From: Candidatus Moraniibacteriota bacterium
Lineage (GTDB): Bacteria > Patescibacteriota > Minisyncoccia > Moranbacterales > UBA11712
Length of the DNA stretch: 34,291 bases
Assembly (NCBI GenBank): GCA_028695025.1
Contig: JAQVJV010000010.1
Location: forward strand, 1-34,291
Reading direction: 5' to 3'
A model generated the notes under the pieces. The model did no database searches and had not been told where the DNA came from. It saw only the letters and a list, made by a program, of their open reading frames with translations. The first letter of the stretch is position 1. Each line of letters opens with the position of its first letter. A program made the translations under genes and the position numbers. Below are positions 1-34,291 of the stretch, piece by piece.

Positions 1-1
1 G

Positions 2-106
2 TATCGCCGATTGAGTAAAGATTATGAGTATCATCCGGAAACTGAAGAAAACATGATTTATATCGCTATGACCCATCTGATGCTTAAAAGATTAGCGAGA
101 AATTAA
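2..106 (+). CDS. IS5-type DDE transposase, C-terminal end (partial)
   Basis: The window opens inside a reading frame that gives 34 residues ending in a stop. It reads YRRLSKDYEYHPETEENM and then IYIAMTHLMLKRLARN. The pattern RRLSKDYE, then an acidic stretch, then MIYIAM and LMLKRLA is the usual C-terminal helix of IS5-family (IS427-like) DDE transposases. In that family it follows the catalytic glutamate, which lies outside the window. Only the last few percent of the protein is visible, so it cannot be told whether the element is intact. It marks the left edge of an accessory region. Confidence 0.7.
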   Translation, partial: YRRLSKDYEYHPETEENMIYIAMTHLMLKRLARN

Positions 107-123
107 CTTTTTTAACAGGCTCT
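107..123 (+). repeat. possible right end of the IS element
   Basis: Directly after the transposase stop comes a short T-run followed by AACAGGCTCT. IS5-type elements commonly end within about 20 bases of the transposase stop, with a terminal inverted repeat rich in such motifs. The left end is outside the window, so the repeat cannot be confirmed. This is a position-based guess. Confidence 0.25.
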
Positions 124-165
124 AATATGCAATATTAGGAATATTAACGCATTATACATCGTATA

Positions 166-291
166 ATAACAAGTTATCGGAAATAATTAAAAGTTTTTTA
201 TCCGCTTCGCGGATAATTATTTGGGACTATTTTTTATTTTTTTCCTACAAAAACTATTGACAAAACAATGCAAATGATGATAACTTGTTAT
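166..291. repeat. 13-bp inverted repeat pair spanning 126 bp
   Basis: ATAACAAGTTATC at 166-178 is the exact reverse complement of GATAACTTGTTAT at 279-291. The spacer holds a small hairpin (198-216, stem TTATCCG, loop CTTCG) and a -35 box. The 3' arm runs into GTTATGT, the same seven bases that close the attC-like site at 2359-2365. The 5' arm starts ATAACAA like the attC-like site at 3744. This could be a third, degenerate site or an operator pair over the promoter below. There is no gene between 107 and 432. Confidence 0.55.
257..284 (+). promoter_or_regulatory. candidate sigma70-type promoter of the peptide/radical SAM unit
   Basis: A perfect -35 TTGACA (257-262) is followed after 16 bases by GATAAC (279-284), which matches four of six -10 positions. 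The -10 lies inside the right arm of the 13-bp inverted repeat, so a protein bound to the repeat would block it. Transcription would give a leader of about 140 nt before the peptide gene. Confidence 0.45.
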
Positions 292-339
292 GTTGATAGT
301 TCTTTAACATCCAATCCCAAGTCCTATTTCTTTATATTG

Positions 340-396
340 CTCTTTTGGGCCAATAAAGTTAAATGGAAATCCATGGTGGATTTTCAACCCAAAGAG
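340..396 (+). promoter_or_regulatory. structured leader RNA before the RiPP-like peptide
   Basis: An outer stem pairs CTCTTTTGGG (340-349) with CCCAAAGAG (388-396), with one bulged T. It encloses an inner hairpin GGAAATCCA (365-373) with TGGATTTTC (377-385), also with one bulge. The two-tier stem sits between the candidate promoter and the Shine-Dalgarno sequence at 421. It may control the operon. I recognise no known riboswitch class in it. Confidence 0.4.
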
Positions 397-432
397 TAAT
401 TAAGACAATAGGCAAAGAAAGGAGGAAATGCC

Positions 433-516
433 ATGCAACCGGAAATCAAAAAGAAACCGGAAAAGAAGCGCGTGAAAGTGCGTATCGGCAAGGGCAGCTG
501 CAGCATCTGCGACTAG
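433..516 (+). CDS. 27-residue Cys-containing peptide, putative RiPP precursor
   Basis: A very short gene encodes a 27-residue peptide. The first half is Lys/Pro/Glu rich (MQPEIKKKPEKKR) and the C-terminus is GKGSCSICD, with Cys23 and Cys26. GGAGG at 421-425 lies seven bases before this ATG. The upstream ATG at 428 is too close to that motif. The gene is followed after 63 bases by a radical SAM/SPASM enzyme. A charged leader, a short Cys-bearing C-terminal core and an adjacent SPASM maturase are the standard arrangement of ribosomally made, radical-SAM-modified peptides (sactipeptides, ranthipeptides, mycofactocin). I infer that the last seven or so residues are the modified core. The peptide matches no family I can name, and no transporter or protease gene is adjacent. 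Confidence 0.65.
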   Translation: MQPEIKKKPEKKRVKVRIGKGSCSICD

Positions 517-530
517 CCCGTCCACCAACC

Positions 531-559
531 GAGGGGAGGGTTGAAAAAACTCTCCCCTC
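531..559 (+). terminator. intercistronic hairpin (attenuator or processing site)
   Basis: GAGGGGAG (531-538) pairs with CTCCCCTC (552-559) around a 13-nt loop, followed by ATTTCATTT rather than a clean T-run. It lies between the precursor peptide and its enzyme. A leaky terminator or RNA-stabilising hairpin in that position is common where a small peptide must be made in excess over its modifying enzyme. Confidence 0.55.
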
Positions 560-579
560 ATTTCATTTAGGAGGTAAGC

Positions 580-1659
580 ATGGAATGCAAAATTGAAACC
601 CCTCGTCTGGAAGTTGAGACCGAAGATACTATCTATGAGATAGAATTCGGCCAAGTCCAGATTGAAATTACAGGTCGATGCAATATGAGTTGCCAGCACT
701 GCAGAGCAGCCCATCAGCCCAAGCAAGACATGCCGATCGAACAAATCGTCAAAATCATCCGGTTTGCTCGACAGTTCAGTCCGAATTACAAAGAAGTGAT
801 CCTGTCTGGCGGTGAGCCATTGATACATCATGACTTCGCCGATGTCCTAAAACAAGTCCGCGAAAACGGCGGTGAATTCATCACCCTGACGACCAATGGG
901 TCGCTGCTTACGAGCGAACACCTTACGCTGATTAAAGATTTATCTTTTCAGCGTTTCGTGCTTTCGGTAAGTCTGGACAACCTAGACCCGACTAAACATG
1001 ATGAATTCCGCGCCCATAAGGGAGCCTTCCCCAAAGCCGTCGACGCTTTACGTCTGGTAGCCGAGTGCAACCTGCCAAATATTGTTGCTTCAATGCGCTC
1101 TACCATCCAGGCGACACAGATCAACGAGATGGAACGCATGGTGATCTTTGCGAAAGAAATTGGATGCAAGCGGGTTAGCTTCTCGGCGATACACCCAGCC
1201 GGCAAAGCAATCGAACGCGACGATCTCTGGATGAGCAAGGAGCAGAAGCTGGCGTTCATAAAGGAGGTCTATCGACTCAAGAAGCTGTTCCCAGATCTCA
1301 ACGTAACCACGAACGATCCCCTGAAGTGCCTACTCCGGGGGAAAAGCGATCAGGGCCAAGACGGTGAGCTTGTCTTTGACGGTTGTGGTGCGGCGGCTAT
1401 CACCTTCAACGTCAACTCCGACGGCACGATGACCCCATGCGCGCTACTTGACATACCGATGATGAAAGTTTTTCCTCTTACCATCGAGGAAATAACCGAG
1501 CGTTATCGAGAAAACCCCATCGTCAAAAACATGCTGGCAATGAACCTCAAAGGCAAGTGCGGATCCTGCCAAATGAAATACCAATGTGGCGGATGTCGCG
1601 CCCGTGCTTTAATCCAAAAAGGGGATTATCTCGAGGAGGACCCTCATTGTTGGGTGTAA
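580..1659 (+). CDS. radical SAM/SPASM peptide maturase
   Basis: This 359-residue protein has the radical SAM cluster motif CNMSCQHC (Cys34, 38, 41), the SAM-binding GGEP at 77-80, and a C-terminal SPASM domain. The SPASM cysteines are C269, C287, C327-x2-C330-x5-C336-x2-C339 and C357. These would hold two auxiliary 4Fe-4S clusters in addition to the SAM cluster. Such enzymes cleave SAM to a 5'-deoxyadenosyl radical and install thioether, C-C or decarboxylative changes in peptides. The overall pattern, including the CGGCRARA stretch, is closest to mycofactocin- and PqqE-type maturases, but no N-terminal RRE peptide-binding domain is evident. The start is set by AGGAGG at 569-574. It is clearly more GC-rich than the methyltransferase that follows, suggesting acquisition together with the peptide gene. 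Confidence 0.9.
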   Translation: MECKIETPRLEVETEDTIYEIEFGQVQIEITGRCNMSCQHCRAAHQPKQDMPIEQIVKIIRFARQFSPNYKEVILSGGEPLIHHDFADVLKQVRENGGEFITLTTNGSLLTSEHLTLIKDLSFQRFVLSVSLDNLDPTKHDEFRAHKGAFPKAVDALRLVAECNLPNIVASMRSTIQATQINEMERMVIFAKEIGCKRVSFSAIHPAGKAIERDDLWMSKEQKLAFIKEVYRLKKLFPDLNVTTNDPLKCLLRGKSDQGQDGELVFDGCGAAAITFNVNSDGTMTPCALLDIPMMKVFPLTIEEITERYRENPIVKNMLAMNLKGKCGSCQMKYQCGGCRARALIQKGDYLEEDPHCWV

Positions 1660-1678
1660 AAACCCACTTCTACTAACC

Positions 1679-1716
1679 AAGGCCATTTTTGAAAAATAAA
1701 ATGGCCTTCACTTTTT
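1679..1716 (+). terminator. rho-independent terminator after the maturase
   Basis: AAGGCCATTTT (1679-1689) pairs perfectly with AAAATGGCCTT (1698-1708), followed by CACTTTTTA. The 11-bp stem ends the peptide/maturase unit and separates it from the methyltransferase gene. Confidence 0.85.
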
Positions 1717-1734
1717 ATATTCACATTTTTATTA

Positions 1735-1740
1735 TATAAT
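1735..1740 (+). promoter_or_regulatory. -10 box giving a nearly leaderless mRNA
   Basis: A perfect TATAAT ends six bases before the methyltransferase ATG, so transcription would start at or next to the A of the start codon. There is no Shine-Dalgarno sequence. No convincing -35 is visible. Confidence 0.5.
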
Positions 1741-1746
1741 GAACAT

Positions 1747-2211
1747 ATGAATACCTACTTAAAAAAATTTATTGAAGAAAAATTTAAAAAACCAGGCAAA
1801 GCGCTGGATTTAGGAGCTGGTGATTTTTTTGATGTTGCTTGTCTGAAACAGTTAGACTGGAAATGCGAAGGAGTGGATGTGAAGACAGGAGTTAATTTGG
1901 AAAAATATTTTTTATCAAGAAAACGACCCTTTGATCTGGTTTTTTCAAATTATGTAATACATAAAATACAAAATAAAAAACAATTAATTAAAACAATTTT
2001 TGATAATCTAAAAGAAGACGGCTGGTTTTTTATTCACACCTTTGATAAAAAAGACAAGAATAGTAGGTCAAACTTGACGGCAAGTGACTTACGGAAAATA
2101 TTATCCAAACAGGGTTTCAAAAATATTAAAACCAGAATGTTTAGTTATTACGACAACGAAGAGGGACATAAACATTGGCATAAAATTTTAGAAGCAACCG
2201 GAAAAAAATAA
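1747..2211 (+). CDS. small class I SAM-dependent methyltransferase
   Basis: This 154-residue protein has SAM-binding motif I ALDLGAGDFFDV at about residues 19-30, an acidic motif II (GVDV), and the post-motif stretch FDLVFSNYVIHKI with LKEDGWFFIHTF typical of Methyltransf_11/TehB-like Rossmann methyltransferases. The acceptor cannot be predicted. The gene is AT-rich, has its own -10 box, and is cut off from the upstream maturase by a strong terminator, so I do not assign it to the peptide pathway. It is followed by an attC-like site, as expected of an integron cassette gene. The start is the only in-frame ATG before motif I that fits the promoter. Confidence 0.8.
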   Translation: MNTYLKKFIEEKFKKPGKALDLGAGDFFDVACLKQLDWKCEGVDVKTGVNLEKYFLSRKRPFDLVFSNYVIHKIQNKKQLIKTIFDNLKEDGWFFIHTFDKKDKNSRSNLTASDLRKILSKQGFKNIKTRMFSYYDNEEGHKHWHKILEATGKK

Positions 2212-2260
2212 AAAATAGCCCCAAATAATGTTTTGCTTCGCAAAACAAAAACTTTTAATT
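2212..2260. other. short AT-rich spacer with a GTTTTG/CAAAAC hairpin
   Basis: GTTTTG (2230-2235), loop CTTCG, CAAAAC (2241-2246) forms a small hairpin without a T-run. No gene is visible from here to 2674. The rest of that gap holds the attC-like site, one inverted-repeat arm and two terminators, listed separately. Confidence 0.4.
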
Positions 2261-2365
2261 ACATCCGATAACAACGAGTATCCGGTTACGGCTTTTTCCA
2301 AAAGCCTCCACCCAAATTTTCTTACGCTTCGCTTCAGAAAACTTCGGATACTCGTAACGTTATGT
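2261..2365 (+). other. attC-like recombination site 1
   Basis: The outer inverted boxes are ATAAC (2268-2272) and GTTATGT (2359-2365, near the R' consensus GTTRRRY). After short unpaired spacers, CGAGTATCCG (2275-2284) pairs with CGGATACTCG (2345-2354). The variable part carries its own hairpin GGCTTTT/AAAAGCC. Its 3' half closely matches that of the site at 3742-3870 in the same orientation, including CTTCGGAT and TAACGTTAT. Two nested stems with spacers are the attC architecture. It follows a short ORF directly. No integrase is in the window. Confidence 0.55.
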
Positions 2366-2443
2366 GAAATAAAATTCCTTTTCTTTTTTAAATTTGCTTT
2401 TTTATAATAAGGAAAAATAAGTTTTTTATCTTTTATAGAGGGG
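2359..2443. repeat. left arm of long imperfect inverted repeat
   Basis: The reverse complement of 2359-2401 matches 3706-3748 at 40 of 43 bases. Beyond that the similarity continues patchily to AGAGGGG at 2437-2443, which is complementary to CCCCTCT at 3658-3664. The arms enclose a 1.4-kb segment with a single GC-rich gene. This extends well outside the attC-like boxes, so it is not explained by their symmetry. Confidence 0.75.
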
Positions 2444-2451
2444 TATAAGGT

Positions 2452-2487
2452 GTTTTCTTCGCTACGCTACGAAAACGATTTTTTTAT
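2452..2487 (+). terminator. plus-strand terminator-like hairpin
   Basis: GTTTTC (2452-2457) pairs with GAAAAC (2471-2476), followed by GATTTTTTT. It would end rightward transcripts that read through the first attC-like site, facing the minus-strand terminator next to it. Confidence 0.4.
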
Positions 2488-2492
2488 ATAAC

Positions 2493-2513
2493 AAAAAACC
2501 GCCGTGCTGGCGG
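2493..2513 (-). terminator. rho-independent terminator of the GC-rich minus-strand gene
   Basis: On the minus strand CCGCC-AGCAC-GGCGG is followed by a run of six T. It lies about 160 bases past the stop of the 220-residue protein. Two further hairpins lie in that 3' UTR: ACCGA/TCGGT at 2570-2584 and GGGAGAAT/ATTCTCCC at 2593-2617. Confidence 0.8.
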
Positions 2514-2674
2514 AATCTGCAATTTTCACTTTTCGTCCTGCTCTTTGAAATCAGAATGGACTCATCAGTACCGACTTCATCGGTAGAAGTGAGGGAGAAT
2601 GGACAGAACATTCTCCCGATTTAAACCCTTGACCTCTATCTGTCTGCTCGTGGTGAGCTAGAGGTTTTGCTTGA

Positions 2675-3337
2675 CTACACGATTTCGATCTCCTCCCCTT
2701 CCGGTTCCGGCATTTCAGCCTCCGGATCCGTTTCGGGTTCAGGCTCGGGACGCTCGGGCGGCGACAAGAGCGAGGTGACCACCCTGTGAATTGGGAGGAT
2801 ATGCCTTTCGTCCACCGACTCAATGGCCGGGTGCTCGCAATCCTCGTCCGGATCGGCCTGGCATGTACGAACCAACACGTACTCGGAGAGTGTACTCCCC
2901 TCATACACATTGATCCACGCGTAGCCCGGGAGCGCCGAGTTAACCTCATCGCGACGAACATAGCCGGACTCGGTCGCCACCGGGTCGAGGATGATGTACC
3001 CACCGACCCGTCCGCTCCAGTTCCATACGAGGAGCGGCATGATCCACGCATCCTCCGGACGCGGCGTGGTTGGCTCGCCGTGTTGTTCGCGGACGACCCG
3101 TCCACCGACGATCGATCCGACTCCACCCGTGAAAATATGCAGGGTGGGAATGCGGATCCCCTCGGGGGCTTCGTCACGCGTTTCGCGGATAAACAGGCGC
3201 CGCGTGCACGCGCCGGACTCCGGCGAATGGAACTCGACGAGTTCCACCTGGGCATATTTGCCCACATTGCCGTTTAGCTCCGAACCCGTCCACAACTTAC
3301 CGGCTCCTCCGATTCCCGTTTCGATCTTTGTCCACAT
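2675..3337 (-). CDS. acidic 220-residue protein of unknown function
   Basis: I do not recognise this protein. It has no signal peptide or membrane segment. Glycine- and valine-rich, beta-like sequence (for example WNWSGRVGGYIILDPV) fills the first 180 residues. The last 30 are a Pro/Glu tail (PERPEPEPETDPEAEMPEPEG), probably disordered. It holds three cysteines and several RRDE-type charged turns. The start is fixed by AGGAG seven bases before the ATG. It has a perfect promoter about 200 bases upstream and its own terminator. It is far more GC-rich than its flanks and runs opposite to the neighbouring cassette genes, so it is probably an imported unit. Overlapping frames on either strand lack a ribosome-binding site. 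Confidence 0.75.
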   Translation of the reverse strand: MWTKIETGIGGAGKLWTGSELNGNVGKYAQVELVEFHSPESGACTRRLFIRETRDEAPEGIRIPTLHIFTGGVGSIVGGRVVREQHGEPTTPRPEDAWIMPLLVWNWSGRVGGYIILDPVATESGYVRRDEVNSALPGYAWINVYEGSTLSEYVLVRTCQADPDEDCEHPAIESVDERHILPIHRVVTSLLSPPERPEPEPETDPEAEMPEPEGEEIEIV

Positions 3338-3427
3338 AGTTTTTCTCCTTTTGGTTTTCCCTGCCTCCCTTGCGGTGAGGGCTTATGGGTACTGCCTGTC
3401 GATTAGTTTTTTTGGAGATCGCAATGA

Positions 3428-3479
3428 TTCGTGATCCCCATTAAGCGATTATTTCTACCCGCCTAATGGGGATCACGAA
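3428..3479 (-). promoter_or_regulatory. 20-bp leader hairpin
   Basis: TTCGTGATCCCCATTA (3428-3443) is the perfect reverse complement of 3464-3479. On the minus-strand RNA the pairing extends through one G-U and three more pairs to about 20 bp, with a 12-nt loop. It sits in the long 5' UTR of the gene at 2675-3337, about 60 bases after the predicted transcription start. No T-run follows, so it is not a simple terminator. Confidence 0.75.
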
Positions 3480-3540
3480 ACGTGGTCAAATTATGAAAGA
3501 ACTATATCAGATAAACTTTCTCAAGTTTAAATGACCTTTA

Positions 3541-3569
3541 AGTATAGCATCTTTTAAGTAGTTTGTCAA
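3541..3569 (-). promoter_or_regulatory. strong sigma70-type promoter
   Basis: On the minus strand TTGACA (3569-3564) and TATACT (3546-3541) are separated by exactly 17 bases. It drives the gene at 2675-3337 with a leader of roughly 195 nt. Confidence 0.85.
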
Positions 3570-3657
3570 TAGTTATACCGTTAAATGGCTTGTTTTAGCT
3601 AAATAATCCAAAAATACAATAAGGAGTTTTGGGCTTTGGGCATTCACCCCTTTAGTT
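3570..3657. other. gene-free spacer
   Basis: No gene is visible. TTTTGGGC near 3636 can pair with GCCCAAAA near 3666 around a C/T-rich loop. Otherwise I see nothing between the promoter at 3541-3569 and the right inverted-repeat arm. Confidence 0.4.
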
Positions 3658-3748
3658 CCCCTCTGCCCAAAATCAAAAACAAAAAACTTATTTATCATTT
3701 AGAATAAAAGCAAATTTAAAAAAGAAAAAGAATTTTACATCACATAAC
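3658..3748. repeat. right arm of long imperfect inverted repeat
   Basis: The partner of 2359-2443. The best block is 3706-3748, with 40 of 43 bases complementary. It ends in CACATAAC, which is also the first box of the second attC-like site. Confidence 0.75.
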
Positions 3749-3870
3749 AAAGCATATCCGGTTCAAAAATTTTGCACTATAATATAATAAGGAAAGCAAA
3801 ATTTCCTCTCCCAAATTTTTTTTCCGCTATCGCTGCACAAAAACTTCGGATGATGCCTAACGTTATACGC
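3742..3870 (+). other. attC-like recombination site 2
   Basis: ACATAAC (3742-3748) and GTTATAC (3862-3868) form the outer boxes. Inside, GCATATCCG (3752-3760) pairs with CGGATGATGC (3847-3856), leaving a single G at 3852 unpaired. A protruding extrahelical base in this arm is a hallmark of attC sites read as folded single strands. The variable part is about 85 bases. It shares the TATCCGGTT start and the ACTTCGGAT...TAACGTTAT end with site 1. Confidence 0.6.
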
Positions 3871-3944
3871 AATTCAAAAAATATTTTTTATGAGGAATTT
3901 TGACAGGCTTTTTTAAAAAAGGGGAATAAATTTTTTTATTAAAT

Positions 3945-4157
3945 ATGTTCAAACACTACAAAAAAATGAGCCATTGGCATCGCTCATTATACTATCTCAT
4001 CACAGGCATCGGAATCATCATTTTTTGGAGAGGAATATGGGGATTGTTGGATGTATATCTGTTCCCCGACAATCCAGCATTGAGTTATATCATCTCCACA
4101 ATCGGCGGACTGCTAATTCTATTTCTTAACGACTTTTCAATAGAAGAAATCGGCTGA
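3945..4157 (+). CDS. small two-helix membrane protein
   Basis: This 70-residue protein has a charged start (MFKHYKKMSHWHR) and two hydrophobic segments, at about residues 14-32 (SLYYLITGIGIIIFWRGIW) and 44-63 (ALSYIISTIGGLLILFLNDF), with a short loop and an acidic tail. It has no catalytic motif, and I cannot assign a function. It is the first gene after the second attC-like site. A TTGACA at 3900-3905 could be a -35 box, but no good -10 follows. There is no strong Shine-Dalgarno motif, so the ATG is chosen as the only one before the first helix. Confidence 0.6.
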   Translation: MFKHYKKMSHWHRSLYYLITGIGIIIFWRGIWGLLDVYLFPDNPALSYIISTIGGLLILFLNDFSIEEIG

Positions 4158-4193
4158 TTTTCCAATAAAAATTCCGGAAGCAATTTATTTTTT

Positions 4194-4526
4194 CTAATTC
4201 TGCAAATTTCCGTTTCTATCTTTTTTGTTTTTTGGAATTAACGTCATCATTTCATTGTACAGTTTTTGTATGCGGCCATAAGATTCCACAATACCCTTTA
4301 AATCTTCATCCCTGTCTATTATTTCAATCTGTTGTGTAGCCTCTTTAAACGAAATTTCCCCTCTTTCAAGTTTTTCCATTACGCCATTCACCTTCTCAAA
4401 GAGCGTCTCATTATATCTTTGATCAATCATCTTCAAAATCTTGACCAATTCAACCGCAACCGCGATGAATTGTTTTTCCGGATCCTGAAGTTCTTTGAAA
4501 ATTTTTTTGTCTTTTGCGTATTCCAT
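4194..4526 (-). CDS. hypothetical 110-residue helical protein
   Basis: An entirely charged, probably helical protein (for example LVKILKMIDQRYNETLFEKV and EKLERGEISFKEATQQIE) with no membrane segment or recognised domain. It starts five bases after the serS stop on the same strand and probably shares its transcript. The longer open frame reaching back into serS is rejected because that part is a shadow of serS. The start MEYAKDKK has no Shine-Dalgarno motif, like the other core genes here. Function unknown. Confidence 0.6.
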   Translation of the reverse strand: MEYAKDKKIFKELQDPEKQFIAVAVELVKILKMIDQRYNETLFEKVNGVMEKLERGEISFKEATQQIEIIDRDEDLKGIVESYGRIQKLYNEMMTLIPKNKKDRNGNLQN

Positions 4527-4531
4527 ATTAT

Positions 4532-5794
4532 TTATTTTTTTATCACTCCCATCCCCTCCGGCATCCATTTGCGAAGGACTTCCGGGACGACAATCGACCC
4601 GTCGGCTTGCTGGCCGTTTTCGATGACGGCAATCAAAGCCCGGGAAATTGCCACCGCTGTGCCATTGAGCATATGCAAATACTCTTTCGTCCCGTCGGCG
4701 CATTTCACTTTCACATTGAGCCGCCGCGCCTGGTATGTCGTCGTGTCCGAGGTTGAAGTCACTTCCCCCCAACCGTCGCGGCTGGTCATCCAAGCTTCAA
4801 GGTCGTATTTGCGATAAGCCGGCCCGCCAAGGTCCCCCGTGCAAATATCCACCACCCGGAACGGCACGCCGAGCTCCTTGAAAATTTCCACTTCGATATT
4901 CTTGATTTCCATGTGCATTTTCTCGGATTCTTCCGGAGTTGTATAGGCAAACATTTCCACTTTCGTGAACTGGTGGACGCGATAAAGCCCCGCGCTGTGC
5001 CGTCCGTATGACCCCGCTTCCGTGCGATAGCAGTGCGAAAGCGCGACATACCGAAGCGGCAATTTGTCTTCGGGAATAATTTCATCCATATGATACCCGC
5101 CCATCGTGATTTCCGCCGTCCCGACAAGGTTGAGGTCTGTGTTTTCGACGGAATAAATCTGCGTTTCCGATCCGCGCGGATTATATCCGATCCCAAGAAG
5201 AACCTTGTCCTTCGCAAGATCCGGCGTCGTAAACGGCACGAATCCTTTTTTCACCAGTTTTTCAAACGCAAAATTGATGAGTGCCTGCTCCAAAAATACC
5301 GCTTCGTTTTTGAGAAAATAGAACTTTGCTCCCGTCACTTTCGCTCCCCGCTCAAAATCGATCAAATCAAGATCTATCATCAGTTCCTCGTGCCCTTTCG
5401 GTTCGAAATCGAACTTTGGCGGCTCGCCGTATCGCTCGATTTCTTTGTTCTCACTGTCGTCCTTCCCGATCGGCGAATCCGGATGGGTCATATTTGGAAC
5501 GGCAATAAGCAGTTTTTTCCACTCTTTTTCCGTTTCCAAAAATTCCGGCTCGATTTTTTCGAGCTTCGTTTTGACATCTTTCCCCTTTTCGACCAAAGCC
5601 GCCTTGTCGGAAGCTGATTTTATTTCGTCGTTGATTTTGTTTTTCTCCTCTTTGAGTTCCCCGATTTCCGTGATCATTTTCCGCCGTTTTTCGTCCAATT
5701 CCAAAAGCCGGTCCACGTCGCACCCGATATTTCGGAGTTTACAATTTTTTTTCACCTCCTCCGCATTCTCGCGGATAAATTTGATGTCTAGCAT
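4532..5794 (-). CDS. serS: seryl-tRNA synthetase
   Basis: Charges tRNA-Ser with serine. The 420-residue length is normal. The N-terminal MLDIKFIRENAEEV leads into the long antiparallel coiled-coil arm (about residues 25-100) that grips the tRNA extra arm. The class II core follows: motif 2 region RYVALSHCYRTEAGSYGRHS with GLYRVHQFTKVEMF, then GDLGGPAYRKYDLEAWM, and motif 3 LNGTAVAISRALIAVIEN with its arginine. I start at MLDI. A TTG five codons upstream is possible but adds nothing conserved. It lies downstream of lysS and upstream of a small hypothetical gene on the same strand. Confidence 0.95.
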   Translation of the reverse strand: MLDIKFIRENAEEVKKNCKLRNIGCDVDRLLELDEKRRKMITEIGELKEEKNKINDEIKSASDKAALVEKGKDVKTKLEKIEPEFLETEKEWKKLLIAVPNMTHPDSPIGKDDSENKEIERYGEPPKFDFEPKGHEELMIDLDLIDFERGAKVTGAKFYFLKNEAVFLEQALINFAFEKLVKKGFVPFTTPDLAKDKVLLGIGYNPRGSETQIYSVENTDLNLVGTAEITMGGYHMDEIIPEDKLPLRYVALSHCYRTEAGSYGRHSAGLYRVHQFTKVEMFAYTTPEESEKMHMEIKNIEVEIFKELGVPFRVVDICTGDLGGPAYRKYDLEAWMTSRDGWGEVTSTSDTTTYQARRLNVKVKCADGTKEYLHMLNGTAVAISRALIAVIENGQQADGSIVVPEVLRKWMPEGMGVIKK

Positions 5795-5818
5795 GTAAAA
5801 ATAATTCAAAATTTAAAA

Positions 5819-5854
5819 ATCAAAATGCAAAATGACAATGAAAATTTCAAAACT
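5819..5854. repeat. 36-bp AT-rich word repeat, copy 1
   Basis: This lies between serS and lysS. It matches 22455-22490 (between mreB copy 2 and murA) at 35 of 36 bases, with the word CAAAATGCAAAATGACAATG. Looser relatives fill 8040-8090 and 14930-15062. Confidence 0.75.
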
Positions 5855-5861
5855 AGTGCTA

Positions 5862-7328
5862 TTATTTATCCTTCATCGGCGGAAATATAACCGTTTCCCG
5901 AACAGACTTGTTCATGAGAAACGCGAATAATCTTTCTGAAAATCCGAATCCGAATGCCGGCGGCATGCCATATTCAAGCGCTTCCACGAAATCATCGTCA
6001 AGCATTTGCGCCTCCGCATCCCCCGCCGCGCGAAGCTTCATCTGCTCCTCGAACCGGGAGCGCTGGTCAATCGGATCATTGAGCTCGGAAAAGCCGTTCC
6101 CCAATTCCGACCCGCCGGCCAAAAATTGCATCCGAAGCACTTTTCGAGGATCTTTCGGGTCGCGCTTCGCAAGCGGCGAAACTTCAATCGGGTGTCCGGT
6201 GAGAAAACAAGGCTGGATCAGCTTGGGGCGCACGGTTTTTTTGTATATCGTATCGATCATCCGGCCTTTGCCATAATTTTTCTCGTATTTGATGCCCAAT
6301 TCGTCCGCTTTCTTTTGCAAATCCCCGGCTAAAACTTCCTTATCAAGATCAATTCCGGTTTCAGCTTTGAATAGCTTGAAATAATCCTTGACTTCCCATT
6401 CTCCTGCCCAATTAATTTTATGATTGCTGAATTCGGAGACTAAGTCTCCAATTGGAGACTTAGTCTCCAATGTTTTTCGCACAATCTCTTTGAACATTTT
6501 TTCGACTATATTCATCCCCTGCTTGAGGCTAGTATACGCCATATAAAATTCCAGCGAATCATATTCCTGCAAATGCTCGCGGTCAATTCCCTCATTTCGA
6601 AAAACGCGCCCGATTTCAAAAACTTTTTCATAGCCGCCAACAAGAAGCCTTTTGAGATGCAATTCCAAAGAAATACGCATGAAATAGTCGCGGTCAAGCG
6701 CATTGTGATGCGTGACAAAAGGTTCCGCTTCAGCTCCGCCGGGAATATTCTCAAGCACCGGGGTTTGCGCCTCGAGAAAACCTTTTTTCGCCAAAAAATT
6801 GCGCGCCGTCTGCCAAAAAATATTTTTCTTCCGGAAAAGTTCGCGCGTTTCGGGATTCATCATGAGATCAAGATACCTGCGGCGCAGGAGCTCCTCTGTG
6901 TCCCGGACGCCGTAATATTCCGTCGGCACCGGAGAAAGGCTCTTGGAAAGTATTTCCCATTCCGCCACTTCAACTGTGATTTCTTCCGTTTTTGTTTTGA
7001 AAAGTTTGCCTTCCGCTTCAATGAAATCCCCGATTTCAACCGTTTCCGTGAAAAGCTTGAATTTTTCATCACCGATATTTTTCTTGTTCAAAAAGAGCTG
7101 GATTTTCCCCGATTCGTCTTCAATATGGCAAAAAGCCGACCCACCCATCGGCCGAAGCGATTTGACTCTTCCGATAACTTTAATGGCTTTCTCGCCCAAC
7201 GAATCGCACTTTTCAACTGCTTCCCGGTTCGTCATCGTCCGTTCGGATTTTTCCGGATAGGGATTTATTCCGGCACTACGCAGTTTTTCCAATTTCTCAA
7301 ACTTTATTTTTTTGATTTCATCCAGCAT
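5862..7328 (-). CDS. lysS: lysyl-tRNA synthetase, class II
   Basis: Charges tRNA-Lys. This 488-residue protein has an N-terminal OB fold (about residues 50-150, VIGRVKSLRPMGGSAFCHIE) that reads the anticodon, then the class II core with FEIGRVFRNEGIDREHLQEY (motif 2). Motif 3 is unusual: GFGFSERLFAFL and then VRETVIFPPM, where most bacterial enzymes have a GIDRL-type stretch, though the arginine is kept. Residues about 287-298 (ETKSPIGDLVS) are encoded by a perfect 34-bp palindrome and look like an insertion. I start at MLDEIKKIKF; a TTG five codons upstream is the alternative. Confidence 0.93.
   Translation of the reverse strand: MLDEIKKIKFEKLEKLRSAGINPYPEKSERTMTNREAVEKCDSLGEKAIKVIGRVKSLRPMGGSAFCHIEDESGKIQLFLNKKNIGDEKFKLFTETVEIGDFIEAEGKLFKTKTEEITVEVAEWEILSKSLSPVPTEYYGVRDTEELLRRRYLDLMMNPETRELFRKKNIFWQTARNFLAKKGFLEAQTPVLENIPGGAEAEPFVTHHNALDRDYFMRISLELHLKRLLVGGYEKVFEIGRVFRNEGIDREHLQEYDSLEFYMAYTSLKQGMNIVEKMFKEIVRKTLETKSPIGDLVSEFSNHKINWAGEWEVKDYFKLFKAETGIDLDKEVLAGDLQKKADELGIKYEKNYGKGRMIDTIYKKTVRPKLIQPCFLTGHPIEVSPLAKRDPKDPRKVLRMQFLAGGSELGNGFSELNDPIDQRSRFEEQMKLRAAGDAEAQMLDDDFVEALEYGMPPAFGFGFSERLFAFLMNKSVRETVIFPPMKDK
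6435..6468. repeat. 34-bp perfect palindrome inside lysS
   Basis: GGAGACTAAGTCTCC, then centre AATT shared with GGAGACTTAGTCTCC. The whole is its own reverse complement, and each half is itself nearly palindromic. It encodes ETKSPIGDLVS in frame. Sister copies are at 19207-19242 and 33393-33428. Confidence 0.95.
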
Positions 7329-7451
7329 GGGTATAAATGACAAGCATTAAAATCTAGTGATATATTAACGTTTTTTTAGAAAAAAAACAAGAGACAAGTC
7401 TGAAGCCCATCCCTTGCCAAAATATTGTTTGCTATCCCTTGATCACTGCCG

Positions 7452-7907
7452 CTACTTCACTTCCAGAATCTCGTATTCCTGCTCGCCCGCCGGAGTTGAA
7501 ACTTTCATTTTGTCCCCCGCGCTTTTCCCCATGAGCGCTTGCCCGATCGGAGATTCATTGGAAATTTTCCCGCCCAAAGGATCGGCTTCGTTCGATCCGA
7601 CAATCGCGAAAGTCTGTTCATTGCCATCGAATTTCACTTTGACGCTTGAGCCCATTTGCACCGTCTGGCTTTCCTTGTCGAAACTCGAAACTTCCGAAGT
7701 GCGGATTTCGTTTTCCAGTTCGATAATGCGGCGTTCATTGTCCGCCTGTTGGCGCTTGGCTTCGGAATATTCGGCGTTTTCGCTCAAGTCTCCCTGTTCC
7801 TTCGCTTCTTTGATTATTTCCGCGATCTTCTGCCGCATTTCGGTTTTCCGCATCTGAAGTTCTTCTTCCAGTTTTTTGAGCCCCTCGGGCGTGAGAAATT
7901 TTGTCAT
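7452..7907 (-). CDS. greA: transcript cleavage factor GreA
   Basis: Rescues backtracked RNA polymerase by stimulating cleavage of the nascent transcript. It is 151 residues, close to the usual 158. The start MTKFLTPEGLKKLEEEL opens the N-terminal coiled coil. The tip carries GDLSENAEY with the catalytic acidic pair Asp40 and Glu43. The C-terminal FKBP-like domain runs from about residue 80, with the conserved SPIGQALMGKSAGD. The longer frame with a hydrophobic prefix is rejected because its extra part holds the promoter. The gene stands alone between lysS and the PBP2 gene. Confidence 0.95.
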   Translation of the reverse strand: MTKFLTPEGLKKLEEELQMRKTEMRQKIAEIIKEAKEQGDLSENAEYSEAKRQQADNERRIIELENEIRTSEVSSFDKESQTVQMGSSVKVKFDGNEQTFAIVGSNEADPLGGKISNESPIGQALMGKSAGDKMKVSTPAGEQEYEILEVK

Positions 7908-7938
7908 AAGAATAAATATAAGGCATATAACGATTAGA

Positions 7939-7967
7939 ATGATAGTGGAAATGGAAATAGTTGTCAA
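7939..7967 (-). promoter_or_regulatory. promoter of greA
   Basis: On the minus strand TTGACA (7967-7962), a 17-base spacer, then TATCAT (7944-7939). Transcription would start about 25 bases before the greA ATG. Confidence 0.75.
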
Positions 7968-8039
7968 CAAATACCTGTAAAACATTCCAGATTTTTGGCT
8001 TTATAAACGGTAAATTTAGGATAAAAATAACAACTCAAA

Positions 8040-8090
8040 AACTTTTTCATTTTGAATTGTAATTTTGACTTTTGATTTTTGCATTTTGAT
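8040..8090. repeat. AT-rich word repeat between mrdA and greA
   Basis: Degenerate repeats of TTTTGATTTTTGCATTTTGA-type words, the reverse complement of the family at 5819 and 22455. Confidence 0.5.
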
Positions 8091-9971
8091 TTACCTGCTG
8101 AAATACCACTGATATACATCCCGCGTCACCGGCTCCGCCGTGGAAAATCCTTCTCCGCCGCCTTCGACCAACACTACCATGGCAATCGTCGGATTGTCGT
8201 ACGGCGCAAAAGAAACGAACCAGCCGTGCTCGCGCTCATTCCCGCTTCCAAACTGGGCTGTTCCCGTTTTTCCAGCCACCTCCACCGGCAAATCCTTGAG
8301 CGGTTGCGCCGTTCCGGAAAGCACCGTCTGGCGCATCCCCTCGCGGACCACTTGGATATTCGCAGACGATATAAAATTTTTGGCAAGCGCTTCCGGCTGG
8401 ATTTTTTCCACCGTCCCGTCCGAACGCTTGATTGAATCGACAAAATGCGGCTTATACACCGTCCCGCCGTTTGCCACCGCCGCGATATAGTTTGCAAGCT
8501 GAAGAGGCGTCGCCGTCACGAAACCCTGCCCGATGGCGCAGTGGTAATCATCTCCTAAATACCACCTCTCTCCCAACTTATCCTGCTTCCAATCGCGTGT
8601 CGGAACAAGTCCCGAGGATTCCCCGGGTATATCCACCCCCAGCTTCCGTCCCAAGCCGAATTTTTCGGCATAATCATGGATCTTGTCGATCCCGAGCGCC
8701 GGAATATTCTCCCAGCCGCCGCCGACCGCGTAGAAAAAAATGTCCACGCTCTCGGCGATGGCTTTCCGCACATCGGTGATTCCATGCGTCTTCCAGTCGG
8801 GAAAGCCATAGCTTCCGATCGTGATCGCTGAAGGACAATTTAGCGTTGTCGAAGACGTGATTATCTTCTCTTCGAGCGCCGCGGCGGCCACCAGCGGCTT
8901 GAAAGTCGATCCAGGCGGATATTCTCCGGATATCGAACGGTTAAACATGGGTTTGTCGGGATCGCTGATCAGGCGGTTGTAATCCTCCGAAGAAATACCC
9001 TTCGCGAACAGGTTATTGTCATAACTTGGAAGATTGACCATTGCGAGCACTTCCCCGCTTCGGGGATCAATCGCCACCGCAGCCGCCGTCTTTGTTTCGG
9101 TTTCATCGAGCTTCGCCTGAAGGGTATCCTGCAGCTTTTTTTGCAAATCGGCATCAATGCCAAGCGTGAGATCGCTTCCTGCAACCGGCGGAGTGAGCCC
9201 GAAATCTTTTTTGACATTTCCGGCCGAGTCCACCTCCACCTCCTCTTTCCCATTTGTCCCCCGCAAATATTTTTCATAACTATACTCAAGTCCGGTTTTT
9301 CCAACGTAGTCGGTCATGAGATAATCCGGATGGATCGCCAGCTCTTCCCGGGAAATTTTCCCGCTGTATCCCATGAAAGCGGAAAAATATGAACTGTCTT
9401 CATACTGGCGTATTGCCGTTTGGTCAACATCAAAACCGATGAGTCCTGATTTTTTTTCAGAGAATATGAGGGCTTCTTCCTGGCTCACGTTTTCTTTGAT
9501 CAAAACAGGGTCGAGGGAAGCCGGATCCTGCGAACCGACCATCGCTTCGATATTCTGGTCATTCATGCCGAACATTTCCGCCACTTCGGCAATTTCGCGT
9601 TTTCTTTCCGCCTGGTCGCGGGGAACATCGGCCGGGACGGCAATCAGGTCAAAACCGGGGATATTGTTCACCAGCTTCTTTCCATTCTTGTCAAAAATCA
9701 AACCGCGGGGAGCTTTGACGACAATCGCCCGGATCCGGTTTTCCCGCGACAGCTCGCCGTAGCGTTCGCCTTCAACCACCTGGAGATAAAAAGCCCGCGC
9801 ACCAAGAAGCGCGAGAAAAAGGAAAACTGCGAAACGAAAAACATCCGTCCTTGTTTCCGAAACCGTGCTTCCCACCGCCCGCGTTTCGTCGAAACCTTCT
9901 CGGCTTTCGGTCACCTCCTCGATTTCCACCCCCCGGAGCTGTCTTTTTTTGTTGAAAAAAGTTTGAAACAT
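8091..9971 (-). CDS. mrdA: penicillin-binding protein 2 (elongasome transpeptidase)
   Basis: A 626-residue class B PBP that cross-links peptidoglycan during side-wall growth with RodA and MreBCD. A cytoplasmic stretch is followed by one membrane anchor (about 44-63), a dimerisation domain with PRGLIFDKNGKKL (88-100), and the transpeptidase. Its motifs are STFK (active-site Ser355, Lys358), SVD (408-410) and KTG (568-570). I start at MFQTFF, ten bases after the mreD stop. A TTG start would overlap mreD. It is the last gene of the mreB-mreC-mreD-mrdA block, transcribed leftward. Confidence 0.93.
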   Translation of the reverse strand: MFQTFFNKKRQLRGVEIEEVTESREGFDETRAVGSTVSETRTDVFRFAVFLFLALLGARAFYLQVVEGERYGELSRENRIRAIVVKAPRGLIFDKNGKKLVNNIPGFDLIAVPADVPRDQAERKREIAEVAEMFGMNDQNIEAMVGSQDPASLDPVLIKENVSQEEALIFSEKKSGLIGFDVDQTAIRQYEDSSYFSAFMGYSGKISREELAIHPDYLMTDYVGKTGLEYSYEKYLRGTNGKEEVEVDSAGNVKKDFGLTPPVAGSDLTLGIDADLQKKLQDTLQAKLDETETKTAAAVAIDPRSGEVLAMVNLPSYDNNLFAKGISSEDYNRLISDPDKPMFNRSISGEYPPGSTFKPLVAAAALEEKIITSSTTLNCPSAITIGSYGFPDWKTHGITDVRKAIAESVDIFFYAVGGGWENIPALGIDKIHDYAEKFGLGRKLGVDIPGESSGLVPTRDWKQDKLGERWYLGDDYHCAIGQGFVTATPLQLANYIAAVANGGTVYKPHFVDSIKRSDGTVEKIQPEALAKNFISSANIQVVREGMRQTVLSGTAQPLKDLPVEVAGKTGTAQFGSGNEREHGWFVSFAPYDNPTIAMVVLVEGGGEGFSTAEPVTRDVYQWYFSR

Positions 9972-9981
9972 TTGATATGGC

Positions 9982-10524
9982 TTAGAATTTTTTGGCAAGA
10001 CGGACCGGCTCAAGAAAAAATCGGCGGCTCAATTTTCGCAGCAAATAATACAAGATAAAAGCCGCAACAACCGTATAAGCTATTTTCAAAGCATAATCGA
10101 GGCTGAAAAAATGGATGGGAGGGGCAAGATGAATATGGATAATTCCGCTTCTCAATTTCAAAACCGCCACCAGAAAAGCGTCTTTCAAAATTTCCGACGC
10201 GGCTACCGCAGCCGCCAGTACCGAAAGAAAAAAAGTTTTCTGCGACCGGATATCCGCCACTTCGGCAATCTGGGAAACGGCCCAAGCGACAAGGAAATAT
10301 GAAAGGGTGGCCGATCCGAAAACAGAGGAAGAGGCGGAATCGATCAAAATTCCGACGAGGAAGATCCATTTGACCGACTCGCTGAATCCAAGCGCGAGAA
10401 CCAGGGCAATGACAAGCCCCAAAGCAAGATCGGGAATTTGGGACTGCGGGAAAAAAACCCCTCCCGCGGAAATTTGCAGGACCGCCGCCGCGAAACAGAA
10501 AATGAATAAAAACAAATTTTTCAC
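9982..10524 (-). CDS. mreD: rod shape-determining protein MreD
   Basis: A 180-residue, very hydrophobic protein with five to six membrane helices. It includes PQSQIPDLALGLVIALVLAL and a short conserved polar stretch GILIDSASSSVFGS typical of MreD. It links MreC and RodA in the elongasome. It begins with GTG six bases after the mreC stop, so the genes are translated together. The sequence is weakly conserved, as usual for MreD, and the identification rests also on the position between mreC and the PBP2 gene. Confidence 0.85.
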   Translation of the reverse strand: MKNLFLFIFCFAAAVLQISAGGVFFPQSQIPDLALGLVIALVLALGFSESVKWIFLVGILIDSASSSVFGSATLSYFLVAWAVSQIAEVADIRSQKTFFLSVLAAAVAASEILKDAFLVAVLKLRSGIIHIHLAPPIHFFSLDYALKIAYTVVAAFILYYLLRKLSRRFFLEPVRLAKKF

Positions 10525-10530
10525 GAATAT

Positions 10531-11328
10531 TTATTGCTTTACGATAAAAACTATCCGCAATTCGGAAAAATCAACCGCCGGAATCACCGAAGCCTCCTGA
10601 AAAAGTTTGTTGGCTGACTGGCTCACTTTCCCGATTTTTCCAATAGTGATTCCGCGCGGCATCCGGCTTCCAAGCCCTGAAGTGATGACCGTATCGCCCT
10701 CATTGAGGACTTCCGTCTGGGAAACCATATCCATTTTGATTCCTAATCCATATTCCCCCCTTATGATTCCTTTGGCGCCTGTATTCTGGACTTCCGCATT
10801 CACGGCGCTTTCCGGATCGGTGATGAGAATGACTTTGGCGCTGGTGGGATGGACTTCGGACACCCGTCCGACCAAGATCCCGTTGGAAACAATTGCCGGC
10901 ATTCCCGTCCTGATCCCGGAATCCCCCCCTTTATCAATGAGGAAATAGTTTCCCAATCCTTGCGGGTCCTGCCCGATGATATAGCTCGCCTCAAGGTTGA
11001 AATCATCGCACGGAGCGAGATCTAACTGCCTCCTTAAATCCTGATTTTCTTTTTCCACATCTTTAAGACGATTGTTTTCAGCCAAAAAAGCCTGATTCTC
11101 TTCCATTAACCTCTCATTTTCGCTTTTAAGATCGCCGATCGAACCCAAAAAATCCGTGAGGCCTTTCACACCTCCGGAAAAAAGATGGGTTGTTTTGAGA
11201 AACGGGCTGGAAACGCTCAAAACCAGGCTTTTCACCGGATTATCCGGCAATCGGAGACTGATGAAAATTACAGCGACGATAACTATAATAATAACAGAAT
11301 ATTTTAAGTTTTTTTGGAAAAAAGACAT
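10531..11328 (-). CDS. mreC: rod shape-determining protein MreC
   Basis: A 265-residue bitopic protein. The N-terminal membrane helix is YSVIIIVIVAVIFISL (about 10-25). A coiled coil follows (about 68-100, LKSENERLMEENQAFLAENN), and then the beta-barrel domain with ASYIIGQDPQGLGNYFLIDKG, SAKVILITDPESAVNAEVQ and VITSGLGSRMPRGI. It forms the periplasmic scaffold that activates PBP2. It lies between mreB and mreD. Confidence 0.93.
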   Translation of the reverse strand: MSFFQKNLKYSVIIIVIVAVIFISLRLPDNPVKSLVLSVSSPFLKTTHLFSGGVKGLTDFLGSIGDLKSENERLMEENQAFLAENNRLKDVEKENQDLRRQLDLAPCDDFNLEASYIIGQDPQGLGNYFLIDKGGDSGIRTGMPAIVSNGILVGRVSEVHPTSAKVILITDPESAVNAEVQNTGAKGIIRGEYGLGIKMDMVSQTEVLNEGDTVITSGLGSRMPRGITIGKIGKVSQSANKLFQEASVIPAVDFSELRIVFIVKQ

Positions 11329-11329
11329 G

Positions 11330-11409
11330 GATTGTATAATGCATCAAGTATAATGTATCAAGTATTTTTGAATTTAAAATACACTATACTTTATACATTA
11401 TACATAATA
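11330..11409. repeat. word repeat between mreB and mreC
   Basis: Repeated TATAATGCATCAAGTATAATGTATC and TATACTTTATACATTATACATAATAC words. The same TTTATACATTATACAT word recurs at 33204-33220 just before miaA. Confidence 0.7.
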
Positions 11410-12462
11410 CTAAAAAGAGACTTTATCATACTGCGTTTCGGCAAGGACGCCTTTGAGCTCGTCAAGATGCTCCAGGATGATTCCCGTCCCCCGCGCCACC
11501 GCCGTCAAAGGATCGTCCATGACGCGCACCGGCATATCCGTCTGTTCGGAAATGAGCTTGTCGAGCCCCCGGATGAGCCCTCCCCCACCAGCGAGAATAA
11601 CCCCCCGCTGCATGATATCTGACAAAAGTTCCGGCGGAGTTTCCTCGATGGTTGATTTGATATTGTTGACGATGATCTTTATCGACCGGAAAATCGCCTC
11701 CCGAATCTGGGAATCGTTCACGATCACTTCTTTTGGAAGCCCCGTCACGAGATCGCGGCCGCGCATGGGCATTTCAAGCTCCTCATCCATTTCATACGCG
11801 CTTCCGATGGCAATCTTTATATCTTCCGCCGTTTTTATGCCAAGCAGTAAGTTGAACTCGTCCCGGGCATAGCGGACAATATCCTCATTCATTTCGTCTC
11901 CCGCGATGCGGAGGCTCCGGCAAACCACCACGCCGCCGAGCGAGATCACCGCGATTTCCGTCGTTCCGCCGCCGATGTCAACCACCATATTCCCCGACGC
12001 TTCCTGGACGGGAAGGCGCGCGCCGATCGCCGCCGCCATCGGCTCGTCGACGAGATAGGCACGCCGCGCTCCGGCGCTCACCGCCGCATCCACCACCGCC
12101 CGCTTTTCCACTTCGGTGACACCCGACGGGATGCCGATCACCACTTGCGGCCGCGGCATGAGGGCAAAACTTTCCTTGTGGACTTTTTCGATGAAATAGC
12201 GAAGCATCTGTTCCGTCACTTCGAAATCGGAGACTACTCCGTCCACGAGCGGCCGCGTCGCCACGATATGCGAAGGGGTTTTCCCCACCATTTTCCGCGC
12301 TTCCGCCCCGATCGCGAGAATTTGGCCCGTTTTCTGGTTGACCGCCACCACCGACGGCTCGTTGATGACGATCCCCTTTTTTTCAACATACACCAAAGTA
12401 TTGGCCGTTCCCAGGTCAATCCCTATATCTTTTGAAAATTTTCCAAAAATCCTTGAAAACAT
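11410..12462 (-). CDS. mreB: actin-like MreB, copy 1
   Basis: Actin-fold ATPase that forms filaments under the membrane and directs side-wall synthesis. It is 350 residues. The start MFSRIFGKFSKDIGIDLGTANTLVYV contains an amphipathic N-terminus and the phosphate 1 motif. Phosphate 2 is NMVVDIGGGTTEIAVISLGG and the adenosine motif is GVILAGGGGLIRGLD. Upstream in-frame codons run into the leader and are rejected. It heads the mreB-mreC-mreD-mrdA operon with a promoter at 12626-12654. A second MreB is encoded at 21427-22431. Confidence 0.95.
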   Translation of the reverse strand: MFSRIFGKFSKDIGIDLGTANTLVYVEKKGIVINEPSVVAVNQKTGQILAIGAEARKMVGKTPSHIVATRPLVDGVVSDFEVTEQMLRYFIEKVHKESFALMPRPQVVIGIPSGVTEVEKRAVVDAAVSAGARRAYLVDEPMAAAIGARLPVQEASGNMVVDIGGGTTEIAVISLGGVVVCRSLRIAGDEMNEDIVRYARDEFNLLLGIKTAEDIKIAIGSAYEMDEELEMPMRGRDLVTGLPKEVIVNDSQIREAIFRSIKIIVNNIKSTIEETPPELLSDIMQRGVILAGGGGLIRGLDKLISEQTDMPVRVMDDPLTAVARGTGIILEHLDELKGVLAETQYDKVSF

Positions 12463-12468
12463 AAGCTC

Positions 12469-12498
12469 GCATAACGCGAAACGCATAACGCGAAACGC
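12469..12498. repeat. 14-bp tandem repeat in the mreB leader
   Basis: GCATAACGCGAAAC is repeated twice in tandem plus two bases, just before the mreB start. Confidence 0.85.
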
Positions 12499-12625
12499 TT
12501 TAGTTTTTGTCATTGCAATCCTGTATCTGTTATTAACCACCTTCCTGACTAAACACAAAAAACAAATCCATCTTCTGTGAATTTTCCAGGTAATTTTATG
12601 TTTATTTTTCCTCCCCTGGTATCTA

Positions 12626-12654
12626 ATATTACCCCGGGAAAAATATTGTGTCAA
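12626..12654 (-). promoter_or_regulatory. candidate promoter of the mreBCD-mrdA operon
   Basis: On the minus strand TTGACA (12654-12649), 17 bases, TAATAT (12631-12626). It begins immediately after the terminator of the upstream gene and gives a leader of about 155 nt that holds the 14-bp tandem repeat. Confidence 0.6.
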
Positions 12655-12657
12655 AAA

Positions 12658-12686
12658 GAAAAAACGGCGCCCAAACTGCGACGCCG
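12658..12686 (-). terminator. rho-independent terminator
   Basis: On the minus strand CGGCG and CGCCG pair around a 12-nt loop, followed by TTTTTTC. It ends the gene at 12704-13111. Confidence 0.75.
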
Positions 12687-12703
12687 CCCCTCACAAAAAA
12701 ACA

Positions 12704-13111
12704 TTAGGCAACTTGTGCCAAATTTCCTCCCATTTCGACATGAAAAAACTTATCCGAGATGGTCAAGCAAAGTCCTCTTAATTTCTCGGCCGATTCCCTA
12801 TTGGCCTTATAGGTTTCGAACAGGGACAATAAGGATCCCACCCGTTCTCCCAGCTCGCCCAATGGCCTGCACGTCGGCGCGCCGAGAAAAACAGCAATTA
12901 GATGGTTGAGCGCTATGGCTATATTGACATCTAACATATCGCCATCAGCATATTTCTCGGCCAAATAAGCGAGCCATTGCTTGATTTGATTGATGGATTT
13001 TTCTCCTTTAGAGTCTTCATACTCACCTCGAAGAAAATTATCGAGATAAATTGCCGCCCAAAAGCTGAAATCGACGATTTGCCAAATTTCCAATTCTCTT
13101 TCTTCACCCAT
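12704..13111 (-). CDS. hypothetical 135-residue soluble protein
   Basis: Not recognised. It is mainly alpha-helical and acidic (EIWQIVDFSFWAAIYLDNFL, then SINQIKQWLAYLAEKYADGD), with no signal peptide. GGAGGAGG lies five bases before the ATG, which fixes the start, and a strong terminator follows. Strong ribosome binding and its own terminator set it apart from the flanking core genes rseP and mreB, which have neither close by. I see no domain that indicates a function. Confidence 0.65.
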   Translation of the reverse strand: MGEERELEIWQIVDFSFWAAIYLDNFLRGEYEDSKGEKSINQIKQWLAYLAEKYADGDMLDVNIAIALNHLIAVFLGAPTCRPLGELGERVGSLLSLFETYKANRESAEKLRGLCLTISDKFFHVEMGGNLAQVA

Positions 13112-13159
13112 CTGCGCCTCCTCCCTGATCTCACCCAATCAGTTTTTGTTATTGGATTT

Positions 13160-14320
13160 TCAAAACAAACCTTTCAATTTTTCAAGAACATCCAGCCTTG
13201 CCACGTCCCTCGCCGTGACAAGAACCATCAAAAATATAAGCAACGCAAAACCGATGTTGTGGGCCCTCTGCTCGAACTTTTGCGAAATCGGCGAGCCTTT
13301 GAATTTCTCAATCAGTATAAAGAGAATCCGTCCCCCGTCAAGCGCCGGAATTGGGAGGATATTAATAATCGCCAAGTTTATGGAAAGAAGCGCCGTGAAC
13401 TGCAAGATATAAATGAATCCCAACCTCGCCACTTCTCCGGTGAGCACTGCAATTCCAACCGGCCCCGAAACGTCCATCCCCACTGATTGCCCGGAAACCA
13501 GTTTCCAAAGCAAAGTTCCGAAAGAAACGACAATCATCCAGGCAAGGTTCGCCGTCGAACTCACGCCCCGCCAAAGCGCTTCGTACCACGGATAAGAAAC
13601 AATCGCCGTCTTCACAAGGCTGATGCCAAGCGCGCCCTCATTCGCGGGATAATCCATCCTGGGCACGCCCGAGAGTTCGATAGGCTCGTTTCCTCTTTTC
13701 ATTTCCAGCTTAATTTCCTGGCCCTTATGAGCATTTATGTAATTCTGAACATCCTCCACTGTGCTAAAACTGACTGCGCTACCATCACTATTAACCACCC
13801 CCGTAACTTGATCCCCGACTTGGATGCCCATTTTATCGGCGGGAGAACCGGCAATTGTTTCGACGATTTGGATTTTCTCATTTTTGAGATGGACACCGGC
13901 CGCGTCTTCGACCGCCTGGGGTATCCCGATGAAATATCCGACCGAAAGCAAAACCGCGGCGAGAAGCACGTTCATCGCCACGCCCGCCGCCAAAATTTTC
14001 ACCCGCACATACGCCGGCTTCGAAGAAAAACTTTGCGGATCATTTTTCTCCTCGCCATCTTCACCTGTGATTTTCACAAAACCACCGAGCGGGATCCAAT
14101 TGAGGGAATATACCGTGTCCTCGCTCTCCACTTCTTTTGATCCCCAGAAAAATTTTCTCCGCCCATGTTTGTTTTTATACCACCCGCATATCCGCGGCGG
14201 AAAACCAAAGCCAAATTCTTCCGCCTTCACTCCGTTCCGCCGGGCAACCATAAAATGCCCGAATTCATGGACAAATACGAGAATACCAAGAACGATGATG
14301 AAAGTAATAACAGTAAGCAT
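13160..14320 (-). CDS. rseP: site-2-type intramembrane metalloprotease RseP
   Basis: A 386-residue M50 family zinc protease in the membrane. It has HEFGH (His18, Glu19, His22) in the first helix, and GFGFPPRICG with LNWIPLGGFVKITGEDG as in RseP/MmpA. A PDZ domain lies at about 130-230 (GSPADKMGIQVGDQVTGV), and the third zinc ligand is in NILPIPALDGGR near the C-terminus. The family cuts membrane-bound anti-sigma factors and leftover signal peptides. It follows frr on the same strand, a common bacterial neighbourhood. Confidence 0.95.
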   Translation of the reverse strand: MLTVITFIIVLGILVFVHEFGHFMVARRNGVKAEEFGFGFPPRICGWYKNKHGRRKFFWGSKEVESEDTVYSLNWIPLGGFVKITGEDGEEKNDPQSFSSKPAYVRVKILAAGVAMNVLLAAVLLSVGYFIGIPQAVEDAAGVHLKNEKIQIVETIAGSPADKMGIQVGDQVTGVVNSDGSAVSFSTVEDVQNYINAHKGQEIKLEMKRGNEPIELSGVPRMDYPANEGALGISLVKTAIVSYPWYEALWRGVSSTANLAWMIVVSFGTLLWKLVSGQSVGMDVSGPVGIAVLTGEVARLGFIYILQFTALLSINLAIINILPIPALDGGRILFILIEKFKGSPISQKFEQRAHNIGFALLIFLMVLVTARDVARLDVLEKLKGLF

Positions 14321-14362
14321 ATTTTAAAGCCTAAATTACTTTTTTGCTTTAGACTTCTCAAA

Positions 14363-14920
14363 TCATATCTCCATTATCTCCTTTTCCTTCTTCTCCCGAA
14401 TCTCCTCAATTTTTCCGTTATATTCATCTACGCGCGCTTGAAGCATATCCTTTCCCCGAAACTTTGCGTCTTCGCCCATTTTCCCTTCTTTCACAGAATC
14501 CTGAATTTCATCCCAGGCCGCCTCCCGCACCTGCCGTACAGCCACTTTCGCTTCTTCGGCAAATTTTCCAAGCGTTTTCACCAATTCTTTTCTCCGCTCT
14601 TCATTGAGCGGCGGGATGGCAATCCGCACCACCTGACCGTCATTCACCGGATTGAGCCCAAGCTGGGCTTCATTGACCGCTTTCTCCACGCTCACCAGAC
14701 TGTCTTTGTCCCAAGGCTGGATGACAATAAGGCGCGGCTCCGGAATATTTATGCTCGCCACCTGTTTCAAGGGGCTTTTCGCGCCGTAGTAATCCACCAT
14801 CAGGTTTTCCACCATCGCCGGATTGGCCCGGCCGGTGCGCAGTTTGTTGATTTCCTCCTTCAGCCGTTCGACGGCTTTTTCCATCCCCGGCTTCGTGTTG
14901 TCGATTATTTGCTCAAGCAT
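14363..14920 (-). CDS. frr: ribosome recycling factor
   Basis: Splits the post-termination ribosome with EF-G. It is 185 residues, the normal length. It has two long helices around a small beta domain: MEKAVERLKEEINKLRTGRA near the start, MVENLMVDYYGAKSPLKQVASI, IQPWDKDSL, and the C-terminal three-helix bundle. The gene starts the frr-rseP unit. Confidence 0.96.
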   Translation of the reverse strand: MLEQIIDNTKPGMEKAVERLKEEINKLRTGRANPAMVENLMVDYYGAKSPLKQVASINIPEPRLIVIQPWDKDSLVSVEKAVNEAQLGLNPVNDGQVVRIAIPPLNEERRKELVKTLGKFAEEAKVAVRQVREAAWDEIQDSVKEGKMGEDAKFRGKDMLQARVDEYNGKIEEIREKKEKEIMEI

Positions 14921-14929
14921 GATATTAAT

Positions 14930-15062
14930 TCAAAATTTAAAAATAAAAAATAAAAATTACAACGAAAAATTCAAGAAATAATTTAATTTTTGAATTCTTT
15001 AAGCTTGCCGATTTTTAATTTTCCATTGTCATTTTTCATTTTGATATTTTCACTTTCAACTT
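14930..15062. repeat. AT-rich word-repeat spacer
   Basis: Composed of AATTCAAAATTTAAAAATAAAAA and ATTGTCATTTTTCATTTTGATA words. The two halves are partly inverted. It is related to 5819-5854 and 22455-22490. Confidence 0.6.
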
Positions 15063-15066
15063 ATTA

Positions 15067-16125
15067 TTACCTGCTGTTCATCCCGATATAAATGACACTA
15101 GGATCTTGCCGATTGTATCCCACTGCCTCGATCACACGGCTCCCGCCGGATTGGGTTGTCGCCCAGCTCTCGCCGCCGTCAACGGATTTATAGAAAACCT
15201 GGCTGGCTCCATAAACGATTTCTTCCGAATTTTTGGGATTCACTGCGATTCCGCGAATGGCATTTTCCTGCGGGCTGTTGAGCACCTTCACCAATTCCCA
15301 ATCATCCCCTCCGTTTTTGCTGCGGAAAAGTCCCGTGCTCGTCCCGGCATAGGCCCAATCTTCCCGGTTTGGATCAGTGATGATGGACATAGGGCTTCCA
15401 AGTTGCCGACTGAGATTTAGTACATTCTTTTCTCCCAAATTATCAAACGTTTTCCCGCCGTCTTTCGTCCGCAAAAGCCCGTTTTCATTCACCGCAAAAT
15501 ACGCAAGGTTGGAATCAAATTGGTCAAAAGCGATTTTTGTGATCGCGCTTGTTCCTTCGTGGGCCGCCCGCCAAGTTTCTCCCCCGTTCTCGGAAAAAAT
15601 GATTTGGCCCCGTGTCGTTCCGCCGAATATCTTCCCGGAATCACTCGGATCCACCGCCAGCGCCAGGACAAAAGAACCATCGGACGGTTCAGGGTATGTT
15701 TCGCCCCAATTGGCTCCGCCGTCGCTGCTCTTGAGGATCAACCCCCGCCCGTCGACAATCGCCGCAACATAGACAAGGCTGGGATTCTTCGGATCAATGG
15801 CGATGGAATATATTTTTTGCGGCGTGGAGGCGGATTGGGAAATTTTCACCGACTGCCAGGTTTCCCCCGCGTCAGTCGTTTTGAACATTCCCGACGTCTT
15901 GGTCCCGACATATGCCTCGTTTCCGTTTTGAGGATTCACCGCAAGGCTCAAAACATTCGCCGAACCGATACTTGTCTTATCATCAATTTTCACTTTTTGG
16001 GAAAAAGTTTTTCCGCCATCGTCGGAGCGGAAAACCCCGCCGTCCGCCGTGTTCGAAACAAGTGAACAGCCGGAAAAAAGGAGTATCGAAAGAATGCCAA
16101 TTATTATTGTTTTTGTGTTTTTCAT
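15067..16125 (-). CDS. beta-propeller lipoprotein (BNR/Ycf48-like repeats)
   Basis: This 352-residue protein has a lipoprotein signal peptide (TIIIGILSILLFSGC, acylated Cys20). The remainder is repeats of the Asp-box type: SDDGGKTF, TDAGETW, SDGGANW, ENGGETW, KDGGKTF, KNGGDDW and VDGGESW at about 45-residue spacing. This predicts a six- to seven-bladed propeller. Asp-box propellers occur in Ycf48-type assembly factors, sialidase-like and sortilin-like proteins. There are no catalytic sialidase residues I can point to, so a binding role on the outer face of the membrane is more likely. It stands alone between frr and a small gene. Confidence 0.85.
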   Translation of the reverse strand: MKNTKTIIIGILSILLFSGCSLVSNTADGGVFRSDDGGKTFSQKVKIDDKTSIGSANVLSLAVNPQNGNEAYVGTKTSGMFKTTDAGETWQSVKISQSASTPQKIYSIAIDPKNPSLVYVAAIVDGRGLILKSSDGGANWGETYPEPSDGSFVLALAVDPSDSGKIFGGTTRGQIIFSENGGETWRAAHEGTSAITKIAFDQFDSNLAYFAVNENGLLRTKDGGKTFDNLGEKNVLNLSRQLGSPMSIITDPNREDWAYAGTSTGLFRSKNGGDDWELVKVLNSPQENAIRGIAVNPKNSEEIVYGASQVFYKSVDGGESWATTQSGGSRVIEAVGYNRQDPSVIYIGMNSR

Positions 16126-16162
16126 ATTGGGAATATATCACAAAAAAACCGCGAAGACAAAT

Positions 16163-16195
16163 AAAAAAACGGACGGGTCCACTCAAGTCCCGTCC
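16163..16195 (-). terminator. rho-independent terminator
   Basis: On the minus strand GGACGGG pairs with CCCGTCC around 11 bases, followed by GTTTTTTT. It ends the gene at 16215-16547. Confidence 0.85.
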
Positions 16196-16214
16196 GGGTT
16201 AAGTCCTGCTTATT

Positions 16215-16547
16215 TTATTTGCCTTCGCAACAGCTTCTGCGAAAATAGTCGATAATACACTGGGGAGCAGGCTCCAGCTGTCTCCCGAACATGTTCCTAT
16301 CAATTTCCGTGAAGTTTTTAGTATCGCCACCAATTCCTTGGACCGCAACGCGATACCGCAGGCAATCCTTCGAAAAAAGGATTCTGATTATCCTGCATAT
16401 CCTTCCGGAATAAGAGGAGCTCTTATCGATTATTACTGCAAGATCCCCCGTCTTAAAAACATTCTCCTCTTTTTGGGGATCCGGAATAAACTTACTCGGA
16501 CTAGCGACCAGGCCAGTTCTGCGTTTTGGTTTTTTCTTTCTTAACAT
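16215..16547 (-). CDS. hypothetical 110-residue basic protein, KOW-like segment
   Basis: A Lys/Arg-rich start (MLRKKKPKRRTG) is followed at about residues 32-60 by FKTGDLAVIIDKSSSYSGRICRIIRIL. This resembles the beta-hairpin of KOW or SH3-like nucleic-acid-binding modules, but the match is loose. The C-terminus has two adjacent cysteines. GGAGG lies five bases before the ATG and a strong terminator follows the stop, so it is a stand-alone unit. Function unknown. Confidence 0.65.
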   Translation of the reverse strand: MLRKKKPKRRTGLVASPSKFIPDPQKEENVFKTGDLAVIIDKSSSYSGRICRIIRILFSKDCLRYRVAVQGIGGDTKNFTEIDRNMFGRQLEPAPQCIIDYFRRSCCEGK

Positions 16548-16638
16548 GAAGTCCTCCCCAATTTATATAAATTTAGGAACTGCCAAACATGTTACTCCAA
16601 CCGAAACAAGTGTGTCAAGCCGCTTTTTTCAGCCGTAA

Positions 16639-17430
16639 TCAAAACCCCAACACCATTTTTTCTCCCACTCCTCGCGCATTGGCATTAGTTTTTTCCAGCC
16701 GATTGATCGCCTCTCGGGTGTCCTCTAAAAGCTCCACCACTTTTTTCACTTTCCGCCGGTCTTCGCCCGATGCGGCCAGTTTGCGGAGGCTTTCCGCCAT
16801 CACTTTCTCCCAATCGCTCAACTGCTTTGAAAAATCTTTTTTGTTTTTCGCCGCCTGCTCGACAAAATCGAAACGCTCAAAAATTTCCGCCGTGAGTATC
16901 TCGCGCATTTTCGCCCGATTTTCCTCCGACCATTTCGGAAGATCCGTTTCGGGAAAACGCAAAACGGCGCAACGGGAAACAATTGTCGGGAGGATCATTT
17001 CGAGATTGTCAGCGAGGATCAGAAATATTTCTTTCTCCGTCGGCTCTTCGATTTTTTTGAGAAGCGCGTTGGCCGCCTCCGCGTTCAGCTTTTCCCCGCC
17101 GCGGATGATGCAGAATTTTTTTTCAAGTTCGTACGGAAAGAATTTTAGCCGCTCAAGTACCTCACGGATTTGCGGGATGCCGATTTCCTTTTCCCGTATT
17201 TTCCCCTTTTTTTCTTCGATTTCCGGTTCGATCACAATGACGTCGGGATGATTTTTTCTTTTTGCTTTTTCCAAAAAATCACTGTCGCCGGATTTCCCGG
17301 CGATCTTGGAAACAAAATAATATCCAGCCTCTTCCTTTGCTTCCTGATCCATCCCCACAAAAAGAAAAGAACCCGGCCGGCTCTTTGAACTCACCAGGCG
17401 ATCGAGATAGGTTTTGGTCTTTGGATTCAT
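16639..17430 (-). CDS. holB: DNA polymerase III delta prime-like clamp-loader subunit
   Basis: This 263-residue AAA+-type protein has RPGSFLFVGMDQEAKEEAG in place of a working P-loop, the usual degenerate state of delta prime. It then has GIPQIREVLERLKFFP, KFCIIRGGEKLNAEAANALL, KKIEEPTEKEIFLILADN and LPTIVSRC, the sensor 1/SRC signature of clamp loaders. No zinc-finger cysteines are visible. The start is MNPKTKTYLDRL; a TTG four codons upstream is the alternative. A divergent replication ATPase of the same fold cannot be excluded. Confidence 0.85.
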   Translation of the reverse strand: MNPKTKTYLDRLVSSKSRPGSFLFVGMDQEAKEEAGYYFVSKIAGKSGDSDFLEKAKRKNHPDVIVIEPEIEEKKGKIREKEIGIPQIREVLERLKFFPYELEKKFCIIRGGEKLNAEAANALLKKIEEPTEKEIFLILADNLEMILPTIVSRCAVLRFPETDLPKWSEENRAKMREILTAEIFERFDFVEQAAKNKKDFSKQLSDWEKVMAESLRKLAASGEDRRKVKKVVELLEDTREAINRLEKTNANARGVGEKMVLGF

Positions 17431-17489
17431 TAGATGAAGCAATCTACTTATGAAGCATTTTAGCTGATTTTTAATATTTTTTCAACTTT

Positions 17490-17518
17490 AAAAGGACGGG
17501 GATATTCACCGTCCTTTT
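17490..17518 (-). terminator. bidirectional-looking terminator
   Basis: AAAAGGACGG (17490-17499) pairs perfectly with CCGTCCTTTT (17509-17518). It overlaps the stop of the broken protease gene and ends its transcript. Confidence 0.8.
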
Positions 17519-18088
17519 ACTTAAAACAATGTTTTAAAAAATTTTCTATTTTTTCTCGCGATACACAATAGATCATTCCGGTGGATTTCCCATCTTCCTT
17601 GAATACAACTTGGCCTTTCAAGAGACCGACAAGATCCCCACCTTTATTGAAAATCGGGGATCCGGAGCATCCACACCAAGTATCATGGTAACCTATTATT
17701 AAGGGACTTTCTCAAGAACAATGCAACAAATTTTTCTCCCGTTAATAATTAAATAAACCTCTTCACCCACCTTAACTCGCCCAAGTTTTAGTAAGGATAA
17801 ATCTTCCCGATCATGGGCAATCAGGGCAACATCATTATCCCTATCGACTTTCAGAACTTTTATGCCTAATCTCCCCAATTGATTCGTGCGATTTCGAATT
17901 CCATGTTCCACAGTCAGCAAGGTATTCTTTCCAACTCGGACAGCATAAAAGGCCTTCGAGCCCGCCAAATCATTCCAATAAAATTCGACTTGATTTCTGC
18001 CCAAATTACCGGCTAGAGGTGGAGGTTCAAAATTGTCCCCCCAAAACCCTAAACATAAAATAATTAAAAGAACGCTCCATATAATCAT
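17517..18088 (-). pseudogene. trypsin-like serine protease split by a -1 frameshift
   Basis: The first frame (18088 to 17699) gives a signal-peptide-like start MIIWSVLLIILCLGFWG, then TLLTVEHGI (catalytic His) and RDNDVALI (catalytic Asp), and stops after CIVLEKVP. The second part of the same protein is in the -1 frame from about 17708 to 17517: SPLIIGYHDTWCGCSGSPIF, with the GxSGSP active serine, to the stop. Joined at 17707-17710 it makes a complete small secreted protease with all three catalytic residues. The shift point AGAAAGTCC is not a good slippery heptamer, so mutation or assembly error is likelier than programmed frameshifting. The start has AGGAGG eight to nine bases upstream. Confidence 0.8.
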
Positions 18089-18173
18089 AACACCGCCCTC
18101 CTCTTCAGTTTTTTGATATATCAAACTAAAACATATTCCGGATTTTGTCAAAAACTTGTGGATCTGGGCAAAT

Positions 18174-18203
18174 TTGACATATTAATATTTCTCATGATAT
18201 TCT
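18174..18203 (+). promoter_or_regulatory. candidate promoter of the 119-residue membrane protein
   Basis: TTGACA (18174-18179), 18 bases, TATTCT (18198-18203). It is divergent from the protease gene. Confidence 0.55.
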
Positions 18204-18238
18204 TTTGTATCAAAATAAAACACGAAAAGGAGTTTAAG

Positions 18239-18598
18239 ATGGAATCTATGTTCTTTTTAAAAATTTTGGGGTGGTTTATTACTTACTTTATCCTTGGATA
18301 TTTCGTGGCGGGTTTACTCAATAGATATCTATACGTAAACCGAAAAAAGTGTAATTCAAGGAAAGATTTTTTTTGGGAAGTCATGCTTTGGATAATTATT
18401 TTGGTTTTTATCATACTTTTCAAATTGCACCGCCATATAACAAAGCCCTTGTTTAATAAATATCTAAAGGTATCAATACTTACCTTTTTTAATGCCACAG
18501 ATAGACTATTAGAATCAATTAATTCAAAAATCAAGCAAGTCGCCCTAAAAATAATCGACTGGGGACATTCCGGCTTTGGGAAGCATGAAACCCACTGA
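18239..18598 (+). CDS. hypothetical two-helix membrane protein
   Basis: This 119-residue protein has hydrophobic segments at about 5-27 (FFLKILGWFITYFILGYFVAG) and 47-63 (EVMLWIIILVFIILF), joined by a basic loop (NRKKCNSRKD). The cytoplasmic or exposed tail is amphipathic. There is no known domain. GGAG at 18229-18232 sets the ATG, and a terminator follows. It is divergently arranged with the broken protease on an AT-rich stretch, so both may have arrived as one insertion. Confidence 0.65.
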   Translation: MESMFFLKILGWFITYFILGYFVAGLLNRYLYVNRKKCNSRKDFFWEVMLWIIILVFIILFKLHRHITKPLFNKYLKVSILTFFNATDRLLESINSKIKQVALKIIDWGHSGFGKHETH

Positions 18599-18631
18599 AC
18601 ACCCTAAACTAGAGTATTTTTAATCCCCCTC

Positions 18632-18656
18632 ATTCCCCCTTCAGAAAAGGGGGAAT
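18632..18656 (+). terminator. terminator-like hairpin
   Basis: ATTCCCCCTT (18632-18641) pairs with AAGGGGGAAT (18647-18656), then TTAATTTTG. The preceding TAATCCCCCTCATT makes it resemble the compound hairpin inside miaB at 32990-33067. Confidence 0.7.
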
Positions 18657-18688
18657 TTAATTTTGCATATTCGCATCATTTGCATTTA

Positions 18689-19861
18689 TTAACGGATTTG
18701 CATTATATCTTCTATCTCTCTTTTTATTTCCTCAATAAACCGCTCTTTTGAAAATTTTTCAGCGTGAATGCGAATTTTCTGCGCGTCGTATTCGCTTTCC
18801 TTCCGGACAAAACGCCGCACCGCGTCCGCAAGCGATTCAATGACCGGGTCATCGAAAAATTCTCCGGTTTCGCTCTCAACCACCGTTTCACGCGCCCCGC
18901 CCCGCCGAAGGGCAATCACCGGCTTCCCGAAACTCATCGCTTCGACCGGCGTGATCCCGAAATCATCTTCTCCGGGAAAAACAAAAGCCCGGCATCCGGC
19001 CATATGCTCGCGGGTTTTCCCGTCCGACTTCCATCCCAAAATTTTCGTTTTCGGTCCGGCGACCGATTTCAGATATTTCACGTATTTTTTCTCGCCTTCT
19101 CCGATCACCGTGAGCGGCAGATTGAGCTTGTTCATCGCCTCAATCGCCACTTCAATTTTTTTGTACGGCGAAAGCCGGGAAACGATGAGAAAAAATTTTT
19201 CTCGCATGGAGCCTAAGTCCCCAATTGGGGACTTAGGCTCCAAATCCTTTATTTCCACCGGCGGATATACCACCACGCTCTCCCGGCCGTAATATTTCCT
19301 GATCCGCGCCGCAGTATATTTCGAATTGGCAATGAAAAAATCCGGCCGGTCCGCCGCCGCCTTGTCCCAGATGCGGACATAGTTGAGCAAGAGCCGCGCA
19401 AAAAGCTTTCGGCTCCGTCCGAGGTTCTGATCGCTCAAATATTTTTCGTTCCAATCCCAGACAAAACGCATCGGGCTGTGGCAATAGCAAACATGGACCG
19501 TCTTCGGCTTCACGATGATTCCTTTCGACCAAGCTCCCGACGAAGAAATCACAAGGTCAAAATCGCGCAGATTGAAAGTCTCCGGCGCCGTCGGAAGAAA
19601 CGGCAAAAGCCATTTGGGACGCTTTTTCAAAAACTTCAGAAACTTTTGGAGAAAAGAAGTCTGGATATCTTTTCCTTTGAATTTTCCCCGCATTTTCACC
19701 GGATCATATAGCAACGTATATATCGGCGCGTCGGGAAAAATCTCCGTGAGCGCTTCCAGCACCCGCTCCGCTCCGCCGTATTGGTTGAGAAAATCGTGGA
19801 CAAGAGCCACACGCAGTTCTTGACGGAAATCATTAGTTGTATTAGATTGGTTTGAAGTCAT
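18689..19861 (-). CDS. GT4-family glycosyltransferase (mannosyltransferase-like)
   Basis: A 390-residue GT-B enzyme. The N-terminal domain begins RVALVHDFLNQYGGAERVLEAL, a signature of WbaZ/mannosyltransferase-type GT4 proteins. The C-terminal domain has FFLIVSRLSPYKKIEVAIEA (sugar-nucleotide side) and EDDFGITPVEAMSFGKPVIA with the EX7E-like catalytic pattern. It probably builds cell-surface glycan or a lipid-linked sugar. Residues about 207-218 (LEPKSPIGDLGS) come from an inserted palindrome at the hinge between the two domains, a tolerant site. A second GT4 gene lies at 20230-21321, separated only by a small plus-strand gene. Confidence 0.9.
   Translation of the reverse strand: MTSNQSNTTNDFRQELRVALVHDFLNQYGGAERVLEALTEIFPDAPIYTLLYDPVKMRGKFKGKDIQTSFLQKFLKFLKKRPKWLLPFLPTAPETFNLRDFDLVISSSGAWSKGIIVKPKTVHVCYCHSPMRFVWDWNEKYLSDQNLGRSRKLFARLLLNYVRIWDKAAADRPDFFIANSKYTAARIRKYYGRESVVVYPPVEIKDLEPKSPIGDLGSMREKFFLIVSRLSPYKKIEVAIEAMNKLNLPLTVIGEGEKKYVKYLKSVAGPKTKILGWKSDGKTREHMAGCRAFVFPGEDDFGITPVEAMSFGKPVIALRRGGARETVVESETGEFFDDPVIESLADAVRRFVRKESEYDAQKIRIHAEKFSKERFIEEIKREIEDIMQIR
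19207..19242. repeat. 36-bp perfect palindrome inside the glycosyltransferase gene
   Basis: TGGAGCCTAAGTCCCC, then centre AATT, then the exact complement. It encodes EPKSPIGDLGS, nearly the same peptide as the copy in lysS. Confidence 0.95.
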
Positions 19862-19901
19862 AGCTAATTATTTTAGCCATAAAAAATCAGGAGGTTTCAG
19901 C

Positions 19902-20141
19902 ATGAGATCATTCGTGTTTATGATGTTGGGATTTGTCTTTTTGGCATTTTCACTAATCTTTTTTTTACTTGAGCGTTGGCTAAGAAAACAGAAAGTGGAT
20001 CCTTTAACGGTTCTTATCGCACCATTAGCGGTTGCTATGGCTGAAGAAAAAGACGAGCTGTTTATGCACCTTATTCGAATTGTTGCCAAAGCGCTTCGTT
20101 TTCTTGGTATTGTACTTTTGATTATTTCTCTGTTCTTATAA
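19902..20141 (+). CDS. small membrane protein, 79 residues
   Basis: Not recognised. Hydrophobic segments are at about residues 3-23 (SFVFMMLGFVFLAFSLIFFLL), a weaker one near 36-47 (LTVLIAPLAVAM), and one at the C-terminus (FLGIVLLIISLFL). Short charged stretches lie between them. A perfect AGGAGG lies seven to eight bases before the ATG and a strong terminator follows, so this plus-strand frame is preferred to the overlapping minus-strand frame, which has neither. It sits between two minus-strand glycosyltransferase genes. Confidence 0.75.
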   Translation: MRSFVFMMLGFVFLAFSLIFFLLERWLRKQKVDPLTVLIAPLAVAMAEEKDELFMHLIRIVAKALRFLGIVLLIISLFL

Positions 20142-20152
20142 AAAGTTCCTCG

Positions 20153-20197
20153 AACCCGCTCAATGCAAAACCTGCTACGAGCGGGTTTTGCTTTTTG
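20153..20197 (+). terminator. rho-independent terminator
   Basis: AACCCGCTC (20153-20161) pairs with GAGCGGGTT (20179-20187), then TTGCTTTTT. It ends the 79-residue protein gene. Confidence 0.9.
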
Positions 20198-20229
20198 GAA
20201 AACTTTCTCGGTATGTCATTTATAGACAT

Positions 20230-21321
20230 TCATTCGCGTATTTGTATTATATCACTCACCTCCCGCGCGCATTTTTCCCATGAAAATCTTTTCACGTTTT
20301 CAAAGCCTTTTTCTATTATACCATTTTTGAACTTTTCGTCTCCAACCAACCTCCAGATCCCTTCCGCAATGGCGCCGCTATGCATCGGGTCGACCAAGAC
20401 GGCGCTGTCGCCTGCCACCTCCGGCATCGAGGATATATTCGACGTCACCACCGGCACGCCCACGTTCTGCGCCTCAAGGATCGGCAGTCCGAAACCTTCG
20501 TATATGGTGGCAAACAAAAACACTTCCGCGCCCGCCAGCAGATAGAACTTTTCCTCGTCGCCCACATATCCGGTGAGAATGATATCATTTTTGAACTCGC
20601 TCGATTTGATCCGCTCTTCGATTTTCTCCCCGCCGTATCCGAATTTTCCGACCAGGATAAGCTTATGCGGAATGGCATATTTTTTCTTAAGCATCTCGAA
20701 CGCCTCGACCATCCGGATGATATTTTTCCGCTCCTCAAGCCGCCCGACGAATAAGAGGTACTTTTTGTGGCTTATGATTTTATTATCTGGAATCGATTTC
20801 AAATTTTCGTTTATTCCTTCATACACTACTTTTATTTTTTCTTCCGGAACGCGATAAAGCCGCATCAAGTCTTTCTTCGTATTCTCGCTCACGGCAATAA
20901 TCCGGCTCACCCATCGGCAGGAACGCATGATCGACCAACGCATATAAAATCTTTCAAAAGGCGAATAGGCTTCCGGACAAAATTCATACTCAAGCCCATG
21001 GACGGTCACAATCGTATCCTTCGGATGGATGAGCGGAACCGTGTGTGCCGGCACAAACAGCACGTCCGGCCGATGGAAAATCATTTCGATCGACAGCCGG
21101 ATCTGCGTCCAGAACTTCGGCGATTGCAAAAACTTCACGCTCCAATTTTCCGGCAAGTCGAAATCAATATGTTCTTCCCTATTTACCCGCGGATCGAGAT
21201 AGAGGATAATTTTTTCGCCTGCCAAAAAATTTTTCAAGTTTTTGATCACTTGGTATGAATACTCCTCAATCCCTGTTTTGTTTTTCACAAACGCGCGAGA
21301 GGCGTCGATACCAATAGTCAT
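20230..21321 (-). CDS. GT4-family glycosyltransferase
   Basis: A 363-residue GT-B enzyme. Start MTIGIDASRAFVKNKTGIEEYSYQV has the GIDAS...TGI..Y pattern of GT4 enzymes close to mannosyl/rhamnosyl transferases. Then come VTVHGLEYEFCPEAYSP, IIAVSENTKKDLMRLY, KKYLLFVGRLEERKNI, and EVFLFATIYEGFGLPILEAQ with the catalytic EX7E pair. It lies immediately downstream of mreB copy 2 on the same strand. It probably acts in surface polysaccharide or glycoprotein synthesis. A TTG nine codons upstream is an alternative start, but it lies in the repeat-rich spacer. Confidence 0.92.
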   Translation of the reverse strand: MTIGIDASRAFVKNKTGIEEYSYQVIKNLKNFLAGEKIILYLDPRVNREEHIDFDLPENWSVKFLQSPKFWTQIRLSIEMIFHRPDVLFVPAHTVPLIHPKDTIVTVHGLEYEFCPEAYSPFERFYMRWSIMRSCRWVSRIIAVSENTKKDLMRLYRVPEEKIKVVYEGINENLKSIPDNKIISHKKYLLFVGRLEERKNIIRMVEAFEMLKKKYAIPHKLILVGKFGYGGEKIEERIKSSEFKNDIILTGYVGDEEKFYLLAGAEVFLFATIYEGFGLPILEAQNVGVPVVTSNISSMPEVAGDSAVLVDPMHSGAIAEGIWRLVGDEKFKNGIIEKGFENVKRFSWEKCAREVSDIIQIRE

Positions 21322-21339
21322 AACACAAATGATGCGGAT

Positions 21340-21425
21340 CTTATGCAAATACGCGAATATGCAAATTTTCGAATTCGCGATATTCGCATATTCGCATCAT
21401 TTGCATTCATTCGCGTATTCGTATT
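21340..21425. repeat. word repeat between mreB copy 2 and glycosyltransferase
   Basis: Variants of ATTCGCGATATTCGCATATTCGCATCATTTGCAT fill the spacer on both strands. The same words recur at 18664-18710 and 20228-20250. Confidence 0.7.
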
Positions 21426-21426
21426 T

Positions 21427-22431
21427 TTATTTGGCGAGCATGATCGTCCGCTTGTACATATCCAAATGCTCAAGCACGATACCCGTCCCCTTGACCACGC
21501 AATACAGCGGATCGTCCGCGACATAACACGGCACGCCCGTCGTCTTCGTGATCAGCTGGTCGAGATGCCGGAGCAAAGCGCCGCCGGAAAGGATCATTCC
21601 TTTGTCAATCACATCGGCCGCGAGCTCCGGAGGAGTTTCCTGAAGGACCTTTTTGATCGCATTGATAATTTCCCGCAACTCGTCCTGGATCGCTTCCGTG
21701 ATTTCATTCGCCGAAATGCGGATTGTCTTCGGCAGTCCCGCGATCAAATCCCTCCCCCGCACTTCCAAAAATTCATCCTTCACTTGCGGGATCGCGCTCC
21801 CGATCGCGATCTTGATTTCTTCCGCCGTCCTCTCGCCGACCGCAAGCCCGTGTTTCTTTTTGATGAAGTCGGCAATCGCTTGGTCAATCTTGTTCCCGCC
21901 GACCCGCGCGCTTGTCGCCGCCACCACTCCGCCGAGGGATATGATCGCCACCTCGCTTGTTCCGCCGCCGATGTCGACAATCATATTTCCCGCCGCGCTA
22001 TTGATCGGAATTCCCGCCCCGATCGCCGCGAGTACCGGCTCCTTCACGACATAGGCCGTCTTCGCCCCCGCTTTCACCGCCGCGTCCACCACCGCCCGCC
22101 GTTCGGTCGAAGTGACGCCTGCCGGAATGGAAACCATCACTTCCGGCCGGAACAGCCGAAAACCGCCCGCCACCTTGTTGATGAAGTAGCGAAGCATAGC
22201 TTCCGTAATCCGATAATCCGCAATTACACCATCTTTTAGCGGCCTCATGGCAACAATTGCTTCCGGCGTACGCCCCAGCATTTCTTTGGCTTCGTTTCCC
22301 ACCGCCATCACTTTGTTGTCTGTCATTGAAATTGCCACTACCGACGGCTCATTCACTACGATTCCCTGTCCCGGAAGAAAAACCAGCGTATTGGCCGTTC
22401 CAAGATCAATTCCGATTTTTTTGATAAACAC
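21427..22431 (-). CDS. mreB: actin-like MreB, copy 2
   Basis: This 334-residue actin-fold ATPase begins with GTG (MFIKKIGIDLGTANTLVF) and has NMIVDIGGGTSEVAIISLGG and GMILSGGALLRHLDQLI. It is clearly a paralogue of the protein at 11410-12462 but not a recent duplicate, since many positions differ. It lacks the FSRIFGKFSKD amphipathic extension at the N-terminus. It sits with murA and glycosyltransferase genes rather than with mreC/mreD. It may form mixed filaments with copy 1 or have a separate role, for instance placing surface glycan synthesis. Confidence 0.94.
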   Translation of the reverse strand: MFIKKIGIDLGTANTLVFLPGQGIVVNEPSVVAISMTDNKVMAVGNEAKEMLGRTPEAIVAMRPLKDGVIADYRITEAMLRYFINKVAGGFRLFRPEVMVSIPAGVTSTERRAVVDAAVKAGAKTAYVVKEPVLAAIGAGIPINSAAGNMIVDIGGGTSEVAIISLGGVVAATSARVGGNKIDQAIADFIKKKHGLAVGERTAEEIKIAIGSAIPQVKDEFLEVRGRDLIAGLPKTIRISANEITEAIQDELREIINAIKKVLQETPPELAADVIDKGMILSGGALLRHLDQLITKTTGVPCYVADDPLYCVVKGTGIVLEHLDMYKRTIMLAK

Positions 22432-22435
22432 AGCA

Positions 22436-22556
22436 AAAAATTTAAAAATAAAAAATCAAAATGCAAAATGACAATGAAAAATTCAAAACTGGCAAATGTC
22501 AAAAAACATCGACATTTTACATTAAATTGTCATTTTTGATTTTTGATTTTTGCACT
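22436..22556. repeat. AT-rich word repeat, with 36-bp copy 2
   Basis: 22455-22490 is identical to 5819-5854 at 35 of 36 bases. The following 60 bases contain the words in inverted orientation (TTGTCATTTTTGATTTTTGATTTTTGCA), so the whole can fold back. Confidence 0.75.
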
Positions 22557-23810
22557 TTACATTATTCGCTTTATATCCGCACCCAGTTTCTTCAAGCGTT
22601 CTTCGATCCTCTCATACCCCCGATCAATCTGATAAATATTTTCGATTCTCGTTTTTCCATTGGCGATCAATCCGGCAAGGACCAAAGTTATCCCCGCGCG
22701 CAAATCGGGGCTCGCAATTTTTCGCCCGATCAATTTCGAAGGACCGTTGACCGTCACCCGGTGCGGATCATTCATCACGATATTCGCCCCCATGAGATTC
22801 AGCGCGTCCGTGAACATGAGGCGGCTTTCGAAAATCGGGTCGTGGACAAGACTTGTGCCTTTCGCCTGCGTGAGAAGCAATGTGAACGGCGGCTGAAGGT
22901 CAGTCGCGAACCCGGGATATTCGTGCGTCACGATATTCACCGGTTTCAAATTTTTCGCCCCCCACACCGTGATTTCATTTTCTCCCTCTTCGACCTTCAC
23001 TCCCGCCTTTTGGAGATAGGCCAAGAATGCCCGGATATGGCTGGGAACGCATTTTTTTATTTTTACTTTTTCTCCGGCAAGCGCTCCGAGTACCGCGAAA
23101 GTTCCCGCCTCGATCCGGTCGGGAATTAGCTCAAGCGCCCCGCCGCCTATTTTTTTCACGCCATGGATCCGGATGGTCGGTGTTCCCGCCCCTTCAATTT
23201 TCGCTCCGCAACGGTTCAGGAATTCGGCAAGCATCGGAATTTCCGGTTCCATCGCCGCGTTCTCAAGAATTGTCTCCCCTTCAGCCAGCACCGCCGTGAT
23301 CATCATTGTTTCGGTTCCGGTGACAGTGATGCGCGGAAAAAATATTTTGGCGCCTTTGAGACGTTTGGCCGTGATTTTGAAATGCGAATTTTCCCACTTC
23401 ACGCGCGCTCCGAATTTCTGAAATCCCTCAAGGAACATGTCAACCGGCCGCTTCCCAATCACGCATCCGCCCGGATGATGCATCCGCACCTCTCCCATGC
23501 GCGCAAGGACCGGGCCGGCAAGGATGATTGACGCCCGCAGTTTTTTAGCGAGGTCGTCATTCATCCTTCCTGTCTTTATATTTTTCGCATCAATAACAAC
23601 ACTTTCTTTTCCCCGCTTCACCGTCGCTCCCAAATCTTCAATCATCTCAAGAATGCGTTTTGTGTCTTCAATGAAAGGAAAATTGGTGATCGTCCACGGA
23701 TCGCTCGAAAGCACCGCCGCCGCTACGGCCTTAAGAGCCGCGTTTTTCGCCCCCTTCACCGTGATTTCCCCCTTCAATTTTCTCCCGCCGTTTATTTCAA
23801 AATATGACAT
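22557..23810 (-). CDS. murA: UDP-N-acetylglucosamine 1-carboxyvinyltransferase
   Basis: First committed step of peptidoglycan synthesis: transfers enolpyruvate from PEP to UDP-GlcNAc. The 417-residue length is normal. It has GAKNAALKAVAAA with the Lys22-Asn23 pair, and HHPGGCVIGKRPVDMFLEGF with Cys116, the residue alkylated by fosfomycin, so the organism is predicted to keep the fosfomycin-sensitive form. The C-terminal pseudo-repeat includes HEYPGFATDLQPPFTLL and IYQIDRGYERIEERLKKLGA. It has its own promoter. Confidence 0.97.
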   Translation of the reverse strand: MSYFEINGGRKLKGEITVKGAKNAALKAVAAAVLSSDPWTITNFPFIEDTKRILEMIEDLGATVKRGKESVVIDAKNIKTGRMNDDLAKKLRASIILAGPVLARMGEVRMHHPGGCVIGKRPVDMFLEGFQKFGARVKWENSHFKITAKRLKGAKIFFPRITVTGTETMMITAVLAEGETILENAAMEPEIPMLAEFLNRCGAKIEGAGTPTIRIHGVKKIGGGALELIPDRIEAGTFAVLGALAGEKVKIKKCVPSHIRAFLAYLQKAGVKVEEGENEITVWGAKNLKPVNIVTHEYPGFATDLQPPFTLLLTQAKGTSLVHDPIFESRLMFTDALNLMGANIVMNDPHRVTVNGPSKLIGRKIASPDLRAGITLVLAGLIANGKTRIENIYQIDRGYERIEERLKKLGADIKRIM

Positions 23811-23834
23811 AAATAAAGCTTTTATGGCATTGGT

Positions 23835-23863
23835 AGTATAGCTGATTGGGAGAATATAATCAA
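23835..23863 (-). promoter_or_regulatory. promoter of murA
   Basis: On the minus strand TTGATT (23863-23858), 17 bases, TATACT (23840-23835). The leader is about 18 nt. Confidence 0.75.
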
Positions 23864-23873
23864 ATAGTAGTAG

Positions 23874-23897
23874 TTTTACGAAATTCGTATTTCGTAA
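23874..23897. repeat. ACGAAAT word palindrome
   Basis: TTTTACGAAATTCGTATTTCGTAAA-like sequence. The same ATTTCGTATTTCGTAAA word appears twice, inverted, at 25441-25560 on the other side of the CAP-protein gene. Confidence 0.65.
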
Positions 23898-23902
23898 AGA
23901 TA

Positions 23903-23939
23903 CAAAAAACCGCCCAAGTTCACGACGGAACCCGAGCGG
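23903..23939 (-). terminator. strong minus-strand terminator
   Basis: CCGCTCGGGTTC pairs along 12 positions (with G-U pairs) with GAACTTGGGCGG around a 6-nt loop, then TTTTTTG. It lies 170 bases past the CAP-protein stop. Just upstream (minus strand, 23980-23939) is a 13-codon frame MSLLLALRGPAWQ after AAGG, and a hairpin TGGCCCT/AGGGCCA. The frame is too short to call a gene. Confidence 0.75.
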
Positions 23940-23996
23940 CTATTGCCAAGCTGGCCCTCGAAGGGCCAAAAGCAAGGACATCTTACCTTTTTATGG

Positions 23997-24021
23997 AAAC
24001 GCTTTTGGGCGTTTTTGTTTT
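23997..24021 (+). terminator. plus-strand terminator-like hairpin
   Basis: AAACGC (23997-24002) pairs with GCGTTT (24009-24014), then TTGTTTT. It faces the minus-strand terminator at 23903-23939. No gene is recognisable on the plus strand here. Confidence 0.5.
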
Positions 24022-24108
24022 ACCCTCACTATTTTTTTTAAAGAACTTCAATTTTTGTTTCTATTTCACATCATTTGCATGTTAATAATTATTTATTTTT
24101 CATTTCCC

Positions 24109-25413
24109 TTATCTGCCATATGCGAGGAAACTCGGCTCGCCAAATCCTATATGACTTCCCAATTCCCGGCGCCCGGAATCAAAAGAAAACAAATTCCCGA
24201 CATTCACGGCCGCCGAAGCAAAACTGCCCGCTTTTTCAATCTTCCTTTTCTCCGGGTTGAAATGGAAATTGGCAAGAGTAACCTGTTTGAAATTTTTGTT
24301 TCCGGCCGCGTCCGTCACGCGCACCACCGCTGAAGATTTTTTCGCATCAACCGGAAACAAAACTTCGTTTCCCGAATTCACCGACCGTTCCTCTCCGTTG
24401 AAATCAAGGAAGCAATTATCCTTGTCCGATTTTACCGCCAAAAAATATTTCCCTTCCGCACTCCCATCCGCGAACAAATGAAAGTCAATCACCGGCTTCT
24501 GCTGGTCGACAAAAAATTGGACCGTGGTCTGGGAAACATCCTTTTCACCGGCGGCGGACAACTGATGGTTCCCGGAAAACAAATCCCCTTCTTCAACTGA
24601 AAACCAACCGTCTTCGTCCGCCGCAACAACCGCAATCAGGTTTTTATTGTCATAGACAGAAACTGCTTCTTTCGGATTGGCCCGCCCTTGGATCGTAATT
24701 CTTTGGCCGGAAATTATTTCCCCTGAAGCGGGACTGGTGATGAACGGGGATCCGAACCGGATATTTTTTCCCCGCTTCTCGCCTGCCGGAAGCTGTGGGA
24801 GGTCGAAACTTGTTTCTGAATTTTTATTTTGCGGAATTGAAGCGCTGACTGTCTTCGGCTCTTCGGAAATATTCTTGTCGCCCGACCCGAACATGACCAC
24901 GACCACGGTCGTTTCATGACCGCTCAACATTCCATCCTTCATCGCCACTCCGACGTCTTTGTATTTTCCATTGAGGATATTCGCCCGGTGCGTGGGACTC
25001 GCCATCCAGGCCGTCTGCATACTTTCGGCGGAATGAAAATCCATCGCCAAATTTTCACCGGCGAAGTTATAGTCGTAGTTTTCCCCGTCGATCCAAACCC
25101 AGGGAGTTTTTCCGGCGGGAGAAGTGTGCGCGAAATAATTGTTCGCAACCATGTCCCCGGCCTTCTCGCGGGCCGCCTCGGATAACTTCGCGTTCAGTTT
25201 GAGTGAAGCTTCGCCATCATCGAAACGGGACTTGTTGGTGAGATTCACTATGTTCTCAACAGTGATGTCCGACGCGGATGAAACTTCCATCGACGAAAGA
25301 GAAAGGCCCGCTGCCGTGAAAAAAAGAAGCGCAAGGCAGACTGAAAATATCTCCGCTTGAAGTTTTGAGCTCACCCCTATTTGGCCGGCCACCCGCTTGA
25401 GATCTTTTTTCAT
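24109..25413 (-). CDS. CAP-domain (SCP/PR1) surface protein with Ig-like C-terminus
   Basis: A 434-residue protein. The N-terminal membrane segment is EIFSVCLALLFFTAAGLSLS (about 22-41). The CAP domain lies at about 50-190 with KLSEAAREKAGDMVANNYFA, HTSPAGKTPWVWI, GENLAMDF and MASPTHRANILNGKYKDVGV, i.e. the His and Glu cleft residues of bacterial CAP proteins. The second half is beta-rich: an Ig-like module (ITSPASGEIISGQRITIQGR) and another strand-rich region (VDQQKPVIDFHLF). It is anchored outside the cell. CAP proteins bind lipids or act on other proteins, and the substrate is not predictable. The TTG far upstream is rejected in favour of MKKDLKRVAG. Confidence 0.88.
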   Translation of the reverse strand: MKKDLKRVAGQIGVSSKLQAEIFSVCLALLFFTAAGLSLSSMEVSSASDITVENIVNLTNKSRFDDGEASLKLNAKLSEAAREKAGDMVANNYFAHTSPAGKTPWVWIDGENYDYNFAGENLAMDFHSAESMQTAWMASPTHRANILNGKYKDVGVAMKDGMLSGHETTVVVVMFGSGDKNISEEPKTVSASIPQNKNSETSFDLPQLPAGEKRGKNIRFGSPFITSPASGEIISGQRITIQGRANPKEAVSVYDNKNLIAVVAADEDGWFSVEEGDLFSGNHQLSAAGEKDVSQTTVQFFVDQQKPVIDFHLFADGSAEGKYFLAVKSDKDNCFLDFNGEERSVNSGNEVLFPVDAKKSSAVVRVTDAAGNKNFKQVTLANFHFNPEKRKIEKAGSFASAAVNVGNLFSFDSGRRELGSHIGFGEPSFLAYGR

Positions 25414-25440
25414 TTGGTGTTTATTTTTTGAGCCCGAATG

Positions 25441-25560
25441 TTTTACGAAATACGAAATGAGCGAACTACGGAATATTGTGAACAAATTTCACTTGAATAA
25501 ATCAGCGATCATATTCACTCAAGTTTTCGCAATTTCGTTTCTTTCGTATTTCGTAAAGAA
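25441..25560. repeat. inverted ACGAAATACGAAA word repeats
   Basis: TTTACGAAATACGAAAT at about 25443 and ATTTCGTATTTCGTAAA-like sequence at about 25543 are inverted copies. The gap 25414-25734 contains no gene; it holds these repeats, the hairpin below and a TTGACA (25704-25709) with no gene after it. Confidence 0.6.
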
Positions 25561-25591
25561 AAACAAAAAGCGATTTACACCCATGTAAATC
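25560..25591 (-). terminator. terminator downstream of the murein hydrolase gene
   Basis: On the minus strand GATTTACA pairs perfectly with TGTAAATC around a 4-nt loop, then GCTTTTTGTTTTT. A weaker hairpin CTCCC/GGGAG lies at 25609-25623. Confidence 0.65.
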
Positions 25592-25734
25592 ACCCTTTTG
25601 GCACAAAGCTCCCCTCTCGGGAGTTTTGCATCATATGTCATTATTATATAATCTTTTTGGGCTTTAGTCAATCTAGATTCGAAATTTTTTTTCTAAAGCT
25701 CTTGACAAAATCAGAAGCTATTTTGAAGTTAAGA

Positions 25735-27039
25735 TTATTTCAGCAATTTTTTATATCCGTCCGCGTAATACAGCACCCGGTCCGAATACCAGGAATAACT
25801 TTCCCAGGCGCTTCCGGCGAGATACATCCCCGCCGCTTTCGCCCAGGCCTTCCGCTTTCCGTCCGTCACTCCGTCCACCGCCGCGAGCTTGAGGCCCATC
25901 GCCGCCAGCGAGTCTTCGATATCCCACGGGTTGGCCGGCTTGTTGCCCATCAATTTTTCCACTTGGCTTTTGTACCCAAGCCAAGTACTTGGCATCATCT
26001 GCGCGGGACCCATGGCTCCGCCCCATCCCCCGCATCCGTCCTTGGCGTCCGTGTTGTAGCAGACTCTTTTTGAGACCGGGGCTTTCTCCGCGTCGATGCC
26101 GAGATCTTTGCAAATTTTCTTGAACGTGCTCCACAAATCCGGGTTCATGTCTTTTTTATATGTCCCTCCCCCGACATTGGTTCCAAGTCCCGATTCAACT
26201 TTGAGCACTCCCAGCAAAAATTCCGGGGCAACATCCGTGAGTTTTGAAGCGTAGCGCGCCGCGTCCATAGCTTCGTCGAGGCTGATCGGGTCGCCAAGTG
26301 ATTGAAGCGCGCTCAATTGCGCCTGAAGATCTCCCACTTCCGCAAGAAGCGCTTCCTTCTGGTCTTGCGTTTTTCCAAGGAGCGAATCTTTGACGGACTT
26401 TTGCGACGCGAGGGTCCTTTCCTGGTCGGTCTGGATATGCTTGAGATCCAATTGCTCCCATTTTTTGGAAAGCAGATCCTTTTTCTCTTCCTCTAATTTT
26501 TCCTGCAAAGCGACGAATTGGTCGAATATTTCCCGCGCCCGCTCCTGGAAAGATTCCAGACTGTCAGCCTGGAAAAAATAATCGGAAAAACTTTCACTGC
26601 CAAGCGCGATCTCAATCGGGCTGTCTTCTCCCCTCTCGTATAAATCTTGAAGAAAAATAGAAAGAGTTTTTTTCTTGGCGTCCACTTCTTTTTGCATAGA
26701 ATCAATTTCTTTTCCCTTGGCGGAAATTTGCGCGTCGAGATCCTGGATGACCAACTGCGTTTCCCGGACCTGCAGTTCCATTTTTTGGATGCCCGTTTCC
26801 AAAATTGAAATATCGTTTTGAAGATTTTTTTCCTGGTCGCTTTTTTCATCGATCTGGTCCTGATAGTCGCTGATTTGGCTGCGAAGTTCTTTTATCTTTT
26901 TCTCCACATCTTCATCATCGGAGCTTGCCCGCGCCGAAGAGATAAAACTAGATGCGGCAAGAAATATGAAAATTGCAAAAATGATCCGCCGCCACATAGG
27001 ATGGATTGTGAAAATATTTTTTGTTTGCGCTTTTTTCAT
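25735..27039 (-). CDS. secreted coiled-coil protein with lytic-transglycosylase-like domain
   Basis: A 434-residue protein. The signal segment IIFAIFIFLAASSFISSARAS (about 18-38) is followed by a long coiled coil (about 40-250) of the EnvC/PcsB type (SSDDEDVEKKIKELRSQISD...). The C-terminal lysozyme-like domain is at about 265-434, with FLLGVLKVESGLGTNVGG (putative catalytic Glu in KVESG), CGGWGGAMGPAQMMPSTW and NPWDIEDSLAAMGLKL, matching the GAMGPxQFMPSTW hallmark of MltB-like and SLT-type transglycosylases. It probably cuts glycan strands at division, with the coiled coil controlling it. The start is MKKAQTKN; MWRR fourteen codons later is possible. Confidence 0.88.
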   Translation of the reverse strand: MKKAQTKNIFTIHPMWRRIIFAIFIFLAASSFISSARASSDDEDVEKKIKELRSQISDYQDQIDEKSDQEKNLQNDISILETGIQKMELQVRETQLVIQDLDAQISAKGKEIDSMQKEVDAKKKTLSIFLQDLYERGEDSPIEIALGSESFSDYFFQADSLESFQERAREIFDQFVALQEKLEEEKKDLLSKKWEQLDLKHIQTDQERTLASQKSVKDSLLGKTQDQKEALLAEVGDLQAQLSALQSLGDPISLDEAMDAARYASKLTDVAPEFLLGVLKVESGLGTNVGGGTYKKDMNPDLWSTFKKICKDLGIDAEKAPVSKRVCYNTDAKDGCGGWGGAMGPAQMMPSTWLGYKSQVEKLMGNKPANPWDIEDSLAAMGLKLAAVDGVTDGKRKAWAKAAGMYLAGSAWESYSWYSDRVLYYADGYKKLLK

Positions 27040-27068
27040 CTCCCATATTTTATCATACCGCCGAGAAA

Positions 27069-27101
27069 TAAAAAACACCCGGCACTTTTGATGCCAGGCG
27101 T
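27069..27101 (-). terminator. rho-independent terminator of rplY
   Basis: On the minus strand ACGCCTGGCA pairs along ten positions (two G-U) with TGCCGGGTGT, then TTTTTATTT. Confidence 0.85.
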
Positions 27102-27120
27102 TTTCCCATAAATTTCTGAG

Positions 27121-27783
27121 CTATTCTTTTTCTTTCTTTTCATCACCTTCAGCCGATGTCTCTTCTTTCACTACCCCCTCAACTTTCGTCACATCCTCTT
27201 TCACTTCGGTTTCAAGTTCGGCCAGATCCTCTTCGGTGCGCGGTTCCGATACCATCGCCACCACCGTATCCGGTTCGACCAAAACTTCCACCTTGTCTGA
27301 AATGGGAAGGTCTTTCACATATATATAATCTTCAAAAGTCTTGAGCGCAGAGATATCGACTTTCACTTCCGGCGGCAAATTGCCCGGAAGGCACTTCACT
27401 TGGATCGCGTCGATGTTCTTCACCAGGATTCCGCCAAGCTCTTTCACGGCCGGCGATTCGCCTTCGAAAACGAGTTCGACTTCCGCTTCGATTTCCTCGT
27501 CCATCCGGACCTGGTAGAAATCGACATGGCGGGTTTCCCCATCCAGGATATTGTGCTGGACGTCTTTCACGAGGACGTTCCGCTCATCCGATCCGTCAAG
27601 AGCCAGTTTGAAAACGGTGCTCTCCCCCAGTTCGTCATAGAGCTTGTTGAATTTTTTCCGGTCGACCCAAACCATCACGTTTTCAATTCCCCGGCCATAC
27701 AGGATGCCGGGAACAAGACTGCCGCTCTCCGCGGGTTTGGATTTTTCTCTCACGTTTACATCAAGGGTGATATCTTTGGTCAT
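27121..27783 (-). CDS. rplY: ribosomal protein bL25, long CTC/TL5 form
   Basis: Binds 5S rRNA. It is 220 residues. The N-terminal 5S-binding domain is at about 1-92 (LDVNVREKSKPAESGSLVPG, ILYGRG, VQHNILDGETRHVDFYQV). The C-terminal beta domain (about 93-185, VELVFEGESPAVKELGGILV) is typical of the general stress/CTC family. A 35-residue Glu/Lys-rich tail with low complexity ends the protein. It stands between rodA and the murein hydrolase with its own terminator. Confidence 0.95.
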   Translation of the reverse strand: MTKDITLDVNVREKSKPAESGSLVPGILYGRGIENVMVWVDRKKFNKLYDELGESTVFKLALDGSDERNVLVKDVQHNILDGETRHVDFYQVRMDEEIEAEVELVFEGESPAVKELGGILVKNIDAIQVKCLPGNLPPEVKVDISALKTFEDYIYVKDLPISDKVEVLVEPDTVVAMVSEPRTEEDLAELETEVKEDVTKVEGVVKEETSAEGDEKKEKE

Positions 27784-27848
27784 GATTTTTTGAAACTTAA
27801 TTGCCTTTTGACTCTAACAGGAAACAGGAAGCCCGTCAAGCTCACGGC

Positions 27849-28952
27849 TCACCCGTATCTCCGCCGGCTGGAACGGTGGACGCTTTCGGCGATGCCGAGC
27901 ATGAGAAATGTGACCAGGAGAGAACTTCCTCCATAGCTCAAAAGCGGCAAAGGTATCCCTGTCACCGGCGCCACGCCGATATTCATCCCGATGTTGATGA
28001 TCGTCTGGACGAAGATAACGGCCGCGATCGTCCCGACCAGAAGTTTTCCGAAATTGTCCCGGCTGTTGCGGGCAATAGCAAACAAACGGGCAAGCACCAC
28101 GCCCAAAAGTACGAGGACAAAAACCACGCCCGCAAACCCAAGCTCCTCCGCGATGACAGCAAAGATGAAATCTGTGTGTTTTTCCGGAAGAAAATTGAGC
28201 TGGCTTTGCGACCCATGGCCGATACCTTTCCCCCACATTCCGCCCGATCCAACTGCCACCGTCGACTGGAGGACATTGTATCCCGCCCCTTTCGGATCAA
28301 GGTTGGGATCGATCAGCACTTCAATCCTCTGCTTCTGATAGTCCTTGAGGAAAAAATGCCATCCGAAAAAACTCGCGAGTATCCCAAGCAAGACCAGCCC
28401 CGCAAGGGCGCTTTTGCGGGCGCCGGCGAGGAACAATATCCCGAACCAGGCCGCAACAACGATGAGGCTTGATCCCAGATCCGGCTGCGCCAAAATGAGG
28501 ATGACCGCCGCAAGCACCGGGACAAGCGAGATGAAAATATGCTTCGATTCGCGGACGGTTTTCACGTTCAGGGAAAAATATTTTGCGAGCGTGACGACGA
28601 TGATCAATTTGAAAAATTCTACCGGCTGGAAATTGAAAAGTCCGAAGCTGATCCAGCCCGTCGTCCCATTCACCACCTTCCCGAAAACCAAAACCGCCGC
28701 GAGCAAAAAAATTCCGGCAAGAAAAAGGAATGACGATCCGGATTGCAATATCCGGTAGTCGGAAAAAGAAGCCGCAAAAAAAACGGCAAGGCCGAGGATG
28801 GCGAATACCGCCTGGTGGAAAAAATGGGTGGTGTCCACGGCAGAAGAATCTCCGGAATAGCTGATCGGAAAAAGGACGGAAAGGCCCAAACCCAGAAGCA
28901 AAAGGGCTGCCGCGAGCAAAACCAGGTCCATTTTCAAAAAATTTTTTATCAT
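27849..28952 (-). CDS. rodA: SEDS glycosyltransferase RodA
   Basis: Polymerises lipid II into glycan strands for side-wall growth, paired with PBP2. It is 367 residues with about ten membrane helices. It has GWISFGLFNFQPVEFFKLII, the long loop GAGYNVLQSTVAVGSGGMWG with LNFLPEKHTDFIFAVIAEE (catalytic-loop Glu/Asp), and MNIGVAPVTGIPLPLLSYGG. Its start overlaps the stop of the upstream gene by four bases (ATGA), so the two are translationally coupled. The rest of the elongasome is encoded at 8091-12462. Confidence 0.95.
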   Translation of the reverse strand: MIKNFLKMDLVLLAAALLLLGLGLSVLFPISYSGDSSAVDTTHFFHQAVFAILGLAVFFAASFSDYRILQSGSSFLFLAGIFLLAAVLVFGKVVNGTTGWISFGLFNFQPVEFFKLIIVVTLAKYFSLNVKTVRESKHIFISLVPVLAAVILILAQPDLGSSLIVVAAWFGILFLAGARKSALAGLVLLGILASFFGWHFFLKDYQKQRIEVLIDPNLDPKGAGYNVLQSTVAVGSGGMWGKGIGHGSQSQLNFLPEKHTDFIFAVIAEELGFAGVVFVLVLLGVVLARLFAIARNSRDNFGKLLVGTIAAVIFVQTIINIGMNIGVAPVTGIPLPLLSYGGSSLLVTFLMLGIAESVHRSSRRRYG

Positions 28953-29806
28953 TGTTGCGGCTCGACGTCCGGATCGTATGTCCCGTATTGGCCGGAAACA
29001 CCGTGCTGTTTCATGAAGTTGTCGTTGTCGAAAACATTCGCTTCCGGCACAATTTCAATCCTCGCTGAAACCGGATCGATCGGGAACGAGCTGTTCCAAG
29101 TCAGGTTGATTTCTCTTTCTTCATTCGCCCGGACATCGTTGAAATTTGTTTCGTTGATGGCGATTGGAGTCCCTGCTCCGTTCCGGATGACCACGTCGGC
29201 CGTTATCGTCCGAAAATCATAATCGCTTTGGTTTTTGATCTTTGCTTTGAGGTTGGCAAAACCGGATTCGCCGCCGCTTGAAAGATTGAACTGCTTGGAA
29301 TAAACCGGGATATCTGGCTCCTTATACTCTTTGAGCTTGTCCCACTCGAAAGACCTCACCTCGAATTTGACGCTCGCCGGCTTTTCGCTGGCATCCATAT
29401 TGAAAGCAAGGATATATTTTGTCTGGCCGGGAAGGACAAAGCTTTCTCCCTCGCTTTTCGCAAGCACCTTTCCGGACTGGTCAAGGAGGCTGAAGACGTA
29501 GCCGAACTTGGCCGCGCCGAATTGGGAATTGGGATTGGTTATTTTGGCAAGCGCGTCATATCTCCCTCCCTCGCCGGGAACAATCGCGGTTTCGGCTGTT
29601 TCGAGATTCCGGGCATCCGGCAAAGTTTCGCAAGCGGCGCAAGGCCCGCCGCAATCGATTCCCTCTTCTCCCTGGTTTTGGATTTTGTCGCTGCAAGTCG
29701 GCGCGGTCCGGAGAAGGAAATACAGTCCGGTTCCGACGAGGAGCAGGATGGCAAGATAAATGGAAATTATCACCAGTCTTTTTATATTACGTTGCGAGGG
29801 AGTCAT
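28949..29806 (-). CDS. membrane-anchored protein with Cys-rich NQGExGIDCGG motif
   Basis: A 285-residue protein with one N-terminal helix (LVIISIYLAILLLVGTGLYFLL, about 10-31). Immediately outside is CSDKIQNQGEEGIDCGGPCAAC, a motif found in many surface proteins of environmental bacteria, with four cysteines likely to form disulfides or bind metal. The rest is strand-rich, with FEVRSFEWDKL and a repeated LKAKIKNQSDYDF / ALAKITNPNSQFG pattern that suggests two Ig-like or FxLYD-type beta sandwiches. It is coupled to rodA by a four-base overlap, so a role in wall assembly is possible but unproven. Confidence 0.8.
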   Translation of the reverse strand: MTPSQRNIKRLVIISIYLAILLLVGTGLYFLLRTAPTCSDKIQNQGEEGIDCGGPCAACETLPDARNLETAETAIVPGEGGRYDALAKITNPNSQFGAAKFGYVFSLLDQSGKVLAKSEGESFVLPGQTKYILAFNMDASEKPASVKFEVRSFEWDKLKEYKEPDIPVYSKQFNLSSGGESGFANLKAKIKNQSDYDFRTITADVVIRNGAGTPIAINETNFNDVRANEEREINLTWNSSFPIDPVSARIEIVPEANVFDNDNFMKQHGVSGQYGTYDPDVEPQQ

Positions 29807-29840
29807 ATTTTGCAGTTGGTTAAATTACATTCATATACAT

Positions 29841-29869
29841 ATATTAAACGATTTTCCCGGAATTGTCAT
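29841..29869 (-). promoter_or_regulatory. candidate promoter of the Cys-motif protein-rodA unit
   Basis: On the minus strand ATGACA (29869-29864), 17 bases, TAATAT (29846-29841). Confidence 0.55.
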
Positions 29870-29883
29870 CCCGGAAAACAAAC

Positions 29884-29912
29884 TTGATTTTTCGCTTGTT
29901 AGATTGTACAAT
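29884..29912 (+). promoter_or_regulatory. promoter of thrS-miaB-miaA
   Basis: TTGATT (29884-29889), 17 bases, TACAAT (29907-29912). The predicted leader is about 20 nt. Confidence 0.65.
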
Positions 29913-29938
29913 TTAATCGTAAAAAATAATATTTTTCC

Positions 29939-31744
29939 ATGAAAAAACAACCCAAAATCGAAACTATCCGCCACTCGCTCGCGCACGTCCTCGCCGCCGC
30001 CGTTTTCGAAATGTTCCCGGATGCCAAATTCGGGATGGGACCGGCCATTGAGAACGGTTTTTACTACGACTTCGACTTGCCGCGTACTCTCATTCCGGAA
30101 GATCTTGAAATTCTAGAAGGGAAAATACGAAATATAATCAAGGCGAATTATAAAATCGAAAAAGCCATCATACCAGCCGACGAAGCTATAAAAAAATTCA
30201 GAAAGAGCAACCAGCCATATAAGGTGGAATTAATCAAAGACTTGCAAAAAAGTACCAAGGATAAAAAAGCACTGTATGTTTCGTGTTACGCGCTACATAA
30301 TTTCGTCGATCTTTGTTCCGGTCCGCACCTGAAATCAACCGGGGAAATCAATCCGAAAGCGCTGAAGCTCACCAAGATTTCGGGAGCTTACTGGAAAGGC
30401 GACGAGAAAAAGAAAATGCTCCAAAGGATATACGGCGTCGCTTTCGAAACGGAGAGCGAGCTCAAAGAATATCTCCGCATGATGGAAGATGCGGAAAAAC
30501 GAAGCCACGTCAAGATCGGAAGAGAATTGGAATTATTCGCCAACTTTGCGGAAATAGGACAAGGCCTTCCCGTTTGGTTGCCTAAAGGCTACCGGATCAG
30601 AAGAGTTCTTGAAGATTATATGATTGCCCTTGAAAGATCATACGGCTACGAACATATTTCCACGCCGCACATAAACCGCAAGGAACTTTTTGAAACATCG
30701 GGACACTGGGGATTTTATAACGAGAGCATGTATCCCCCGCTTGAAGTCGGCCAATGTCTGAAAGACGCGCAGGAATGCAAAAGGCCAAAAGTCAAAGAAA
30801 CTTTTGTCTTAAAACCGATGAATTGTCCGGCTGGTATAATGGTATATAATATGAAACCGCGAAGCTATCGGGAACTCCCCATGAAAATCGGCGAACTCGG
30901 GACCGTCTATCGCTATGAGAAATCCGGAGAGCTCCACGGCCTGCAACGCGTCCGGGGATTCACTCAAAATGACGCCCATATATATTGCCGCGAAGATCAG
31001 CTGGAAGATCAGTTTTTGGAAGTGGTGGAAATGCTCAAAAAATTTTTCAAAGACCTCGGATTCACCAACTATAAATTCCGCCTCTCGCTGTCTGACGCAA
31101 GCAAAGACAAATACGTCGGCTCGCCGAAACAATGGAAAAAAGTCGAAGATATCTTACGGAAAGTTTTGAAAAAAAACAAGATGGATTTTTTTGAAGCCAA
31201 AGGAGAAGCCGCTTTCTACGGGCCGAAACTCGATGTCCAAGCCGTGAATGTCTTTGGAAAAGAAGATTCGATTTCAACGATCCAAGTTGATTTCAACCTG
31301 CCCGAAAGGTTTGACCTGTCCTATATCGATGAAAAGGGAAAGAAAAAAAGACCTTATTTGATCCATAGGGCCTTGATCGGATCTTTTGAACGCTTCTTTG
31401 CCTTCCTCATTGAGTATTACGCCGGCGCGTTCCCGCTTTGGCTTTCTCCCGTCCAAGTGGAGATTATTCCCGTTTCGGAAAAGTTTAAAAAATACGGCAA
31501 AGAAATCAATTCGTTCTTGTCTTCGCATAACATTCGTTCCTCAATTCGTGAGTCCTCGGAATCGCTCGGAAAAAGGATCCGCGAAGCCCAGAAACAGAAA
31601 GTGAACTATATGCTCGTCGTCGGTGAAAAGGAAATGAAAGCGAAAACCGTCGCCGTCCGCGACCGGGACAAGAGCGACCTCGGCGTGATGAAAACCGAAA
31701 AGTTTTTGGAAAAAATTGAAAAAGAAATCGCCGAGAAAAAATGA
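29939..31744 (+). CDS. thrS: threonyl-tRNA synthetase lacking the TGS domain
   Basis: Charges tRNA-Thr. It is 601 residues, about 40-60 shorter than usual because the N-terminal TGS domain is absent. The protein opens directly with the editing domain (IRHSLAHVLAAAVFEMFPDA, with His12 and His16, then DLCSGPHLKSTGEI). The class II core has ETSGHWGFYNESMYPP, the zinc ligands in LKPMNCPAG, QNDAHIYC and YLIHRALIGSFERFFAFLIE, and the C-terminal anticodon-binding domain (LSPVQVEIIPVSEKFKKYG). Editing of mischarged Ser should be intact. It overlaps miaB by four bases. Confidence 0.96.
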   Translation: MKKQPKIETIRHSLAHVLAAAVFEMFPDAKFGMGPAIENGFYYDFDLPRTLIPEDLEILEGKIRNIIKANYKIEKAIIPADEAIKKFRKSNQPYKVELIKDLQKSTKDKKALYVSCYALHNFVDLCSGPHLKSTGEINPKALKLTKISGAYWKGDEKKKMLQRIYGVAFETESELKEYLRMMEDAEKRSHVKIGRELELFANFAEIGQGLPVWLPKGYRIRRVLEDYMIALERSYGYEHISTPHINRKELFETSGHWGFYNESMYPPLEVGQCLKDAQECKRPKVKETFVLKPMNCPAGIMVYNMKPRSYRELPMKIGELGTVYRYEKSGELHGLQRVRGFTQNDAHIYCREDQLEDQFLEVVEMLKKFFKDLGFTNYKFRLSLSDASKDKYVGSPKQWKKVEDILRKVLKKNKMDFFEAKGEAAFYGPKLDVQAVNVFGKEDSISTIQVDFNLPERFDLSYIDEKGKKKRPYLIHRALIGSFERFFAFLIEYYAGAFPLWLSPVQVEIIPVSEKFKKYGKEINSFLSSHNIRSSIRESSESLGKRIREAQKQKVNYMLVVGEKEMKAKTVAVRDRDKSDLGVMKTEKFLEKIEKEIAEKK

Positions 31745-33201
31745 TGGCTTATTTCTTCAAAATTTTCGGCTGTCAGATGAATTATTCCGACGCCGAAAGA
31801 ATTGCAACCATGCTTGAAAAATATAAAATGAAAAAGGCCTCGTCCGTTGATGAGGCCGATTTCGTCGTTTTTGTCACTTGCGGCGTGCGCCAATCGGCCG
31901 AAGACCGGGTTTATGGCCAAGTGAACAATATCCGCAAAAAATTCCCGGAGAAGAAAATTATCGTGACAGGTTGCCTCGCCCACCGGAAAGATGTGCAACG
32001 GAGACTGAAGGATAAAGCGGGTTTATTCTGCGCAATAAAAGATTTCCCCAAAGAAATAATAAAAATACTAGATACTGAATACAAAATACAAGATACAAAA
32101 AATCTGCCATGCACCAACTACCTCAAGATAACACCTAAATACGCAAACTCGCACACCGCCTACGTCCCGGTTATGACCGGCTGCGACAACTTCTGCGCTT
32201 ACTGCGTCGTCCCCTACGCCCGCGGCCGGGAACACTCACGCCCCGCGGAGAATATACTGGACGAAGTGAAAAGTTTGGTGGAAAAGGGATACAAAGAAAT
32301 TGTCTTGCTGGGACAAAATGTGAATAGCTATAACAGCAAAATCCAAATATCCAATATCCAATATCCAATAAAATTCCAAAATATCAAATCCAAAATACAC
32401 AATGCTCCATACTCAACAGTAAATACAAAAAAAGATACAATGACATTTGCCGATTTATTAAAACAGATAGATTCAATACCTGGTAAATTCTGGCTTACCT
32501 TCCTCACCTCCCACCCGAAAGACATGTCCGATGAGCTCATTGAAACTATTGCCAAGTCAAAAAAAATCTGCGAGTATATTTCACTTCCTGCCCAGTCCGG
32601 AGATGATGAAGTTCTCCGCCGCATGAACCGGAAATATACGGTCGAGCACTACAAAAAACTGATCCGCAAGATCCGGAGAGACTTTCGAAGGCTCAATTTT
32701 CGGAAACCGAAGGTTGATCCTTCGATTAGCACCGACATCATCGTCGGTTTTCCCGGAGAAACCAAAAAGCAATTTGAAAACACGGCGAAGCTTATGCGCG
32801 AGATGAAATACGACATGGCTTATATCGCCCAATATTCCCCCCGCCCCGAAACCGCCGCGCTCAAAATGAAGGACAATGTTTCGAAAAAAGAAAAAGCCCG
32901 TCGCGAAAAAGTCCTCACCGAAATTCTCGGGAAAACGGCGCTGGCGAACAATAAAAAATATGTCGGGAAAACGGTTGAGATTTTGGTGACCTCATCCCAG
33001 CCTTCTCCTTATAAAGGAGAAGGCGACCGGCTCCCTCTCCTTTCGAAGAAGAGAACTAGGGTGAGGTTTAAATATTCAGGCCACACCCGCGCCCAAAAGA
33101 AAATAATATTTTTTTCCAATAAAAAAATCCCCGTAGGGAGTTTCCAAAAAGTGAAGATCACGAAAGCCAAAACTTTTGGGCTGGAGGGAGAAATAAAATA
33201 A
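31741..33201 (+). CDS. miaB: tRNA methylthiotransferase MiaB with three inserted repeat tracts
   Basis: Adds a methylthio group to i6A37 of tRNAs, the step after MiaA. It is 486 residues. The UPF0004 domain has Cys11, Cys47 and Cys78. The radical SAM motif GCDNFCAYC has Cys148, 152 and 155. Then come QSGDDEVLRRMNRKYT and a C-terminal TRAM domain. Three stretches look inserted. Residues about 110-121 and 198-231 are coded by AT-rich word repeats (NSKIQISNIQYPIKF...). Residues about 417-442 in the TRAM domain (TSSQPSPYKGEGDRLPLLSK) are coded by a compound hairpin. All keep the frame open. Start overlaps the thrS stop (ATGA). Confidence 0.93.
   Translation: MMAYFFKIFGCQMNYSDAERIATMLEKYKMKKASSVDEADFVVFVTCGVRQSAEDRVYGQVNNIRKKFPEKKIIVTGCLAHRKDVQRRLKDKAGLFCAIKDFPKEIIKILDTEYKIQDTKNLPCTNYLKITPKYANSHTAYVPVMTGCDNFCAYCVVPYARGREHSRPAENILDEVKSLVEKGYKEIVLLGQNVNSYNSKIQISNIQYPIKFQNIKSKIHNAPYSTVNTKKDTMTFADLLKQIDSIPGKFWLTFLTSHPKDMSDELIETIAKSKKICEYISLPAQSGDDEVLRRMNRKYTVEHYKKLIRKIRRDFRRLNFRKPKVDPSISTDIIVGFPGETKKQFENTAKLMREMKYDMAYIAQYSPRPETAALKMKDNVSKKEKARREKVLTEILGKTALANNKKYVGKTVEILVTSSQPSPYKGEGDRLPLLSKKRTRVRFKYSGHTRAQKKIIFFSNKKIPVGSFQKVKITKAKTFGLEGEIK
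32068..32100. repeat. ATACAAAATACAAGATAC word repeat inside miaB
   Basis: Encodes DTEYKIQDTKN. The same words recur in miaA at 33780-33822. Confidence 0.7.
32336..32430. repeat. CCAATATCCAATATCCAATA word repeat inside miaB
   Basis: Tandem, imperfect ATCCAATATCCAATATCCAATA and AATATCAAATCCAAAATACAC words encode about 30 residues rich in Ile, Asn and Lys. These residues are not part of the usual MiaB fold. Confidence 0.75.
32990..33067. repeat. compound hairpin (REP-like) inside miaB
   Basis: Outer arms CCTCATCCCAG (32990-33000) and CTAGGGTGAGG (33056-33066) are nearly complementary. Inside, CCTTCTCCTT (33001-33010) pairs perfectly with AAGGAGAAGG (33014-33023). The right part has CCCTCTCCTTTCGAAGAAGAG. 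It encodes TSSQPSPYKGEGDRLPLL, a peptide type that recurs where such elements enter genes. Confidence 0.8.
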
Positions 33202-33203
33202 AT

Positions 33204-33219
33204 ACTTTATACATTATAC
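33204..33219. repeat. TATACATTATACAT word spanning the miaA start
   Basis: AATACTTTATACATTATACATGATAC: the miaA ATG (33220) is itself part of the word shared with 11385-11410. Confidence 0.6.
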
Positions 33220-34188
33220 ATGATACCCAATACCAAAAAGATCCTCGTCATTCTCGGCCCCACATCTTCGGGAAAGTCTGATATCGCTATTAAGCTCGCC
33301 AAGAAATTCAACGGCGAGATCATCTCCGCTGACAGCCGGCAAGTTTTTCGCGGGATGGATGTCGGAACAGGGAAAATCGAGGGTAAATTCGTTGGAGATT
33401 CGATCTCCAATTGGAGATCGAATCTCCATAATATCCCCCATTACATGATCGACATAGTTTCTCCCCGGACGGAATATAACGTCGCGAAATTCAAAAAGCA
33501 GGCGGGAAAAGTGATCGAGGATATTTTGCGTCGCGGGAAAATCCCCATCATCTGCGGCGGGACGGGATTTTGGATTCAAGCCATTGTTGATAACATGAAT
33601 TTCCCGGAAGTGAAACCCGATCGGGAGCTTCGTAAAAAATTGGAAAAATATCCGGCCGAAAAATTGTTCGCTATGCTCAAAAAACTTGACCCCGACCGTG
33701 CCAAAACGATTGATAGGAACAATAAAGTTCGGCTGATCAGGGCTATCGAGATATGTAAATCAATAAAAAAAGTTCCCGAGATACAAAATACTAGATACAA
33801 GATACAAAATACCAAATACCAATTCCTCCAAATCGGCCTCAAGCTTTCCCGCGAAAAATTATACGACAACATCGAAAATCGCGTCCTCGCCCGTTTCGAC
33901 CAGGGCATGATTGACGAAGTAGCCGATCTGCACGCGGACGGTTTGTCCTGGAAAAGAATCCAATCCTTCGGCCTTGCCTATTTTTGGATTCCGGAATATC
34001 TCACCGGAAAAATCACTCAAAACGAAATGGTGGAAAAAGTGATTCAAGCCGAGCGGAACTATGCCAAGCGCCAGATCACCTGGTTCAAGCGGGACAAACG
34101 GATCCAGTGGATGGAAGACTATCGCAAAATCGAAAAAGCAGTGAAGGAGTTTTTGAAAAAATATGGCTCTAGACTAGCACTTTTCTAA
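33220..34188 (+). CDS. miaA: tRNA dimethylallyltransferase MiaA with two inserted tracts
   Basis: Prenylates A37 of UNN-reading tRNAs, giving the i6A substrate of MiaB encoded just upstream. It is 322 residues with P-loop GPTSSGKS (13-20), SADSRQVFRGMDVGTGK, IPHYMIDIVSP, IICGGTGFWIQAIVD, and the C-terminal RNYAKRQITWFKRD. Residues about 59-70 (GDSISNWRSNLH) come from a palindrome and lie between the GTGK segment and IPHYMIDI, where other MiaA proteins have a short, variable loop. Residues about 187-201 (IQNTRYKIQNTKYQF) come from the ATACAAAATAC word repeat. It starts 18 bases after miaB without a Shine-Dalgarno motif. Confidence 0.95.
   Translation: MIPNTKKILVILGPTSSGKSDIAIKLAKKFNGEIISADSRQVFRGMDVGTGKIEGKFVGDSISNWRSNLHNIPHYMIDIVSPRTEYNVAKFKKQAGKVIEDILRRGKIPIICGGTGFWIQAIVDNMNFPEVKPDRELRKKLEKYPAEKLFAMLKKLDPDRAKTIDRNNKVRLIRAIEICKSIKKVPEIQNTRYKIQNTKYQFLQIGLKLSREKLYDNIENRVLARFDQGMIDEVADLHADGLSWKRIQSFGLAYFWIPEYLTGKITQNEMVEKVIQAERNYAKRQITWFKRDKRIQWMEDYRKIEKAVKEFLKKYGSRLALF
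33393..33428. repeat. 36-bp perfect palindrome inside miaA
   Basis: TGGAGATTCGATCTCC, centre AATT, then the exact complement. Here it is read in a different frame (GDSISNWRSNL) from the lysS and glycosyltransferase copies. The opposite strand would give RSPIGDRIS. Confidence 0.95.
33779..33822. repeat. ATACAAAATAC word repeat inside miaA
   Basis: AGATACAAAATACTAGATAC and further AAGATACAAAATACC words, same family as 32068-32100. Confidence 0.75.
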
Positions 34189-34192
34189 AAAA

Positions 34193-34291
34193 TTAATAAT
34201 ACTTGGTAACGATTTTCATCAATTCTTTCTCCAAATCAGCATCGTTTCTTTTCCATCTCCATTCGCATTCCTTGAGGCGCATGTAAAAATA
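34193..34291 (-). CDS. IS1595-like transposase, C-terminal end (partial)
   Basis: The minus strand at the window edge gives 32 residues and a stop: YFYMRLKECEWRWKRN, then DADLEKELMKIVTKYY. The LKECEWRWKRN-like pattern near the C-terminus is typical of ISXO2/IS1595-type DDE transposases, where it follows the catalytic core. The rest lies beyond the window. It sits five bases past the miaA stop on the opposite strand. Confidence 0.6.
   Translation of the reverse strand, partial: YFYMRLKECEWRWKRNDADLEKELMKIVTKYY

Follow-up and report, generated by a model that had tools for sequence, protein, structure and literature searches.

An apparently undescribed family of very short Cys-x2-Cys peptides and radical SAM/SPASM-type maturases, with a frequent methyltransferase partner, in Patescibacteria and one nanoarchaeal genome

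Leader-binding RREs are common, but not universal, in radical SAM RiPP systems. In the ranthipeptide (freyrasin) pair PapA/PapB, the SPASM-type enzyme PapB forms a bond between the Cys and the Asp beta-carbon of a CX3D motif (PMC9413430). The precursor holds six such motifs, and the leader-directed action of PapB is reported to depend on an RRE. SkfB and the SCIFF maturase CteB carry N-terminal RREs, and the wide distribution of SCIFF has been used to argue against a bacteriocin role (PMC8326336). PQQ (PqqA/PqqE/PqqD) and mycofactocin (MftA/MftC) are also made from a short precursor and a SPASM enzyme, the RRE not being fused in the case of PqqE. Additionally, genes for a SPASM maturase or for a UbiE-like methyltransferase occur in some CPR graspetide loci of ATP-grasp branch 2, for which precursors were often not found (PMC8939145).

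The locus described here lies in the window, i.e., the whole stretch of DNA analyzed, which covers the initial 34.3 kb of a contig from a 0.98-Mb, 99% complete genome; the nearest named relatives are Patescibacteria/CPR genomes (Falkowbacteria, Campbellbacteria). Re-reading of the sequence upheld the coordinates and content given in an earlier note, namely, a 27-residue peptide followed by a radical SAM/SPASM-type maturase, together with the GGAGG placed 7 nt before the peptide ATG. The same note had taken the locus to consist of two genes only, which proved incomplete, as a class I methyltransferase is part of the unit as a frequent third component. The features are listed below (coordinates, strand, description).

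198..242, plus strand: left inverted repeat, a small hairpin and then TTATTTGGGACTATTTTTTATTTTTTTCC, inward-facing, also in G448
421..425, plus strand: ribosome-binding site GGAGG
433..516, plus strand: gene of the 27-aa precursor peptide, which has a basic N-terminal part and the core GKGSCSICD, in 15/15 homologous loci
531..559, plus strand: hairpin in the peptide-maturase gap, GAGGGGAGGGTT/AACTCTCCCCTC, resembling a terminator or attenuator
580..1659, plus strand: 359-aa radical SAM/SPASM-type maturase without RRE, CX3CX2C preceded by an acidic N-terminal stretch of 33 residues
1679..1708, plus strand: terminator-like hairpin between maturase and methyltransferase
1747..2211, plus strand: class I SAM-dependent methyltransferase, 154 aa, Pfam Methyltransf_23, the third component
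2202..2247, minus strand: right inverted repeat, a small hairpin and then TTATTTGGGGCTATTTTTTATTTTTTTCC, inward-facing, also in G448
2262..2366, no strand given: attC-like recombination site with inverted arms and a bottom-strand fold, marking the right edge of the unit
3738..3870, no strand given: another attC-like site, beyond the neighboring GC-rich minus-strand ORF 2675-3337

The peptide encoded at 433-516 is MQPEIKKKPEKKRVKVRIGKGSCSICD. A basic peptide ORF of 20-37 residues was found just upstream of the maturase in all 15 maturase-family loci that were read, preceded by a GGAGG-type site in most of the other bacterial copies, and each peptide has a Cys-x2-Cys motif near its end. Twelve of the 15 peptides belong to the C-x2-C-D group (including one C-x2-C-S and one with an added TNG), and the three of a deeper branch end in K-C-R-C-x-T-C-D-x-N; examples are MKNKVVKKRIKVRIGKGSCSICD from G128, MKKPKQKKRLKVRIGQNGCRTCDTNG from G112, and MKKRAKNPDTNKKRVRVTMLKCRCFTCDSN from G532. 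C-x3-D is present in 14/15 peptides, the exception being the CX3S peptide of G304, which ends in C-x2-C-S. The C-x2-C core pointed out in the earlier note is present, and it is better described as C-x2-C-D, which contains C-x3-D. Since the maturases of the G532 clade are only 36-40% identical to that of the window, the C-x2-C-D core has persisted while the enzyme diverged extensively. Close homologues of the maturase keep the Cys peptide upstream, and its reading frame is intact in the relatives. Beyond the Cys residues, R-I-G-K-G, an Ile, and the terminal Asp are conserved, and purifying selection on the last 12 codons is strong (pN/pS ~0.08, synonymous sites being near saturation). The peptide ORF beside the maturase is not a chance occurrence; a degenerate DNA pattern for the peptide end gave one match in the window and none in 100 shuffles, and a looser pattern gave one match in the whole 0.98-Mb genome. 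No NCBIfam family matches any peptide of the family, the window peptide and its 14 relatives returning zero family matches even at E 10.

The radical SAM motif of the maturase, CNMSCQHC, spans residues 34-41, and the protein's SPASM-type cysteines number seven (C269, C287, C327, C330, C336, C339, and C357), six of which are invariant in A1. Pfam recognized Radical_SAM and Fer4_12 only, and the Pfam SPASM model did not match the protein; the SPASM assignment is based on the cysteines, the full-length NCBIfam matches, and the fold match. The best PDB fold matches of its AlphaFold model were SkfB, SuiB, PqqE, and CteB, all of them peptide-modifying enzymes, and the best PDB profile matches were SkfB, in the leading position, and CteB. 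The protein matched 88 NCBIfam families, with NirJ2, TIGR04053, AhbD, and GeoRSP as the best, and because none of these matches was near its cut-off, the maturase has no curated equivalog. The NirJ2 and AhbD profiles gave 157.6 and 139.6 bits vs cut-offs of 500, the PqqE profile 82.6 bits vs 381, and the PapB profile NF047865 78.2 bits vs 340 over residues 27-349; the MftC profile was absent among the NCBIfam families listed for the maturase. No PqqD-like (RRE) Pfam match was obtained in the maturase, the methyltransferase, or ORF 2675-3337, and no transporter or protease was recognized beside the pair, in agreement with the earlier note. Its reading of a RiPP-like precursor/maturase pair of no described class likewise stands, with linkage in 15/15 loci and no curated family covering either the peptide or the maturase, and a search limited to open-access papers returned nothing on this family. 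The precursor-maturase family is real, conserved, and apparently undescribed.

Note that the L017/L058 radical SAM protein (L058, 36% identity) was excluded from the family, since it has no peptide and lies outside on a long branch. Its gene (L058:9699-10778, genome G215), without a CxxCD peptide, is located near a second radical SAM/SPASM gene (3312-4700), which is adjoined by the methyltransferase-like ORF 4758-5468.

Like PapA/PapB, the window unit combines a SPASM-type radical SAM enzyme with Cys-x3-Asp in the precursor. Unlike that pair, its maturase falls far short of the PapB cut-off and has no RRE, its peptide has a single C-terminal motif instead of six, and a methyltransferase accompanies the unit. 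The SCIFF/CteB and sactipeptide SkfB/AlbA systems share the maturase fold and the Cys donors in a small precursor, but the family described here has precursors of only 20-37 aa in patchily distributed CPR genomes, and in contrast to SkfB and CteB the window maturase has only ~33 residues before CX3CX2C. PQQ and mycofactocin resemble the unit in their short precursor and SPASM enzyme, and PqqE in its unfused RRE; at the same time, the unit has no Tyr core, recognized PqqD/MftB homologue, or equivalog score. The Glu-x3-Tyr feature of the PQQ precursor is absent from the window peptide, which has zero Tyr, and so is the MftA core, the peptides ending in CxxCD. The CPR graspetide loci, compared by description only, come from the same bacterial group, but neither an ATP-grasp gene nor a graspetide-type precursor was recognized at the window locus. 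NirJ2 and AhbD, SPASM enzymes of heme pathways, provide the best full-length curated profiles, though far below their cut-offs, and a peptide rather than a tetrapyrrole is the expected substrate. Among radical SAM RiPPs, the family stands out for the size of its precursor, the absence of an RRE, the methyltransferase partner, and the mobility among host-dependent microbes.

Taken together, a three-gene, horizontally mobile RiPP-type system composed of maturase, peptide substrate, and methyltransferase is the probable reading of the locus, and with higher confidence the peptide can be regarded as the substrate of the adjacent maturase. According to the proposed mechanism, the radical SAM/SPASM enzyme would take the neighboring 27-aa peptide as its substrate, the basic, beta-strand-prone N-terminal part (..KKRVKVRI) would act as a built-in leader, and this leader would probably pair with the maturase through an acidic beta-hairpin at the enzyme's N-terminus, which would take the role of an RRE. 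Within the family, the leader parts have a net charge of +4 to +12, and the maturase N-termini (~33 residues before the cluster motif) one of -3 to -7. Docking of the peptide on the maturase by a single-chain fold was not supported; in the AlphaFold model, for which both ORFs were joined by read-through of the TAG codon and folded as one chain, the maturase was modeled and the peptide region had pLDDT < 50. The modification would fall on the C-terminal core G-K-G-S-C-x-I-C-D. Its single most likely chemistry, proposed tentatively, is a thioether that joins Cys23 and the Asp27 beta-carbon, with Cys26 free or linked in turn, which was chosen because the core contains Cys-x3-Asp, the motif cross-linked by PapB. 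Against this chemistry, the maturase scores higher on the NirJ2/AhbD profiles than on that of PapB, and the G304 peptide has no Asp. Release of the core is also unexplained, neither a protease nor an exporter being linked to the unit.

The methyltransferase, with a predicted structure of pLDDT 96 and an invariant HxHWH near its C-terminus, adjoins the pair on the same strand in eight loci (the window, G448, G128, G341, G304, G170, G544, and G561/L005), downstream of it in some and upstream in others. It is present in 8/10 loci with judgeable flanks and a peptide ending in CD or CS and in 0/4 loci with a longer peptide C-terminus (P 0.015, confounded by ancestry). The genomes of L007 and L008, whose peptides end as in the window, have no methyltransferase, and none was found in that of L009, the contig of which breaks inside the maturase. 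Among 380 sampled genomes of the phylum, the methyltransferase occurred in 7, the maturase in 7, and both in 5 (P ~7e-9, a value that treats the genomes as independent, whereas they are related). In the proposed pathway, the enzyme would methylate the maturase product, plausibly at the C-terminal carboxylate; this target is favored because of the distribution between CD/CS and longer ends and because the methyltransferase is kept in G304, with its Ser end, but methylation at the product's C-terminus must be considered doubtful.

In G138, the same methyltransferase family adjoins other radical SAM genes, and the enzyme may therefore have a general role in tailoring peptides within the phylum. 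This CPR locus (L069:3468-12469) carries several radical SAM genes, two of them with a confirmed SPASM domain, a relative of the window's methyltransferase at 6781-7272, and, at 6453-6668, a basic ORF of 71 aa with a single Cys, and is possibly a second RiPP-type system. In clade B, a polymerase-beta-type nucleotidyltransferase-like gene instead occupies the position next to the maturase in two of the three loci.

Besides CPR contigs, sampled phylum genomes and one nanoarchaeal MAG yielded relatives of the maturase. The unit occurs in 7/380 sampled phylum genomes (the genome of L058 being removed from the count), in 6/192 genomes of one class, and in 1/279 genomes of the nanoarchaeal phylum, and sister genera are often without it. 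The archaeal maturase (L008) is 75-76% identical to that of the window, and its contig also bears an archaeal-looking gene (by eye, diphthine-synthase-like TP_methylase). Two maturase copies are decaying, the truncated one of G170 (L053:8480-8926) and the frameshifted nanoarchaeal one (L008:4709-5787), with the peptide intact in both. G448, which belongs to a different class of the phylum, shows 83% DNA identity to the window over 207-2362, including the non-coding parts; the homology ends on the right exactly at the AACGTTA of the attC-like site 2262-2366, and on the left it is bounded by the inverted repeat at ~196-207 rather than by an attC end. Searching for inverted arms with a bottom-strand fold gave two attC-like sites in the first 4.2 kb vs 0.02 in shuffles. 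The best score for an integron integrase (TIGR02249) in the window genome was 114 bits vs a cut-off of 265, from a Xer-like protein. Archaeal integrons are known, mostly as integrase-less arrays, with a proposed role in transfer across domains (PMC9668308). Based on the identity with G448, the inverted repeats, the attC-like end, the patchiness, and the single nanoarchaeal occurrence, the unit has spread horizontally and appears to be mobile between genomes, either an integrase-less cassette or an inverted-repeat element being its possible vehicle.

A third attC candidate at 160-297 was treated as a chance occurrence, as its 13-bp arms are not kept in G448 or L009; its right arm overlaps a conserved promoter-like stretch. 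The GC-rich 220-aa ORF at 2675-3337 (minus strand), located between the two attC-like sites, has no Pfam match and a composition unlike its surroundings, and looks like a second foreign gene cassette. At the contig edge beside the unit (1-106), an ORF end resembles by eye the C-terminus of a DDE transposase. In the uncultured C24_bin-1043 (L005:3895-7629), the unit is apparently inside a ribosomal-protein operon, the flanking ORFs being, by eye, L2-like (3895-4743) and S19-like (7279-7629). Carriage by viruses was rejected, since IMG/VR gave distant radical SAM proteins only and no peptide match, and so was carriage by plasmids or phages, whose records reached <= 28% identity. Isoleucyl-tRNA synthetase was also dismissed as a shared neighbor of L007 and L008, the two proteins being only 37% identical and two shared neighbors in ~26 slots being expected by chance. 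The Campbellbacteria synthetase itself (L007:6156-9746, 1196 aa) has a histidine-phosphatase domain inserted mid-synthetase at residues 537-710. An antiphage role was not retained, the PADLOC matches reflecting generic viperin radical SAM and methyltransferase similarity only.

Such a patchy, mobile distribution, together with two or three clustered Cys residues at a flexible end and a basic tail, would suit a modified Cys-x2-Cys peptide that serves as a metal- or Fe-S-binding metallophore, or is directed against competitors or at a host, and spreads as an accessory trait; this specific role is unlikely, a linked transporter or receptor gene being absent. An intracellular redox cofactor such as PQQ or mycofactocin, as the earlier note had suggested, would agree with the lack of a recognized exporter or protease gene nearby and with the short precursors and SPASM enzymes of both pathways. 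However, the system is rare in the phylum and often missing in sister genera, two of its copies are decaying, it is horizontally acquired, no co-inherited dehydrogenase gene is adjacent, and the peptide does not have the Tyr core of PqqA or MftA. With partner dehydrogenases absent and a patchy, horizontally acquired distribution, nothing speaks positively for the redox-cofactor suggestion, and we consider it improbable. A secreted or cell-contact peptide connected with a host-associated lifestyle seems slightly more likely than a core redox cofactor.

The hairpin in the gap between the peptide and maturase genes is conserved in position, being present in 14/15 loci with stems unrelated in sequence (mean z -2.6 vs dinucleotide shuffles) and starting roughly 7-45 nt past the peptide stop codon; the sole locus without it is the archaeal copy. 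Rfam gave no match in the window. This layout is expected if the substrate must outnumber the enzyme, and the hairpin after the peptide gene would then leave the peptide in excess. It also admits the reading of the peptide as a regulatory leader, in which stalling at the Cys codons before the hairpin would tie the transcription or translation of the maturase and methyltransferase genes to the supply of cysteine or SAM, and both the place of this terminator-like hairpin and the two Cys codons near the ORF end are compatible with such control. Attenuators conserve control codons only, whereas conservation here spans R-I-G-K-G, the Ile, and the terminal Asp; moreover, the peptide is retained in the archaeal copy even though the hairpin is missing there, and an unsystematic look revealed no alternative anti-terminator pairing, so that a regulatory leader is very improbable. 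A tetrapyrrole-type (NirJ/AhbD-like) enzyme with an unrelated small ORF, as the best curated profiles, NirJ2 and heme b synthase AhbD, might suggest, is hardly credible, given scores far below the cut-offs of 500, the 15/15 peptide linkage, and the lead of SkfB in the PDB by fold and by profile.

The three-gene system with a maturase-modified peptide may, as a possible though uncertain extension, represent a new class: very short (20-37 aa), RRE-less radical-SAM peptides with acidic-hairpin recognition of a basic strand and a dedicated methyltransferase, encoded by a self-contained mobile unit of ultra-small bacteria that has crossed into an ultra-small archaeon. The pair of a 20-37-aa peptide and its enzyme is a tractable system for studying RRE-less peptide recognition by a SPASM maturase. 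The small genomes of Patescibacteria seldom keep dispensable genes. The unit adds to the few peptide-product systems reported from this group, in which CPR graspetides have been described (PMC8939145). Flanked by inverted repeats and attC-like sites and spread across classes and to a nanoarchaeon, the unit offers a case study of the sharing of accessory functions among such genomes. If true, the new class would rank among the earliest peptide-product pathways to be linked with host-dependent life in ultra-small organisms.
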